Of a stretch of 52,722 nt of DNA, positions 1-52,722 are shown one piece after another. How positions within the stretch are numbered: position 1 is the stretch's first letter; the number at the start of each line of letters is the position of its first letter. The notes below the pieces were generated by a model. The model worked only from the letters and a program-made list of their open reading frames with translations. It searched no databases and was not told where the DNA came from. Source of the stretch: a virus; the IMG/VR virus record IMGVR_UViG_3300020711_000012, positions 1-52,722 of that record; one strand, given 5' to 3'. The position numbers and the translations under genes were made by a program.

Positions 1-6
1 CAGGTT

Positions 7-429
7 ATGACAACGATCACGTTAACGCAAGACTCATTAATGAATAGGCTCTTTTGCAGCTTCACACCCAAAGAAAGACTCGAAGAAAGATTGGCAGAGA
101 TAAACGGCCAATACAAGATCCTATACAGCAAGATCTTCGTGTTGACGTCTCCAGAGTCTGACGAGTACATGTGCACATACAACATCGAGGTCGAAGGACA
201 TGAGACACGGATGCTGAACAACACGATCCTTCTACACAGAAAGAAAGAGAGCAACACGCTCTACACGATAAACGCGCTGAATACCTTGATCATGAGCCTG
301 AACAACGGCATGATGGACAACAAGTTCCCTATAAACTGGCAAGAGTACAGAAACTCAATGCTCCTGACGCAAGGCAGCGCATTTCGAAAATTAAACACCC
401 TCGTACACAAGATAGTGGCGACTTCATAG
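7..429 (+). CDS. Conserved phage protein of unknown function
   Basis: A 140-residue soluble protein with no signal peptide, membrane segment or motif that I recognise. It begins with ATG six bases into the window, so a promoter cannot be judged. GC-rich third positions and codon use match the gp32 gene that follows about 60 bases later, which supports it as a real gene. Its position before the ssDNA-binding protein suggests a link to replication or recombination, but nothing in the sequence proves this. Confidence 0.7.
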   Translation: MTTITLTQDSLMNRLFCSFTPKERLEERLAEINGQYKILYSKIFVLTSPESDEYMCTYNIEVEGHETRMLNNTILLHRKKESNTLYTINALNTLIMSLNNGMMDNKFPINWQEYRNSMLLTQGSAFRKLNTLVHKIVATS

Positions 430-489
430 ATCTATTTTTCTGGATCGATATTAATCATTACATTCTTTTATAAACAAATAGTTTCAAAT

Positions 490-1347
490 ATGGCAATAGA
501 CGTTGCAGCATTGAGAAGTAGACTAGCGTCACTTCAGAACCCAAAGGGTTCCAAATCTGATCAACCCAAGACTCTATGGAGATCAGCAGTAGGCAAACAC
601 TCGGTGAGAATACTCCCGTCTGTTTTCGACAAGACAAACCCGTTCAAGGAGATCTACATCTACTACGGGATCAACAACAAGACGATGATGTCTCCAGCGT
701 GTCATGGAGAGAAAGATCCGATCGCAGAGTTCACTCAGAAGCTACGTAAGTCTTCTAACAAGGAGGATTGGCAGCTGGCCAGGAAGATGGAACCAAAGAT
801 GAGGGTCATGGTGCCAGTGATAGTGCGTGGCGAAGAAGACAAAGGCGTCATGCTTTGGGAATTCGGCAAGCAGGTTTTCATGGAGCTTTTGGCGATCATG
901 GAAGACGAAGACGTTGGCGACTACACAGATCCCATCTCTGGACGCGATATCACGATCGAGACGACATCTCCAGAGCAGAACGGCACAAACTTCAACCAGT
1001 CAAAAGTAAGGGTGAGAGGCAAGGTGACTCCTCTGTCTGAGAAGGAATCAGAGATCAAGAAGTGGCTCACAGAACAGCCAAATCCACTGGATACGTACAA
1101 GCATTACTCTTACGATGAGATGAAGGCAGCGCTACAAGCACACCTGAACCCAGAAGAGGAGACAGACAAGCCAGAGGTAGTCATCGCACCAGACAACGCT
1201 CCAGAGATCCCAGGCGGAGATCTTTCTTGGGAAACGCAGGAAGAAAAGCCTAAGAAGAAAGAGACTAAGGCAGAGACCAAGTCGTTTTCACTGAGCACAA
1301 AGAAGAGTGATATCGATGCAAAAATTGATGATCTCTTCAATATCTAA
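490..1347 (+). CDS. 32: Single-stranded DNA-binding protein, T4 gp32-like
   Basis: A 285-residue protein. The N-terminus has a basic segment (SLQNPKGSKS, about residues 14-23) like the cooperativity region of gp32. It is followed by the core typical of the family (KHSVRILPS near residue 36, then an aromatic-rich strand around residues 52-60). The C-terminus is acidic and ends DIDAKIDDLFNI, as expected for the tail that recruits replisome partners. Only one Cys (CHGEK, about residue 71) lies where T4 gp32 has its zinc cluster, so zinc is probably not bound. In the T4 family it coats ssDNA and works with UvsX and helicase, both encoded just downstream. Confidence 0.9.
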   Translation: MAIDVAALRSRLASLQNPKGSKSDQPKTLWRSAVGKHSVRILPSVFDKTNPFKEIYIYYGINNKTMMSPACHGEKDPIAEFTQKLRKSSNKEDWQLARKMEPKMRVMVPVIVRGEEDKGVMLWEFGKQVFMELLAIMEDEDVGDYTDPISGRDITIETTSPEQNGTNFNQSKVRVRGKVTPLSEKESEIKKWLTEQPNPLDTYKHYSYDEMKAALQAHLNPEEETDKPEVVIAPDNAPEIPGGDLSWETQEEKPKKKETKAETKSFSLSTKKSDIDAKIDDLFNI

Positions 1348-1365
1348 TCCAATTAAAAAGGTTAC

Positions 1366-2448
1366 ATGGCAAAATCAGAAAAGAAAGAGAGCCTCAATGG
1401 GGCTCTCTCTACAGCCATCAAAGGCGAATTCAATCTGGACAAATTCAAGAAGTCCAAGAACCTATCAAGCACATCTGTAAAGTTCAAGGAGACGAGGTGG
1501 ATACCTCTCTCCAAGGCTTTCAGTGATACACTTCAGATCCCTGGCATACCGATAGGACACATCACTCTACTACGAGGACACTCAGATACTGGCAAGACTA
1601 CTGCGCTATTAGAAGCAGCAGTGCAAGCTCAAAAGATGGGCATACTCCCAGTGTTTATAGTTACCGAGATGAAATGGTCTTGGGAGCACGCAAGGTCAAT
1701 GGGTTTACAATTTGATGAGGTCGTCGATAAGTCAACAGGAGAAGTGGTAGATTACAGTGGCTTCTTCATATACGTAGACAGGGAAAAGATGCAGTGCGTA
1801 GAGGACGTGGCGGGATTTATGGCAGACATCTTAGACGAGCAGAAGAAAGGCAATCTACCGTATGACATATGCTTTCTGTGGGACTCGGTGGGGTCTATAC
1901 CTTGTCGTCTGAGCATAGAAAAATCCACTAATAATAATGAGTGGGCTGCAGGTGCTATGTCGACTCAATTTGGCAACTTCATCAATCAACGTATCATTAT
2001 GTCGAGAAAGGAGAGCCAACCCTACACCAATACACTTGTAGCAATAAATAAAGTTTGGGTAGCAAAACCAGATAATCCAATGGGACAACCAACTTTACAA
2101 AATAAAGGAGGTAATACTATGTGGTTTGACTCTACTCTTGTAATCACTTTCGGGAATATTTCAAAGGCGGGGACTAATAAAATAAAAGCTACAAAAAATG
2201 GAAAAGACGTGGAATTTGCTAAGAGAACTAGAATTTCATGCGATAAAAATCACATAACTGGAGTTACAGCTGTAGGCAAAGTTATAATGACAGTGCATGG
2301 TTTTATTGATGATTCTCCATCAGCGATAAGTAAATATAAAAATGAATATTCGCATGAGTGGATAAAGGCGCTAGGTTCTGAGATATTTGATATTGTAGAA
2401 GAAGAGGATCCATCAAAAAATGATATATTTGATATTGAAGATTCTTAA
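1366..2448 (+). CDS. uvsX: UvsX/RecA-family recombinase
   Basis: A 360-residue RecA-fold strand-exchange protein. Walker A is GHSDTGKT (residues 71-78) and Walker B lies in the segment ICFLWDSVGS. It starts 18 bases after the SSB gene, so the two are probably co-transcribed. The 3' third (from about 1930) is distinctly more AT-rich than the 5' part. The change of base use precedes the HNH endonuclease cassette at 2456 and fits a co-conversion tract. The protein appears full length with an acidic C-terminus. Confidence 0.92.
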   Translation: MAKSEKKESLNGALSTAIKGEFNLDKFKKSKNLSSTSVKFKETRWIPLSKAFSDTLQIPGIPIGHITLLRGHSDTGKTTALLEAAVQAQKMGILPVFIVTEMKWSWEHARSMGLQFDEVVDKSTGEVVDYSGFFIYVDREKMQCVEDVAGFMADILDEQKKGNLPYDICFLWDSVGSIPCRLSIEKSTNNNEWAAGAMSTQFGNFINQRIIMSRKESQPYTNTLVAINKVWVAKPDNPMGQPTLQNKGGNTMWFDSTLVITFGNISKAGTNKIKATKNGKDVEFAKRTRISCDKNHITGVTAVGKVIMTVHGFIDDSPSAISKYKNEYSHEWIKALGSEIFDIVEEEDPSKNDIFDIEDS

Positions 2449-2455
2449 AAATCAA

Positions 2456-2568
2456 GTATTTATTATAGATAGAAAGTTAGGGCAATTAACTATCTATAAT
2501 AAACTTATTGGACTCTAGAATCATTGGTCATTGCCCGACCTTTGACTTCAATGAGTCCATTTTATTTT
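2456..2568 (+). ncRNA. HEG leader RNA, copy 1: hairpin with kissing loop
   Basis: Stem A pairs 2459-2471 with 2491-2503 (13 bp). Its loop holds GGGCAAT (2480-2486), complementary to ATTGCCC (2530-2536). The latter is the apical loop of hairpin C (GGTC/GACC, 2526-2529 with 2537-2540), which is enclosed by stem B (TGGACTC 2509-2515 with GAGTCCA 2553-2559). The leader ends in TTTTATTTT directly before the HNH start codon. The 5' arm overlaps the promoter-like motif GTATTTATTA. Five other copies vary in sequence but keep every pairing. Confidence 0.8.
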
Positions 2569-3132
2569 ATGGATTACTTAAAAATATATAATAGATTAGT
2601 CTGCAAATGTAAATTGGAGAAAAGAACAAAAAATAAAGAGGTTTATTACGAGTCTCATCACATAGTGCCAATATGTTTGGGAGGAATTGGTGATAGAAGA
2701 AATACAAACAATAAAAATATAGTTTTATTAACTATTAGAGAGCATATATTAGCGCACTGGTTATTACATAGAAGTTTTCCTGAAAATAAAAAATTAACAT
2801 ATGCTTTTCATTTAATGTGCATTAAAGATAAAAATACAGGTAGACATAGTATAAGAATATCAGTAGAAGCTAAACAATGCTATATTGAAAGTATTAAAAA
2901 TAGAATTCCATGGAATAAAGATAAAAAATTTCCACATAAAGTAAATTCAGGATCATTTTTCATTGGAATGAATACGTGGAATAAAGAATTAAAAACATCA
3001 GAAAAAACTAAAATTGCACAAAGTGAATCTGCTAAAAATAGGCCTTTGGCCCAATGTCCGCATTGTAAAAAAATAGCAAATAAGAGTAATATGATCCAGT
3101 GGCATTTTGATAATTGTAAATATAAAAATTAA
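2569..3132 (+). CDS. HNH homing endonuclease with C-terminal zinc finger
   Basis: The ATG at 2569 was chosen because it directly follows the conserved leader, as in the other five copies; upstream in-frame codons lie inside the RNA structure. The HNH region begins YESHHIVPICLGG and ends with REHILAHWLL. The last 25 residues hold a Cys2-His-Cys finger (CPHCKK, WHFDNC), also seen in two GIY-YIG endonucleases of this window. Codon use is far more AT-rich than that of the flanking replication genes. It is a free-standing mobile gene between uvsX and the exonuclease gene. Confidence 0.88.
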   Translation: MDYLKIYNRLVCKCKLEKRTKNKEVYYESHHIVPICLGGIGDRRNTNNKNIVLLTIREHILAHWLLHRSFPENKKLTYAFHLMCIKDKNTGRHSIRISVEAKQCYIESIKNRIPWNKDKKFPHKVNSGSFFIGMNTWNKELKTSEKTKIAQSESAKNRPLAQCPHCKKIANKSNMIQWHFDNCKYKN

Positions 3133-3146
3133 ATCTATAGTAGAAT

Positions 3147-4175
3147 ATGAATAGTAGATATGCAGAAATGATAAATGATCTTTCACAAAATAATACACAG
3201 ACCGTCGACTTAAGCCTGAATTCAAAGGTTTTCATAGTCGACGGTCTTTAACTCAACAACTTTCTCCGATCCTTCGCGATGATCCAGCACGTGAACCCAG
3301 CTGGACAGCACATAGGAGCTCTAACTGGGTTTCTCAAGTCGATGGCATATGGGATGAGACTGATAAGACCAACACGTGTCATAGTAGTATTTGATGGCCG
3401 CGGTAGCTCAACAAATAAGCGTTACCTCTATCCTGAGTACAAAGCAAATAGGGGTATAAAGAGAATCACAAACTGGGACATGTTCGATTCCCAAGAAGAG
3501 GAGTCTGATGCCATCAAGAACCAGCTTCTGAGGCTCGTGGACTACCTCAAATGTCTTCCCATAGATCTGCTATCGATAGACAAGATAGAGGCAGACGATG
3601 TCATAGGATACATAGCAAAGCGCATAGGAAAAGAGGTGACCATCATGTCTTCGGACCGAGATTACCTTCAGCTTGCATCGGACAGGATCAGCATATACTC
3701 ACCTACAAAGAAGAAGTTCTATTCTCCAAAAGACGTCTTGAGCGAGTACGAAGTGACGTCTCACAACTTTCTAACCCAGAAGGTGCTGCTTGGCGACAAA
3801 GGAGACAACGTTCCTGGGGTAAAGGGATTAGGCATCAAGACTTTGCTTAAACACTTTCCAGAGTTAGGAAAAAGTGCTACTATCAGTCTAGAGCATGTCA
3901 TAGAGAAGTGCAAGGACGGCGATGTTGCAATGCTCAAAAAGATCTACGACTTCAGAAGCCAGCTAGAGATCAACAAGAAGCTCATGGACCTAGACGAGCC
4001 TAACATACCAGCAGAGGCACAAGAGGAGATAGACCAGATGATGGGCAACCCAAAGAAGGACTACTATCCAACAGAGTTTACAGAGATGTATAACGAAGAT
4101 CAACTGGGACAGAGCATCACAAACCTACCTTCGTGGCTATACACAAACTTTAAGTATTTAGCAAGTATTTCCTGA
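3147..4175 (+). CDS. 5'-3' exonuclease (FEN/RNase H-like) with in-frame TAA
   Basis: From 3249 the reading frame matches the N-terminal nuclease domain of the FEN/Pol I 5'-exonuclease family (FDGRGSSTNKRYLYPEYKANR region, EADDVIGYIA, SSDRDYLQL, GDKGDNVPGVKGLG). The ATG at 3147 opens the same frame and encodes FIVDGL, the start of the family's first metal-binding motif. It then meets TAA at 3249-3251, and after CTC continues NNFLRSFA, the expected continuation. Starting at the next ATG (3279) would lose the motif I aspartate. The gene is therefore either recoded (CTT-TAA-CTC stop hop, see findings), mutated, or affected by a sequence error. Primer removal during replication is the likely role. 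Confidence 0.75.
3199..3247 (+). promoter_or_regulatory. 12-bp hairpin ending at the in-frame stop codon
   Basis: AGACCGTCGACT (3199-3210) is a perfect inverted repeat of AGTCGACGGTCT (3236-3247), with a 25-nt loop. The 3' arm encodes part of the essential VDGL motif and ends one base before the TAA at 3249. A 5' stem-loop next to a take-off codon is a feature of T4 gene 60 translational bypassing. An intrinsic terminator is less likely because only three T residues follow. Confidence 0.6.
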
Positions 4176-4284
4176 TATTTATTATAGATAGAAGCTCCTG
4201 CATGAGTTATCTATAATAGAACTTATTGGTCCTTTGAGATAGAGAGCATGCAGGCTCTTTGTCACTTTGGACCATTTTTATTTT
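4174..4284 (+). ncRNA. HEG leader RNA, copy 2: hairpin with kissing loop
   Basis: Stem A pairs 4178-4190 with 4208-4220 (13 bp including one G-U). Loop sequence CCTGCATG (4197-4204) is complementary over 8 nt to CATGCAGG (4247-4254), the apical loop of hairpin C (AGAG/CTCT, 4243-4246 with 4255-4258). Stem B is TGGTCC (4227-4232) with GGACCA (4269-4274). It begins within the stop codon of the exonuclease gene and ends at the GIY-YIG start codon. Confidence 0.8.
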
Positions 4285-5004
4285 ATGGCATATGTGTATC
4301 GTCATATAAGACTAGACAAGAATGAGGTTTTTTATATAGGAATAGGATCAGATAAAAACTATAAAAGATCTTATTCAAAAAAGAACAGAAATATTCATTG
4401 GAATAATGTGATTAATCTTACAGAATATAAAGTAGAAATTATGTCAGAAGAATGGTTAACTTGGGAAGAAGCCTGTGAAAAAGAAAAATTTTGGATTATA
4501 TTCTATGGAAGAGCAGATCTTAAATTGGGACCTTTAGTTAATATGACAGATGGTGGACAAGGTCAATTTGGTTTTAAACATTCTGAAGAAACAAAACGAT
4601 TATATAGATTATCCAGAAAAGGCCATTTAGTTTCTGATGATACTAAAAAAAAGATGAAAGAATCGAATACGGGAAAAGTAAGATCAGAAGAAACTAAATT
4701 AAATATAAGAAAATCTAAATTAGGGATATGTTTATCTTTACAACATAGAGAATCAATTTCTAAAGGTCAAAAAAATAGAGTAAAATCAGAATTAGAGAAG
4801 GCAAATATTAGCAGAGCTCTTAAGGGAAAATCTAAATCAGAAGAACATAAAAGAAAATTGAGCATATCTAAAATAGGAAATACTAATAGATTAGGAATAA
4901 AAAATCCAAAAATACAATGTCCGCATTGTAATAAAATTGGAGGAAATAACGGAATGACTCAGTGGCATTTTGATAAGTGCAAATATAAAAAACCAAATAT
5001 ATAA
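4285..5004 (+). CDS. GIY-YIG homing endonuclease with NUMOD repeats and zinc finger
   Basis: A GIY-YIG-type nuclease domain at the N-terminus (YVYRH... then FYIGIGSD). It is followed by several helical NUMOD3-like segments (HSEETK, SDDTKKK, SEETKLN, SEEHKRK) and a C-terminal CPHCNK...WHFDKC finger. The ATG at 4285 follows the conserved leader directly. Its N-terminal domain is paralogous to those at 26534, 32162 and 43737. The stop lies 7 bases before the helicase ATG. It probably recognises DNA near the junction of the exonuclease and helicase genes in phages lacking it. Confidence 0.88.
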   Translation: MAYVYRHIRLDKNEVFYIGIGSDKNYKRSYSKKNRNIHWNNVINLTEYKVEIMSEEWLTWEEACEKEKFWIIFYGRADLKLGPLVNMTDGGQGQFGFKHSEETKRLYRLSRKGHLVSDDTKKKMKESNTGKVRSEETKLNIRKSKLGICLSLQHRESISKGQKNRVKSELEKANISRALKGKSKSEEHKRKLSISKIGNTNRLGIKNPKIQCPHCNKIGGNNGMTQWHFDKCKYKKPNI

Positions 5005-5011
5005 TAAAGTT

Positions 5012-6397
5012 ATGGCACAATTAAACACGCTCAACGCGTATGGAAGTGGATTTCAAATAAAAGTTCTTGCTTCACTTTTACGTCATAAAGAGTTCCTACA
5101 GACGATACACGACGTTGTAGAGCCAGAGATGTTCGATTCGCCGGCGTCACAGTGGATAGTCAAAGACATTCTAAAGTATTATTACAAATATCATACCACA
5201 CCGTCACTAGAATATCTTCAGATAGAAGTCAAAAAGATAGACAACGAGGTCCTCAGGGTCTCGGTAGCAGAGCAGTTGAAAGAGGCGTTAAAGACGGCGA
5301 ACGAAGACAAGGAGTACATAGAACTGGAGTTCTCAAGCTTCTGCAAGAACCAGCAATTAAAGAAGGCGCTACTCAATTCCGTAGATCTGCTTTCCAAAGG
5401 CCAGTTTGAAGACATAAGGATCATGATAGATTCTGCGTTAAAAGCCGGTGCAGACAAGAACGTAGGACACGAGTATTTGCAAGACATAGAGCAGAGGTAC
5501 AGAGAAGACGACAGAAGGGCAGTGCCTACTCCATGGCCAAAGATAAGCGATCATCTCATGGGAGGACTTGGAAGAGGAGACCTTGGCATAATATTCGGAG
5601 GACCAGGCTCAGGCAAGTCTTGGTTTCTGGTCAACATAGGAGCTGAGGCAGTCAAGCAGGCGCTCACTGTCAACCACTACACGCTAGAGCTCTCAGACAT
5701 CTACACAGGCAAGAGGTACGATTCTGTGTTCACCGGCATAGGTTTCAAGGAAGTCCACCTGCATCGTAGCAAGGTAGAAGAGACAGTAGCAAACTTACCA
5801 GGCAGACTGACGATAGCTGAGTTCCCAATGGGCAAGACCACAGTCAACAAGATAGAGTCTCACATAAGGAAGTGCACCGACATGGGACACAAACCTGATC
5901 TGATCATCATCGACTACATAGACCTATTGAAGTCAAAAAGGGTCGGAGGAGAAGTAAAGGACGAGATAGATGACGTGTACACCGCGGTGAAAGGCATGGC
6001 AAGAGAGCTGAACATTCCCGTATGGTCTGTGTCTCAGGTGAACAGGGCTGGGGCAAAGGATGACATCGTAGAAGGTGACAAGGCAGCAGGATCGTACAAC
6101 AAGATCATGATCGCAGACTTCATACTGTCTCTGTCCAGAAAGAGAGCAGACAAACTCAACAAGACAGGTAGAGTGCACATCATGAAAAATCGATATGGAC
6201 AAGACGGTATGACGTACAATGCGATGATCGACACGGACAACGGTACGATAAAGATAGATGAGACAGAGCTAACAGAAGAAGAGATACACGCAATGCAGGC
6301 AGCTACGAACAACGCTTTCAAAACCTCTAACAGCTCTAGTCTGACTTTTGAAGAGAAATCCATACTGAGTAAGAAATTCTTTGAACTTTCCAAGTAA
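5012..6397 (+). CDS. 41: Replicative DNA helicase, DnaB/T4 gp41-like
   Basis: A 461-residue protein with a helical N-terminal DnaB-like domain (residues 1-150) and a RecA-type motor domain. Walker A is GGPGSGKS (196-203); Walker B is in DLIIIDYIDLL (near 297), followed by the SVSQVNR sensor segment. The ATG at 5012 begins MAQLNTLN and fits the family; an in-frame start at 4970 would overlap the endonuclease gene. It unwinds the lagging-strand template as a hexamer. No primase gene was found in this window. Confidence 0.92.
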   Translation: MAQLNTLNAYGSGFQIKVLASLLRHKEFLQTIHDVVEPEMFDSPASQWIVKDILKYYYKYHTTPSLEYLQIEVKKIDNEVLRVSVAEQLKEALKTANEDKEYIELEFSSFCKNQQLKKALLNSVDLLSKGQFEDIRIMIDSALKAGADKNVGHEYLQDIEQRYREDDRRAVPTPWPKISDHLMGGLGRGDLGIIFGGPGSGKSWFLVNIGAEAVKQALTVNHYTLELSDIYTGKRYDSVFTGIGFKEVHLHRSKVEETVANLPGRLTIAEFPMGKTTVNKIESHIRKCTDMGHKPDLIIIDYIDLLKSKRVGGEVKDEIDDVYTAVKGMARELNIPVWSVSQVNRAGAKDDIVEGDKAAGSYNKIMIADFILSLSRKRADKLNKTGRVHIMKNRYGQDGMTYNAMIDTDNGTIKIDETELTEEEIHAMQAATNNAFKTSNSSSLTFEEKSILSKKFFELSK

Positions 6398-6413
6398 TTT
6401 CTCTCTCGACTCA

Positions 6414-6423
6414 GATATTTATT
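6414..6423 (+). promoter_or_regulatory. Phage promoter-like motif GATATTTATT
   Basis: One of about twenty intergenic copies of an ATATTTATT/A motif lying shortly upstream of start codons on the + strand. Here it is 27 bases before the small gene at 6450. Confidence 0.5.
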
Positions 6424-6449
6424 GATACGAAGAAAACATAACAATACAC

Positions 6450-6650
6450 ATGGCAAACTTTCTAATAGACTTGTTCAATAAAGCGATAAAGGGAGACGGT
6501 TACAGAACCACTCAATCTCTTGACAAGTACAACGATAGCATCGCAGCTCTCAACTCTACTAACCAAAAGGGAACAAACACAATAAAGCTGAAGAGCATGC
6601 AGAGTACAACTCCAGCTGCTTCAGGCAACACTACCATCCCAGGTAAGTAA
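6450..6650 (+). CDS. Small hypothetical protein
   Basis: A 66-residue, Asn/Thr-rich polar protein with a low-complexity C-terminus (TTPAASGNTTIPGK). It has its own upstream ATATTTATT motif and codon use like the helicase gene, which support expression. It resembles no family I recognise. The flexible tail and likely phage promoter would suit a minor virion protein, but that is a guess. Confidence 0.6.
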   Translation: MANFLIDLFNKAIKGDGYRTTQSLDKYNDSIAALNSTNQKGTNTIKLKSMQSTTPAASGNTTIPGK

Positions 6651-6729
6651 CATCACACACCACTAAGATCAAACTGATGGACCCATCTCAGGGCCCAAGT
6701 TATAAACTATTCTCAAAACTTTAACAGAA

Positions 6730-8340
6730 ATGAATATCTCACAGGAAATATTATCAGATATTACAGTACACTTAAAATATTCCAAATACCTCCCAGAACT
6801 ACAGAAGAGAGAGTCTTGGGAAGAATTGGTAGACAGAAACAAGGCAATGCATCTCAAGAAATATCCCAATATGCAAGCTGAGATAGACTGGGCTTATGAA
6901 TTCGTATATGATAAAAAGGTGCTTCCTTCTATGAGGAGCCTGCAGTTCGGTGGAAAGTCGATAGAGATATCTCCTAACAGAGTGTATAACTGCGCGTACC
7001 TTCCTATAGACGACATACACGCTTTCTCTGAGACGATGTTCCTGCTGCTTGGTGGCACGGGAGTAGGTTTCTCTGTACAGAAGCACCACGTTGAGAAGCT
7101 GCCAGAGATAAGGAAACCGAACCCAAAGAAGCACACAAGGTTCCTGATAGGAGACTCGATAGAGGGTTGGGCAGACGCAGTCAAAGCCCTGATCAAGTCC
7201 TATTTCAGAGGTGGATCATCGATTAACTTTGACTTCTCTGACATACGTCCAAAAGGAGCAATGCTAGTTACTTCTGGCGGTAAAGCTCCAGGTCCTCAAC
7301 CACTGAAAGAGTGCTTACTAATGTTAGATGGAATACTCAGCCAGAAAGAGGATGGAGATAAACTCAGCTCGATAGAGGTTCACGACATGGTCTGCCACAT
7401 AGCTGATGCAGTACTTGCTGGGGGTATAAGGAGAGCGGCATTAGTATCACTATTCTCAGCTGACGATGAGGATATGATCTCTTGTAAGACTGGTCAATGG
7501 TGGGAATTAAATCCGCAAAGGGGTAGAGCGAATAACTCGGCTGTACTTTTAAGGAATAGACTTACAAAGGAATTCTTTATGGATCTCTGGAAGAAGATTG
7601 AGAACTCGGGATCAGGAGAACCGGGTATATTTCTTAGTAATGATAAAGATTTAGGAAGTAATCCTTGTATGGAAATTGCACTAAGACCATATCAATTTTG
7701 CAACCTTTGCGAGGTAAATGTTTCAGACGTAGTAGACCAAGAAGATCTTAATGACAGAGTAAATGCAGCAGCGATAATAGGGACTTTACAAGCAGGATAC
7801 ACTAACTTTCACTATCTCAGACCAATATGGCAGAAGACTACAGAGAAAGAAGCACTAATAGGAGTAGGAATGACTGGAATAGGGTCAGGAGTTGCTCAGA
7901 AGCTGGATCTTAAAAAGGCCGCTCTCATAGTGAAAGAGACGAACGCAGCAGTAGCGAAAGCGGTAGGGATAAACGCAGCAGCCCGTTGCACTACAATAAA
8001 ACCGAGTGGGTGCATGATACCAGAAACTGAAATAATAACAAATAAAGGTATTCTCTCATTAGAGGATATTTTTAAAATCAATGGATATGACTTATCTGAT
8101 TTTAAAAATAACGAAAAGCTATTTTTAGAAGTAACAGAGGATATAAAAGTCAAAGATTTAAATGATGAATGGCAACAAATTAATAAATTATACATTAATG
8201 GAGTAGAAGAAACGTTTGATGTGGAGTTTGAAGATGGTTTGGTAGTTACAGTTACAGCAAATCATAGGTTTTTAACTAAAAATAGGGGGTGGGTTAGAGC
8301 AGACGAATTGAAGGATGATGATGATATTATAAATTATTAG
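6730..8340 (+). CDS. nrdJ: Class II ribonucleotide reductase, N-terminal part fused to intein N-half
   Basis: Residues 1-427 are the first two thirds of a B12-dependent (class II) ribonucleotide reductase: VLPSMRSLQFGG, GGTGVGFSVQ, the NPCMEI active-site segment and CNLCEVN, ending TTIKPSG. Residue 428 is the Cys of an intein (CMIPETEIIT, block A). The intein continues for 109 residues to a stop, with block B (TVTANHRFLT) and the GWVRADEL segment. The missing part of the reductase is at 9540, joined to an intein C-half. Protein trans-splicing of the two would give an enzyme of about 619 residues. From about 7500 the gene becomes AT-rich, probably through co-conversion. Confidence 0.92.
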   Translation: MNISQEILSDITVHLKYSKYLPELQKRESWEELVDRNKAMHLKKYPNMQAEIDWAYEFVYDKKVLPSMRSLQFGGKSIEISPNRVYNCAYLPIDDIHAFSETMFLLLGGTGVGFSVQKHHVEKLPEIRKPNPKKHTRFLIGDSIEGWADAVKALIKSYFRGGSSINFDFSDIRPKGAMLVTSGGKAPGPQPLKECLLMLDGILSQKEDGDKLSSIEVHDMVCHIADAVLAGGIRRAALVSLFSADDEDMISCKTGQWWELNPQRGRANNSAVLLRNRLTKEFFMDLWKKIENSGSGEPGIFLSNDKDLGSNPCMEIALRPYQFCNLCEVNVSDVVDQEDLNDRVNAAAIIGTLQAGYTNFHYLRPIWQKTTEKEALIGVGMTGIGSGVAQKLDLKKAALIVKETNAAVAKAVGINAAARCTTIKPSGCMIPETEIITNKGILSLEDIFKINGYDLSDFKNNEKLFLEVTEDIKVKDLNDEWQQINKLYINGVEETFDVEFEDGLVVTVTANHRFLTKNRGWVRADELKDDDDIINY

Positions 8341-8379
8341 ATTAATTTTTACTATTAAGCCTATTATTGTAATTAATCA

Positions 8380-8394
8380 GATATTTATAATAAA
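8380..8394 (+). promoter_or_regulatory. Phage promoter-like motif before the EDxHD endonuclease
   Basis: GATATTTATAATAAA lies 10 bases before the GTG start at 8405. This short leader type (motif plus AATAAAA and a few bases) also precedes the endonucleases at 10269, 14630, 24659 and 32162. Confidence 0.55.
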
Positions 8395-8404
8395 AGGCTT
8401 AATT

Positions 8405-9550
8405 GTGAAAAAAGATATAAAAAAGATTAATAGACTGAGACGACTACTGATTCATCTACTTGGAGAAGAGGGGGGCAACAAGAGATGTGCAAATTTAATG
8501 CGAGGGTCTTCTTTAAAAGTATTACAGTTTAAATACGGAAAAGAGTTAGGCTTATTTAAATATAAACAAAAAATAGAAAATGATAAGTTTAAAAATACCC
8601 TAAATGGATTCATTAAAAGATACGGGGAGGAGTTAGGTAGAGAGGAATATTTAGAAAAAAATAGTAAACTTTCAGTTAGTATAAATGCTTTAAAATTAAA
8701 TGGATATAGTGATGATGAAATAAAAGACATTAAAGCAAAACACTCTATTAATTCAAAGACTGACTTGGAAAGCATGATAAAAAAATATGGAGAAAAAGAG
8801 GGTAGATTAAGATATAAAAAGAAAATAGACAGTGGGTATTCTTGTAGAGATTATAAATCTGTAATGAAATATTATGGAGTAAGTGAATTAGAAGCTAAAC
8901 AGTTTGTTAATAAGAATCAATCAAGAGGGTTAGATTATTATATAAAAAAGTATGGTGATAATATAGGAAAGGAAAAATATGATGAGGCTAATAAAAAAAT
9001 AGCATATTCACAGACTAAAGACTATTATATCTCTAAATTTGGAAAAATTGAAGGCTTAAATAGATATAAAGAATTATGTTATAGTAAAGGAAAATCTGGA
9101 AGATTAGAATATTATATAGATAAATTTGGAGAAGTAGAGGGTCGGAATTTATATTCTGATATGATAAAAAAGAAAATTAGTTATTTTCCAGATTTTAGTT
9201 CAAATATAGAAAAAGATTTTAATTTATCACTATATGATTTATTAAACAATAAACAAAAAGAGGTATTTTTTGGTTACCCAATAACAAAACCCTATTTTAT
9301 AAATCTAAACCAGAATGATTATCAAATAAAGTGTATAGTACCAGACATTAAAATAGGAAATACTGTAATTGAATTTGATGGAGATTATTGGCATTCTTTA
9401 CCTAATAATATAGAGAGAGATAGATTAAAGGATAAGATATATGCTAATATGGGATTAAATTTAATTAGAGTTAAAGAATCAAATTATTTAAAAAATAAGC
9501 AATTAGTATTAGAAAATATAATAGAATTAATTAAATATTATGAAAATTAA
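8405..9550 (+). CDS. EDxHD (Vsr-like) homing endonuclease between intein halves
   Basis: A 381-residue protein. It contains six copies of a repeated DNA-binding-type unit, Y/F-G-x-x-x-G-x-x-x-Y (KYGKELGLFKY, RYGEELGREEY, KYGEKEGRLRY, KYGDNIGKEKY, KFGKIEGLNRY, KFGEVEGRNLY). The C-terminal Vsr-like nuclease domain has VIEFDGDYWH followed by ERDRLKDK. This matches the EDxHD endonuclease family described between split-intein halves in 'fractured' phage genes. The start is GTG; the end overlaps the intein C-half gene by 11 bases, suggesting translational coupling. Confidence 0.88.
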   Translation: MKKDIKKINRLRRLLIHLLGEEGGNKRCANLMRGSSLKVLQFKYGKELGLFKYKQKIENDKFKNTLNGFIKRYGEELGREEYLEKNSKLSVSINALKLNGYSDDEIKDIKAKHSINSKTDLESMIKKYGEKEGRLRYKKKIDSGYSCRDYKSVMKYYGVSELEAKQFVNKNQSRGLDYYIKKYGDNIGKEKYDEANKKIAYSQTKDYYISKFGKIEGLNRYKELCYSKGKSGRLEYYIDKFGEVEGRNLYSDMIKKKISYFPDFSSNIEKDFNLSLYDLLNNKQKEVFFGYPITKPYFINLNQNDYQIKCIVPDIKIGNTVIEFDGDYWHSLPNNIERDRLKDKIYANMGLNLIRVKESNYLKNKQLVLENIIELIKYYEN

Positions 9551-10223
9551 AAAAATAACAAAGTCTGGAAATAAATTTACTGTTGACATAGAAGTAGATA
9601 ATACTCATTCATATCAACTAAAAAATAAATCTGTGGTTCATAATACCTCCTCTCTAGTCCTGGGCACATCTTCTGGCATACATGCGTGGCACAGCGAGTA
9701 CTACATCAGAAACATAAGAGTTGGCAAGAACGAGGCCATATACACGTACCTGAGCATATACCACCCAGAGCTGATACAGGACGAGTACTTCAAGCCCCAC
9801 AGCACGGCAGTCATCTCGGTCCCACAGAAAGCGCCAGAGGGTTCGATACTGAGGACAGAGTCAGCGATAGATCTGCTCGAGAGGGTAAAATACTTCTACA
9901 ACAACTGGATCAAACCAGGACACAAGACAGGACAGAACACACACAACATCTCGGCCACGATCTCTATAAAGGACGGAGAGTGGGACACTGTAGGAGAGTG
10001 GATGTGGGAGAACAGGACTTGCTACAACGGGCTTTCAGTGCTGCCATTCTCAGACCACACCTACGTTCAGGCACCTTTCCAAGACTGCGATAAAGAGACT
10101 TACGAAAAAATGATGGAGTCGCTTTCTAACATAGATCTGAGCTTGGTGGTAGAGGCAGAAGACAACACAGACCTTAAGGACCAAGTTGCGTGTGCTGGAA
10201 ATAGTTGTGAAATTAATATATAA
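9540..10223 (+). CDS. nrdJ: Intein C-half fused to C-terminal part of class II ribonucleotide reductase
   Basis: Residues 1-35 are the intein C-half, with block F (VDIEVDNTHSYQL) and the terminal HN. The first extein residue is Thr, a permitted +1 nucleophile. Residues 36-227 continue the reductase exactly where the N-part stops (TSSLVLGTSSGIHAWHS), ending with a Cys-containing tail (ACAGNSCEINI) likely to regenerate the active-site disulfide. The intein part is AT-rich while the reductase part is GC-richer and typical of this phage, so the boundary is also visible in base composition. Confidence 0.92.
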   Translation: MKIKKITKSGNKFTVDIEVDNTHSYQLKNKSVVHNTSSLVLGTSSGIHAWHSEYYIRNIRVGKNEAIYTYLSIYHPELIQDEYFKPHSTAVISVPQKAPEGSILRTESAIDLLERVKYFYNNWIKPGHKTGQNTHNISATISIKDGEWDTVGEWMWENRTCYNGLSVLPFSDHTYVQAPFQDCDKETYEKMMESLSNIDLSLVVEAEDNTDLKDQVACAGNSCEINI

Positions 10224-10247
10224 ATTAACTGAATTACACAAGGTCCG

Positions 10248-10262
10248 CATATTTATTATAAA
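10248..10262 (+). promoter_or_regulatory. Phage promoter-like motif CATATTTATTATAAA
   Basis: Located 6 bases before the GIY-YIG start at 10269. It is the short, unstructured type of endonuclease leader. Confidence 0.5.
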
Positions 10263-10268
10263 GACCTT

Positions 10269-11015
10269 ATGATAATTTATAAGACTACAAATTTAGAATC
10301 AGGAAAAATTTATATAGGTAAAGACACAAAAAATGATCCAAGCTATCTTGGATCTGGAGTAAAAATAAAAGATGCTATAAAGAGCTATGGTCGAGATAAG
10401 TTCAAAAAGGGCGTATTAGATCATAGCTCTTCTATTGAGGAATTAAATATAAAAGAGCAATATTGGATCAGCTATTATAATTCTACAAATCCAGAAATTG
10501 GTTATAATATTTCTACAGGAGGGGATGGTGGAGATAATTTTACAAATCATCCAAATAAAGAAGAGCATAGAGAAAAATTACGAAATGCATCAAATACTAA
10601 TAAAGATATTTTACGACATAAATTTGTTGATATTTCTAAAAATTTATGGAAAGACGATGAGTATAGAACTAGCGTAAAAAATGGAGTGGATGCATATTGG
10701 AAAAATGAAGAGAATCTAAAAAAATTCTCAGATAAAATGAAAGATATACTTAGTAATCCAGAATATAGGAAAAAATGGAGTGAATGTAAAAAAGGAGATA
10801 AGAATTATAAATGGTTAGGATTTGCATATTTATATAATCAAGATGGAGATCTAATAAAGAAATTTGATAAAATAACAACAGCAAAGAAAGAGTTAAAGAT
10901 TAATTTTGGAGATATGAATAAAATCAGATCTGGAATAAGAGAGATAATATTGACATCTTCTAAAATAGAAAAGTCAAATTATGAAGGTTTTAAAATAATA
11001 ATAAGCAAGGTTTAA
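10269..11015 (+). CDS. GIY-YIG homing endonuclease
   Basis: A 248-residue protein starting with a GIY-YIG nuclease domain: MIIYKTTN, KIYIGKDTK, the YLGSG segment and EQYWISYYN, then GYNISTGGDGG. A helical DNA-binding region follows with NUMOD-like elements at the C-terminus. It is very AT-rich compared with the ribonucleotide reductase and zincin genes on either side. It sits after the C-terminal nrdJ gene, a second mobile gene at this locus. Confidence 0.87.
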   Translation: MIIYKTTNLESGKIYIGKDTKNDPSYLGSGVKIKDAIKSYGRDKFKKGVLDHSSSIEELNIKEQYWISYYNSTNPEIGYNISTGGDGGDNFTNHPNKEEHREKLRNASNTNKDILRHKFVDISKNLWKDDEYRTSVKNGVDAYWKNEENLKKFSDKMKDILSNPEYRKKWSECKKGDKNYKWLGFAYLYNQDGDLIKKFDKITTAKKELKINFGDMNKIRSGIREIILTSSKIEKSNYEGFKIIISKV

Positions 11016-11016
11016 T

Positions 11017-11026
11017 GATATTTATA
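11017..11026 (+). promoter_or_regulatory. Phage promoter-like motif GATATTTATA
   Basis: Ends 4 bases before the ATG at 11031, overlapping the end of the endonuclease gene region. A transcript starting just downstream would be almost leaderless. Confidence 0.45.
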
Positions 11027-11030
11027 ACAT

Positions 11031-11846
11031 ATGATAAAGCTCATAGATCTGCTTACAGAGAAGATAGTAAAGATACCGCAGGACCAGCTGTCAAAGGCTA
11101 GTTCTGCGTTCTCCTACATAGAGAACAACCTAGACTCTCTCAAGAAGAAGTCGCCTAAAAGCTACAAGCAAGATCCATATGTTCCTATGAGCTTCAAGAA
11201 CATGTTCAACATGAAAGACCGCAGAGGCAACCTGACATCGATCAGCTTAGGTCTGTATAACGATCCAAAGGATGGAGCATACGCTAGGATGGACCAGCAG
11301 AACATGGCTGTCATGGCAAACCTTGCAAAGCTTACAGACGAGCATGATTTTACGGTGAACATAGAGCATGAGCTCATACATGCAATAGATCCTAAAGCGT
11401 TCGATCCAGATCTAGATGCAAAGCTGGGAGTTGGAGCACCGAAAGCGCCAGGCAAGAATGCAAGCCCAGAAGACATAGAGCAGTACGAAAAGGACCTCAT
11501 ATCACATCTAAATTCACCAGCTGAGTTCGATGCACACACCTCTACGCTGATAAACACAATAGCCTCTGGGCTTGCAAAGAAAGACAAGGACAAGAAGCTT
11601 ATGGCTGCGGTCAAAAGCCAGCTGTTTAGGGCACTCTCTGACATAAAGACCAAGAGCTACGATGAGGTATACAACGAGTACAAGAACACGGCAGTTCCTT
11701 TCCTCTTTCTAAGAGGACCTTGGATAAAAGACAGGCTTGAGTCTGCAAGAGACAGTTTTTACTCTGAGCTGGTCAAGATCAAAGCATGGTCAACTGACGA
11801 GGGGCTATACAGGAGGTTCCTCAGAAGGCTGAGCACAGAGCTTTAG
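11031..11846 (+). CDS. Zincin-like metalloprotease domain protein
   Basis: A 271-residue protein with an HExxH zinc motif (IEHELIHAID, about residue 117) followed by acidic residues. The N-terminus (MIKLIDLLTEK) resembles the short amphipathic capsid-targeting peptides that T4-type phages use to bring proteins into the prohead. With the promoter-like motif directly upstream, this suggests a virion or assembly protein. Substrate and third zinc ligand are not evident. It might be inactive structurally despite the motif. Confidence 0.7.
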   Translation: MIKLIDLLTEKIVKIPQDQLSKASSAFSYIENNLDSLKKKSPKSYKQDPYVPMSFKNMFNMKDRRGNLTSISLGLYNDPKDGAYARMDQQNMAVMANLAKLTDEHDFTVNIEHELIHAIDPKAFDPDLDAKLGVGAPKAPGKNASPEDIEQYEKDLISHLNSPAEFDAHTSTLINTIASGLAKKDKDKKLMAAVKSQLFRALSDIKTKSYDEVYNEYKNTAVPFLFLRGPWIKDRLESARDSFYSELVKIKAWSTDEGLYRRFLRRLSTEL

Positions 11847-11897
11847 CACTTAGAACTTACACTGCAAAAGTTCTAAAAGATGTCATACATTTGACTT

Positions 11898-12104
11898 ATG
11901 ACATTCACAGTTACTACACAGACGTTTTACCTCATTGTGATATTTGTACTCATGGTATTACAAGTATACCAGTTCCGATTAATATATAAGCTCAGACAGG
12001 ACCACAACGCTCTTTGGCTCCAAGTTCAAAACGTGATACTCAACGTCGCCGGGGCAATAACCCAAATAGAAAAGAAGATAGATGGCAAACAAGATAAGGA
12101 GTAG
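11898..12104 (+). CDS. Small membrane protein with coiled coil
   Basis: A 68-residue protein with an N-terminal membrane helix (FYLIVIFVLMVLQVYQF, about residues 10-26). A short amphipathic segment ends in lysine-rich residues predicted to lie in the cytoplasm. Its end overlaps the next gene by 23 bases, so the two are probably translated together. Function is not recognisable from sequence. Confidence 0.65.
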   Translation: MTFTVTTQTFYLIVIFVLMVLQVYQFRLIYKLRQDHNALWLQVQNVILNVAGAITQIEKKIDGKQDKE

Positions 12105-12339
12105 AGGTCTTGGAGACACGATAGCACGATTCACCCATTTCTTTGGACTGGATCGTTTGTCTATGTGGTTTGCTACCAAAGTCTTAGGAAAAGAAGACTG
12201 CGGATGCGAAAGGCGTCAGAGCAGACTCAATGAGCTATTCCCATACAAGAAGAATAAAGTTTATGACACAAAGGACATATTTGAAAGTAGATACTTCTCA
12301 GAAAGTCAAGGAAATGATAGCTCACATACAGAGCCATGA
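12082..12339 (+). CDS. Small Cys-containing conserved phage protein
   Basis: An 85-residue protein with a compact motif CGCERRQSRLNELFPY at about residues 39-54. I associate this motif with small proteins of T4-like phages, but I know of no function. It overlaps both the membrane-protein gene before it and the start of the DNA polymerase gene (by 77 bases), an unusually long overlap. The C-terminal 25 residues may therefore be non-conserved. Confidence 0.6.
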   Translation: MANKIRSRGLGDTIARFTHFFGLDRLSMWFATKVLGKEDCGCERRQSRLNELFPYKKNKVYDTKDIFESRYFSESQGNDSSHTEP

Positions 12340-14572
12340 TCTCATATCCTTTGACACAGAGACAAACTCGCTAAACCCCAGAAAAGGCAAGATAATAGGC
12401 TTCTCTGTCTCAGGAGAAGTTGGTCTAGGTTTCTATATGCCGACGATGTTATTTGTCAACGATGAGCTCCAGAATGCGTCTATTGATGGTATTTTATGCC
12501 ATGACATAGCCAAACGTGCCATTGCACTGCTTGTAGGAAAAAAGCTCATCGGACACAACCTCTCTTTCGACACCAGATTTGTCAAGAACTTCTACGGCGT
12601 AGATCTCATAGACTCGATACATGCAGACACGATACTCATGGTACACACAGTCCAAGAGGAAGGTGCAAACGCTGAGTACGGAGCAGGTACCTTTGCGTTG
12701 AAGGAGATCGCCAAGAGCATACAGACAGAGATCGGTATTGATATCGAGACTGAGGCGAACAAGGAGCAGATAGAGCTCAAGGAGTCGATACACGCAAACG
12801 GCGGATCTACATCGAAGGAGAACTACGAGATATGGAAGGCGGACATAGACATCCTCTCTAAATACGCATGTGCAGACACCGATCTTGCTCTAAGGATATA
12901 CAAATACTACCTGCAGAAGATAAAGGACGAGGGGCTAGAGGGCTTCTTCTTTGTGGACGAGGTCATGCCCCTTTACAGAGAAGTCACCATACCAATGGAA
13001 GACAAAGGCGTGAAGCTGGACATCGATACCATCAAGTCATCGAGAGAGAGGATAGATCTTGACATGAAACGGTACTACGATCTTGTGGTAGAGGACCTCG
13101 TGGGCAGACAGGAAATCAAAGACTGGATAGTATGCAAGGCGATAGAGGCATATCCTCCGAGCAACAAGGGATCATTTGCTCAGGCCGCTGTAGAGCACTT
13201 TAAACTAGACCTGCCAAAGTCAGAGGCTTCAGGGAAATACAGCATCACTAAATCCACTGTCTCCAAACTGCCAGATTCACAAGTTAAAAGATTTCTGTCA
13301 GAAGGACACGACTTTCTTTTAGACGATATAGACCTGCAGAAGATAAGCATGAAGTTGTGGAAGAAAGACAACGATGGCACGTTCTTCAACATACAGTCCA
13401 AAGACCAGATGGGTGACATAGCATTCAATGCGCTTGGGATAAAACCCCTGTCTCAGACCAAGAAGGGCAAACCCCAATTCGATGATGATCTGATCCAGAG
13501 CATCGCTGACAAACACTCTTGGGCGTCTAAGCTCAGGATATATGGCAAGCTGCTAAAGATCAAGTCTACATACATGGATCGCTTTTTGGATGCACAAGAG
13601 GACGGCAGATATTTCTTTTATTATAAACAGCACGGGACTGTATCAGGCAGATATGGTTCAGACGCGCAACAGCTTCCAAGGCCGAAAGAGGAAGGAGAAG
13701 ACGATCCGATAGTAGTAGAGTACACGAACCTGGTGAGAGCGTTCTTTATATCCGACACGGGCAATGACTTTGTGGATTGCGATTATGAGTCTTTGGAGCC
13801 TCACGTGTTCGCCCATGTCTCAGGCGACGAAGGACTCAAGGATATCTTCAGAAATAACTGGGATTTTTATTCTACGATCGCGATAAAGACAGAGCATCTC
13901 AGCCAATATTCCCCAGATAAAAAGGCAGAGAACTTCCTCAGAAAGCATGCACCGCAGCTCAGGAACAAAGCCAAAGCATACGCGCTAGGCATCCCTTACG
14001 GCATGGGAGCTTACGCGCTAGGAATGAACCTTGACATACCACAGAAGAAGGCACAAGTCTTGGTCGATGGATACCTCAACGGCTTTCCAGCATTGAAGCA
14101 GTGGATGGCAGACTCAAAACTTCAAGCCCAGACCTTAGGATACGTCAAGACCCAAGTAGGTCGCATCAGACACTTGGACAAAGTCAAGAAGATATACGAT
14201 TCTCTCGGAGACGGCATCACAGATTGGCAAATCAGAAACATGCTATCTAAACAATATGGTAAGGAGAAAGTCACCAAGATATACAGGGACTACGTCAATG
14301 GCATCAATAACTCTCGCAATTATTGTATACAGTCATTAGCTGCCTCAATAGTAAATAGAGCAGCTATACAAATAAATAGACGACTAAAATCTGTTGGGAT
14401 TGATGGATTAGTTATAGCTCAAATTCATGACCAGACGATTACTGAAGTAGAGTCTTCCAGAGCTCAAGAGGCAATGCAAATAGTAAAAGATTGTATGGAA
14501 AATACTACAAAGATAAGCATAGACTTAAAAGCTCCTCCAACATTATGTAAAAATTGGAAAGAGGGGCATTAG
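12263..14572 (+). CDS. polA: DNA polymerase, family A, with 3'-5' exonuclease
   Basis: About 769 residues from the ATG at 12263 (MTQRTYLKV); an ATG at 12230 is possible but less family-like. Proofreading domain: FDTETNSL (Exo I), IGHNLSFDTRF (Exo II) and YACADTDLAL (Exo III). Polymerase motifs: A is DCDYESLEPHV, B is RNKAKAYALGIPYG, C is IAQIHDQ. Motif C has HDQ instead of the usual HDE, but the metal-binding Asp remains. It has no 5' nuclease domain; that activity is probably supplied by the gene at 3147. The last 270 bases are AT-rich, next to an endonuclease gene. T4 itself uses a family B enzyme. Confidence 0.92.
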   Translation: MTQRTYLKVDTSQKVKEMIAHIQSHDLISFDTETNSLNPRKGKIIGFSVSGEVGLGFYMPTMLFVNDELQNASIDGILCHDIAKRAIALLVGKKLIGHNLSFDTRFVKNFYGVDLIDSIHADTILMVHTVQEEGANAEYGAGTFALKEIAKSIQTEIGIDIETEANKEQIELKESIHANGGSTSKENYEIWKADIDILSKYACADTDLALRIYKYYLQKIKDEGLEGFFFVDEVMPLYREVTIPMEDKGVKLDIDTIKSSRERIDLDMKRYYDLVVEDLVGRQEIKDWIVCKAIEAYPPSNKGSFAQAAVEHFKLDLPKSEASGKYSITKSTVSKLPDSQVKRFLSEGHDFLLDDIDLQKISMKLWKKDNDGTFFNIQSKDQMGDIAFNALGIKPLSQTKKGKPQFDDDLIQSIADKHSWASKLRIYGKLLKIKSTYMDRFLDAQEDGRYFFYYKQHGTVSGRYGSDAQQLPRPKEEGEDDPIVVEYTNLVRAFFISDTGNDFVDCDYESLEPHVFAHVSGDEGLKDIFRNNWDFYSTIAIKTEHLSQYSPDKKAENFLRKHAPQLRNKAKAYALGIPYGMGAYALGMNLDIPQKKAQVLVDGYLNGFPALKQWMADSKLQAQTLGYVKTQVGRIRHLDKVKKIYDSLGDGITDWQIRNMLSKQYGKEKVTKIYRDYVNGINNSRNYCIQSLAASIVNRAAIQINRRLKSVGIDGLVIAQIHDQTITEVESSRAQEAMQIVKDCMENTTKISIDLKAPPTLCKNWKEGH

Positions 14573-14608
14573 TAATGGGAATAATAATGTATAAAATATC
14601 CAACTAAG

Positions 14609-14623
14609 TATATTTATAATAAA
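14609..14623 (+). promoter_or_regulatory. Phage promoter-like motif TATATTTATAATAAA
   Basis: Short leader type, 6 bases before the HNH endonuclease ATG at 14630. Confidence 0.55.
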
Positions 14624-14629
14624 ATACTT

Positions 14630-15604
14630 ATGAATTATCAAAAACATTATAATTTATTAATAGAAAAAGGAAAGAATAGAGATAGTAAAATATTACCATA
14701 TTATGAACAACATCATATTATACCTAAATCAGAAGGTGGATTAGATGATAATTCTAATTTAGTTAAACTAACAGCCAGAGAACATTTTATCGCTCATTGG
14801 TTACTTTATAGAATTAATCCATCAATACCAGCTAGAGCATTTTCTTTTTGGAGAATGTGTAGAGGAAGAGGATCTACTCCTAAGTGTCATTGGATAGTAA
14901 TATCTTCTAGATGTTATGAAGAAGCGAGATTAGCTCACTCTAAAGCAATATCTAAAGCTTTAAGTGGCGTAAAAAAATCACTAGAGCATTCTGCAAAAGT
15001 TGGATTAGCCTTAAGAGGCAAAAAAAGAACTGAAGAGCAGAAATTAAAGATGAGAAAAAAGCATATAATTACAAAAGAGGGTTTAGATAAAATAAAGGAG
15101 ACTAATAAAAATAAAAAGTATTATACTAGAAAAGTGATAATGCTAGATAAAAGCACTTTAGATGAAATAAGAAATTTTGATTCTTTAAAACAAGCTGCTT
15201 TATTTGTAAATCTTAAAAATTCTAATATATGTGCTGCTATCAAGAATGGATCTATTTCTGGAAATTATAGATGGAAATACTTCGATCAAGAATCATATAT
15301 AAAAAAAGAAGATAATACTTTTAAAAGTAGACTAAATTTTATAGGAGATAAAAATCCGAATAAGAGCCCAGAAAAACGTGAAAAATTACGATTAAGATCT
15401 ACTGGTGATAATAATCATAATGCGATTAAGATAATTCAATCTGACTTAGAAGGAAATTATATAAAACTTTGGACATGCATGGCAACAGCCGCAAAAAGTC
15501 TAAATATATGTTCTACCAATATTCAAAAATGTTGTATTGGTAAAAGAAAAAAAGCTGGCGGATATACATGGAAATACAATAACTATAAACACAAACCACA
15601 ATGA
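14630..15604 (+). CDS. HNH homing endonuclease with NUMOD modules
   Basis: A 324-residue protein with an N-terminal HNH domain (YEQHHIIPKSEGGLDDNSNLVKL, REHFIAHWLL). NUMOD3-like helices and two NUMOD1-like helix-turn-helix segments follow (SLKQAALFVNLKNSNICAAIKNG and MATAAKSLNICSTNIQKCC), each closing with a WKY strand. It is inserted after the DNA polymerase gene. Its TGA overlaps the ATG of the next gene (ATGA). Confidence 0.88.
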   Translation: MNYQKHYNLLIEKGKNRDSKILPYYEQHHIIPKSEGGLDDNSNLVKLTAREHFIAHWLLYRINPSIPARAFSFWRMCRGRGSTPKCHWIVISSRCYEEARLAHSKAISKALSGVKKSLEHSAKVGLALRGKKRTEEQKLKMRKKHIITKEGLDKIKETNKNKKYYTRKVIMLDKSTLDEIRNFDSLKQAALFVNLKNSNICAAIKNGSISGNYRWKYFDQESYIKKEDNTFKSRLNFIGDKNPNKSPEKREKLRLRSTGDNNHNAIKIIQSDLEGNYIKLWTCMATAAKSLNICSTNIQKCCIGKRKKAGGYTWKYNNYKHKPQ

Positions 15605-15834
15605 TTAAGAAAATAGGAAAATATACAATACTCATCATAACAGAATCTTACTGGAGAAAATATGGTATAAGTTTAGTTCTCAGTAATACTTGTGGATATG
15701 CTATCGATAGAATTTGGATAGACAGAGAAGTTGCTTCGGAGATAATGTGTGATGATGAAATGATGAGCAGCTTATGGCCAACTCTACGATACAATGAAAA
15801 AGTTGATAGACATGAATTAATAACAAGAATATGA
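15601..15834 (+). CDS. Hypothetical protein
   Basis: A 77-residue protein with an N-terminal basic/hydrophobic stretch (MIKKIGKYTILIITESYWRK) and an acidic middle. Its ATG overlaps the endonuclease stop and its own stop overlaps the next start (ATGA), typical of a tightly coupled operon. No family recognised. Confidence 0.6.
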   Translation: MIKKIGKYTILIITESYWRKYGISLVLSNTCGYAIDRIWIDREVASEIMCDDEMMSSLWPTLRYNEKVDRHELITRI

Positions 15835-16058
15835 AAACAGCAGAACAGTTTTTAGAAGAATGCAAAGCAAAGTGGACGTTAAACACGCCAGAGAACTCCA
15901 AACAGGCGATGATAGAGGCATTAATACTATACGCAGAACAGGCAATAGACGAGTGTGCTCAAACATTTCGTTGGGAATGGGACTGTGATGATCCACATGA
16001 TGCAGTAGAGATAGTAGATCCAGATACGATAAAAGAAGTAAAAAACATGCTAAAATGA
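15831..16058 (+). CDS. Hypothetical protein
   Basis: A 75-residue acidic protein, largely helical by composition. It contains the segment EQAIDECAQTFRWEW, which looks like that of small conserved phage proteins of unknown role. It overlaps its neighbours on both sides by 4 bases and is probably co-translated with them. Confidence 0.6.
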   Translation: MKTAEQFLEECKAKWTLNTPENSKQAMIEALILYAEQAIDECAQTFRWEWDCDDPHDAVEIVDPDTIKEVKNMLK

Positions 16059-16300
16059 CAAGCGCAAAACAAGCAAGTGAAGAATCAAACCAAGTTAGAT
16101 CTAGCTTAGAAAAAGAGCTCAGAGACTCAGACATAGCAAACATAGAGAAAAAAATCTCCAAAGCTATACAGAGAGGGGATCATGGAGTAGATTGCATTAT
16201 AGGATTTTCAGAACACAAAACCCTATTAGAATCTTTGGGATACGGATTATATAAGCAGCCAAATGAAACTCTACTCTATAAAATAACTTGGTATAACTAG
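16055..16300 (+). CDS. Hypothetical protein
   Basis: An 81-residue protein with a charged helical N-terminal half and a C-terminal half containing LESLGYGLYKQPNETLLYKITW, which reads like a small beta domain. It is the third gene of the ATGA-coupled set that starts at 15601 and is followed by a promoter-like motif. No known family. Confidence 0.6.
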   Translation: MTSAKQASEESNQVRSSLEKELRDSDIANIEKKISKAIQRGDHGVDCIIGFSEHKTLLESLGYGLYKQPNETLLYKITWYN

Positions 16301-16321
16301 CCGAACGAAATATAAAACGCA

Positions 16322-16331
16322 TATATTTATA
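16322..16331 (+). promoter_or_regulatory. Phage promoter-like motif TATATTTATA
   Basis: Precedes a structured leader of about 105 nt before the gene at 16440. The leader contains GGGA...TCCC and GTGG...CCAC pairings and ends in a rare clear Shine-Dalgarno (AAAAAAGGAGAA). The likely 5' end of the transcript coincides with the long-range repeat at 16335. Confidence 0.5.
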
Positions 16332-16334
16332 GAT

Positions 16335-16348
16335 GAAACACCCATAAC
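16335..16348 (+). repeat. Left arm of a 14-bp inverted repeat enclosing the gene at 16440
   Basis: GAAACACCCATAAC is the exact reverse complement of GTTATGGGTGTTTC at 17253-17266. The two arms lie in the 5' and 3' untranslated regions of one gene, about 900 bases apart. Confidence 0.7.
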
Positions 16349-16439
16349 TTTGTCGATCTTGGGAAGCGATATCCCTCGAGTGGTCACAGGCCACGATAAG
16401 ACCGGCAACATTGTTAACACATAAAAAAGGAGAATCAAA

Positions 16440-17240
16440 ATGTACATCACAGACTTAGGCTATGGCACATTTGCAAAGCCAGAAGCACACATCACATCAA
16501 AGAAGTCTAGGCTCAAAGTCTACGACAGCAAGAACATCTACCTCAAAGACGGAACAAATTTCGAGATAGAATTACACAACCCCACATCGACAAGATACAT
16601 GGCAAAGATCTGGATCAACGGCAAGTTGGTTTCCACGTCTGGCATCGTAATCCCAGCAGGACAACGAGTATACATCGAGAGGTTCATCGATGAGAACGCA
16701 AAGTTCCTATTCAAGACTTTCGAGGTCGACAACGTAGAAGAGACAGTCGAGGCTAGAGAGAAGAACGGACTGGTCAAGGTCGAGTTCTATCCAGAGGTCT
16801 TCAAATTCAATACTGGCACGCTCACAACGATCACGCCTCCTGTATTCTATGACAGCCAAGTATATACTAGCCCAAGCGGAAACATCGTAGGATACAGCTC
16901 TACAAGCTACTACTCATCAACATCATTTGCAAACTCTTCTAACACATTTGCTGGGCCAAACATCAGAACCACTGGGCTAGGAAAGCAGCAGCTCAACGAA
17001 GCAAAGCCAGATTCAGTAGAGACGGGCCGAGTAGCTCAAGGAGAGAAGTCAAGCCAGAAGTTCACAAGCACGACAGGAGACTTCTACACAACACCATACT
17101 ACCGCTACGAGATGCACTTGCTTCCAGAGTCACTGAGAGCCATAGAGGCAAACGAGATCAGGAACTACTGCGGAGAGTGTGGAGTAAGGATCAAGAAATC
17201 AAACTGGAAGTTCTGCCCAAACTGCGGAGAAAAGTTATAG
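16440..17240 (+). CDS. Putative virion-type protein with C-terminal zinc ribbon
   Basis: A 266-residue protein. The N-terminal 115 residues look like a beta-sandwich (alternating hydrophobic strands, FEIELHNPTSTRYMAKIWING). Next comes a Ser/Tyr/Asn-rich flexible region (about 140-185), and a C-terminal zinc ribbon with two CxxC pairs (YCGECG, FCPNCG) ends the protein. The strong Shine-Dalgarno, structured leader and flanking 14-bp inverted repeat suggest high, specially controlled expression. The beta-rich head fits a decoration or host-binding protein, but the role is inferred only. Confidence 0.65.
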   Translation: MYITDLGYGTFAKPEAHITSKKSRLKVYDSKNIYLKDGTNFEIELHNPTSTRYMAKIWINGKLVSTSGIVIPAGQRVYIERFIDENAKFLFKTFEVDNVEETVEAREKNGLVKVEFYPEVFKFNTGTLTTITPPVFYDSQVYTSPSGNIVGYSSTSYYSSTSFANSSNTFAGPNIRTTGLGKQQLNEAKPDSVETGRVAQGEKSSQKFTSTTGDFYTTPYYRYEMHLLPESLRAIEANEIRNYCGECGVRIKKSNWKFCPNCGEKL

Positions 17241-17252
17241 GATCTTAAATAG

Positions 17253-17266
17253 GTTATGGGTGTTTC
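17253..17266 (+). repeat. Right arm of the 14-bp inverted repeat; overlaps a local hairpin
   Basis: GTTATGGGTGTTTC, complementary to 16335-16348. The same bases also lie in a local hairpin AGGTTA/TAACCT spanning about 17251-17273. The sequence can therefore switch between a local and a long-range pairing. Confidence 0.6.
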
Positions 17267-17323
17267 TTTAACCTACTGAAAAGAAAGATTACAAGTTTAC
17301 GAAAATAAAGATTATATTATATC

Positions 17324-17614
17324 ATGAGCAAAATCACACCACTAAATGGGTACTTAGTACTCAAGCCGGTAGAGACATCAGAGGAGATGGTCGGCAACAT
17401 CATACTACCAGACATGGGAAAAGAACGCCCAGAGACAGGAGAGGTCATCGAGACTTCGGGTACGTACAACTACAACTCTGACACTACGATCCCATCAAAC
17501 CTAAAAGTAGGAGATGTAGTTCTTATACCAAAGATGGGCACAACAAAGATCAGCCTTGCAGGAGAGGATTATTTCATTACAAAAGAGACAGAAGTCTTAG
17601 CAATATTAGGATAA
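17324..17614 (+). CDS. groES: Co-chaperonin GroES
   Basis: A 96-residue protein with the GroES beta-barrel pattern (ITPLNGYLVLKPVE, the mobile-loop region with MVGNIILPD, GEVIETSG, LKVGDVVLIPK, DYFITKETEVLAILG). It caps the GroEL ring during folding. The phage groEL follows 370 bases downstream, separated by one small gene and an endonuclease remnant, so the original operon was probably interrupted. Phage-encoded versions often serve the folding of capsid proteins. Confidence 0.9.
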   Translation: MSKITPLNGYLVLKPVETSEEMVGNIILPDMGKERPETGEVIETSGTYNYNSDTTIPSNLKVGDVVLIPKMGTTKISLAGEDYFITKETEVLAILG

Positions 17615-17615
17615 T

Positions 17616-17825
17616 ATGAGCAATCCAACACATTACATGGCATTTTATACAGAAACAAAATCTTCTAAAGATGAGAATGACGTAGAAGTAGTAGATATGC
17701 AGCTTAAACATAAATACATTCCAGAACATCTTAAGGATTTGTATATTGAAAACTTTAGTCATCTTGGATCATCAGTATCAGGTCAAGATATAGATAATTT
17801 TTTAAAATCACACATTACACAATAA
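17616..17825 (+). CDS. Hypothetical protein between groES and groEL
   Basis: A 69-residue acidic protein beginning one base after the groES stop. No recognised family. It is AT-rich relative to groES, like the neighbouring endonuclease remnant and the first 240 bases of groEL. This small block may have arrived with, or been converted by, a mobile endonuclease. Confidence 0.55.
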   Translation: MSNPTHYMAFYTETKSSKDENDVEVVDMQLKHKYIPEHLKDLYIENFSHLGSSVSGQDIDNFLKSHITQ

Positions 17826-17826
17826 T

Positions 17827-17971
17827 ATGACTAAACAAGACATTGCAAAAGTAGCACATAGAAAGTGGATTAGTTTTCGATTATGCTGGAAAGGCTGCAG
17901 AATACTTTAAAGTATCGCCAAGTACAATAACTAAGTGGATTAAAGAAAGTAAATTTAAAATTTTAAACTAA
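17827..17971 (+). pseudogene. Frameshifted remnant of an endonuclease-type HTH module
   Basis: The ATG at 17827 opens a 27-residue frame that stops at 17908-17910. In the +1 frame the segment AAEYFKVSPSTITKWIKESK runs on to TAA at 17969. It closely resembles the C-terminal end of the endonuclease at 43737 (AALYFKISPSLITLYKKQGK). A single frameshift separates start and HTH. I read it as the decayed C-terminal NUMOD1-like end of a homing endonuclease once inserted before groEL. A programmed frameshift or sequence error is possible. Confidence 0.55.
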
Positions 17972-17979
17972 AATAAATT

Positions 17980-19641
17980 ATGAGTAAAACACAAAGTCTT
18001 TCAGGTCAAGAACTAAAAGAAAAACTTCTTGTTGGTATTGAAAAACTAAATATGACTGTATCTTCAACATTAGGACCCGGCGGAAGAAATGTAATACTGG
18101 TAGATTCTACTACTGGAGAAATTAAAATTTCTAAAGATGGAGTTTCCGTCGCAAAAAATTTCCATAAATTAGAAGATGAAATTGAGAATATCGGCGCTCA
18201 ATTAGTAAAGCAGGTATCAATTAAATCAGCGAACGAAGCTGGAGACGGCACAACAACTTCGACTCTTCTCGCGACAAAGATGATCCAAGAGGGAATGAGA
18301 GAGATCCGCCAAGGCACCAATGCGGTAGAGGTCAAGGCTGGCATAGACAAGGCAGTAGCAATGGTCATCGAAGAGCTGAAGAAGTTCTCGGTAGACGTGA
18401 GCACAGAAGAGCAGATCAAGCAGGTTGCGACCATATCAGGCAACAATGACACTGAGGTAGGAGAGCTGATCTCTGCAGCAATAGACAAAGTAGGTCGCGA
18501 AGGTCTGATCACGATAGAAGAATCAAAGACAGGAGAGACTACGCTAGAAGTGGTAGAAGGCATGCAGTTCGACAGGGGATACAAGAGCCCGTACTTCGTG
18601 ACAAACAACACTACTATGACCGCTATCCTCGAAGACTGCTACATCATGCTGTTCGACGGCAGGATAAATTCAGCAGCAGAGATCATACCGTTCTTGCAAA
18701 AAGCAAACTCAGAGAACAAGTCCATACTGATCATAGCAGAAGACTACGGAGACGAGGCGCTTGCGTTGATGATCGTCAACAAGATGAGAGGCGTAGTAAA
18801 GGTGTGTGCGGTGAAAGCCCCAGACTTCGGTGATCGCCGTACGCTGCTTCTTGAGGACATGGCGATACTGACTGGCGGAACGGTAATGTCAAAGAGCAAA
18901 GGGCACAAACTTGAAAAGATAACGCCCCAAGACATGGATAAGTTCTTAGGAAAATCAAGGTTGGCTACAATAAGCAAGGAAGACACGACGATGGTAGATG
19001 GCAAAGGAGACGCAGAGACGATACAAGCAAGGTCTCTGGAGATCAAAGATCAGATAGACAAAGCTCAGTCTTTCTTCGAGAAGGAGAAGCTGCAAGAACG
19101 ACTTGGAAAGCTCATAGGCGGAGTGGCCATCATCAACGTAGGAGGCAACTCTGAGATCGAAATGAGGGAGAAGAAAGACAGGGTAGAAGACGCATTGCTT
19201 GCAACAAAGGCGGCACTGGCAGATGGCATACTTCCTGGTGGCGGTGTGGCTTTGATCAAGGCGATCATAGCGATGAACAGCAAGACTCTGGACTGGAAAG
19301 AGAACGAGAAGATCGGGTTCAAGATAGTCAAAGAGGCGTGCCATGAGCCTTTCAAGAGGATACTCTCAAACGCAGGCATGGACAACTGGTATGAGATCTT
19401 GCACAGCATAAACCAGAAAGACGACCAGTTCACTGCGTATGATGCGAAGAACAAGTGCATAGTCAATGGCATAGCAGCAGGGCTTTTGGATCCTACAAAG
19501 GTGGTAACGTCTTCGATCAAGAATGCTAGCGGAGTCGCCGGTACAGTTTTGACTGTTGAATCGGTGGTTTTATCTATTAAATCTAAAAAGGAACAAGAAG
19601 ACTCAGAAAATTCTTTGGGTGGAATGAATTTAGGAATGTAA
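17980..19641 (+). CDS. groEL: Chaperonin GroEL, phage-encoded
   Basis: A 553-residue chaperonin with the ATP-binding signatures LGPGGRNV, SKDGVSVAK and NEAGDGTTTSTLLA, and GILPGGGVALI near residue 415. It ends in a short Gly/Met tail (GGMNLGM). The first 240 bases and the last 80 bases are AT-rich, while the middle is GC-richer. A second Gly/Met tail lies at the end of the endonuclease gene downstream, showing that a cassette was inserted into the original groEL 3' end. It likely folds phage structural proteins together with the GroES at 17324. Confidence 0.93.
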   Translation: MSKTQSLSGQELKEKLLVGIEKLNMTVSSTLGPGGRNVILVDSTTGEIKISKDGVSVAKNFHKLEDEIENIGAQLVKQVSIKSANEAGDGTTTSTLLATKMIQEGMREIRQGTNAVEVKAGIDKAVAMVIEELKKFSVDVSTEEQIKQVATISGNNDTEVGELISAAIDKVGREGLITIEESKTGETTLEVVEGMQFDRGYKSPYFVTNNTTMTAILEDCYIMLFDGRINSAAEIIPFLQKANSENKSILIIAEDYGDEALALMIVNKMRGVVKVCAVKAPDFGDRRTLLLEDMAILTGGTVMSKSKGHKLEKITPQDMDKFLGKSRLATISKEDTTMVDGKGDAETIQARSLEIKDQIDKAQSFFEKEKLQERLGKLIGGVAIINVGGNSEIEMREKKDRVEDALLATKAALADGILPGGGVALIKAIIAMNSKTLDWKENEKIGFKIVKEACHEPFKRILSNAGMDNWYEILHSINQKDDQFTAYDAKNKCIVNGIAAGLLDPTKVVTSSIKNASGVAGTVLTVESVVLSIKSKKEQEDSENSLGGMNLGM

Positions 19642-19647
19642 AATATA

Positions 19648-19761
19648 GATATTTATTATAGATAGAAAAGTGCCGTAATCATTTATCTATAATAAAACTT
19701 ATTGGTCCATAGAATTATTAGCTATTACGGAGCTGGTATTTTTATAGGACCTTTTTATTTT
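19648..19761 (+). ncRNA. HEG leader RNA, copy 3: hairpin with kissing loop
   Basis: Stem A pairs 19652-19664 with 19684-19696 (13 bp). Loop CCGTAAT (19673-19679) is complementary to ATTACGG (19724-19730), the apical loop of hairpin C (AGCT/AGCT, 19720-19723 with 19731-19734). Stem B is GGTCC (19704-19708) with GGACC (19747-19751), plus ATA/TAT with one bulged A. It ends CTTTTTATTTT directly before the GIY-YIG ATG. Confidence 0.8.
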
Positions 19762-20631
19762 ATGAAACTAATATACATTTATGTTAAAAGAAGCCCCCTT
19801 GGTTTACTATATTTAGGAAAAACTATAAAAGATCCATATAAATATAAAGGGTCAGGTAGTAGGTGGTTAAATCATATTAAATTTCATAATTTTACAAATA
19901 AAGATATTGAGACTTGGATATTACACAAAACTGAAGATAAAGAAGATCTTAAAAAGATAGGAGAATATTATTCTATATTATTTAATATTGTAGAATCTAA
20001 AGAGTGGGCTAATCTTAAATTAGAGAGTGGTGATGGAGGAGGGAGTCCATGGACTCAAGAAAGAAGAGATCTTTTTATTAAGATGTTTTCTGGTGATAAT
20101 CATCCAAATAAATCTATAAAAAATAGAGAGATTTTAAAATTATCATGGACTCAAGAAAGAAAAGATCACGTTAGTAAAATTATTAAAGGCTCTAAGATGT
20201 CTGATGTAGGTAAACAGAAAATTAAAGATTCTTGGACACAAGAGAGAAAAGATAAAATGGCTAAGTTAATAAAGGATGGTAAACATGGAAATTTTGGAAA
20301 GGGGCAGAGTGGGGAAAAAAACGGCATGTTTGGTAAAAGAGGAGCAGATCATCCATCATCTAAAAGAATAGCAGAGAATAATCCTATGTTTGGGAGAATA
20401 GGGAAATTATCAGCTAGATCAAGGCCAATTTCTCAATATAAATTAAATGGAGAGTTTATTAAAAATTGGGATAGTATTGCTGATATTCGTAGATATTATA
20501 AAATAAATAATAGTCATATATCGTCAGTCTGTTCTAATAAGAGAAAAAGTTGTTATGGATATATTTGGAAATATACAAAAAAAGAAGAGAACTCAGGAGA
20601 TGGACTTCAAGGTATGGGAGGAATGATGTAA
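19762..20631 (+). CDS. GIY-YIG homing endonuclease ending in a displaced GroEL tail
   Basis: The ATG at 19762 follows the leader. The N-terminus is a GIY-YIG domain (LIYIYVKRS, LLYLGKTI, KGSGSRW). Next come repeated helical units starting SWTQERKD or PWTQERRD, NUMOD-like segments and a NUMOD1-type HTH ending YGYIWKYTKK. The final residues, NSGDGLQGMGGMM, are not endonuclease-like but match a GroEL Gly/Met C-terminal tail. The protein thus appears to read into the original groEL end left behind by the insertion. Confidence 0.87.
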   Translation: MKLIYIYVKRSPLGLLYLGKTIKDPYKYKGSGSRWLNHIKFHNFTNKDIETWILHKTEDKEDLKKIGEYYSILFNIVESKEWANLKLESGDGGGSPWTQERRDLFIKMFSGDNHPNKSIKNREILKLSWTQERKDHVSKIIKGSKMSDVGKQKIKDSWTQERKDKMAKLIKDGKHGNFGKGQSGEKNGMFGKRGADHPSSKRIAENNPMFGRIGKLSARSRPISQYKLNGEFIKNWDSIADIRRYYKINNSHISSVCSNKRKSCYGYIWKYTKKEENSGDGLQGMGGMM

Positions 20632-20641
20632 GTTTATACAT

Positions 20642-21643
20642 ATGAATATACAGATAAAATTTGATGCTGAACTCTTAAAGCATCTCACTAAATTCCAAAA
20701 CATAACAGACGAAGAGATCGAACAATTGGCATCAGAAGGTGAAGGATTAGACGCTGAACAAGCATTGCTACTACACCTTGAGAGAGACTTTGTTCGATCT
20801 TTCAATAAAGCAGTGGTAGAAGAATTATCAAAACTAAAAAAACCAAACATGGAAGTTACAACAGAAAATGCAGAAGTAGTCTCAAAGAAAAAAAGCAAGT
20901 ACAACACAACAGACTTGGATCCTGAACACACCTTTGAGAGGCATGTGTACCATAGAGACCAGTTTGCTCACTACCTTCGTTGGACTCACGTTCTAAACCA
21001 AGCAACAATAGGTGAGACTATAGCTGACTTCGGTTGTGGTAAAGGAAGCCTGCTTGAGGTGTTTTACCGAAACAAGTTTAAGTGCAAGAAGTATGTAGGG
21101 ATGGACATCAGGAAGAAGACAATAGAAGAAGCAAAAGAAAAGTACAACATGGTGCCGTGGGCAGAGTTTCATGCAGTAGATCTCATACTTGATCCATTTC
21201 CATATGATCAGATCCAAGCAGACAAAGTCATCAGCTTTGAGGTTGCTGAGCATGTGGGAAAGCAAAACATAGACGTGTACCTCCAACACTTTAAAGCATG
21301 TGGAAATGATAACGCGACCTACTACCTTTCTACTCCTAACTACGATGAGAAAGTAGGAGCTGCAGGAAATCACACATACGACTCAGGCGATGGTCGTGGA
21401 ATAGCTGTCCATGAATTTGAGCATAAAGAACTCCAAGCGCACATCGAGAAGTACTTTACCATAGAAAAGAAGTATGGAACATTTGCATCTCAGACGCACT
21501 ATAAGCCCTTGTTAAATGACTGGCAGCAAAAGATGTTCGATGCTCTTAGAGAATACTATGATTCTAATCTTGTTGCAAATATAATGGCTCCATTCTTCCC
21601 TGAGCAGGCGAGAAATTGTCTTTGGGTATTAAAGAATAAATAA
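20642..21643 (+). CDS. SAM-dependent methyltransferase
   Basis: A 333-residue protein. After a charged helical N-terminus (about 95 residues) comes a class I methyltransferase fold with motif I DFGCGKGSLLEVF (about residue 123), GMDIRKKTIEEA (acidic ribose-binding end of strand 2) and SFEVAEHVGK (motif IV region). The substrate is unknown; the layout resembles small-molecule or sugar methyltransferases rather than DNA methylases, since no DPPY/NPPY motif is seen. It lies 10 bases after the endonuclease gene. Confidence 0.8.
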   Translation: MNIQIKFDAELLKHLTKFQNITDEEIEQLASEGEGLDAEQALLLHLERDFVRSFNKAVVEELSKLKKPNMEVTTENAEVVSKKKSKYNTTDLDPEHTFERHVYHRDQFAHYLRWTHVLNQATIGETIADFGCGKGSLLEVFYRNKFKCKKYVGMDIRKKTIEEAKEKYNMVPWAEFHAVDLILDPFPYDQIQADKVISFEVAEHVGKQNIDVYLQHFKACGNDNATYYLSTPNYDEKVGAAGNHTYDSGDGRGIAVHEFEHKELQAHIEKYFTIEKKYGTFASQTHYKPLLNDWQQKMFDALREYYDSNLVANIMAPFFPEQARNCLWVLKNK

Positions 21644-21691
21644 CCAAAAAGATACACTTTCTTAATTCACAGAACATCGTTATACTCTAAC

Positions 21692-21970
21692 ATGAACATA
21701 CTTGAACATGCACAGGACATCGTATACAGAAGAGGCGAAGAGACATCTCGTAAGTATGGTCCGATGAAAGAGAGCATGGAGATAGCCGCATCATTGGCAT
21801 CTAACATGACAGGCAAAGACATATCAGCAAAGGACATGTACCTCTACATGGTAGCTCTTAAACTTTCAAGGGAATCCTATTCAAAGAAATACGATAATAT
21901 TTTAGACGCCATAGCATACCTCACGGCGATGGTAGAACACTACAAAGAGGATTACGATAAAACAAAATAG
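21692..21970 (+). CDS. MazG-like/DUF6378-like small protein
   Basis: A 92-residue helical protein resembling the phage DUF6378/MazG-like group: RRGEETSRKYGPMKESMEIAASL, then KDMYLYMVALKLSRES and a helix with DAIAYLTAMVEH. Such proteins occur with nucleotide-metabolism genes, as here (dUTPase, deaminase). Activity is not established and the full NTP-pyrophosphatase metal site is not evident. Confidence 0.6.
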   Translation: MNILEHAQDIVYRRGEETSRKYGPMKESMEIAASLASNMTGKDISAKDMYLYMVALKLSRESYSKKYDNILDAIAYLTAMVEHYKEDYDKTK

Positions 21971-21973
21971 GTC

Positions 21974-22255
21974 ATGGTAATTTACGCGTTAAAATTTTTA
22001 GGAGTCATCATCTCTATGTTCTTAGTAGATGTATGTTGGGCAAAGTACTTCATATACGTAGGAAAGCATGATCCTATTAAGTCAGCGACACGGGGGTCTA
22101 TGATCATGCTCTTTGGAGCTTTCACAACTATAAATTATGTAGGAGACAGAACCCTGCTCATCGCTGCGATCATAGGCAGTTTCTTAGGAACATATGTAAC
22201 AGTACTCAGAGAAAAAAACAAATCACAGAAAAATGAAGATCACAAAAATTCGTAA
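21974..22255 (+). CDS. Small integral membrane protein
   Basis: A 93-residue protein with a helix at residues 3-22 (IYALKFLGVIISMFLVDVCW), a second near residues 43-55 and a third at about 60-78 (LLIAAIIGSFLGTYVTVL), with a charged C-terminus. Similar short proteins with a conserved Asp and Trp in helix 1 occur in T4-like phages, without known role. It overlaps the dUTPase gene by 23 bases. Confidence 0.65.
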   Translation: MVIYALKFLGVIISMFLVDVCWAKYFIYVGKHDPIKSATRGSMIMLFGAFTTINYVGDRTLLIAAIIGSFLGTYVTVLREKNKSQKNEDHKNS

Positions 22256-22664
22256 TGTCAAAACGCCAGCTCGAGGCACAGGAAAAAGCGCAGGCATAGA
22301 TTTCTTCATCCCAGAAGACTTCAAGTACACTATACTTAGTCCTGGAGAAGACGTCTTGATACCTTCTGGAATCAAAGCAAACGTTCCGGCTGGGTACATG
22401 CTCATGGCTGGGAACAAGAGCGGAGTAGCGACAAAGAACAAACTCATCAAAGGTGCTGAGATAGTGGACGAAGACTACACAGGAGAGATACACATCCATG
22501 TCATCAACGTTGGAAAGATAAACACCATACTAGAACCAGGCAAGAAGCTGATCCAATTCATCCTCGTACCGGTTAGCTATGAAGACGTAGAAGTGGTAGA
22601 TCAGCTCGATGAGAAAGAGACAGAGCGTGGAGCTGGAGGATTCGGATCAACAGGAACTCACTAA
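22233..22664 (+). CDS. dut: dUTP diphosphatase (trimeric dUTPase)
   Basis: A 143-residue protein with the trimeric dUTPase motifs in order: SAGIDFFIP (I), AGNKSGVATK (II), GAEIVDEDYTGEI (III), GKKLIQFIL (IV) and ERGAGGFGSTG (V, the arm that closes over the nucleotide). It hydrolyses dUTP to dUMP, lowering uracil incorporation and feeding the ThyA-type enzyme encoded downstream. It is part of a nucleotide-metabolism block with the deaminase and reductase genes. Confidence 0.93.
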   Translation: MKITKIRNVKTPARGTGKSAGIDFFIPEDFKYTILSPGEDVLIPSGIKANVPAGYMLMAGNKSGVATKNKLIKGAEIVDEDYTGEIHIHVINVGKINTILEPGKKLIQFILVPVSYEDVEVVDQLDEKETERGAGGFGSTGTH

Positions 22665-22674
22665 AATAAAAGTC

Positions 22675-22902
22675 ATGAAAAGAATACTACTCTTAGCATT
22701 GAGCGTGTCTCTGCTATCATCTTGTGCAACACAGAAGTTCAATAAGATCAAGACAAAGGATTACAAGTTCTGTATATGGACTGTAGTAGATAAGGTCGAG
22801 ATAGAGCCAGGTGGATGCGCGTACTACTGGAACAGAGGACAGAGCTCCTTCATAGACAGCTGCGAAAAGTACAACGTAGGAGACACGATAAAACACCAGT
22901 AG
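22675..22902 (+). CDS. Small lipoprotein
   Basis: A 75-residue protein with a type II signal peptide (MKRILLLALSVSLLSSC; lipobox LLSSC) and three further Cys in the mature part. The ATG at 22675 is preferred because it starts the signal peptide. A frameshifted relative with the same ending pattern (C.KY/LYxVGDT) lies at 50106. The lipoprotein may act in the host envelope, for example in exclusion of other phages, but there is no direct evidence. Confidence 0.7.
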   Translation: MKRILLLALSVSLLSSCATQKFNKIKTKDYKFCIWTVVDKVEIEPGGCAYYWNRGQSSFIDSCEKYNVGDTIKHQ

Positions 22903-22904
22903 AT

Positions 22905-23018
22905 TATATTTATTATAGATAATAATCGAATCCGACTCGACTATCTATAATAAACTTATTGACCTATTAATCTATTGTGATGTCGGATATCCTTTAGTTT
23001 TTTAGGTCTTTTTATTTT
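22905..23018 (+). ncRNA. HEG leader RNA, copy 4: hairpin with kissing loop
   Basis: Stem A pairs 22909-22921 with 22942-22954 (13 bp). Loop ATCCGAC (22930-22936) is complementary to GTCGGAT (22982-22988), the apical loop of hairpin C (GAT/ATC). Stem B is GACCTA (22961-22966) with TAGGTC (23003-23008). It ends TTTTTATTTT directly before the HNH ATG at 23019. Confidence 0.8.
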
Positions 23019-23579
23019 ATGGAAAAATTATATAAACACCATATCGTCCCAAGACACTCTGGAAGTACAGATGATCTAAGCAATATAAAATTAGTTACAT
23101 TGTCAGAGCACGCTGAAGAACATAGATTATTGTGGGAAAAAAATAAAAATCAATATGATTATATTGCGTGGAAGTGTTTATGCGGACAAATACCAGTAGA
23201 AGAGGCAATAAATAAAATTCGTTCCATTAATGGCAAAAAGCAAGGTGAGAAAAACGCTCAATCTGGATGGATGTTAAAAATTAGATTGTTGATGAATCCA
23301 AAAGAAACCGGCAAAAAATCAGCTGAATTTTGCAGAAAAAATAAGATTAATTCATTCTTTGATCCAGAAATATTAAAAGAAGTTAGAAAAAAAGGAGGAC
23401 ATGTTCAAGGTAAAAAAAATGCTGAATCTGGACACCTTCAAAGAATTTCAAAATTACCAAGAAAATATACCAAAAAACAGTGGTATTATAATGAAAATAG
23501 TAGTATATTAATAAAAGATGGAGATCCAATTCCAGATGGTTATATAAAAGGTAGAAAATGCCCACACAAAAACAACTAG
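23019..23579 (+). CDS. HNH homing endonuclease
   Basis: A 186-residue protein in which the HNH domain is right at the N-terminus (YKHHIVPRHSGSTDDLSNIKLVTLSEH). Two copies of a GKK..E/K.A.SG segment follow (KKQGEKNAQSGW and QGKKNAESGHL). The start codon follows the structured leader. Its 3' end runs 22 bases into the dCMP deaminase gene, so endonuclease C-terminus and deaminase N-terminus share DNA in two frames. Confidence 0.86.
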   Translation: MEKLYKHHIVPRHSGSTDDLSNIKLVTLSEHAEEHRLLWEKNKNQYDYIAWKCLCGQIPVEEAINKIRSINGKKQGEKNAQSGWMLKIRLLMNPKETGKKSAEFCRKNKINSFFDPEILKEVRKKGGHVQGKKNAESGHLQRISKLPRKYTKKQWYYNENSSILIKDGDPIPDGYIKGRKCPHKNN

Positions 23580-23971
23580 ATCAGGTATACATTAATATAG
23601 CAAAAGAAATATCAACTCTTTCTAAGTGCGAAAGAGCTAAAGTCGGCGCTATTTTGGTAAAAGATGGTAATATTATTAGTATGTCATATAATGGCACCCC
23701 AGCTGGAATGAATAACTGCTGTGAAAGAAATGGATTAACAGTTCTTGAAGTTGTACATGCTGAAATGGGAGCAATACTTAAAGCGGCAAGATCTGGTTAT
23801 GCAGTTGATGGATCTACATTGTATCTTACTCTCAGCCCATGTGTCGACTGTGCAAAACTACTACTACAGTCCGGTATAAAACGCGTACTTTACCTAGAGC
23901 AATACAGGAAGACAGACGGTATAGACTTCATAAAACAATTCATAGAAATTTCCCAACACGATGAGATTTAA
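23558..23971 (+). CDS. Deoxycytidylate (dCMP) deaminase
   Basis: A 137-residue zinc deaminase with the HAE motif (VVHAEMGAIL, near residue 67) and PCVDCAK (near 96). AKVGAILVKDG and YNGTPAGMNNC belong to the dCMP-deaminase branch of the family. It converts dCMP to dUMP. The first 150 bases are AT-rich and the rest GC-richer, with the change close to the endonuclease gene. It overlaps the ThyA-like gene by 11 bases, suggesting coupled translation. Confidence 0.92.
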   Translation: MPTQKQLDQVYINIAKEISTLSKCERAKVGAILVKDGNIISMSYNGTPAGMNNCCERNGLTVLEVVHAEMGAILKAARSGYAVDGSTLYLTLSPCVDCAKLLLQSGIKRVLYLEQYRKTDGIDFIKQFIEISQHDEI

Positions 23972-24602
23972 AAACGCAAATGAGGCCTTCAAGCAACTTT
24001 ACCTACAGATCATGTCTACAGGCAAAGACTTCTCAGGCACAAAGACGATGTTCAATGCATCATTCACTTTAGAGAATCCGATGCAGATGATCATCACAGA
24101 GCCAGAGAGAAAGTTCAATCAAGACTATGCAGAGTACGAGTGGCATTGGTATCTGACCGGTAACAGAGACGCCACAGAGATATCCGAGCGTGCCAAGATA
24201 TGGAAGAATATGATCGTCCCAGGTACAACAGAGGTCAATTCGAACTACGGATACTTCTGGAATAAGAACGGACAGTTAGATCGTGCAATTCTAGAGCTCA
24301 AGAGGAACCCCAATTCAAGAAGAGCAGTAGTAGTTCATTACGACATAAACGAGTTAGAGAGGTATGACTCAGACACTCCCTGCAACGTCGTGCTTAACTT
24401 CACTATAATCGATGGAAAACTACATCTTACAGTGTTCGCAAGAAGCATTGATTGTATTTGGGGTTGGTGTAATGATCAATATATTTTTGCAAAATTAATG
24501 GAAAAAGTTAGTATAGAATTAAATTTACAAATTGGAGAAATGCATTGGTTTATTACAAACTTCCATATATATCCAAGACATTATAATATGTTTTCAAAAT
24601 AA
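23961..24602 (+). CDS. ThyA-fold pyrimidine (hydroxy)methyltransferase, C-terminally truncated
   Basis: A 213-residue thymidylate-synthase-fold enzyme. The catalytic Cys lies in TPCNVVLNF (Cys141), the phosphate-binding Arg-Ser in FARSIDCIWGW (161-162), and the family's late strand is HWFITNFHIYPRHYN. The position of E. coli ThyA Asn177, which selects dUMP, holds Asp here (Asp172), as in T4 dCMP hydroxymethylase. A dCMP substrate is therefore plausible. The protein stops soon after HIYPRHY, short of the normal C-terminus. The likely remainder is at 25599, beyond an inserted endonuclease gene. The last 160 bases are AT-rich. Confidence 0.82.
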   Translation: MRFKNANEAFKQLYLQIMSTGKDFSGTKTMFNASFTLENPMQMIITEPERKFNQDYAEYEWHWYLTGNRDATEISERAKIWKNMIVPGTTEVNSNYGYFWNKNGQLDRAILELKRNPNSRRAVVVHYDINELERYDSDTPCNVVLNFTIIDGKLHLTVFARSIDCIWGWCNDQYIFAKLMEKVSIELNLQIGEMHWFITNFHIYPRHYNMFSK

Positions 24603-24636
24603 TTTATGATTACTATAACCAAATCTAAAATCTATG

Positions 24637-24651
24637 CATATTTATTATAAA
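24637..24651 (+). promoter_or_regulatory. Phage promoter-like motif CATATTTATTATAAA
   Basis: Short leader type, 7 bases before the GIY-YIG ATG at 24659. Confidence 0.5.
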
Positions 24652-24658
24652 ATACTTT

Positions 24659-25609
24659 ATGATAAATGATTATTATATTTACAAAGTTACTCACAAGATT
24701 ACTAATGAATATTATATAGGACTAAGATCTAGAATTAAAGATTTGTTATTAGATTTAGATTGGATAGAAAAAGATTTTTATTTTGGATCTCAACAGGGTT
24801 GGAAAGAAATCAAAAATTTATCTCAAAAAGAAAAATCACTGATTTTTAATAAAGAAATTTTACGAGTATTAAATCAAGTTACACAAGAATATGCATCTAG
24901 TATAGAAATGTCTTATATACTTAAATATATAAAAGACGAAAAAAATAAAAATTATACATCTAGTACAAATGGTGGGTGGCCTACTGGAAATAAAAATCCA
25001 TCTTCTATAAGTAGAAAAAATAAAATTCCATTAAATTCAATAGTTTTTTTTAGAGATGAACCTTATAGATTAAATCAACTACTTAAATTTTTTAACTTAG
25101 AGGAATTATATGATTTAGTTAAAAATAAGCACGTACTTTATTATAAAGATTATTTAAAGGGGAATTTTTATAATCATACTAAAAAATTAGTTATTTTTAA
25201 TGAAGTTAAATCAGCTTTAGAGTGGTGTGCAGATAATAGATTAAATATAGATAAAACTCTTAAGTCAACAGGATTATTAAAGTGGTATTTAGAAAAAAAT
25301 AATATAAACTATAGAGAAATTACTAAAGCAGAATTATTAAAAATTCTAAGTACTTGTCAAATTGGAATAAAAAAACCAGGAGTTTCATTAGCAATGAAAA
25401 TAAATAATCCATCAAAAAGACAAGATGTTAGAGATAAAATAAGTAAAGCTACAAAAGGGAAAAAAAAGAAAGTTAATAATAGTAGTGAATCAAGAGAAAA
25501 AAGGAGATTAAGTCGAATTGGGAAAAAACATTCTAAAGAGACTAGAGAAAAGATGAGTATTTCAAATAAAAAAGCTTGGGAAAAAAGAAGAGTAAGTCAT
25601 GAAAAATAA
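24659..25609 (+). CDS. GIY-YIG homing endonuclease
   Basis: A 316-residue protein with a divergent GIY-YIG domain (YYIYKVTHKITNEYYIGLRS), a long linker (about 130-250) and C-terminal NUMOD3-like basic helices (SKATKGKKKK, SRIGKKHSKETREKMS). It separates the two parts of the ThyA-like gene. Its end overlaps the ATG of the C-terminal fragment by 11 bases, the same overlap length as the endonuclease within nrdJ. Confidence 0.85.
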   Translation: MINDYYIYKVTHKITNEYYIGLRSRIKDLLLDLDWIEKDFYFGSQQGWKEIKNLSQKEKSLIFNKEILRVLNQVTQEYASSIEMSYILKYIKDEKNKNYTSSTNGGWPTGNKNPSSISRKNKIPLNSIVFFRDEPYRLNQLLKFFNLEELYDLVKNKHVLYYKDYLKGNFYNHTKKLVIFNEVKSALEWCADNRLNIDKTLKSTGLLKWYLEKNNINYREITKAELLKILSTCQIGIKKPGVSLAMKINNPSKRQDVRDKISKATKGKKKKVNNSSESREKRRLSRIGKKHSKETREKMSISNKKAWEKRRVSHEK

Positions 25610-25838
25610 TATACTAAAAAATACTGCTATAAATCTCAGAGGATTAAAAAGTTGGTTACAAGAAACTCCATTTGGAAATAATCACTTATCTGATCTACCT
25701 GAGTGGTTTTATAAAACTTTAAGTGATTCTATAGATGATCTAGAAAATTATAATGAAGAACCAGAAAAAGAAGGCGCTCCATCGTGGGCAAGTTTACTCG
25801 AAGCTCCAGACACGCAAAAACGTGTATCAAGACTTTAA
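25599..25838 (+). CDS. Possible C-terminal fragment of the ThyA-like enzyme
   Basis: A 79-residue ORF starting MKNNILKNTAINLRGLKSW. The upstream gene breaks off after RHYNM, and NNIL here can be aligned as the continuation of that segment. This would give an enzyme of roughly 280 residues, a normal size for the family. The region is AT-rich at the start and normal after about 25760, as expected for a conversion tract. It could instead be an independent small protein; no domain is recognisable. Confidence 0.5.
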   Translation: MKNNILKNTAINLRGLKSWLQETPFGNNHLSDLPEWFYKTLSDSIDDLENYNEEPEKEGAPSWASLLEAPDTQKRVSRL

Positions 25839-25852
25839 AAACACAAAGCAAA

Positions 25853-26110
25853 ATGATAAACATCCTCTACTTTTCAACAAAGACATGTCAACCCTGTGCA
25901 ACGTTCAAGCCAGTGGCACAGCAAGCGGCCTCAGAGACAGGCGCAAACATCAGTTACATAGACGCCCAAGACAACGCTACAATGGCCGCTTCTTACGGAG
26001 TGACTTCGGTGCCGACTTTGATATTCCTAAAGAACGGACAGCAAGTAGGCAAGACGATAGGAGCAATGCCAAAGGCGATGCTGATCAACAAAATAAAGCA
26101 ATACTCGTAA
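25853..26110 (+). CDS. Thioredoxin-like protein
   Basis: An 85-residue thioredoxin-fold protein with active site TCQPC (near residue 12), ISYIDAQDN, and the cis-Pro segment TSVPTLIFLKNGQ. The ATG at 25853 gives the standard fold; upstream in-frame sequence is an unrelated overlap. It is a plausible reductant for the phage ribonucleotide reductase, which needs its C-terminal Cys re-reduced in each cycle. Confidence 0.85.
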   Translation: MINILYFSTKTCQPCATFKPVAQQAASETGANISYIDAQDNATMAASYGVTSVPTLIFLKNGQQVGKTIGAMPKAMLINKIKQYS

Positions 26111-26162
26111 GATAAGCTTTACACTCTCAAACTATTTCATTACTTTCATCTAAACACAGAAC

Positions 26163-26414
26163 ATGCAAAAACCACTAGGTGGACAGCAAGCTCCACAACT
26201 CAATGTTACTCTAGACAAGACGACCGCGATCACATGCGATGAGTGCCAAGGACAGATCTTCACAGAAGGGATCATGATCCGTAAGGCGTCAAAATTCTTG
26301 ACTGGCACACCTCAAGACGCCATAGTTCCAATTCCCACCTTCGTTTGTGCAAAGTGTGGACATGTGAACCAAGATTTCCTTCCTAAAGAGCTACAGACTC
26401 AGAAAGATGCCTAA
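26163..26414 (+). CDS. Zinc-ribbon conserved phage protein
   Basis: An 83-residue protein with two CxxC pairs (CDECQG near 23 and CAKCGH near 62) separated by about 36 residues, forming a likely zinc ribbon. The polar Gln-rich N-terminus MQKPLGGQQAPQ is typical of a conserved T4-like phage protein that I know only as uncharacterised. It is followed 5 bases later by an endonuclease leader. Confidence 0.65.
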   Translation: MQKPLGGQQAPQLNVTLDKTTAITCDECQGQIFTEGIMIRKASKFLTGTPQDAIVPIPTFVCAKCGHVNQDFLPKELQTQKDA

Positions 26415-26419
26415 AGCTG

Positions 26420-26533
26420 GATATTTATTATAGATTATATTACGACTACGACACGTAATCTATAATAAACTTATTGGTCCATTCAATCTCAGAAGGTCGT
26501 AGCTCTGAAGATTTTTTGGACCACTTTTATTTT
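26420..26533 (+). ncRNA. HEG leader RNA, copy 5: hairpin with kissing loop
   Basis: Stem A pairs 26424-26436 with 26457-26469 (13 bp). The loop-closing pair is T-A here where the other copies have A-T, a compensatory change. Loop CTACGAC (26446-26452) is complementary to GTCGTAG (26496-26502), the apical loop of hairpin C (TCAG-AG with CT-CTGA, one bulged A). Stem B is TGGTCC (26475-26480) with GGACCA (26518-26523). Confidence 0.8.
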
Positions 26534-27253
26534 ATGGCATACATATATAGACATATTAGACTAGATAAGAATGAAGTTTTCTATATCGGGATAGGATCAG
26601 ATAAAAATTATAAAAGAGCGCATACAAAAAAGAATAGAAATAAATACTGGCATAATATAGTAAATCTTACTGATTATAGAGTAGAAATAATCTCAGAAGA
26701 ATGGTTAACTTGGGAAGAATCTTGTGAAAAAGAAAAATTTTGGATTATATTTTATGGCAGAGCAGATTTAAAAAAAGGGACATTAGTTAATATGACAGAT
26801 GGAGGAGATGGAGCGCTTGGGTCTATACTTACAGAAGAAAGAAAAAGACTTATAAGTAAAACTCATAAAGGAAAAAAATTAACAGAAGATCACAAAAGAA
26901 AAATTAGCATCTCTCATAAAGGAATTTCTAATGGACCATGTTCTGAAAAAACTAAGAAAAAAAGAAGTATAGCATTAACAGGAAAAAAACGATCTAAAGA
27001 GACTAAGAAAAAATTAAGTGACGCTCAAAGAGGAAAACATTATTCTGAAGAATCAAGAAAAAAAATGAGTGATCTAAAAAAAGGAGAAAAAAATTATAAC
27101 TTTGGAAAACCCGCGCATAATAGAAGAAAAGTAATAAATTTAGAAACCGGAGAAATATATGATTCTGTTAAACTTGCATCTATAATAAATCATATACACA
27201 AATCTACAATGAATTTATTAATTAAAAAAGGAATAAGATTTAAATATTATTAA
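26534..27253 (+). CDS. GIY-YIG homing endonuclease
   Basis: A paralogue of the proteins at 4285, 32162 and 43737, with an almost identical nuclease domain (MAYIYRHIRLDKNEVFYIGIGSD). Several NUMOD3-like units follow (LTEDHKRK, CSEKTKKK, RSKETKKK, YSEESRKK) and a C-terminal NUMOD1-like segment. The ATG at 26534 follows the structured leader. It lies 3 bases before the Cas4-like nuclease gene, whose first 150 bases are AT-rich. Confidence 0.88.
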   Translation: MAYIYRHIRLDKNEVFYIGIGSDKNYKRAHTKKNRNKYWHNIVNLTDYRVEIISEEWLTWEESCEKEKFWIIFYGRADLKKGTLVNMTDGGDGALGSILTEERKRLISKTHKGKKLTEDHKRKISISHKGISNGPCSEKTKKKRSIALTGKKRSKETKKKLSDAQRGKHYSEESRKKMSDLKKGEKNYNFGKPAHNRRKVINLETGEIYDSVKLASIINHIHKSTMNLLIKKGIRFKYY

Positions 27254-27256
27254 GTT

Positions 27257-28162
27257 ATGCCTAAACAAAATTATCCAGTAGATTATTCTTATCAGAAATC
27301 AATATCTTATTCTCAATATTCATTATATAAATCTTGTCAATATTCATGGTATCTACAGTATGTAAAGAAGCATAAGAAATTTGAGAACTCAATTCATCTA
27401 ACATTTGGAACTTCTCTACACGAGGCATTCCAAGAGTACATTAATATCATGTACACTGTATCAGGCAAAGCGGCCGATTCGATGGACCTCGTTGATTTCT
27501 TCAAGACTCGCATGATAGAGAACTACAAAGAGGCGTTAGAGCAGAACAAAGGAGAACATTTTGTGAAGCCTGAGGTTTTCAAAGAGTTCATCGAAGACGG
27601 CATAGCTATACTAGAATACATCAAGAAGAAGAGGTCAGAGCACTTCAGCCTCAAGAACGAAGAGCTGGTCGGCATAGAGATCCAGATAACAGATCCCGTG
27701 GTAGACGAGATCCCCAACGTTCTGATGATAGGAAGCATAGATCTGATCATGAGAAGCAAGACTACTGGAAAGTACAAGGTATACGACATCAAGACAAGCA
27801 CGTCAGGTTGGAAAGACAAGGACAAGAAGGATCAGACCAAGATCAACCAGGTACTTTTTTACAAGCACTTTTACTCAAAGAAGCTGGGAATCGATCCTGA
27901 GATGGTAGACGTTGAGTTCTTCATAGTTCGTCGCAAGATATATGCTGACGCTGAGTTCCCCATAAAGAGGATCCAGATATTCCAACCGGCACAAGGCAAG
28001 ATCAAGATGAAACAGGCAGTCGAAGACCTCAAGGCGTTTGTCAAAGAGGTGTTCACCCCAGATGGGAAGTATGTAGACAAGCAGTATCCCAAGAACCTAG
28101 ACGGATGCAAGTGGTGTCCATTCAAAGATAATAAAGAGCTTTGTGATAAAAAAATATCTTAA
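27257..28162 (+). CDS. Cas4/RecB-like PD-(D/E)XK nuclease with Cys cluster
   Basis: A 301-residue protein with the RecB-family nuclease pattern: SYSQYSLYKSCQYSWYLQY, TFGTSLHEAFQ (motif with His), MIGSIDLIM (Asp) and YKVYDIKTS (D-x-K). A C-terminal DGCKWCPFKDNKELC together with the early Cys could bind an Fe-S cluster, as in Cas4 and AddB. It probably processes DNA ends during recombination-dependent replication or degrades host DNA. Confidence 0.82.
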   Translation: MPKQNYPVDYSYQKSISYSQYSLYKSCQYSWYLQYVKKHKKFENSIHLTFGTSLHEAFQEYINIMYTVSGKAADSMDLVDFFKTRMIENYKEALEQNKGEHFVKPEVFKEFIEDGIAILEYIKKKRSEHFSLKNEELVGIEIQITDPVVDEIPNVLMIGSIDLIMRSKTTGKYKVYDIKTSTSGWKDKDKKDQTKINQVLFYKHFYSKKLGIDPEMVDVEFFIVRRKIYADAEFPIKRIQIFQPAQGKIKMKQAVEDLKAFVKEVFTPDGKYVDKQYPKNLDGCKWCPFKDNKELCDKKIS

Positions 28163-28187
28163 AAATATACAACGTAAACATTTTATG

Positions 28188-28197
28188 TATATTTATA
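28188..28197 (+). promoter_or_regulatory. Phage promoter-like motif TATATTTATA
   Basis: Located 10 bases before the ATG at 28208 and likely to drive that gene and the following glycosyltransferase. Confidence 0.5.
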
Positions 28198-28207
28198 GAT
28201 AAAAGGC

Positions 28208-28438
28208 ATGGATTTACAAGAAAGAACACTGACCTCGATCAAAGTACCTAAGGGGATATACGAGGACTTCAGAGTGCTAACCAAAATGAATAAGATGTAT
28301 TTGCAAGAATTAACTGAAAGAGCACTATTCCTCTACATCACAGATTCTGAATTTAGACATAAGATACACAGCACATACAATACATACTACACAGGTAGTG
28401 CATTCGTCGATCAAGTTAAACAGACAGTAACAAGATAA
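28208..28438 (+). CDS. Small protein with ribbon-helix-helix-like N-terminus
   Basis: A 76-residue protein whose N-terminus (RTLTSIKVPKGIYEDFRVLTKMN) has the strand-helix pattern of ribbon-helix-helix DNA-binding proteins, followed by a helix and a polar tail. It may be a regulator. It precedes the glycosyltransferase gene by 5 bases, downstream of its own promoter-like motif. Confidence 0.55.
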   Translation: MDLQERTLTSIKVPKGIYEDFRVLTKMNKMYLQELTERALFLYITDSEFRHKIHSTYNTYYTGSAFVDQVKQTVTR

Positions 28439-28443
28439 GGTAT

Positions 28444-29004
28444 ATGAAAGAAGGTTATATAAAAAAAGAAGATCGCAAAAAGATATTATTTTTGGGCGAT
28501 GATTTGCGAACTCATAGCGGAGTAGCTACGATGTCAAGAGAGATAGTCTTGAACTCAGCCCATAGATTCAACTGGGTACAATTAGCTGGAGGCATAAGCC
28601 ATCCAGAGAAAGGCAAAAGACTGGACCTTTCACAAGACACGAACAATCTTCTTCAGATACCAGACGCATCGGTGATCTTATACCCGACTGACGGATACGG
28701 AAACCCAGACATGGTGCGACAGCTAATCGAGATAGAGAAGCCAGACGCTATCATGCTTTTCACAGACCCGAGGTACTACGTTTGGCTGTTTGACATGGAG
28801 GCAGAGATCAGAAAGAAAGTTCCGATTTGCTATTTACAAATTTGGGATAATTTTCCAGCGCCATTATACAACTCTAGTTTTTATGAATCATGCGATGCAT
28901 TGATGGGAATATCTAAACAATCTAAATTAGTTTCTAAATTAGTATTAGAATCAAGTTATTTAAAAGATAATATTAATATAGTAGATTTAGATAAAAATAA
29001 TTAA
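28444..29004 (+). CDS. Glycosyltransferase, GT-B fold, N-terminal half (fractured gene)
   Basis: A 186-residue protein matching the N-terminal Rossmann domain of a GT4-like enzyme: ILFLGDDLRTHSGVATMSREI (glycine loop), IEKPDAIMLFTDPRYYVW and GISKQSKLVSKLVL at the end of the domain. It stops after a short AT-rich unrelated tail (SSYLKDNINIVDLDKNN). The C-terminal domain is encoded at 29864, beyond an HNH endonuclease gene. From about 28820 the base composition shifts strongly to AT. The two halves might reassemble as separate chains, since the break is at the interdomain linker. Confidence 0.82.
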   Translation: MKEGYIKKEDRKKILFLGDDLRTHSGVATMSREIVLNSAHRFNWVQLAGGISHPEKGKRLDLSQDTNNLLQIPDASVILYPTDGYGNPDMVRQLIEIEKPDAIMLFTDPRYYVWLFDMEAEIRKKVPICYLQIWDNFPAPLYNSSFYESCDALMGISKQSKLVSKLVLESSYLKDNINIVDLDKNN

Positions 29005-29031
29005 ATTATATTATTTTCTATTACTTTTTCA

Positions 29032-29040
29032 TATATTTAT
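29032..29040 (+). promoter_or_regulatory. Phage promoter-like motif TATATTTAT
   Basis: Lies 16 bases before the preferred HNH start at 29057. The ATG at 29039 overlaps the motif and is therefore an unlikely start. Confidence 0.45.
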
Positions 29041-29056
29041 GATAAAGATAGATACT

Positions 29057-29746
29057 ATGGAGTATATTAGAAAATGCCCAAAATGTAATAAAGAAATAAA
29101 ATATTTTAATTCAAGTAAATTAAATAGAGCAATAAATGATAATAGTCACTGTAGATCGTGCGCATATAGTGGAAGAATATCTCCACTAAAAGGGAAAAAA
29201 CAGTCAGAAGATCATATAAAAAAAAGAGCAGCTGGAGTAAGTAGATACAGAAAAGGAAAAACAGAAATAGAACTATATGGAGAAGAAAAAGCTAAAGAGG
29301 TAGCTTTAAAGAAAAGTAAATCTCTATTAGGTAAAAAAAGACAAGAATTTAGCGGCGAGTGGAAAAAGAATATGAGTGAAAGTAGGAAAAACTCTAAGGT
29401 CTATAAAGATTGGATGAATTCTGGGGAATATAAAAATAAGAGAAGAGAGATAAATGCAATGAGATATTATGGTATCAGTTTAGAAGATTGGTACGCTATG
29501 ACTACAGAAAAAAGACTTTATTATCTAAAAGTAAGATCTATAACAAGATCACAACCTTTAAAAACTTTAAAAGATTATGATAAAAGAGGGAATAGTAAAA
29601 ATGATGGATATCACTTAGATCATATATACCCAATAAGTTTAGGATTTACTAATAATATCCCAGCTGAAGAAATAGGAAATATTAAAAATTTAAGATATAT
29701 ACCGTGGTTAGAAAACATACTAAAGTCAAACAAGAATATAGAGTAA
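29057..29746 (+). CDS. HNH homing endonuclease inserted in a glycosyltransferase gene
   Basis: About 229 residues. The N-terminus has two CxxC pairs (CPKCNK, HCRSCAY) forming a zinc finger. NUMOD3-like helices follow, then a C-terminal HNH domain (GYHLDHIYPISLGF, NIKNLRYIPWLENILKSNK). The start at 29057 is preferred by spacing from the promoter-like motif. A frame change near 29725 would extend it by about 45 residues (through SLKISKWVTQQI, to 29866), suggesting a lost C-terminal domain. Confidence 0.85.
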   Translation: MEYIRKCPKCNKEIKYFNSSKLNRAINDNSHCRSCAYSGRISPLKGKKQSEDHIKKRAAGVSRYRKGKTEIELYGEEKAKEVALKKSKSLLGKKRQEFSGEWKKNMSESRKNSKVYKDWMNSGEYKNKRREINAMRYYGISLEDWYAMTTEKRLYYLKVRSITRSQPLKTLKDYDKRGNSKNDGYHLDHIYPISLGFTNNIPAEEIGNIKNLRYIPWLENILKSNKNIE

Positions 29747-29863
29747 TTAATATTGATATAATAGACTATGATATTATAAAAAAATATTGTGATAAAAAAT
29801 CTCTAAAGATATCAAAATGGGTTACACAACAAATTGTAAACATTATAAAACAAGATAAGGAAT

Positions 29864-30802
29864 ATGAGTAATAAAAGAGATATTTTAACAAAATATGTTC
29901 CACATGGCATAGACCACAAGATGTTCTTCCCAATAACAGAGTTCATGACAGATGCGACAGCTGCTCTCAAGGACATGAAGAAGAGCATATTCGGAAGCTT
30001 TGAGCCTGAGTTTGTAATCCTATACAATGCAAGAAACATCAGACGCAAATCGACTTCAGATCTCATCGCAGCATGGAACGTTTTCACCGACAGCATAGGC
30101 AAAGACAAAGCTAAGAAGTGTGCATTGCTGCTCCACACCCAGAGAGCAGACGAACACGGCACAGACCTCACAAAAGTCGTAGATCTTCTCTGCGACCCTT
30201 CGTACCAGAAAGTCTACTTTGCAGAAGACAGATATACGCCGCAGCAGATGAACTTGCTCTACAACATGGCAGACGCAACAGCTCTCATATCATCAAATGA
30301 AGGTTGGGGACTGAGCTTAACAGAGTCTATGATGTGTGGAAGGATGATCATAGGCAATGTCACAGGCGGCATGCAAGACCAGATGAGGTTCACAGACAAG
30401 ACTGGTAAATGGTTTACTCCAAGCAAGGATATCCCATCAAATCACTATGGAACTTTCAAAGATCATGGAAAATGGGCAGTGCCAGTATTCCCAAGCAACC
30501 TCAGCATAGTAGGATCTATACCGACTCCATACATACTGGACGACAGATGTGACTTCAGAGACGTGGCCAAAGCCATACAGCAGGTATACGAGATGACCGC
30601 AGAAGAGAGGATGACACGTGGAATGGCAGGAAGAGAATGGGTCACGTCCGCAGAATCAAAGATGACAGCTCAGGCAATGGCAGACGGAGTAGCAGAGACT
30701 CTTCAGAAGGCGATAGACACTTTCAAGCCCCGTAAGCAATTCGAGTTGATCAAGATAACAGAACTACCACGTAAAAAAATCACTCATCCCCTTGTTTATT
30801 AA
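29864..30802 (+). CDS. Glycosyltransferase, GT-B fold, C-terminal half (fractured gene)
   Basis: A 312-residue protein beginning SNKRDILTKYVPHGIDHKMFFP, the usual start of the second Rossmann domain of GT4-family enzymes. FVILYNARNIRRKSTSDLI follows, then the nucleotide-sugar signature EGWGLSLTESMMCG (E-x7-E). It completes the fold begun at 28444. Apart from the first 30 bases its base composition is typical of this phage, so the break occurred inside an old resident gene. Confidence 0.83.
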   Translation: MSNKRDILTKYVPHGIDHKMFFPITEFMTDATAALKDMKKSIFGSFEPEFVILYNARNIRRKSTSDLIAAWNVFTDSIGKDKAKKCALLLHTQRADEHGTDLTKVVDLLCDPSYQKVYFAEDRYTPQQMNLLYNMADATALISSNEGWGLSLTESMMCGRMIIGNVTGGMQDQMRFTDKTGKWFTPSKDIPSNHYGTFKDHGKWAVPVFPSNLSIVGSIPTPYILDDRCDFRDVAKAIQQVYEMTAEERMTRGMAGREWVTSAESKMTAQAMADGVAETLQKAIDTFKPRKQFELIKITELPRKKITHPLVY

Positions 30803-30811
30803 TCAAACATT

Positions 30812-32125
30812 ATGATAAAACCATTAGCAGTAATAAGTTGCCCGATCGACACGTTCAGTGGGTACGGTGCAAGATCAAGAGATTTCGTCACAGCGCTCTA
30901 TGAACTCAAGAAAGAGGAGTGGGACATCAAGATAATTCCTCAACGCTGGGGCAACACGCCTTGGGGGTACATAGATCAGCATGAGCATAAGTATGGATGG
31001 ATGAAACCACTGTATGTTCAACAACTTACTCAACAACCTGATTTTTGGTGTCAAGTGACTGTACCCAATGAAGCTCAGCCTATTGGAAAATATAACGTTT
31101 TATTGACTGCCGGCATAGAGACCACGGTGTGCGATCCAGGCTGGATAGACGGATGCAACAGGATGAACATCACTCTAGTGTCCTCAGAGCACGCAAAGAA
31201 GGTGTTCCAAGAGTCAGTGTTCAACGAGCAGGACCAGAGAACTGGACAGGTCAGGAGGACGATCAAACTGGAGCGCCCCGTTGATGTGCTCTTTGAGGGA
31301 ATTGACCTTACTAAATATCACTATGTCGATGATGAAGATATGTCAGAGACTGATCTTGTAACTACGCTAGATGAGATACCAGAGAGCTTCTGTTTCCTTT
31401 TCGTAGGACACTGGCTGCAAGGAGACCTGGGAGAGGACAGAAAGAACTTAGGACTCACGATAAAGACGTTCTTAGAGACGTTCAAAGACCAGAGCAAGAA
31501 ACCAGCACTGATACTCAAGACGGCAAAAGGGACCAACAGCATCATGGACAGAGACGAGATCCTTGAGAAGATAGATGCGATACGCAAGACTGTGAAGGCC
31601 AAAGAGCTTCCAAACATCTACCTGCTCCATGGAGACCTTGACGACGATGACATGAACAACCTGTACAACCACTACAAGGTCAAAGCGATGCTATACCTGA
31701 CAAAGGGAGAAGGATTCGGAAGACCACTGGCAGAGTACTACATGAGCAAGAAGCCTGCGTTGGTATCTGCATGGTCAGGTCACATGGACTTCTGCAGTCC
31801 AGAGTATGCTGTATTAGTGCAGGGAGAACTCACAGACATACACCCATCCGCCCAAGCACAGAACATGCTGATACAGGGATCCAAGTGGTTCAGCGCAAAC
31901 ATGAAGTACGCAGCAGACAAGATGAAGGACATGTTTGAGAACTACAACAAATACGTTGACACGGCAAAGAGGCAGTCATACTTCGTGAAGACCAACTTCT
32001 CATTTGAGGCGATGAAGACCAAGCTCGGTACGTATCTCGAAGCAGTTCCAAAGCCAGTGGCCCTGAAGCTGCCCAAATTAACTAAAATAAATCTTCCAAA
32101 ATTAACCAAAGTCAGTGATTCTTAA
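30812..32125 (+). CDS. Glycosyltransferase, GT4-like
   Basis: A 437-residue GT-B enzyme. The N-terminal domain has DTFSGYGARSRDFVTAL (glycine loop). The C-terminal domain contains FLFVGHWLQGDLG and the E-x7-E motif EGFGRPLAEYY followed by SKKPALVS. It begins 10 bases after the fractured glycosyltransferase and probably acts in the same pathway, glycosylating virion proteins, DNA or host-type polysaccharide; the acceptor is unknown. Confidence 0.85.
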   Translation: MIKPLAVISCPIDTFSGYGARSRDFVTALYELKKEEWDIKIIPQRWGNTPWGYIDQHEHKYGWMKPLYVQQLTQQPDFWCQVTVPNEAQPIGKYNVLLTAGIETTVCDPGWIDGCNRMNITLVSSEHAKKVFQESVFNEQDQRTGQVRRTIKLERPVDVLFEGIDLTKYHYVDDEDMSETDLVTTLDEIPESFCFLFVGHWLQGDLGEDRKNLGLTIKTFLETFKDQSKKPALILKTAKGTNSIMDRDEILEKIDAIRKTVKAKELPNIYLLHGDLDDDDMNNLYNHYKVKAMLYLTKGEGFGRPLAEYYMSKKPALVSAWSGHMDFCSPEYAVLVQGELTDIHPSAQAQNMLIQGSKWFSANMKYAADKMKDMFENYNKYVDTAKRQSYFVKTNFSFEAMKTKLGTYLEAVPKPVALKLPKLTKINLPKLTKVSDS

Positions 32126-32141
32126 TCTACAAAGAAATGCT

Positions 32142-32156
32142 GATATTTATAATAAA
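32142..32156 (+). promoter_or_regulatory. Phage promoter-like motif GATATTTATAATAAA
   Basis: Short leader type, 5 bases before the GIY-YIG ATG at 32162. This endonuclease is a paralogue of three that carry the long structured leader instead. Confidence 0.55.
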
Positions 32157-32161
32157 AAGAT

Positions 32162-32944
32162 ATGGCATATCTCTATAGACATATAAGATTAGACAAAAAT
32201 GAACCTTTTTATATTGGAATAGGATCAGATACTGAAGGTTTGTATAAAAGAGCATATTCTATTCATAATAGGACTAAACATTGGCGTAATATATCTAAAT
32301 TTGGCTATGAAGTAGAAATAATACTTGATAATCTTACTTGGGAAGAGGCTTGTGCTAAAGAAGTTGAATTCATAAAGCTATATGGTCGTAAAGATCTGAA
32401 TGAGGGTACTTTATGTAATTTAACTGATGGTGGAGAGGGTGGAATAGGTTTGAAACAATCAATAGAATCAATTAAAAATATGGTAGAAAAAAATACAAGA
32501 AAAATTGAATGTCCTCATTGTAATAAAGTCGGAGGATATATAGCAATGAGAAGATACCATTTTGATAATTGTAAAATAATTACTGGAAAAAATAAACATA
32601 AAGGTCATCCTATATCTGAAGAAACTAAGAAAAAAATTGGATTTGCTAATAGAATTTCTAAAAAGGGAGAAAAAAAATCTAAAGAGTGGATTGAATTAAT
32701 GAGATCTATTAATAAGGGGAATTCTTATTGTTTAGGTAAAAAATTAACAGAAGATCATAAAGAAAAAATAAGATTATCTCATACAGGAAAAAAGCATTCT
32801 CAGGAATTTAAAGATGCTGTTAGTTCTGCTACAAAAGGCATTCCTAAAAAAAAGATAGAATGCCCCTACTGCGATAAAATAGGAAGTATTCAAAATATGA
32901 AAAGATACCACTTTGATAATTGTAAACTAAATAAAATAAACTAA
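32162..32944 (+). CDS. GIY-YIG homing endonuclease with two zinc fingers
   Basis: A 260-residue paralogue of the 4285/26534/43737 group (MAYLYRHIRLDKNEPFYIGIGSD). It carries the CPHC...YHFDNC finger twice, once after the nuclease domain (CPHCNKVGG, YHFDNCK) and once at the C-terminus (CPYCDKIGS, YHFDNCK), with NUMOD3-like helices between. Unlike its relatives it has the short leader. Confidence 0.88.
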   Translation: MAYLYRHIRLDKNEPFYIGIGSDTEGLYKRAYSIHNRTKHWRNISKFGYEVEIILDNLTWEEACAKEVEFIKLYGRKDLNEGTLCNLTDGGEGGIGLKQSIESIKNMVEKNTRKIECPHCNKVGGYIAMRRYHFDNCKIITGKNKHKGHPISEETKKKIGFANRISKKGEKKSKEWIELMRSINKGNSYCLGKKLTEDHKEKIRLSHTGKKHSQEFKDAVSSATKGIPKKKIECPYCDKIGSIQNMKRYHFDNCKLNKIN

Positions 32945-32945
32945 A

Positions 32946-33407
32946 ATGATAGAGAACTTAACGACATGCCCAAAGTGTAAAGCTCCAGAGTCATGTTATA
33001 CCCAAGACATAAACGAGACCAAGAAGGCGTACAACTGTTTCAACTGCGGATTCTTTGCAAATGATATGATGATAGAAGGAGAGTTCGATCTTGTGGCGTT
33101 TGAGGAGACGATGCCAGAGCTTTATAAAGACATAAAGTACACAGACGAGCAGAAGAGAGTGTGGTATCCAAATGTGATCAACACTCCAGAGAGGGGCGTG
33201 GTATTCGTCACAGGAACTTCCAAAGACGACTGGCAATGGGCTAGCATCAAATCAATGCCGCTCACGAAGAAGGAGATGAAGATGCCTCGATTTAAAGGGC
33301 AGAGTCATAAGAGCGATCCTAAAAGTTTACAGAATCACGGTCAAGACGGATTCTATGATGCGTGTGACGAGCTGGGATTGTTCGAACTAGAAAACACAGA
33401 AGCATGA
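32946..33407 (+). CDS. Zinc-ribbon conserved phage protein
   Basis: A 153-residue protein with an N-terminal zinc ribbon (TCPKCKAPES, NCFNCGF; residues 7-37), then a mixed alpha/beta region with WYPNVINTPERGVVFV. I recognise the layout as that of an uncharacterised protein of T4-like phages. It overlaps the next ORF by 4 bases. Confidence 0.65.
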   Translation: MIENLTTCPKCKAPESCYTQDINETKKAYNCFNCGFFANDMMIEGEFDLVAFEETMPELYKDIKYTDEQKRVWYPNVINTPERGVVFVTGTSKDDWQWASIKSMPLTKKEMKMPRFKGQSHKSDPKSLQNHGQDGFYDACDELGLFELENTEA

Positions 33408-33925
33408 GAACTCAAGAACTTCATAATCTTCAATCAGATTCTAGTTTTACATTGTCTAATATACTAGAAAAGATACTGTTAGAATCTTATACGTTAATAG
33501 GTGAAAATATAGATCTAGGGAATATCTACGATTATAAAAAAGAAGGATCGTCTATATGGTCATTCTTTGATAAGCATGATATAAAGCACTATACAAAAGT
33601 AAACTATAATCCAGGAGTAGAAGATAAGCAAATTACCATAAAGTTTTTTTGGGTAGGAGAAGACGGTAAACCTAAATATGATAAGCCTCCATATACAGAT
33701 GAAAGAGTATTCAATACGCATCTTAAAATCTTTATAGAAGAAATATTACCGTTAATGAAATCTTACGAAGATCATTTTGGAATAGATTACATTACGTTAG
33801 ACCCAACAGATAAGATCAGATATAGACTGTATAGAATGTCTTTAAACCAAATAATAGACAAATCAGAGTATGAAGTGAAAGATGATGAAAAGAGAAATTT
33901 ACTCTATATAAAAAGAAAAAAATAA
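33404..33925 (+). CDS. Hypothetical protein
   Basis: A 173-residue charged protein with no recognised domain, overlapping both neighbours (4 bases before, 1 base after). Its AT-rich codon use resembles the following glycosyltransferase island more than the preceding gene. No signal or membrane segment. Confidence 0.6.
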   Translation: MRTQELHNLQSDSSFTLSNILEKILLESYTLIGENIDLGNIYDYKKEGSSIWSFFDKHDIKHYTKVNYNPGVEDKQITIKFFWVGEDGKPKYDKPPYTDERVFNTHLKIFIEEILPLMKSYEDHFGIDYITLDPTDKIRYRLYRMSLNQIIDKSEYEVKDDEKRNLLYIKRKK

Positions 33926-34548
33926 TGATCCCAACAATATCATATGCTATCACAGCCTATAATGAACACGAAGAGCTGAAGAGACTACTTACTGAGCTAT
34001 GCGACCATAAATCTGAAGGAGATGAGATAGTGGTTCAGTTAGATACCAATGCATCAGACGAGGTTAAGATGGCAGTGTTTGGTTTTAAAAATCACATAGA
34101 AACTCTGATTGAATTTCCGCTGAATAAAGATTTTGCCACTTTCAAGAACAACATAAAGGATTTCTGCAAAAAGGATTATATTGTTTTTATAGATGCTGAT
34201 GAGGTGCCGAATGAGTATTTGATGTCTAATATAGCCTCTCTTCTTGAGCAAAATCCAACAGTAGATATGTTTCTTGTACCTAGGATAAACACGGTAGAGG
34301 GATTGACACAAGAGTACATAGACAAGTGGGGATGGAACGTAGACGAACAAGGCAGAGTGAATTTCCCAGATTACCAATCAAGGATCATGAGAAACGTCTC
34401 TGAGATAAAGTGGACTGGTAAAGTACATGAGAGGTTGATAGGAACATCTACGTATGCTCACTTACCAGCAGAAGATCATTGGTGTTTGTTGCATCCGAAA
34501 ACCATAGAAAGACAAGAGAAACAAAATAAATTATACGAGACGATATAG
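33925..34548 (+). CDS. Glycosyltransferase, family 2 (GT-A fold)
   Basis: A 207-residue protein with the GT2 start (ISYAITAYNEHEELKRLL), EIVVQLDTNAS, and the metal-binding FIDADEVPNEY (near residue 91), then KWTGKVHERLIG (the conserved His-containing segment of the lipooligosaccharide-type GT2 group). First member of a run of sugar-modifying genes in the 34-39.5 kb island. Confidence 0.83.
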   Translation: MIPTISYAITAYNEHEELKRLLTELCDHKSEGDEIVVQLDTNASDEVKMAVFGFKNHIETLIEFPLNKDFATFKNNIKDFCKKDYIVFIDADEVPNEYLMSNIASLLEQNPTVDMFLVPRINTVEGLTQEYIDKWGWNVDEQGRVNFPDYQSRIMRNVSEIKWTGKVHERLIGTSTYAHLPAEDHWCLLHPKTIERQEKQNKLYETI

Positions 34549-34550
34549 AA

Positions 34551-34646
34551 ATGAAATACGTTTTTCTATTAATTTTTTTATTTTTAGTATTAATAGGGTT
34601 GTCATGTTATTTTTTAATTGTAGGAGGAGATAAAGAAGGTTATTAA
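34551..34646 (+). CDS. Single-span membrane peptide
   Basis: A 31-residue peptide, MKYVFLLIFLF followed by LVLIGLSCYFLIV and the charged end GGDKEGY. It is essentially one membrane helix. ATG lies 2 bases after the preceding stop. Its position suggests it is translated with the glycosyltransferase operon; role unknown. Confidence 0.5.
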   Translation: MKYVFLLIFLFLVLIGLSCYFLIVGGDKEGY

Positions 34647-34655
34647 AATTATCTT

Positions 34656-35150
34656 ATGATAGAAACTTTAAAATATAAAGAAAAAGAATATCCAAAATTC
34701 CAATCAGAAGGATATGCAGCACAATTTGCAATACCATACGCTAAACATGTATGTAAGGGACAGGGAGTAGATATAGGTTGTAATAGATTAGAATGGAAGT
34801 TCCCTGGAGCTATTCCTATAGATCCTGAAATTGATATCAAATATGATGCATTAAATTTTCCTCATAAAGATTTAGATTATGTATTTTCATCTCATTGTTT
34901 AGAACATTTACAAAATTGGGTTGATGTACTAGACTATTGGACTTCTAAATTAAAAATAGGGGGTACTTTATTTTTATATCTTCCAGATTATTCTCAAGAA
35001 TATTGGAGACCATGGAATAATAGAAAACACTTAAACATCTTTACTGCTGAGATTATAGTAGATTATATGAAAGATAGAAAATATAGTAATATATTTTATT
35101 CTGGAGTTGACTTGAATAATGCGTTTATGGCAATGGGACAAAAAAATTAA
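34656..35150 (+). CDS. SAM-dependent methyltransferase (class I)
   Basis: A 164-residue protein with a compact class I methyltransferase core: GQGVDIGCNRLEW (motif I), IPIDPEIDIKYDALNFP, DYVFSSHCLEHLQNWVD (motif IV region) and KIGGTLFLYLPDY. This is typical of small methyltransferases in polysaccharide or glycan clusters. AT-rich, like the rest of the island. Confidence 0.8.
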   Translation: MIETLKYKEKEYPKFQSEGYAAQFAIPYAKHVCKGQGVDIGCNRLEWKFPGAIPIDPEIDIKYDALNFPHKDLDYVFSSHCLEHLQNWVDVLDYWTSKLKIGGTLFLYLPDYSQEYWRPWNNRKHLNIFTAEIIVDYMKDRKYSNIFYSGVDLNNAFMAMGQKN

Positions 35151-35166
35151 TTGAAAAAATTATAAA

Positions 35167-35859
35167 ATGGATAAGAGAAATTTAAAATTAATAGATGGAA
35201 GTATTATTACTATAGAATTAAATTCTTTAGAATTAGAAAATCACTTTAATGATACCAGAAATTGCACTAAAGAGATATTAACTCAATTTAATGATCAAGA
35301 TTATTATAATAAATTTATAGATAAGAATGATAAGATTATATTAGATTTAGGTGCAAATATCGGTCTATTCGCTTTACATATTAGTCCATGGGCAAAAAAA
35401 ATATACTGTGTTGAACCTACTCCTAATCATTTTAATCTATTGACTAAATTGACGGAATCATATTCGAATATAAATAGGATTCAAGGTGCAATATCTAATA
35501 AAACAGGAACAGATATTTTTTATAGCTTTTTTTCAAATACTACAATGAATTCTCTTATTAACAGAGGAGAAAATAGTTTTGAAGTTAATAGCTATTCGAT
35601 AAAAGATCTTATACAATCTTTAAAATTAAAAAAGGTCGATTTTATAAAAATGGATATTGAAGGATCAGAGACAATAGCTTTAAATGAAGACGTAATCTCT
35701 TTTATGAGTAACATAGTTTCTAAGATCTTAATTGAATTTCACGAAGTTGGTGGAGTTGGTTATACAGAACAAAGAGCGATATTTGAACAAATCTTTATTA
35801 AGTACGGATATGAAATAAAACACTTCGGACCAGATGGATTATTTTGTTTAAAATTATAA
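35167..35859 (+). CDS. FkbM-family methyltransferase
   Basis: A 230-residue protein with the FkbM pattern: ILDLGANIGLFALHIS (motif I), IYCVEPTPNHFNLL, and KVDFIKMDIEGSE (the family's acidic signature) before a C-terminal ILIEFHEV strand. FkbM enzymes methylate hydroxyls of sugars and polyketides, so here glycan O-methylation is likely. Confidence 0.87.
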   Translation: MDKRNLKLIDGSIITIELNSLELENHFNDTRNCTKEILTQFNDQDYYNKFIDKNDKIILDLGANIGLFALHISPWAKKIYCVEPTPNHFNLLTKLTESYSNINRIQGAISNKTGTDIFYSFFSNTTMNSLINRGENSFEVNSYSIKDLIQSLKLKKVDFIKMDIEGSETIALNEDVISFMSNIVSKILIEFHEVGGVGYTEQRAIFEQIFIKYGYEIKHFGPDGLFCLKL

Positions 35860-35869
35860 AAAAATAAAA

Positions 35870-36640
35870 ATGAAAACAGCTTTTTATATCATTATAGGCG
35901 ATAGTCATTATCATGGATGCAGAACTGATGAATTTATAAAATCTTTTAAAAATTTTCATCCAGATATAGATTTAATTATATTTGGACAAAAAGATATAGA
36001 TAATACTTTTTCTGAAGATTCTAGATTGAATTTTTATAATTCAAAAGCAACCTTTGCAAAAAAATTATATAATGATTATGATCTAGTTGTTAATATAGAT
36101 GCCGATCATTTAATATTAGGGGAATTATCTGAAATATTAATAGGAGACTATGATATATCAGCTCCTGCAAATTATAATTCACATCTAAATTCTGGAATTG
36201 GAATAAATAGTTTTGCTAGTTCTTGCGGAGTTTTTAAAAGTAGTGAATTAATTCAATTTAACAAATATATACAAGGTGGCTTAATAGCGAGTACATCTAA
36301 AGATTTTTGGGATAAGTATGAGTATATGTCATTAAATTATTCAGATCTTTTTGGAAATAAAGAAAACGATATATTGAATATAATATGTCACATGCTTCCT
36401 TATAAATTTAAAGTATTAGAGGGAGCTTTTGAGTATACAGATCCAAATTTTTCTTGTTATTATGGATGTTCTGCTTTAGGAAGAGAAAATCAAATAGTTG
36501 TGTCAAATGGAAGATTAGAATTAGATGGAAAACCTATAAAAGCTTATCACTTTGCCGGAGGAGGAAATAATAAAGCGCACCCTAGTAGTTTATTTTCTTC
36601 TGAAGTTGTAAATTTCATATATAGTAATATAGTTAAATAA
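35870..36640 (+). CDS. Putative glycosyltransferase, GT-A fold (tandem copy 1)
   Basis: A 256-residue protein resembling GT8-like enzymes: AFYIIIGDSHYHGCRTDEF, a DxD motif in VVNIDADHLILG (about residue 70), SGIGIN and a C-terminal AYHFAGGGNNKAH. The next gene is a diverged paralogue, so this is a tandem duplication. The shared KAYHFAG/ILHHAGG ending is probably part of the sugar-nucleotide site. Confidence 0.72.
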   Translation: MKTAFYIIIGDSHYHGCRTDEFIKSFKNFHPDIDLIIFGQKDIDNTFSEDSRLNFYNSKATFAKKLYNDYDLVVNIDADHLILGELSEILIGDYDISAPANYNSHLNSGIGINSFASSCGVFKSSELIQFNKYIQGGLIASTSKDFWDKYEYMSLNYSDLFGNKENDILNIICHMLPYKFKVLEGAFEYTDPNFSCYYGCSALGRENQIVVSNGRLELDGKPIKAYHFAGGGNNKAHPSSLFSSEVVNFIYSNIVK

Positions 36641-37395
36641 TGAAGGTAGCATTTTGCACTCATGTCTCTGATAATTGGTATTATAGTATAGGAGCCGATA
36701 AATTACGTAAGTCTATAAAACATTTCCATCCAGAAATAGATTTTTATTGTTTTGGAGACAAAGAAATTTCTGATCTATTTTCCATACATCCTAATATAAA
36801 CTGGAATACTCTAAACCCAATAGTATCATATCAACTTATAGATGATTACGATATTGTAGTTCATTTTGATGCAGACTCTATGATTGTCGGAAAGCTTGAT
36901 GAATTATTAGATGAAAGCAATCTTCAGTTTGATATTATAGGAGTTAGAAATAACAATGATTATAACAAAGCAGGAAAAGATCACTACATTACTCAACAAA
37001 ATATAGATCCACAAAATTATCTAAATGCTGGATTAGTTGCTATTACCAATAAAACCCTATTGGAAGAATGGATTCATAGAAATATATCTTATGGAAATAA
37101 TCTACCATTCCAAGAACAGTCAGTTTTAAATGAATTACAGCTAAGTTATAAAACAAAAATTTTAGATCCAAAAGAATCAGGTGTATATTACGGTATTTCA
37201 AATCTATTTGGGAATAATACTCATTGGGATAGTTGGAAACAAATTAGTATTATTGGAGATGATTTAGTTTTAAATAATAAAAAAATTAAAATATTACATC
37301 ACGCTGGTGGACATGGGGCAAAAAAGCTAGACTTTGATCTTTTTAATGATACAGTAAAAGATAGACTAAATAAAATCTATGAAAGTAGTAATTAA
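36640..37395 (+). CDS. Putative glycosyltransferase, GT-A fold (tandem copy 2)
   Basis: A 251-residue paralogue of the preceding protein: AFCTHVSDNWYYSIGADKL, DxD in VVHFDADSMIVG, NAGLVAI and a final ILHHAGGHGAK. The start overlaps the previous stop by one base. Divergence between the copies suggests different donor or acceptor sugars. Confidence 0.72.
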   Translation: MKVAFCTHVSDNWYYSIGADKLRKSIKHFHPEIDFYCFGDKEISDLFSIHPNINWNTLNPIVSYQLIDDYDIVVHFDADSMIVGKLDELLDESNLQFDIIGVRNNNDYNKAGKDHYITQQNIDPQNYLNAGLVAITNKTLLEEWIHRNISYGNNLPFQEQSVLNELQLSYKTKILDPKESGVYYGISNLFGNNTHWDSWKQISIIGDDLVLNNKKIKILHHAGGHGAKKLDFDLFNDTVKDRLNKIYESSN

Positions 37396-38047
37396 TCAAC
37401 CTTTTGGAATAGGAGACATACTATTCATAAGTCCTATAGTAAAACTAATAGATGCAGAACATACTGTGTGGCCAGTAGTAGATCATTATTATTGGATAAA
37501 AGATTATATAGAGATTGATAATTTAACTTTTATTGAACAATCTAAGTTCGACAAAAATTTATATTTAGACTATATTGAAGTCCCGTTCCAACATGCTCAT
37601 TCAATATTTCCAGAATCTCAAGATTGTATGGAAGCGAAATATAAATTATTTAATGTTGATTTAAGTATGTGGAGATCTTTATCTTTTAAAAGAAATCACA
37701 AAAAAGAATCAGAACTTAAAAAATTATTAAATATTGATTCAAATGATAAGTTTATATTCATTAATAATAATTTTGCATCTAAAGAATATAGTTATAAAGT
37801 TGATATAAAAATTGATTCGAATCTAAAAATAATTTATCAAGAGTATATTGATGGATATACTTTGCTTGATTGGTGTGGAATATTAGAACAAGCTACTGAG
37901 ATTTACACAGTTTCTACAGCTTTATTTTTTATTATAGAATCTTTAAATCTCTCTAAAAATCTTCATTTATATCCAAGAAAACCTTTAGATAAAGATTTAA
38001 GTCCGATAAAATCATTAATAGCTAGTAAATGGATTTGTCATGAATAA
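37379..38047 (+). CDS. Putative GT9-like (heptosyltransferase-type) protein
   Basis: A 222-residue protein starting VVINQPFGIGDILFISPIVK, the N-terminal signature of GT9/heptosyltransferase-like GT-B enzymes. It is shorter than typical members, with a reduced second domain (DWCGILEQATEIYTVSTALFFIIE). Overlaps the previous gene by 17 bases and the next by 8 bases. Confidence 0.65.
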   Translation: MKVVINQPFGIGDILFISPIVKLIDAEHTVWPVVDHYYWIKDYIEIDNLTFIEQSKFDKNLYLDYIEVPFQHAHSIFPESQDCMEAKYKLFNVDLSMWRSLSFKRNHKKESELKKLLNIDSNDKFIFINNNFASKEYSYKVDIKIDSNLKIIYQEYIDGYTLLDWCGILEQATEIYTVSTALFFIIESLNLSKNLHLYPRKPLDKDLSPIKSLIASKWICHE

Positions 38048-38729
38048 AATAAAAGTATTTCTTCGTCATTGGAATGGTGCTAATAAACGGAAATTAGATG
38101 TTAGACCATCTTGGTTTTCTTATGAAAAATGCTATAGATCTATTAAGAAAGCAGATATAGACTTAACTATTTTACTAGATGGAACAAAAGAAGATCATCA
38201 TTTTAAATTTGATTATGAAGACAAGATAGTAGAATTTATTGGGGGCAATGATGCTTCTAGTTTACTATATGCTCTTAATTATATAGAATCTTGTAATTTA
38301 GAAGATGAAGATATAGTTTACATAATAGAAGATGATTATTTACATAAAGATGGTTGGGATCGAGTACTATTGGAATCTTTTAATTCCTTTAATGTAGACT
38401 ATGTAACTCTGTATGATCACCCAGATAAATACTTTTTACCTATGTATGATAATCTCCAATCAAAAATACTTCATACTCAATCATGTCATTGGAGAACAAC
38501 TCCCTCTACTTGTAATACATATGCAGCTCGATGGAAGACTTTTAAAAAACATTGGTTAGATTTTCATATAAAATACTGCTTACCAGAATATACTCATGAT
38601 GGATATGATCACACTAAGTTTTTAGAATTATGGAATCATGGATCCAATCTTATTTCCTGTATCTCAGGATATTCAACTCATTGTGAAAATCAATTCCTAT
38701 CTCCTACAATAGATTGGTCAAAAATATGA
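38040..38729 (+). CDS. Putative glycosyltransferase, GT-A fold
   Basis: A 229-residue protein with DLTILLDGTKEDHHF, GGNDASSLLYALNYI and the acidic IIEDDYLHKDGWD, which resembles the DxD/ED metal site and following acceptor helix of GT2-like enzymes. A His-rich C-terminal segment follows. Ends by ATGA overlap with the next gene. Confidence 0.68.
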   Translation: MNKIKVFLRHWNGANKRKLDVRPSWFSYEKCYRSIKKADIDLTILLDGTKEDHHFKFDYEDKIVEFIGGNDASSLLYALNYIESCNLEDEDIVYIIEDDYLHKDGWDRVLLESFNSFNVDYVTLYDHPDKYFLPMYDNLQSKILHTQSCHWRTTPSTCNTYAARWKTFKKHWLDFHIKYCLPEYTHDGYDHTKFLELWNHGSNLISCISGYSTHCENQFLSPTIDWSKI

Positions 38730-39499
38730 ATAAAAGTAAAAAGATCTCAGTAATAATACCAACGTATAAAGAGCCAGAATATCTTGATCTTTGCATCAAA
38801 TCAGCTATTTCTGGACAGTTTAATCACAACCAGATAATAGTTATCGTAGACGGGTTTTATGACCTAAATAAGTCAGTATTAGATAAGTACAAAGACGAAA
38901 TAGATACAGTCGTTTTAGAAGAGAATCATGGGCTTTGCAGAGCCACGAATATTGGGGTCTATAACGCAAAACATGATCTGATCTTGGTAGTGAATGATGA
39001 CAACGTGTTTCCTATGAACTGGGACGTAGATCTGCTGAGTGCATTCAGACCCGGATCCGTGTTGTCCCCAAACCAGATAGAACAGAGCCCCAGCATATTC
39101 AACCAGTTTCACATAAAGGACTTAGGAAAAACAATAGACGATTTCGATCTTCACACATTTACTCAGTATTCCACATCGATAAAAAAAGATGAAGTCGAAG
39201 AACACTGTGGATCGACTCTCCCTTTCATGATGGAGAAGAGAGACTTTTTGAGACTGGGTGGTTGGGACGAGAACTATCCCACAAATGGTGTTGTCGCTGA
39301 CTGGGACTTCTTTCTCAAGTGCAACATATCGGAACTCATGATGACTAGAACCTACAACTGTCATTTCTACCACTTTGCGCAGATAGCAACAGGTACCCAA
39401 AGAAGAGAGCAAGAGATACAAGGACACGAGTACTCTAGATACAAGTGGGGATCTTACATCAAACATGATCCAGAAAGTAACCTCAAATACATAGACTGA
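38726..39499 (+). CDS. Glycosyltransferase, family 2
   Basis: About 257 residues from the ATG at 38726. ISVIIPTYKEPEYLDLCIKS, IIVIVDGFYD, NHGLCRATNIGV and VVNDDNVFP (D-D-N in place of DxD) are GT2 hallmarks. The later GGWDENYPTNGVVADWDFFLK matches the acceptor/ED-type segment. GC content rises within this gene, marking the right edge of the AT-rich sugar island. Confidence 0.86.
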   Translation: MNKSKKISVIIPTYKEPEYLDLCIKSAISGQFNHNQIIVIVDGFYDLNKSVLDKYKDEIDTVVLEENHGLCRATNIGVYNAKHDLILVVNDDNVFPMNWDVDLLSAFRPGSVLSPNQIEQSPSIFNQFHIKDLGKTIDDFDLHTFTQYSTSIKKDEVEEHCGSTLPFMMEKRDFLRLGGWDENYPTNGVVADWDFFLKCNISELMMTRTYNCHFYHFAQIATGTQRREQEIQGHEYSRYKWGSYIKHDPESNLKYID

Positions 39500-39554
39500 G
39501 AACTTCTATTTTAAAATCTCGTCCTAATTCGGTATATTCTTTAAAAGGCATTTC

Positions 39555-40109
39555 ATGGAACCTAAACGTACTCAAAAGAAACATCAGGAAATACTAAGTA
39601 GGATAATCACACTAGGAGAGATAGACGATGATAACGTGAACGAGGTCATAGGCCTTATACACGAGATCAACAAAGAAGACGCTAAGAAATCGATCGAAAG
39701 CAGAGAGCCGATACAGCTGATACTCAACTCACCAGGAGGACACGTCTATTACGGTTTCGGTCTGGTGGACTGCATAGAGTCCTCACAGACTCCAGTTCAT
39801 GTTATAGTTCAAGGTCACGCGATGTCAATGGCTCTTCCGATACTCTGCGTTGGACATACGAGAAAGATGAGCGGAAGGTCGACTTTGATGTACCACGAAA
39901 TATCTTGGGAGACAGCTCAGGAAAAGCTAAGGTATCATAAGCAGGAGGCTAAAGAAGGAGAAAGACTTCAGGAGATGTATGATGAGATCATCTTGTCTCG
40001 TACAACTGCTACTAAGAAAAAGCTAAAGGAAGTCAAAGACAAGAACCAAGAGTGGTACATAACCCCAGATGAAGCATTAGAGCTAGGATTTATAGATGAG
40101 ATCATCTAA
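39555..40109 (+). CDS. ClpP-like serine protease
   Basis: A 184-residue ClpP/crotonase-fold protease. SPGGHVYYGFGLVDCI matches the oxyanion-strand region, the nucleophile is in GHAMSMALPIL, and the catalytic His is in TLMYHEIS. In phages such proteins often mature the prohead; alternatively it may work with host ClpX. No separate scaffold or portal gene is in the window to decide. Confidence 0.85.
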   Translation: MEPKRTQKKHQEILSRIITLGEIDDDNVNEVIGLIHEINKEDAKKSIESREPIQLILNSPGGHVYYGFGLVDCIESSQTPVHVIVQGHAMSMALPILCVGHTRKMSGRSTLMYHEISWETAQEKLRYHKQEAKEGERLQEMYDEIILSRTTATKKKLKEVKDKNQEWYITPDEALELGFIDEII

Positions 40110-40117
40110 CCAGACAG

Positions 40118-40127
40118 TATATTTATA
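40118..40127 (+). promoter_or_regulatory. Phage promoter-like motif TATATTTATA
   Basis: Located 20 bases before the ATG at 40148. Confidence 0.5.
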
Positions 40128-40147
40128 TACAAGAAACAGACATAAAG

Positions 40148-40465
40148 ATGGCAATGATACCAAAACCAAGAACTAGCGTAACAATAGATGGTCAGAAACT
40201 AGGACTTCAGTTCGATCTAAATACTAACGAAACAAAAATAGGGATCAAGATGCAGTTTGTATTAGATTCTGAAGAAGTAGATCCTAAGATAAAACAAGAG
40301 CTAACTCAAAAGATATCCACAGCTTTACAGAAAAGATTCGGTGATGCTGGTGTGATGGTGGACTTCGATGACAGGAATCCATTTGAGAATGTCATAGGAT
40401 TTTTAGTTCCTTTAAACTCAGTAGCTAATATATTAATTAAGATTCTTAAAGGAGAACACCATTGA
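40148..40465 (+). CDS. Conserved hypothetical phage protein
   Basis: A 105-residue protein with beta strands at the start (TSVTIDGQKLGLQFDLN) and a helix-rich second half, KIKQELTQKISTALQKRFG. It has its own promoter-like motif. Not recognised; the size and beta-alpha layout would fit a small tail-completion or chaperone-type protein, but this is speculative. Confidence 0.6.
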   Translation: MAMIPKPRTSVTIDGQKLGLQFDLNTNETKIGIKMQFVLDSEEVDPKIKQELTQKISTALQKRFGDAGVMVDFDDRNPFENVIGFLVPLNSVANILIKILKGEHH

Positions 40466-40498
40466 TTTATTTATATGTAAATAAACCCAGAAAATGTT

Positions 40499-40837
40499 AT
40501 GGCAGTAAAGAAAGAAGTTCCAATAAGAGCTATATTTGACCAAGTCCATATGCTAACGTCTGAAGACGTAATAAGGTCTGAACCTTTCAAGAAGTTGTTA
40601 AAAGAAAAAGCGCCAGCAGTGATCGCAGAAGCCCATAAATCCAACAGCGTATTTGCAACTTTATTTGAGATCAATGATTCAGGATGCTATATAGAACTCC
40701 ATAGAAATGACTGGCCTAATGCTCTAGAGGCATGCGTTTCTATGTACGTAGAAGAAGAAGACTATGATACTTGTGGAAAGATAACAGCTCTAATGCATGA
40801 GATAAAGGATAAGCACAAGAGATTAGCAAAAAAATAG
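40499..40837 (+). CDS. Conserved hypothetical phage protein
   Basis: A 112-residue acidic helical protein (IRAIFDQVHMLTSEDVIRS at the start, KITALMHEIKDKHKRL at the end). Lies between two other unknown genes at short spacing. No motif recognised. Confidence 0.6.
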   Translation: MAVKKEVPIRAIFDQVHMLTSEDVIRSEPFKKLLKEKAPAVIAEAHKSNSVFATLFEINDSGCYIELHRNDWPNALEACVSMYVEEEDYDTCGKITALMHEIKDKHKRLAKK

Positions 40838-40842
40838 GTCGT

Positions 40843-41247
40843 ATGGAAGAGTATAAGAACATACAAGGGGCAGTTAATACAATACTGAATGTACAGTCCT
40901 TTGTAAAAAGGAAGTCTCAGAGAGGAGGAGTAGAGAAGAAGCGAGAATCTTTCGTCAAGATAATAAACATGATAGAAGAGTCCATAGTTCGCTCTAATAT
41001 AATGTACAATGAGTTAGAGATGGACATGGCAAAGTATGAAGAGAAGTTCTATGCAGTCATAGACTACCTTCTGCTAACCACATATGGCCCAGAATGTTAT
41101 GACCTCGTAAGCTTTTATCTTTGGGAAAGAATGGACGAATCAGGACAGTCTTTGTCGCTGATAGACACCCAAGGAAATGAGATAAACATGACCAGCCCGT
41201 ACGACTTATGGGATCTCATGGTCAAGATCAACCCAAAACTTAAGTAA
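40843..41247 (+). CDS. Conserved hypothetical phage protein
   Basis: A 134-residue helical protein with an aromatic-rich C-terminal half (YDLVSFYLWERMDE), similar in layout to uncharacterised small genes of T4-like marine phages. It is one base from the following gene, so translation is probably coupled. Confidence 0.6.
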   Translation: MEEYKNIQGAVNTILNVQSFVKRKSQRGGVEKKRESFVKIINMIEESIVRSNIMYNELEMDMAKYEEKFYAVIDYLLLTTYGPECYDLVSFYLWERMDESGQSLSLIDTQGNEINMTSPYDLWDLMVKINPKLK

Positions 41248-41248
41248 G

Positions 41249-42580
41249 ATGGCAGCAGGATTATTTGATGATCCCAAGAAGGGCATAAAATCTTGGGCAG
41301 CGCAATACGTAATAGCAGAATCTGAGATAAGGAAGGCAATACAATTCTCCAACCATATAGACAAAGCTGCAAAGCACATACATGTAAGCCCATATAGGTT
41401 CAAGATTTGGGCAGACAGATACCTAGACTCTGAGACAGGTCTTACTCTGTTAGAACTCCAGAGAAAGAACTTGCTGATAGAAAAATCCAAGAAGGTAGGA
41501 TCAAAGCCAAAGAAGCGTGGAGTTAAAGGAAAGGGGCAGTATTCAAAGCTTGATATCACTGAAGAGCAGATACGCAAAGCGATGGAGATCACAAACTCCA
41601 ATAAAGAGGCTTCTGAAGTCTTAGAAGTATCTTATCCGAGTTATAAAAAATACGCTAAAGCTATCACAGATGAAGAGACTGGGATGACTTTGTACGAGCT
41701 TCAGCATGAGAAGTGGAGAAAGGTCAACTATGAAAGGTTTATGGCTAGAAAGGAATCTGGTTGGTTCGAGCGGTTGGCAGAAAGAAAACGCAAGTGGGAA
41801 GAGAATAAGTTTAAGAAAGGAGAATGCCCATACAGCGAAAGACCTGAGGAGTGGAAATGGAAAGGTCTTCAGCTGTCAGAAGAAGTCATCCGCAATGCGA
41901 TGAAGAACACCAGAAGCAACAGAGAAGCAGCAGAGTGGATAAGAGTGTCATATAAAACCTGGAAGAAATACGCAAAATCCTATGTTGATCAACAAACTGG
42001 AAGAACTCTATTCGATCTTCACGTAGCAAAAGGAGGCAAAGGAGTTCCTAAGGTCAGAAATATACGTAATCAAGCAAACCCAAGAGCATTGATCTTAGGA
42101 TACCAGCTTATAAAAGGACAGCATTGTACACCAAAGAGGATAGATGAACTTGCAGCGCGTTTGATGAAAGATGGGAGGCTCGGATTTTGTTGCAAAGAAT
42201 GTGGGTTCTCACAAAAGAGACCGATAGATATGAAGATCCCATTGATGCTTAACTTCATAAATGGAGATAGAACAGATTGGACGGAAGAGAACTTGAGGTG
42301 GCTGTGTTATAACTGCTCTTTTCTACTGTCGCTTGACAGCTTCACTAAGTCTAAAAGACAGATTCTCCAAGCCATACCACCAGAATCACCAGATGCAACA
42401 GAAGAACTTGAGTCTTTTTATAAGATAGATGAATTCTACTTGGAACATCTTAAACACCTTGGAGTTAAAGATATGGCTGAGAATGTCAAAGCGCAGGAGG
42501 ATAGATTAAAAGATCACCCCAAGCCGACATCAAAAGACATGACGCATCCAGATTTAGAAGATCTAATAGACTACAGATGA
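41249..42580 (+). CDS. Three-HTH-repeat protein with degenerate HNH-like zinc domain
   Basis: A 443-residue protein. Three repeats of about 60 residues each contain a helix-turn-helix-like unit: IRKAIQFSNHIDKAAKHIHVS, IRKAMEITNSNKEASEVLEVS and IRNAMKNTRSNREAAEWIRVS. Each is followed by a Y/W-x-K-x-Y/W-A segment and a TGxTLxxL tail. The C-terminal domain has two CxxC pairs (CCKECGFSQ and CYNCSFLL) bracketing NGDRTDWTEENLRWL. This is like an HNH domain in which the catalytic His is not visible. It is probably a DNA-binding protein, perhaps derived from an endonuclease but with codon use native to this phage. Confidence 0.7.
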   Translation: MAAGLFDDPKKGIKSWAAQYVIAESEIRKAIQFSNHIDKAAKHIHVSPYRFKIWADRYLDSETGLTLLELQRKNLLIEKSKKVGSKPKKRGVKGKGQYSKLDITEEQIRKAMEITNSNKEASEVLEVSYPSYKKYAKAITDEETGMTLYELQHEKWRKVNYERFMARKESGWFERLAERKRKWEENKFKKGECPYSERPEEWKWKGLQLSEEVIRNAMKNTRSNREAAEWIRVSYKTWKKYAKSYVDQQTGRTLFDLHVAKGGKGVPKVRNIRNQANPRALILGYQLIKGQHCTPKRIDELAARLMKDGRLGFCCKECGFSQKRPIDMKIPLMLNFINGDRTDWTEENLRWLCYNCSFLLSLDSFTKSKRQILQAIPPESPDATEELESFYKIDEFYLEHLKHLGVKDMAENVKAQEDRLKDHPKPTSKDMTHPDLEDLIDYR

Positions 42581-42771
42581 AAAAGATCCATTTTACAAAT
42601 AAACTCATGCTATTGATCTGGACACCTATGGTCAACATGGTAGATGTCAATTTTAAGGTCAGATCTCTAACACGAAGTCATCTTGAAAGATCACTGCACG
42701 ATAAGTTAGAAGATAGGATAAAGTTTAAAGTGATGATACCTATAGAATGGAGAATGAATACTCCACTCTAA
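42577..42771 (+). CDS. Small hypothetical protein
   Basis: A 64-residue basic protein whose ATG overlaps the preceding stop (ATGA). It contains the segment LTRSHLERSLHDKLEDRIKFKV. Unknown function. It ends just before a host-type promoter region. Confidence 0.55.
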   Translation: MKKIHFTNKLMLLIWTPMVNMVDVNFKVRSLTRSHLERSLHDKLEDRIKFKVMIPIEWRMNTPL

Positions 42772-42802
42772 AGATAAATTTTATAGAGATCATAAATAAG
42801 CT

Positions 42803-42810
42803 TACATTTG
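42803..42810 (+). promoter_or_regulatory. Host-type promoter TACATTTG
   Basis: TACATTTG matches the Bacteroidota -7 element TAnnTTTG and lies 36 bases before the ATG at 42847. It is unlike the phage ATATTTAT motif, so the gene is probably transcribed by unmodified host RNA polymerase. Confidence 0.6.
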
Positions 42811-42846
42811 TATTATATATTATTAACCAATAAAAGTTTCAAAAGT

Positions 42847-43086
42847 ATGAAAATGACAAATCTGGCAAACCGCCCAGCAAACTACACACTCCGTACCTAC
42901 ATTCAGAAGGCAGTGATCGCAAACCGTCGTATCCGCAAAGGAGATGTTACTAAGATATCCGAATTAACCGGATATTCTATTGGTCATGTAAGCGATGTGA
43001 TCGCCGGAAGAGAGATAAATTCTGTAGTAATGAACCGAGTGTTCAACATGACTCGGGGCAGAAAATCGAATGCTGAAATGATCTAA
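42847..43086 (+). CDS. Small helix-turn-helix DNA-binding protein
   Basis: A 79-residue basic protein with a Cro/XRE-type HTH: RKGDVTKISELTGYSIGHVSDVIAG. An ATG at 42847 gives a compact domain; the longer frame starts with TTG inside the promoter. Monocistronic, with a host-type promoter in front and a strong terminator behind, so it is probably an early regulator. Confidence 0.75.
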   Translation: MKMTNLANRPANYTLRTYIQKAVIANRRIRKGDVTKISELTGYSIGHVSDVIAGREINSVVMNRVFNMTRGRKSNAEMI

Positions 43087-43106
43087 ATCTCTTCAGTGAT
43101 TTACCA

Positions 43107-43143
43107 AGACCCACTGGGCCTAAAAATCTAGTGGGTCTTTTAT
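43107..43143 (+). terminator. Intrinsic terminator
   Basis: AAGACCCACT and AGTGGGTCTT form a 10-bp stem with a short AT-rich loop, followed by TTATTTTA. It ends the HTH gene transcript. Confidence 0.85.
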
Positions 43144-43155
43144 TTTAGATGATAA

Positions 43156-43165
43156 TATATTTATA
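43156..43165 (+). promoter_or_regulatory. Phage promoter-like motif TATATTTATA
   Basis: Lies 71 bases before the ATG at 43237. A second, host-like element (TAATTTTAC) is nearer the gene at about 43214, so two promoters may serve it. Confidence 0.4.
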
Positions 43166-43236
43166 ACTTAGAAGATAAATTACGGAGAAGCAAAACTTTT
43201 AGCTAATTTTACACTACAATAAAATAAAAAAATAAC

Positions 43237-43614
43237 ATGAACAAGCTAATTAAAGGTCATCAGGGTGACGTACAGTTTCGCCAGCTATCAGAGCTTCCAA
43301 AGAATCTGAAGAAAGTAAAGAATCAGCCGCTCGCTTATGGTGAGCATTCTGGACACCAACATTGTTTGACAGGGGATGTTGAATTGTTTATGGCAGAAGA
43401 CGGAACATTCTTCACAGCTGTTGGTGGCGATGGTGCAACTTTGCAACATATCCACGAGTCAAGCATGTTTAACAATGAATCTGCATGGACTTCAACAAAG
43501 GAGTTACCTATGGCAGATCATAAACCACTTCAATTCTCTGAAGGCATATATGAAGTTTGGATACAAGGAACGTATAATCCTTATACTCGACTTATGGAAA
43601 AAGTGATAGATTAA
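43237..43614 (+). CDS. Cupin-like conserved protein
   Basis: A 125-residue beta-rich protein with a His-containing pattern (YGEHSGHQHCLTGDVELFM, then HADHK-like MADHKPLQFSEGIYEVW) reminiscent of small cupin folds that hold a metal by His residues. The function is unknown. It is followed 9 bases later by an endonuclease leader. Confidence 0.6.
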   Translation: MNKLIKGHQGDVQFRQLSELPKNLKKVKNQPLAYGEHSGHQHCLTGDVELFMAEDGTFFTAVGGDGATLQHIHESSMFNNESAWTSTKELPMADHKPLQFSEGIYEVWIQGTYNPYTRLMEKVID

Positions 43615-43623
43615 TAAAAGTCA

Positions 43624-43736
43624 GATATTTATTATAGATAGAAAATTACTAGGAATAATTATCTATAATAGACTCATTGGCTCATAGAGTGTTGGATGTT
43701 CCTAGCTCCTTCACTTGACTGAGCCACTTTTATTTT
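43624..43736 (+). ncRNA. HEG leader RNA, copy 6: hairpin with kissing loop
   Basis: Stem A pairs 43628-43640 with 43660-43672 (13 bp with one G-U). Loop CTAGGAA (43649-43655) is complementary to TTCCTAG (43699-43705), the apical loop of hairpin C (GGA-G with C-TCC, one bulged T). Stem B is TGGCTCA (43678-43684) with TGAGCCA (43720-43726), 7 bp. It ends CTTTTATTTT directly before the GIY-YIG ATG. Confidence 0.8.
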
Positions 43737-44384
43737 ATGGCATATGTCTATAGACACAGAAGATTAGATAAGAATGAAATCTTTTATATAGGAATAGGGT
43801 CAGATAACAAAGGAAAATACAGCAGGGCTTATTCTAAAGACAACAGAAATAAGCATTGGGATAATCTAATTAAACTTACAGAATACCAAGTAGAAATAAT
43901 CTCAGAAGATTGGTTGACTTGGGAAGAAGCTTGTGAAAAAGAGAAATTTTGGATTAGATTCTATGGAAGAGTTGACTTAAAGACCGGATCTCTTGTTAAT
44001 ATGACGGATGGTGGCGATGGAAACCTTAATCCATCTTATGAAACAAGAGAAAAAATATCCAGTAGATACTATCCAGTTGGAAAAGAAAACCCAAAATATA
44101 GAATTCCATTATCTGAAGATCATAAGAAAAAAGTGAGTCAAAATCATCATGATGTATCAGGAAAAAATAATCCTATGTATGGATCTATTGGTGGATTTTT
44201 TGGTAAAAAGCATAAAGATAGCTCTAAAATTAAGTGTAGTTTAGCAAAAATAAAAAAAATTCAGCACTTGGAAACAGGATTAATATTTAATTCTCAAAAT
44301 GAAGCTGCATTATATTTTAAAATATCACCATCTCTTATAACTCTATACAAAAAACAAGGAAAATTTATCTTACTTAAAACTTAA
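43737..44384 (+). CDS. GIY-YIG homing endonuclease
   Basis: A 215-residue paralogue of the 4285/26534/32162 group (MAYVYRHRRLDKNEIFYIGIGSD). It has a NUMOD3-like middle (LSEDHKKKVS, NPMYGSIGG) and a C-terminal NUMOD1-like HTH (NSQNEAALYFKISPSLITLYKKQG). The latter is the best match to the remnant upstream of groEL. The start is fixed by the leader. Confidence 0.88.
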   Translation: MAYVYRHRRLDKNEIFYIGIGSDNKGKYSRAYSKDNRNKHWDNLIKLTEYQVEIISEDWLTWEEACEKEKFWIRFYGRVDLKTGSLVNMTDGGDGNLNPSYETREKISSRYYPVGKENPKYRIPLSEDHKKKVSQNHHDVSGKNNPMYGSIGGFFGKKHKDSSKIKCSLAKIKKIQHLETGLIFNSQNEAALYFKISPSLITLYKKQGKFILLKT

Positions 44385-44445
44385 ATTACAAGATCTCAAA
44401 GGTTTTTATTACTTTTATAACACACCAAACAAAAATTAAGGTTTT

Positions 44446-45468
44446 ATGATTAGCTTAGAACAATTCACGGACGAAATCAAAGCAAAGATCCCCGATTACA
44501 TCGACCACGCTCTTGACGGAGTATTCGACGGTAAGAACTACAAGAACTTCGACAAGGAAGCAGCACTTGGTATTGTCAATAAGCTGTATGACACGGCAGA
44601 AAAGCCTCGTCCAAAGCATCTGATCGTGGTAGAGAATCCTCTCGAAGCGAAGATCATGTACCACTACCTCGTAGAGAATGAGAACATGATAGAGTGGGCA
44701 GCACAGGGCATCGAAAACATCCCGGAAAAAGACCTGGCCAAGTTCATCAAGGACAACAAAGGCACGATGAAGTTCGTAGAGTCTTCTCTGTTCAGCATCG
44801 GCATCTACGCCCGTTACTACTACACGTGGTACAAATTCATACAGGACGAGTTCAAGATCGAGACCACAGGAGCTGCCAAAGAACTGAACGAGCTCGAGGC
44901 TCTCAACTGGAAGGCCAACATATACTCGGCCATATTCTGCGAGGAAGTCTGCATCGTCAGCAAGCATCCTACCAAGATCGTACGCAACTCGGCCAATCTT
45001 CTCCACAACCCAGCTTACCAGGCAGTGACTTGGAACAGCACCTATCCTTGCACAGCTTGGGACGACTGCTACTACATCAACGGTCGACACATTCCCACAG
45101 AGATATTCAACAAGGCAAAATCCCTTACTCGTGAAGAGTTCGTCAAAGAACGCAACTCAGACTACAAGGGTGCATGGTACGAGATCCTTGGTCAGAAAGG
45201 AGTCATGGACTTGTTGGGCGCCAAGGAGTTTGATAAGCAGACCATAATGCACGCCAACGGAGATCTCGAAGAGGTGACGTTGCTCAAGACAGAAGAGAAG
45301 TTCGAAGAGATAGACAACCAACCATTTGCGTGGGTCAAGATGGTATGTCCTTCCACAGGCACACAGTACCTTCAGGGAGTAGAGCCACACCACACAGATG
45401 CCATAGCTGCGATAGCTTCGCTTAGCAGGTTGTCAGCTGATGAGTATAGGTTTGACATGAGATCTTAA
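44446..45468 (+). CDS. Large conserved protein, DUF6745-like
   Basis: A 340-residue protein. The C-terminal third (WYEILGQKGVMDLLGAKEFD, then CPSTGTQYLQGVEPHHTDAIAAIASL) resembles the uncharacterised DUF6745 family as I remember it. It is GC-rich for this window and has a host-like TTACTTTTA element about 40 bases before its start. Some members of that family carry internal QL-type tetrapeptide repeats, and such repeats occur as separate ORFs immediately downstream here. Confidence 0.6.
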   Translation: MISLEQFTDEIKAKIPDYIDHALDGVFDGKNYKNFDKEAALGIVNKLYDTAEKPRPKHLIVVENPLEAKIMYHYLVENENMIEWAAQGIENIPEKDLAKFIKDNKGTMKFVESSLFSIGIYARYYYTWYKFIQDEFKIETTGAAKELNELEALNWKANIYSAIFCEEVCIVSKHPTKIVRNSANLLHNPAYQAVTWNSTYPCTAWDDCYYINGRHIPTEIFNKAKSLTREEFVKERNSDYKGAWYEILGQKGVMDLLGAKEFDKQTIMHANGDLEEVTLLKTEEKFEEIDNQPFAWVKMVCPSTGTQYLQGVEPHHTDAIAAIASLSRLSADEYRFDMRS

Positions 45469-45584
45469 GAAACCACAACAATACTAAACCAGCTTCCGTA
45501 CTCGCCCGTCTCACGGAATAATTAAGGCAATGTAGACATTTGCGTATCATTGATCTAACTGGAAGTGTTGTTTAAATTAAAGTT

Positions 45585-45788
45585 ATGAAGCAGATAAATT
45601 CACAGCTCAGGTTACAGCTCAGGTTACGGCTCTATTCACAGCTCTGGTCACAGCTCAATTCACAGCTCTGGTCACAGCTCGGTTCACAGCTCGGTTCACA
45701 GCTCTGGTCACAGCTCGGTTCACAGCTCGGTTCACAGCTCTGGTCACAGCTCGATTCACAGCTCGATTCACAGCTCCAAAATACATAA
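45585..45788 (+). CDS. (SQLx)n tetrapeptide-repeat protein 1
   Basis: A 67-residue ORF: MKQINSQL, a short RLQLRLRLYSQL lead-in, then repeats of S-Q-L-x with x = W, N, G or D, ending SQLQNT. The DNA is a 12-bp tandem repeat (TTCACAGCTCGG type) with variation confined to the x codon and adjoining base. No other domain. It is followed by a near-copy. Confidence 0.65.
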   Translation: MKQINSQLRLQLRLRLYSQLWSQLNSQLWSQLGSQLGSQLWSQLGSQLGSQLWSQLDSQLDSQLQNT

Positions 45789-45797
45789 ATGAAAGTT

Positions 45798-46025
45798 ATG
45801 AAGCAGATAAACTCACAGCTCAGGTTACAGCTCAGGTTACGGCTCTATTCACAGCTCTATTCACAGCTCGGTTCACAGCTCGATTCACAGCTCGATTCAC
45901 AGCTCGGTTCACAGCTCGATTCACAGCTCGGTTCACAGCTCGGTTCACAGCTCGGTTCACAGCTCGGTTCACAGCTCTGGTCACAGCTCGATTCACAGCT
46001 CGATTCACAGCTCCAAAATACATAA
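45798..46025 (+). CDS. (SQLx)n tetrapeptide-repeat protein 2
   Basis: A 75-residue ORF from the ATG at 45798 (MKQINSQLRLQL...), with the same N-terminus and the same C-terminus (SQLDSQLDSQLQNT) as the ORF at 45585 but a different order and number of x residues. The 5' flank (CATAAATGAAAGTT) is repeated at 46021, so the unit arose by tandem duplication. Confidence 0.62.
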   Translation: MKQINSQLRLQLRLRLYSQLYSQLGSQLDSQLDSQLGSQLDSQLGSQLGSQLGSQLGSQLWSQLDSQLDSQLQNT

Positions 46026-46034
46026 ATGAAAGTT

Positions 46035-46226
46035 ATGGACACAATAAAACACATCATTTTCGGAACTCCAGCAACTGGAGAAAACATCATCGATAGACAA
46101 CCTGGATTCAGAACGTACTATCCAGATTCTCAAGTCGAATTCAATACCTGGTCGTATCTCTTGAAAGTGGGATCCAGGGTCAAGAAGAATGATCAAGTGA
46201 ATCCATGGTATAAAAACCGTAAGTAA
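46035..46226 (+). CDS. Small hypothetical protein between repeat ORFs
   Basis: A 63-residue protein from the ATG at 46035 (MDTIKHIIFGTPATGENI), non-repetitive and rich in aromatic and polar residues. It has the same GAAAGTT-ATG leader as the preceding repeat ORF. It lies between two repeat-protein genes and may be part of the same unit. No family recognised. Confidence 0.55.
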   Translation: MDTIKHIIFGTPATGENIIDRQPGFRTYYPDSQVEFNTWSYLLKVGSRVKKNDQVNPWYKNRK

Positions 46227-46227
46227 T

Positions 46228-46437
46228 ATGAATGAGATAAATTCACAGCTCGATTCACAGCTCAATTCACAGCTCTATTCACAGCTCTATTCACAGCTCG
46301 GTTCACAGCTCAGGTCACAGCTCAGGTCACAGCTCAATTCACAGCTCTGGTCACAGCTCGGTTCACAGCTCGGTTCACAGCTCAATTTACAGCTCTGGTC
46401 ACAGCTCGATTCACAGCTCCAAAACATAAAAGCATGA
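46228..46437 (+). CDS. (SQLx)n tetrapeptide-repeat protein 3
   Basis: A 69-residue ORF beginning MNEINSQLDSQL and ending SQLDSQLQNIKA. It carries the tetrapeptide pattern of the two upstream repeat ORFs but with x = D, N, Y, G, R or W in another order. Its stop overlaps the ATG of the next small gene. Confidence 0.62.
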   Translation: MNEINSQLDSQLNSQLYSQLYSQLGSQLRSQLRSQLNSQLWSQLGSQLGSQLNLQLWSQLDSQLQNIKA

Positions 46438-46583
46438 AGAAGATCAATAAGTTAAACGTCATCAGGATAATATCATTCGTCCTATTTACTTTCTATCTGA
46501 CTTTCAACGGAGTAGATATAAAGATAGGCAGCTTGAAAATTTACGCAAAAGGACTGATAGAAAGATACAAATCTGGCAAATAG
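46434..46583 (+). CDS. Small membrane protein
   Basis: A 49-residue basic protein with one hydrophobic segment (IISFVLFTFYLTF, about residues 12-24). Starts in an ATGA overlap with the repeat ORF. Confidence 0.5.
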   Translation: MKKINKLNVIRIISFVLFTFYLTFNGVDIKIGSLKIYAKGLIERYKSGK

Positions 46584-46586
46584 TCT

Positions 46587-46596
46587 GATATTTATT
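46587..46596 (+). promoter_or_regulatory. Phage promoter-like motif GATATTTATT
   Basis: Located 18 bases before the ATG at 46615. Confidence 0.5.
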
Positions 46597-46614
46597 GTTA
46601 GTAAATTTCATCAG

Positions 46615-46923
46615 ATGTTCAGATCCATGTTAGAGGTCCCAGCAAACCCGGTCAACGCAGAGGGGATACAGAATTACGTCCTTCAGTACGGGATCCTGGG
46701 AGTGATAACGGTCGTTTTGGCCTACGTAGCGTTCCAACAGTATCAAAAGCTGGTAGAAAGGAACGAGATGCTGGAAGAGAAGATCGACCGAGTACAGCAG
46801 GAGATGAACGATCTGCTTGTAGAAGAGAGAGACAGGATGTCAAAACTGATACAGGACAACACCCAAGCTCTCAACGATCTGCAAAAGACCATACTAAACT
46901 TCATGATCACCGAAAGAAAATAG
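46615..46923 (+). CDS. Membrane-anchored coiled-coil protein, holin-like
   Basis: A 102-residue protein with one membrane helix (YGILGVITVVLAYVAF, residues 25-40), followed by a long charged helix of coiled-coil type to the end. One-helix proteins of this form occur among phage holins and spanin partners. The upstream ATATTTATT motif would suit late expression. Function inferred only. Confidence 0.62.
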   Translation: MFRSMLEVPANPVNAEGIQNYVLQYGILGVITVVLAYVAFQQYQKLVERNEMLEEKIDRVQQEMNDLLVEERDRMSKLIQDNTQALNDLQKTILNFMITERK

Positions 46924-46927
46924 GTCC

Positions 46928-47041
46928 ATGCTTAACTACTACGTTTACATACTGTTCTTCTCTACGATCGTAATCCTGTCTTTAAAGAAGAAGAACAACA
47001 AGATGGCAAGATACTACAAAGAAGAAGAACAAGAAAAATAG
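46928..47041 (+). CDS. Small membrane peptide
   Basis: A 37-residue peptide with an N-terminal membrane helix (YYVYILFFSTIVILSL) and a Lys/Glu-rich tail. It starts 4 bases after the holin-like gene; the two may act together. Confidence 0.5.
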   Translation: MLNYYVYILFFSTIVILSLKKKNNKMARYYKEEEQEK

Positions 47042-47098
47042 ACTTCTCCCTATCGCAGATAAAGTTTATATTTACCACACACAAACAGTTATAGACCA

Positions 47099-47335
47099 AT
47101 GGAAGAACCAATATATTATTGCAAAGTATGCGACACTGCCATACACCCTAAGAGAGTAGAATTGGGATACAGGACCACGTGTGTCAACCACTCTGAAGCC
47201 AAAAAGTTCGTAGGGCTCATAGTCACAGAGGGAAAAGAGAGCGAAGAGGTGTCATCGATACAAGTCATTCGAGACCCTAGTCTTGCCCAAGAGATAGAGA
47301 GACTCAAGTCTTCGAACCAGTCAGATATTTATTAG
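47099..47335 (+). CDS. Small zinc-finger protein
   Basis: A 78-residue protein with YYCKVCDTAIHPKR and TTCVNHS, likely zinc ligands Cys-Cys-His and Cys-His. A mixed region and a charged helix follow. Its last codons (TCAGATATTTATTAG) coincide with the promoter-like motif for the next gene. Confidence 0.55.
   Translation: MEEPIYYCKVCDTAIHPKRVELGYRTTCVNHSEAKKFVGLIVTEGKESEEVSSIQVIRDPSLAQEIERLKSSNQSDIY
47324..47333 (+). promoter_or_regulatory. Phage promoter-like motif GATATTTATT
   Basis: Overlaps the end of the zinc-finger gene and lies 14 bases before the ATG at 47348. Confidence 0.45.
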
Positions 47336-47347
47336 AAACACAACGAG

Positions 47348-47533
47348 ATGTCATACGTTAAAGAAGCCATGAAAGGACTGAGTCCAGACGATCAAGACCA
47401 ACTCAAACAGTACGGAACTTCGATAAAGGAGATCAAGAAGAAGATGTTAGAGTTGATACACAAAGGCAACGCTAACCTCACAGAACAGGGAGGCAACATG
47501 TCTTCTGGACTCGTGCTGCATGATGAAGAGTAA
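47348..47533 (+). CDS. Small hypothetical protein
   Basis: A 61-residue charged helical protein (EAMKGLSPDDQDQLKQYGTS) with a Gly/Asn-rich end. Spaced 11 bases from the next gene. Similar short helical proteins accompany structural genes in T4-like phages; function unknown. Confidence 0.55.
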   Translation: MSYVKEAMKGLSPDDQDQLKQYGTSIKEIKKKMLELIHKGNANLTEQGGNMSSGLVLHDEE

Positions 47534-47544
47534 AACCAGACAAG

Positions 47545-47733
47545 ATGGACCAGATAGTAGTCACATTAGAAAGCCTCATTGAAGAGGTAGAGAGTGCATT
47601 GGAATACGGTAAGTCATTAGGATATGCCGAATGTCTAAGTCATACAATGCAAGGTAAACCAGCATCTGACGATCCAGAAAAAGCTATCAAACATTACATA
47701 AAACAGTTGATAGAAGACTACACAGAAGATTAA
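47545..47733 (+). CDS. Small hypothetical protein
   Basis: A 62-residue acidic protein, probably two helices (LESLIEEVESALEYGKSLGY and PEKAIKHYIKQLIEDY). No known family. Confidence 0.55.
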   Translation: MDQIVVTLESLIEEVESALEYGKSLGYAECLSHTMQGKPASDDPEKAIKHYIKQLIEDYTED

Positions 47734-47756
47734 TCACACCCAAAACAATAAAGTAT

Positions 47757-47933
47757 ATGAAGACGGTAAAGATCACAAAAGACGGCCAGTACAAAAGGCT
47801 GAACGACCAAGAGGCACACTCTGTCGTATCTTCAAACAAGGCCAAGTACGTTCCAAAATCAGAATGGAAGAATAATGTTCGAGACTACAAAGTAGACAGG
47901 ATCTTGGAAAAGGAGGCCAAATCCAAGCCATGA
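47757..47933 (+). CDS. Small hypothetical protein
   Basis: A 58-residue basic protein (MKTVKITKDGQYKRLN). Its stop overlaps the next ATG (ATGA). Soluble, with no recognised domain. Confidence 0.5.
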   Translation: MKTVKITKDGQYKRLNDQEAHSVVSSNKAKYVPKSEWKNNVRDYKVDRILEKEAKSKP

Positions 47934-48067
47934 CATCGCTGATCATCACACTGTTCTTCTGTCTTGAGTTCTTATCGTACTCTAGGAACATGCTTCTGAG
48001 AGTAAACAGAGACCTAAACCAAGAAGACCTAGCGCCGGAGACAGAGGTGCTCCCAGAAAATCACTAA
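47930..48067 (+). CDS. Small membrane protein
   Basis: A 45-residue protein with an N-terminal membrane helix (SLIITLFFCLEFLSY) and a polar acidic tail, ATGA-coupled to the gene before it. A spanin-like role is conceivable but not supported by any motif. Confidence 0.5.
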   Translation: MTSLIITLFFCLEFLSYSRNMLLRVNRDLNQEDLAPETEVLPENH

Positions 48068-48164
48068 ACATCAAATAGTTTCAATTCTAGGCATCCAGAT
48101 CTTTCAGACTATACAACGCATAGGTTTGGATCTGGACTGTCCTGTTTTAATCCCGAATGAGCAT

Positions 48165-48347
48165 ATGGACCAGTTAATAGTGTGCGCGCTGTCGCTGATA
48201 GATTGCGCGTTGATAATACTGCTACACAGATCTAAGAAGAAAATATCAAATGCAGATCCGGTGGCGTCTCCTATCTTGGTAGTAGAAAGCATATTCGTGA
48301 TCTTTGCTCTTTGTCTTGGAGTTAAGTTGACGATGTTCTTACTTTAG
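48165..48347 (+). CDS. Two-helix membrane protein
   Basis: A 60-residue protein with membrane segments LIVCALSLIDCALIILL and ILVVESIFVIFALCLGV separated by a basic loop (HRSKKK). The topology fits a small holin or antiholin. A longer frame with a TTG start at 48126 exists but is less likely. Confidence 0.55.
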   Translation: MDQLIVCALSLIDCALIILLHRSKKKISNADPVASPILVVESIFVIFALCLGVKLTMFLL

Positions 48348-48391
48348 AGATAGATTTCTTTCCTATTAGACCTTGTGTTACTTTTATATCT

Positions 48392-48589
48392 ATGAAGCAG
48401 ATCACATTCGGTTACAACGAAGGAGTTGTGTATGCCATCCATAAATTTTTTGACTCAAAAAATCTTATAGGATCGTACATGAATGCGGCCGCAATGCCAT
48501 ATTTTGAGTGGACAGGAGTCTTTAGCAGATCGATATTATCAACAACATTTCCTATAAAAGAGCAAGTACAAACAGCATGGCCGATATAA
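48392..48589 (+). CDS. Small hypothetical protein
   Basis: A 65-residue protein (MKQITFGYNEGVVYAIHKFF). A host-like element TTACTTTTA lies about 20 bases upstream. Its end overlaps the next gene by 13 bases. No family recognised. Confidence 0.5.
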   Translation: MKQITFGYNEGVVYAIHKFFDSKNLIGSYMNAAAMPYFEWTGVFSRSILSTTFPIKEQVQTAWPI

Positions 48590-49014
48590 TAAAGTTCAGA
48601 AAAGAAGACATCAAAGATCAGCATGCGCTGGCCCAGATGGTACAAGAAGAGACCAAGAGGATATACGAATCTCCTAGGGCAAGAAAAGGCAGAGCTTGGT
48701 CTGTGATAGAGAAGATGGTCTGGCAAGGAAAGCCGGCAGAGATGTGGCTCATAGAGAATTTGGGATACACTCCAGCTCCTCCTACTGTAAACTCAAAAGG
48801 TGAGCATACATACTACCATGACTTGATAGATCCCAACGGGGTAGACATCACCGAGGTCAAAGCCTGGACAGAAGATCACATCAACAGAGGAATAGAGACT
48901 ACGGTCAGAAAGATACTTTCTGGAACTTGGAACATGAGTACTCAGGTGGTGGTGTTCGCATTTGAACCGCAAGACCACACATACACATACATAGATAAGA
49001 TACAGATCAGATGA
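48577..49014 (+). CDS. Possible small PD-(D/E)XK-type nuclease
   Basis: A 145-residue protein. A helical N-terminus (RKGRAWSVIEKMVWQGKPAEMWLIEN) is followed by HDLIDPNGVDITEVKAW, in which the Asp and E-x-K fit the core of a restriction-type nuclease fold, then strands near the end. The motif match is suggestive only; a structural role cannot be excluded. Confidence 0.5.
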   Translation: MADIIKFRKEDIKDQHALAQMVQEETKRIYESPRARKGRAWSVIEKMVWQGKPAEMWLIENLGYTPAPPTVNSKGEHTYYHDLIDPNGVDITEVKAWTEDHINRGIETTVRKILSGTWNMSTQVVVFAFEPQDHTYTYIDKIQIR

Positions 49015-49196
49015 AATCAGTAATAGCGATAAGTCAAAGCGTCTTTTCTTGGAGAAGATTAGTAGAGGATCAACTTTATGGAGGCGTAAAAATCCAAAAG
49101 ACCAAACTCAAAACCTTTGTAGAATCTTTTAATACTTTTAACAACGAGCTCCAACTAAGGGCCATAAACCTAACAATACAACCAATCTCAAGATGA
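49011..49196 (+). CDS. Small hypothetical protein
   Basis: A 61-residue basic protein ending LTIQPISR, coupled by ATGA overlaps to both neighbours. First of a run of short genes of similar size and style to about 50.1 kb. Confidence 0.45.
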   Translation: MKSVIAISQSVFSWRRLVEDQLYGGVKIQKTKLKTFVESFNTFNNELQLRAINLTIQPISR

Positions 49197-49348
49197 GACA
49201 GCTGCATCGTATAGAATTCTTAGGCAAAATACAACCTTGGGTACTATTCAGAGGGTTAGATAACGTAGTATTCAATGATCTGATATTCGATAACCTCATA
49301 GATCCAAAGTATCCACAGATGCGTCAACTTAGAATTTATTATTTTTAG
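49193..49348 (+). CDS. Small hypothetical protein
   Basis: A 51-residue protein (MRQLHRIEFLGKIQPW), starting within the preceding stop codon. Aromatic-rich, no recognised motif. Confidence 0.42.
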   Translation: MRQLHRIEFLGKIQPWVLFRGLDNVVFNDLIFDNLIDPKYPQMRQLRIYYF

Positions 49349-49354
49349 TATAAC

Positions 49355-49537
49355 ATGAAAGACACAGAGATCATATTCGCTAAGATAGTCGATTCTTGCG
49401 ATCTGTCAGAAAGACATCCAAAGGAGTTTCCATCTATACGTGAATTAAATCGTCACATTTATAACATATACTCTTCGTTTGGCGATCAATTAAGAGGAGT
49501 CGGTAGACCATTAGAAGATCAACTCCACATTCAATGA
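49355..49537 (+). CDS. Small hypothetical protein
   Basis: A 60-residue protein ending RGVGRPLEDQLHIQ; the EDQL segment also occurs in the protein at 49011, hinting at a common origin. ATGA overlap with the next gene. Confidence 0.45.
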   Translation: MKDTEIIFAKIVDSCDLSERHPKEFPSIRELNRHIYNIYSSFGDQLRGVGRPLEDQLHIQ

Positions 49538-49692
49538 AAAATATAACAGGTTACATAGAGAGGAGTGACGCTCTAAGGTCAGAACAGATAGATACACTAA
49601 GGATAAAACTGGAACCGAGCTCAATAGACATGGAACTAACGAGAGCTCACATGTACAGGATCATCTCAGCATTAAAAGATAGGATAGAATAA
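49534..49692 (+). CDS. Small hypothetical protein
   Basis: A 52-residue helical protein (MKNITGYIERSDALRSEQ), coupled to its neighbours by overlapping stop and start codons. Confidence 0.42.
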   Translation: MKNITGYIERSDALRSEQIDTLRIKLEPSSIDMELTRAHMYRIISALKDRIE

Positions 49693-49811
49693 TGAAACAG
49701 ATATCATACCAGATGATAATCAGAAATCCTGGAAAGATAGGATCACAACTGGACACTCCACATAGCGTAAAGTCCAAGTACTACTCCATGCCAAAAGGAT
49801 ATATGATATAG
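49692..49811 (+). CDS. Small hypothetical protein, possibly frameshifted
   Basis: A 39-residue peptide starting MKQISYQMIIRNPGK. In another frame an open stretch continues to TGA at about 49922 with normal phage codon use (WTTKLILWTLPLKASQLLTE). An indel near 49790 may therefore have split a longer gene. Confidence 0.4.
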   Translation: MKQISYQMIIRNPGKIGSQLDTPHSVKSKYYSMPKGYMI

Positions 49812-49920
49812 ACTATGGATCACTAAGAACCGATTGGACAACAAAGCTAATCCTATGGACACTCCCGCTAAAAGCATCCCAACTATTGACTGAACTAGAA
49901 GAACGACTGAGGACGACACG

Positions 49921-50064
49921 ATGAAACAGAATATTATAGAGATGACATCGATCCAAGACACAGTGATCAAAAGACTACCAAAGGATATCATGAACACAAT
50001 TGATAATTTCCTAGAACTACAACAGGTACTATCACTCATACCTATAATACGACTAGAAGAATAG
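49921..50064 (+). CDS. Small hypothetical protein
   Basis: A 47-residue helical peptide, MKQNIIEMTSIQDTVIKRL, starting in the stop of the preceding open frame. Unknown function. Confidence 0.42.
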   Translation: MKQNIIEMTSIQDTVIKRLPKDIMNTIDNFLELQQVLSLIPIIRLEE

Positions 50065-50105
50065 AACCACATCATAAATAAAAAACCAGAATAATAATCA
50101 ACTAT

Positions 50106-50255
50106 ATGAAGAAGACACAGATAATGATACTAGGACTGATAACAATGACTATATCAAGTACCATGTCATGCGACTATCCACACTCAGGGAGAACAGTAGT
50201 AAAGATAGAGAACACCAAGAACGACTACGAATGCCTATACTACACGGAAGTATAG
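50106..50255 (+). pseudogene. Frameshifted small lipoprotein
   Basis: ATG at 50106 opens a type II signal peptide (MKKTQIMILGLITMTISSTMSC, with the lipobox Cys at residue 22). The frame stops at 50253. A shift near 50245 would continue GGVYGRCDLYRVGDTLRLTR, which resembles the end of the lipoprotein at 22675 (SCEKYNVGDTIKHQ). I therefore read it as a frame-broken relative of that gene. Confidence 0.5.
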
Positions 50256-50269
50256 GAGGAGTATACGGA

Positions 50270-50660
50270 CGGTGTGATCTGTACAGGGTAGGAGACACGC
50301 TGAGGCTGACACGATAGGATGAGAGAGAGATCGAGCTCTGCGACTATGAAGATATTTCTAAGTGTGGTACCAACAAGAGAAAGTGGTACTTATAATAAAA
50401 AAGGTATTTCAAAGCAGTAAAAGGTATTAAAAGCTACCAAAAGTAGGAAGAGATACCCAGTAAATAAAAAAGGTATAATACGGAGCATTCTCTTGCGAAG
50501 AAAAATCCATCTCCGTAGTACACCATATATATTTTATGCTAATGCATACCACCATGGACTTATATTTCCTTAGATCAAAAAAGTATTTCTGACAACAAAA
50601 AACGATCTGCAATGTCAAGCAACAAAAAAGAATGGCTTCATATGCAAGCAGACTTGTAGT
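50270..50660. other. Gene-poor stretch with AAAAAAGGTAT repeats
   Basis: No convincing gene; only short frames, such as one ending about 50395 that reads EIELCDYEDISKCG. It holds several copies of A(4-6)GGTAT (near 50396, 50422 and 50464) and the inverted pair TACGGAG/CTCCGTA (about 50477 and 50511). The repeats recur near 50855, 51285 and 51300 and may be a regulatory element. Confidence 0.4.
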
Positions 50661-50667
50661 ACATTTG
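50660..50667 (+). promoter_or_regulatory. Host-type promoter TACATTTG
   Basis: Matches TAnnTTTG and lies 5 bases before the ATG at 50673, so the transcript would be nearly leaderless. Confidence 0.5.
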
Positions 50668-50672
50668 TCCAT

Positions 50673-50837
50673 ATGAATATCTTGCACAGCATAACGTGGA
50701 TGGGAGTTATGAACTCAAGCATAGGAGCACAGCTTGACCACCCAGACATCGCTAGAATAGTATACTGGATCTCTTTGGGCGCAGAGAGCTTGACAGCAGT
50801 AGATACAGCCATAGATAGGCAGAAGCTTTGGACTTGA
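50673..50837 (+). CDS. Small hypothetical protein
   Basis: A 54-residue protein (MNILHSITWMGVMNSSIGAQ, later YWISLGAESLTAVDT) directly behind a host-type promoter. The middle is mildly hydrophobic. No recognised family. Confidence 0.5.
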   Translation: MNILHSITWMGVMNSSIGAQLDHPDIARIVYWISLGAESLTAVDTAIDRQKLWT

Positions 50838-50892
50838 AACGAAAAAAGTACTTAGATCAAAAAAGGTATTTATATTTACATCAAAATGAAAA

Positions 50893-51282
50893 ATGGACGA
50901 CAACAAGCCTCTGAGTTACGTCGAAAACAGGATCTCTAAGACCTATCCCACAGAGGTGGGATCTCCCAACTTCAAGCCAGAAGACTTAACGGTGTTCAAC
51001 CAAGAGAACACGAGTATGGTCAGATCTCACTACGCTTCCAAGTTCGACCACCTGTCCAGAGAGTGGCAGCAGCTTTTAGACGAGGTGAGAGACAACGAGC
51101 TTGTGTACTCTTCCAAGTATAACTTTCAACCAAAGGCAGGATCAGTGTATCACCTGTACGGATCTGAGAGCGGGAATTTTTTGAGCTTGATCTCCCCACA
51201 GGAGTGGGGTAACAGATACAGCTACCTGGGAAGCTTCAAATTCAATTTTGACGGAAGATGGATAAACTGCACCCAAAAATAA
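50893..51282 (+). CDS. DUF2452-like protein
   Basis: A 129-residue protein whose middle and end (ENTSMVRSHYASKFDHLSREW, SVYHLYGSESGNFLSLISP, YLGSFKFNFDGRW) match my memory of the uncharacterised DUF2452 family, common in Bacteroidota. The match supports the host assignment. An AAAAAAGGTAT repeat precedes the gene. Function unknown. Confidence 0.65.
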   Translation: MDDNKPLSYVENRISKTYPTEVGSPNFKPEDLTVFNQENTSMVRSHYASKFDHLSREWQQLLDEVRDNELVYSSKYNFQPKAGSVYHLYGSESGNFLSLISPQEWGNRYSYLGSFKFNFDGRWINCTQK

Positions 51283-51316
51283 AAAAGGTATCCAGAAAAC
51301 AAAAAAGGTATGTAAA

Positions 51317-51481
51317 TTGAAAAAGATATTTTTGTGGCTCTTTCCTTTATCAGGATCTCATAAAGAACAATTAATGTTAAAGGTATCTCCAAATGCAAGA
51401 TCACTCTTCGATAGAGAGATGAAAGATATAGAGAACTTGATCGATAATGTCATGATCGTTTTGGAAGCCAAGATAAATTAA
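51317..51481 (+). CDS. Small hypothetical protein with TTG start
   Basis: A 54-residue ORF beginning TTG-AAA-AAG (LKKIFLWLFPLSGSHK) and ending with a helix, EMKDIENLIDNVMIVLEAKIN. Two AAAAAAGGTAT repeats lie just upstream. Weakly supported. Confidence 0.4.
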   Translation: MKKIFLWLFPLSGSHKEQLMLKVSPNARSLFDREMKDIENLIDNVMIVLEAKIN

Positions 51482-51540
51482 GAAAACAAATATCTGACAA
51501 AAAGTTTCCTAGATTCAAAAAGATTTTGTACTTTTACTCT

Positions 51541-51783
51541 ATGGAAAACACAACAAAAAAACTGGTAGACCGGCTGAAGTCAGGAAAGGTGCGCTTCCAG
51601 TTCACTAAAAAGGACGGGACTGTTCGCGTGGCTGTAGGCACGACCAACCCAGACATGCTACCCGCGCAAGGAAAAAGAGACTACTACGGGATCCCGAAAA
51701 AAGGAGTCGTGACGTTCTACGATCTAGAGGCAGATGGGTGGAGGTGTGCCCAGGAGACTGCAGACATAGAGATCTTGGACTGA
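51541..51783 (+). CDS. DUF2693-like small protein
   Basis: An 80-residue protein with VRFQFTKKDGTVRVAVGTTN and a later YDLEADGWR, resembling DUF2693, a small family I associate with Bacteroidota. The ATG at 51541 follows a host-like element (GTACTTTTACTCT), giving a very short leader. Probably early; function unknown. Confidence 0.6.
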   Translation: MENTTKKLVDRLKSGKVRFQFTKKDGTVRVAVGTTNPDMLPAQGKRDYYGIPKKGVVTFYDLEADGWRCAQETADIEILD

Positions 51784-51800
51784 TGTGAAAAAGAATACAT

Positions 51801-51831
51801 ATGAGAATCCTTGTATGAGGATCTCTTTAAT
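51801..51831. terminator. Hairpin terminator after the gene at 51541
   Basis: GAGAATCC and GGATCTC form a stem followed by TTTAAT on the + strand, about 20 bases after the stop. The inverse strand also reads as a hairpin followed by T-rich sequence. Confidence 0.55.
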
Positions 51832-51843
51832 ACGATAGAGAAA

Positions 51844-51932
51844 AAGTGTCGCGTAGGACGGAGTATACCCATCTTCGGCAAGTAACTCCGAACCTTTCAG
51901 TGGCCGCTGGCGTGCGATGCTTGATCTGACGT
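51844..51932 (-). ncRNA. Candidate small RNA on the minus strand
   Basis: Read on the minus strand, a TTTTTCCTACTTTTACGTCA promoter (same type as at 52668 on +) is followed by about 85 bases that are unusually GC-rich for this genome. They contain the hairpin CGGAGT/ACTCCG and a possible closing stem TCGC/GCGA, then TTTTT. No convincing ORF is present. Confidence 0.5.
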
Positions 51933-51943
51933 AAAAGTAGGAA

Positions 51944-51980
51944 AAATACCCGACACTTGAAACTTATTTGTCGGGTATTT
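51944..51980. terminator. Bidirectional intrinsic terminator
   Basis: AAATACCCGACA (51944-51955) and TGTCGGGTATTT (51969-51980) form a perfect 12-bp stem. It lies just beyond the end of the minus-strand gene at 51987, and the minus-strand small-RNA promoter follows directly. Confidence 0.8.
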
Positions 51981-51986
51981 GTTTTC

Positions 51987-52217
51987 TTAATATTCCATTG
52001 TGATCCTGATGGCTTCGATGGTCTGGAAATAATAATCTGGATGTATCATCGACCTCCTGCCGTCGGCCTCCATCACCTTACGTATGTCCTGTTCGTTCTC
52101 GAGTATGTTCTCTGTCATCGCGAGTATCCTCTCTCGAAGTATTCCCAACTGGATAGGATCTAAGGAATTGATCATCTTCGTAAGCGCCTGTTTGTTTGTC
52201 AGTGTCTTTGTTGCCAT
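51987..52217 (-). CDS. Small hypothetical protein, only clear minus-strand gene
   Basis: A 76-residue helical protein (MATKTLTNKQALTKMINSLD). Upstream on its strand is GTACTTTTACATCACACTAAA, the same promoter/leader that precedes the + strand gene at 52711. It is followed by the strong hairpin terminator at 51944. It therefore has a complete transcription unit of its own. No family recognised. Confidence 0.7.
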   Translation of the reverse strand: MATKTLTNKQALTKMINSLDPIQLGILRERILAMTENILENEQDIRKVMEADGRRSMIHPDYYFQTIEAIRITMEY

Positions 52218-52234
52218 GTTGTTTGTTTTTTAGT

Positions 52235-52250
52235 GTGATGTAAAAGTACG
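52235..52250 (-). promoter_or_regulatory. Early-type promoter TACTTTTACATCACAC, minus strand
   Basis: Core shared with the + strand sequence before 52711 and the minus-strand small RNA promoter near 51935. It probably starts the mRNA of the gene at 51987. Confidence 0.6.
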
Positions 52251-52257
52251 ACAAAGT

Positions 52258-52290
52258 TTTGATACTTGGAACTTATTTTTCATATATTTG
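52258..52290 (+). promoter_or_regulatory. Canonical Bacteroidota-type promoter
   Basis: TTTG (52258-52261) and TATATTTG (52283-52290) have the -33/-7 spacing known from Bacteroidota promoters. It points toward the gene at 52387. A 24-codon frame starting at 52299 lies in the leader. Confidence 0.65.
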
Positions 52291-52354
52291 TTTTGCTGAT
52301 GCGTGATGATGAAATAAATGTGATAAAAAGTTACCTGCTTTCAGATTTTTGTCG

Positions 52355-52362
52355 TACATTTG
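52355..52362 (+). promoter_or_regulatory. Host-type promoter TACATTTG
   Basis: Lies 24 bases before the ATG at 52387; followed by the leader CTCTACACTAAACAACTAAA, similar to other early leaders in this region. Confidence 0.55.
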
Positions 52363-52386
52363 CTCTACACTAAACAACTAAAAGAT

Positions 52387-52626
52387 ATGACAAAAACGAT
52401 CGAGATGGATTGCATTCCATTCACAGGCAACGAAAAAGAAGATCAAAAGTTCTGGGGTCTTTTGGAGAAGAGAAACATATTACTGAACGTTTTAAATTGG
52501 TGTGGACCAGGTGGGGGAAATCCGGTGGTACAGTTTACAGGCACAGATGAAGATCTCCGTTATATGTTGGCCGAGATATTCTATGCCGATGAGGACGATA
52601 TGGCGATGTATATGGGAGAAGAATAA
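52387..52626 (+). CDS. Small acidic hypothetical protein
   Basis: A 79-residue acidic protein (MTKTIEMDCIPFTGNEKEDQ) ending in Asp/Glu-rich sequence. It sits behind host-type promoters and before a terminator. Acidic early proteins of phages often bind host enzymes, but no target is evident. Confidence 0.65.
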   Translation: MTKTIEMDCIPFTGNEKEDQKFWGLLEKRNILLNVLNWCGPGGGNPVVQFTGTDEDLRYMLAEIFYADEDDMAMYMGEE

Positions 52627-52639
52627 ATTATGAAAACAA

Positions 52640-52673
52640 ATACCTGATGCTTTTGTTTTAAGTGTCAGGTATT
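52640..52673 (+). terminator. Intrinsic terminator
   Basis: AAATACCTGA and TCAGGTATTT pair as a hairpin followed by a T-run, just after the gene at 52387. The next promoter begins within the T-run, giving a compact terminator-promoter junction. Confidence 0.7.
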
Positions 52674-52678
52674 TTTCC

Positions 52679-52694
52679 TACTTTTACATCACAC
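52679..52694 (+). promoter_or_regulatory. Early-type promoter TACTTTTACATCACAC
   Basis: Same core and leader (ACTAAACAACTAA) as other units at this end of the window, directly after the terminator. Confidence 0.6.
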
Positions 52695-52710
52695 TAAACA
52701 ACTAACGGTT

Positions 52711-52722
52711 ATGACAACAACA
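52711..52722 (+). CDS. Start of a gene cut by the window end
   Basis: ATGACAACAACA follows the conserved early promoter and leader; only four codons are visible. Confidence 0.5.

Follow-up and report, generated by a model that had tools for sequence, protein, structure and literature searches.

The stretch of DNA analysed here, hereafter the window, is a virus record of 52.7 kb from a T4-like phage. It contains recA/uvsX-like, FEN exonuclease, helicase, ribonucleotide reductase, polymerase and groEL genes, and numerous homing-endonuclease genes are interspersed among these. The nearest relative of its single-stranded DNA-binding protein is found in Flavobacterium phage immuto. A sequence-only reading had placed six leaders of common architecture at positions 2456, 4174, 19648, 22905, 26420 and 43624; all six are present at these sites, and in each of them TTTTATTTT is followed immediately by the ATG of an ORF (Table 1).

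Table 1. Positions of the six leaders and of the endonuclease genes behind them, with the elements of copy 1 listed individually.
Feature	Position in window	Strand	Remark
Copy 1, putative late-promoter box TATTTATT, in 5′ arm of outer stem A	2457–2464	+	read from sequence
Copy 1, predicted late RNA, +1 to AUG	2470–2571	+	+1 inferred, T4 spacing assumed
Copy 1, kissing loop A, GGGCAAT	2480–2486	+	
Copy 1, kissing loop C, ATTGCCC	2530–2536	+	
Copy 1, stem B 5′ strand, TGGACTC	2509–2515	+	
Copy 1, stem B 3′ strand, GAGTCCA	2553–2559	+	
Copy 1, U-rich tether TTTTATTTT ahead of AUG	2560–2568	+	
Copy 1, HNH-type homing endonuclease, 187 aa	2569–3132	+	HNH-like motif; without Pfam match
Copy 2, leader, box to AUG	4176–4287	+	loop A CTGCAT 4198–4203, loop C ATGCAG 4248–4253
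Copy 2, GIY-YIG endonuclease with NUMOD3, 239 aa	4285–5004	+	
Copy 3, leader	19650–19764	+	loop A CCGTAAT 19673–19679, loop C ATTACGG 19724–19730
Copy 3, GIY-YIG-type endonuclease, inserted at groEL 3′ end	19762–20631	+	without Pfam match
Copy 4, leader	22907–23021	+	loop A ATCCGAC 22930–22936, loop C GTCGGAT 22982–22988
Copy 4, HNH-type endonuclease	23019–23579	+	without Pfam match
Copy 5, leader	26422–26536	+	loop A CTACGAC 26446–26452, loop C GTCGTAG 26496–26502
Copy 5, GIY-YIG endonuclease with NUMOD3	26534–27253	+	
Copy 6, leader	43626–43739	+	loop A CTAGGAA 43649–43655, loop C TTCCTAG 43699–43705
Copy 6, GIY-YIG-type endonuclease	43737–44384	+	without Pfam match

Several other genes of the window display peculiarities of their own. 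The exonuclease gene after copy 1 (3147–4175) reads ...VFIVDGL-stop-LNNFLRSF, with a 6-nt addition (CTT TAA CTC context) located after a strong hairpin (3191–3250). The addition is absent in the relatives L031, L067 and G001 and is shared by L017, which contains a further frame break; the stop could belong to a T4 gene 60-like bypassing hop or to a decayed start. The ribonucleotide reductase alpha gene (6730–10223) harbors an intein-like insert, which is interrupted by a free-standing gene resembling an endonuclease (8405–9550), with the N part and the C part from 9540 forming a split-intein arrangement. At the groEL locus (17980–20631) the GroEL sequence preceding the endonuclease terminates in SENSLGGMNLGM. 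The endonuclease ORF itself terminates in KEENSGDGLQGMGGMM, apparently the original tail of GroEL in a displaced position. Three short ORFs between 45585 and 46437 consist of repeated SQLxSQL units, e.g. WSQLGSQLGSQL. Finally, simple endonuclease genes at 8381, 10249, 14610, 24638 and 32143, as well as L050–L058 of the relative G001, carry a box ATATTTATWATAA about 18–23 nt before the start. Several of these boxes occupy the loop of a small hairpin that extends as far as the start codon, a T4-type control without kissing loops, and in G001 the box is also found ahead of other, late-type genes.

In each of the six leaders the loop of hairpin A is complementary to the loop of hairpin C, which lies within stem B. 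All six loop pairs agree with those first written down, with a length of 7 nt except in copy 2, where the hairpin loops comprise 6 nt (CTGCAT/ATGCAG) within an 8-nt complementary stretch. Hairpin A, originally described as one 13-bp element, resolves into two parts, namely an inner 4-bp stem with a 7-nt loop, which is common to the entire family, and an outer arm of 12–14 bp, which overlaps the putative late promoter and is present only in leaders of the endonuclease type. A covariance model built from 23 copies matches exactly these six leaders on the plus strand of the window; its other matches there are weak, lie on the minus strand and correspond to two of the same inverted repeats only. 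Folding of the single window leaders yields z values of -3.1 to -5.5.

The leaders belong to a considerably larger family. When IMG/VR was scanned with a pattern for the 12-bp arms, 47 loci with 25 distinct leaders were obtained, all of which possess a complementary loop pair, mostly of exactly 7 nt. A search pattern that made no demand on hairpin A (TTATTGG, gap, CC, U-tract, ATG) returned 86 stretches, and a laxer version at least 119. Altogether, kissing loops are found in about 90 distinct leaders from public viral contigs. All relatives are metagenomic viral contigs, and their hosts were assigned via promoter type and relatives. In every listed leader a promoter box abuts hairpin A, either TATTTAT, which resembles the T4 late box and stands before endonucleases of T4-like phages, or, elsewhere, the Bacteroidota -7 box TAnnTTTG and near variants. 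The proposed link to homing endonucleases holds for all six window copies, but the leaders of the second, host-type group also precede replication-initiator-like proteins and a DNA methylase in addition to HNH and GIY-YIG proteins. These gene calls were made mostly by inspection rather than by Pfam, the replication-initiator-like ones resting on one weak DUF1376 match and otherwise on assignment by eye. The host-type leaders are situated in replication regions, in which ssb, recombinase and helicase-like genes also occur.

The endonucleases behind the leaders comprise several families of GIY-YIG and HNH proteins. Identical or near-identical leaders are found before unrelated nuclease families; L032 and L046, for instance, contain the same leader with different nucleases behind it. 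In L041 the leader is intact, with only a 40-aa endonuclease remnant behind it. L042 (minus strand) is the sole leader found without hairpin A and lies ahead of an endonuclease broken at 96 aa.

The class had not been recognised at the outset, and Rfam likewise provides no match: the Rfam 15 covariance models gave none at the gathering score in the window or in eight relative loci, and around copy 1 even a limit of E = 5 produced none. HEARO, the omega RNA of IscB nucleases, was considered and rejected, since it gives no Rfam match and the downstream genes are of the GIY-YIG or small HNH type. Among 50,697 records of named phage isolates no blastn match was obtained, and of 59 pattern matches in cellular genomes (84,980 species) only one passed a loose kissing test, and this is a chance match of low complexity. 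A literature search for an endonuclease-associated kissing loop apparently yielded no paper describing such an element. Hence, the RNA family appears to be undescribed so far, although structured cis-acting leaders as a broad kind are known.

Loops A and C are complementary in all 53 diverse aligned leaders, which contain 25 different loop sequences. A strict automatic kissing test is passed by 52 of the 53, compared with a mean of 3.6 (maximum 9) when the C halves are permuted among the leaders. Mismatches are absent, and two to four types of Watson-Crick pair occur at every one of the seven kissing positions. In the separate alignments of host-type leaders (A3) and endonuclease-type leaders (A4) the kissing helix consists entirely of standard pairs, with two-sided changes at six of its seven pairs in each alignment and no one-sided changes. 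Over all paired cells, 99.3% are standard in A3 and 95.7% in A4, with covariation scores of 0.663 (shuffles 0.206) and 0.521 (shuffles 0.191), respectively. No shuffle matched the observed scores, and the signal was lost when the partners were slid by 1–3 columns. The compensatory changes noticed earlier in stems B and C are borne out by these sub-alignments, and the view that selection acts on RNA structure, including the kissing loops, is upheld in the enlarged set. The kiss, the inner stem A and stems B and C are thus near certain, as judged from covariation in sequence alignments.

The outer stem of the endonuclease type covaries weakly (two-sided change in 1 of 10 pairs), its G-U and compensated variants being those of L041, L149, L191 and copy 5, the last in agreement with the sequence-only reading. 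The linker AACTTATT is almost invariant, part of the conservation of both linker and U-tract having been imposed by the search patterns themselves. Pairing between the A-rich linker and the U-tract is compositionally possible in most leaders and shows no covariation. In the predicted late RNA an extension of the loop pairing into the flanking arms was looked for by inspection and is not conserved.

The position of the promoter box indicates where in the transcript the structure lies. In endonuclease-type leaders, the window copies included, the putative late box TATTTAT is situated in the 5′ arm. Its unpaired TA is itself conserved, as dropping the first two box bases from the pattern gained no locus. 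In G001 TATTTAT occurs within 40 nt upstream of 28 of 218 ORF starts, compared with 6–21 for control words, and because many of these sites lie about 10–30 nt before late-type genes the motif is read as a late promoter. For the host-type leaders, TAnnTTTG has been mapped to positions -12 to -5 in F. psychrophilum (PMC9723704). If this spacing is applied, pairing of hairpin A begins no more than 1 nt from +1 in 39 of the 48 host-type leaders; in the remaining 9 chance pairing reaches 2–3 nt further upstream. Under T4 spacing the late RNA would begin at leader position 14. For 21 of the 25 endonuclease leaders such an RNA is predicted to fold with nucleotide 1 paired and the 7-nt loop exposed, the inner stem having shifted its register. 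Both +1 positions are carried over from promoter spacings of other organisms. Since hairpin A begins at about +1 under these published spacings, transcription probably starts at or beside its first paired base, and the conserved core would represent a 5′-terminal kissing-loop leader.

Such an arrangement might serve mainly to stabilise the message, the blunt 5′ hairpin and the kiss guarding the 5′ end from decay without directly affecting initiation. Consistent with this, the first nucleotide is paired in most predicted RNAs, RNAs paired at the 5′ terminus decay more slowly in E. coli, and at least two unpaired 5′ nucleotides are required by the pyrophosphohydrolase of Bacillus (reviewed in PMC3997798). 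Stabilisation alone would leave the fixed AUG spacing, the U tether and the placement of hairpin C next to the start codon unexplained, and is regarded as improbable.

At the other end of the leader, the foot of stem B is separated from the ATG by 10–11 nt in 50 of the 53 leaders; in the window copies stem B ends 9–11 nt before the AUG, which is unpaired in most folds. In the genomes examined, U-rich starts are confined to genes with a leader, accounting for 1 of 151 starts in the genome of a relative and for 5 of 48 in the window, while the other starts are A-rich. In Flavobacterium johnsoniae, A at -3, -6, -12 and -13 together with open structure favours initiation (PMC6847099); the leaders carry U, U and a stem instead. 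As they break these start rules, initiation should be weak or dependent on the fold.

The reading preferred here, with a probability of roughly one half, is that of a promoter-coupled, 5′-terminal kissing-loop leader RNA which gates expression of the downstream gene. Transcription from the abutting promoter would generate a message without a free 5′ tail. Its 7-nt loop A pairs, as covariation shows, with the 7-nt loop C within stem B. The closed fold would shield the 5′ end and hold the AUG on a U-rich tether devoid of the A-rich signals usual for the host, and translation would then be low or take place only when the fold permits. The module is portable, being common to unrelated nuclease families and replication genes. 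Precedents for each separate idea, not for their combination, are found in T4 (PMC2988022, PMC3014915). While structure and architecture of the leader are near certain, its function, be it a translation gate with 5′-end shielding or an attenuator, is inferred. A more speculative and rather unlikely variant is an RNA ‘cap’ of Bacteroidota phages, in which the 5′ end is tied by the kiss to the start-codon domain and the fold itself recruits or positions ribosomes in hosts that make no use of Shine-Dalgarno sequences, which would provide the phages with a start site driven by structure.

Alternatively, stem B/C and the U-tract could constitute an intrinsic terminator, with the A–C kiss deciding whether RNA polymerase terminates after about 100 nt or continues. 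The GC-rich stem B is indeed followed directly by UUUUUUAUUUU or a near variant, and U-rich starts are otherwise absent. However, the four U residues adjacent to the AUG are the most constant ones in the first, unforced set, and a fixed spacing between stem and AUG is needless for a terminator. A strong terminator would moreover be polar, as the units lie between essential early genes and no clear host-type promoter is found between leader and next gene. The exact tail is also rare outside leaders on the same contigs (34 further sites versus 107), and two of these 34 are leaders that the leader test had overlooked, while a hairpin precedes only four of the others. An attenuator is therefore considered unlikely.

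In the endonuclease version the leader gains the outer arm, which spans the putative late promoter and is predicted to pair with the A-rich linker. By analogy with T4, this linker would be hidden on early read-through RNA and the gene silent, while the late RNA would lack that arm. The off-switch for read-through translation suggested initially is thus plausible here as T4-style silencing, but it does not provide a general reason for the kissing loops. The predicted mean unpaired probability of the start codon differs only slightly (0.34 in read-through and 0.44 in late RNA), in models which exclude the kiss. That the leader is nothing but such a switch, silent on early read-through RNA and relieved when the internal late promoter fires, seems quite unlikely: the kissing core is common to host-type leaders without the outer arm, and the start codon is unpaired in the model. 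It would agree with the late box within the 5′ arm, with simple endonuclease genes of the same phage whose box lies in hairpins reaching the start codon (window 10249 and 14610), and with the mode of action of T4 I-TevI and segB and of Aeh1 mobE (PMC2988022).

The leader is also the 5′ end of a mobile unit, as shown by empty sites. Comparison of copy 5 with the empty site in L004 indicates that the inserted unit consists of the leader and the gene, preceded by about 7 nt and followed by 3 nt, with the junction ATGCCTAA beside the unit retained on both sides. The leader hence moves with the endonuclease unit as its expression module. As a general explanation, however, the cis signal tied to mobility or single-stranded DNA that had been proposed is rejected, because the same kissing core precedes replication and other genes at a Bacteroidota-type promoter and the RNA starts at promoters.

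A trans-acting partner, either a phage protein such as a single-strand binding protein, as T4 gp32, or a complementary RNA, appears highly improbable. The pseudoknot with an unstructured A+U-rich start does resemble the gene 32 operator (PMC3014915), and the loops diversify. Yet no antisense RNA or partner was identified, no antisense promoter was recognised by eye, and the distinctness of loops within one genome (0 identical among about 22 within-genome pairs, about 8% expected) is not significant.

The leaders represent a structured phage RNA family with very strong covariation, shared by mobile endonucleases and replication genes at two promoter types. They make it directly testable by what means phages of bacteria without Shine-Dalgarno initiation time and limit the expression of dangerous genes or of genes that start replication. 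ColE1-type RNAI/RNAII kissing likewise involves two hairpin loops of 7 nt that are complementary. In contrast to the latter, the kiss of the leader is formed in cis within one molecule, and no antisense RNA was identified. The translational operator of T4 gene 32 is likewise a pseudoknot in a phage 5′ leader followed by an unstructured A+U-rich initiation region; it is, however, an H-type pseudoknot instead of a loop-loop kiss of two hairpins, whereas the leader does not precede an ssb gene and has no known binding protein. In the split start sites of T4 genes 38 and 25, too, structure just before the start determines how far an upstream element effectively lies from the AUG (PMC3014915). The leader differs from these by the missing Shine-Dalgarno sequence, the A-rich linker and the kissing loops. 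In Aeromonas phage 25 seg43 a very stable hairpin is located directly before an unpaired endonuclease start (PMC2988022), but a single hairpin without kissing partner has been described. The T4-type hairpins of I-TevI, I-TevII, I-TevIII and segB and of Aeh1 mobE share with the endonuclease version the late box in a hairpin, the endonuclease behind it and, as predicted here from sequence, an early read-through RNA folding unlike the late RNA. Contrary to them, the leader comprises about 100 nt with intramolecular kissing loops, its stem pairs neither the ribosome-binding site nor the start codon, and its core also serves replication and other genes at host-type promoters. The endonuclease version thereby constitutes a clear parallel to T4-style homing-endonuclease control outside the E. 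coli world, possibly one which evolved independently.
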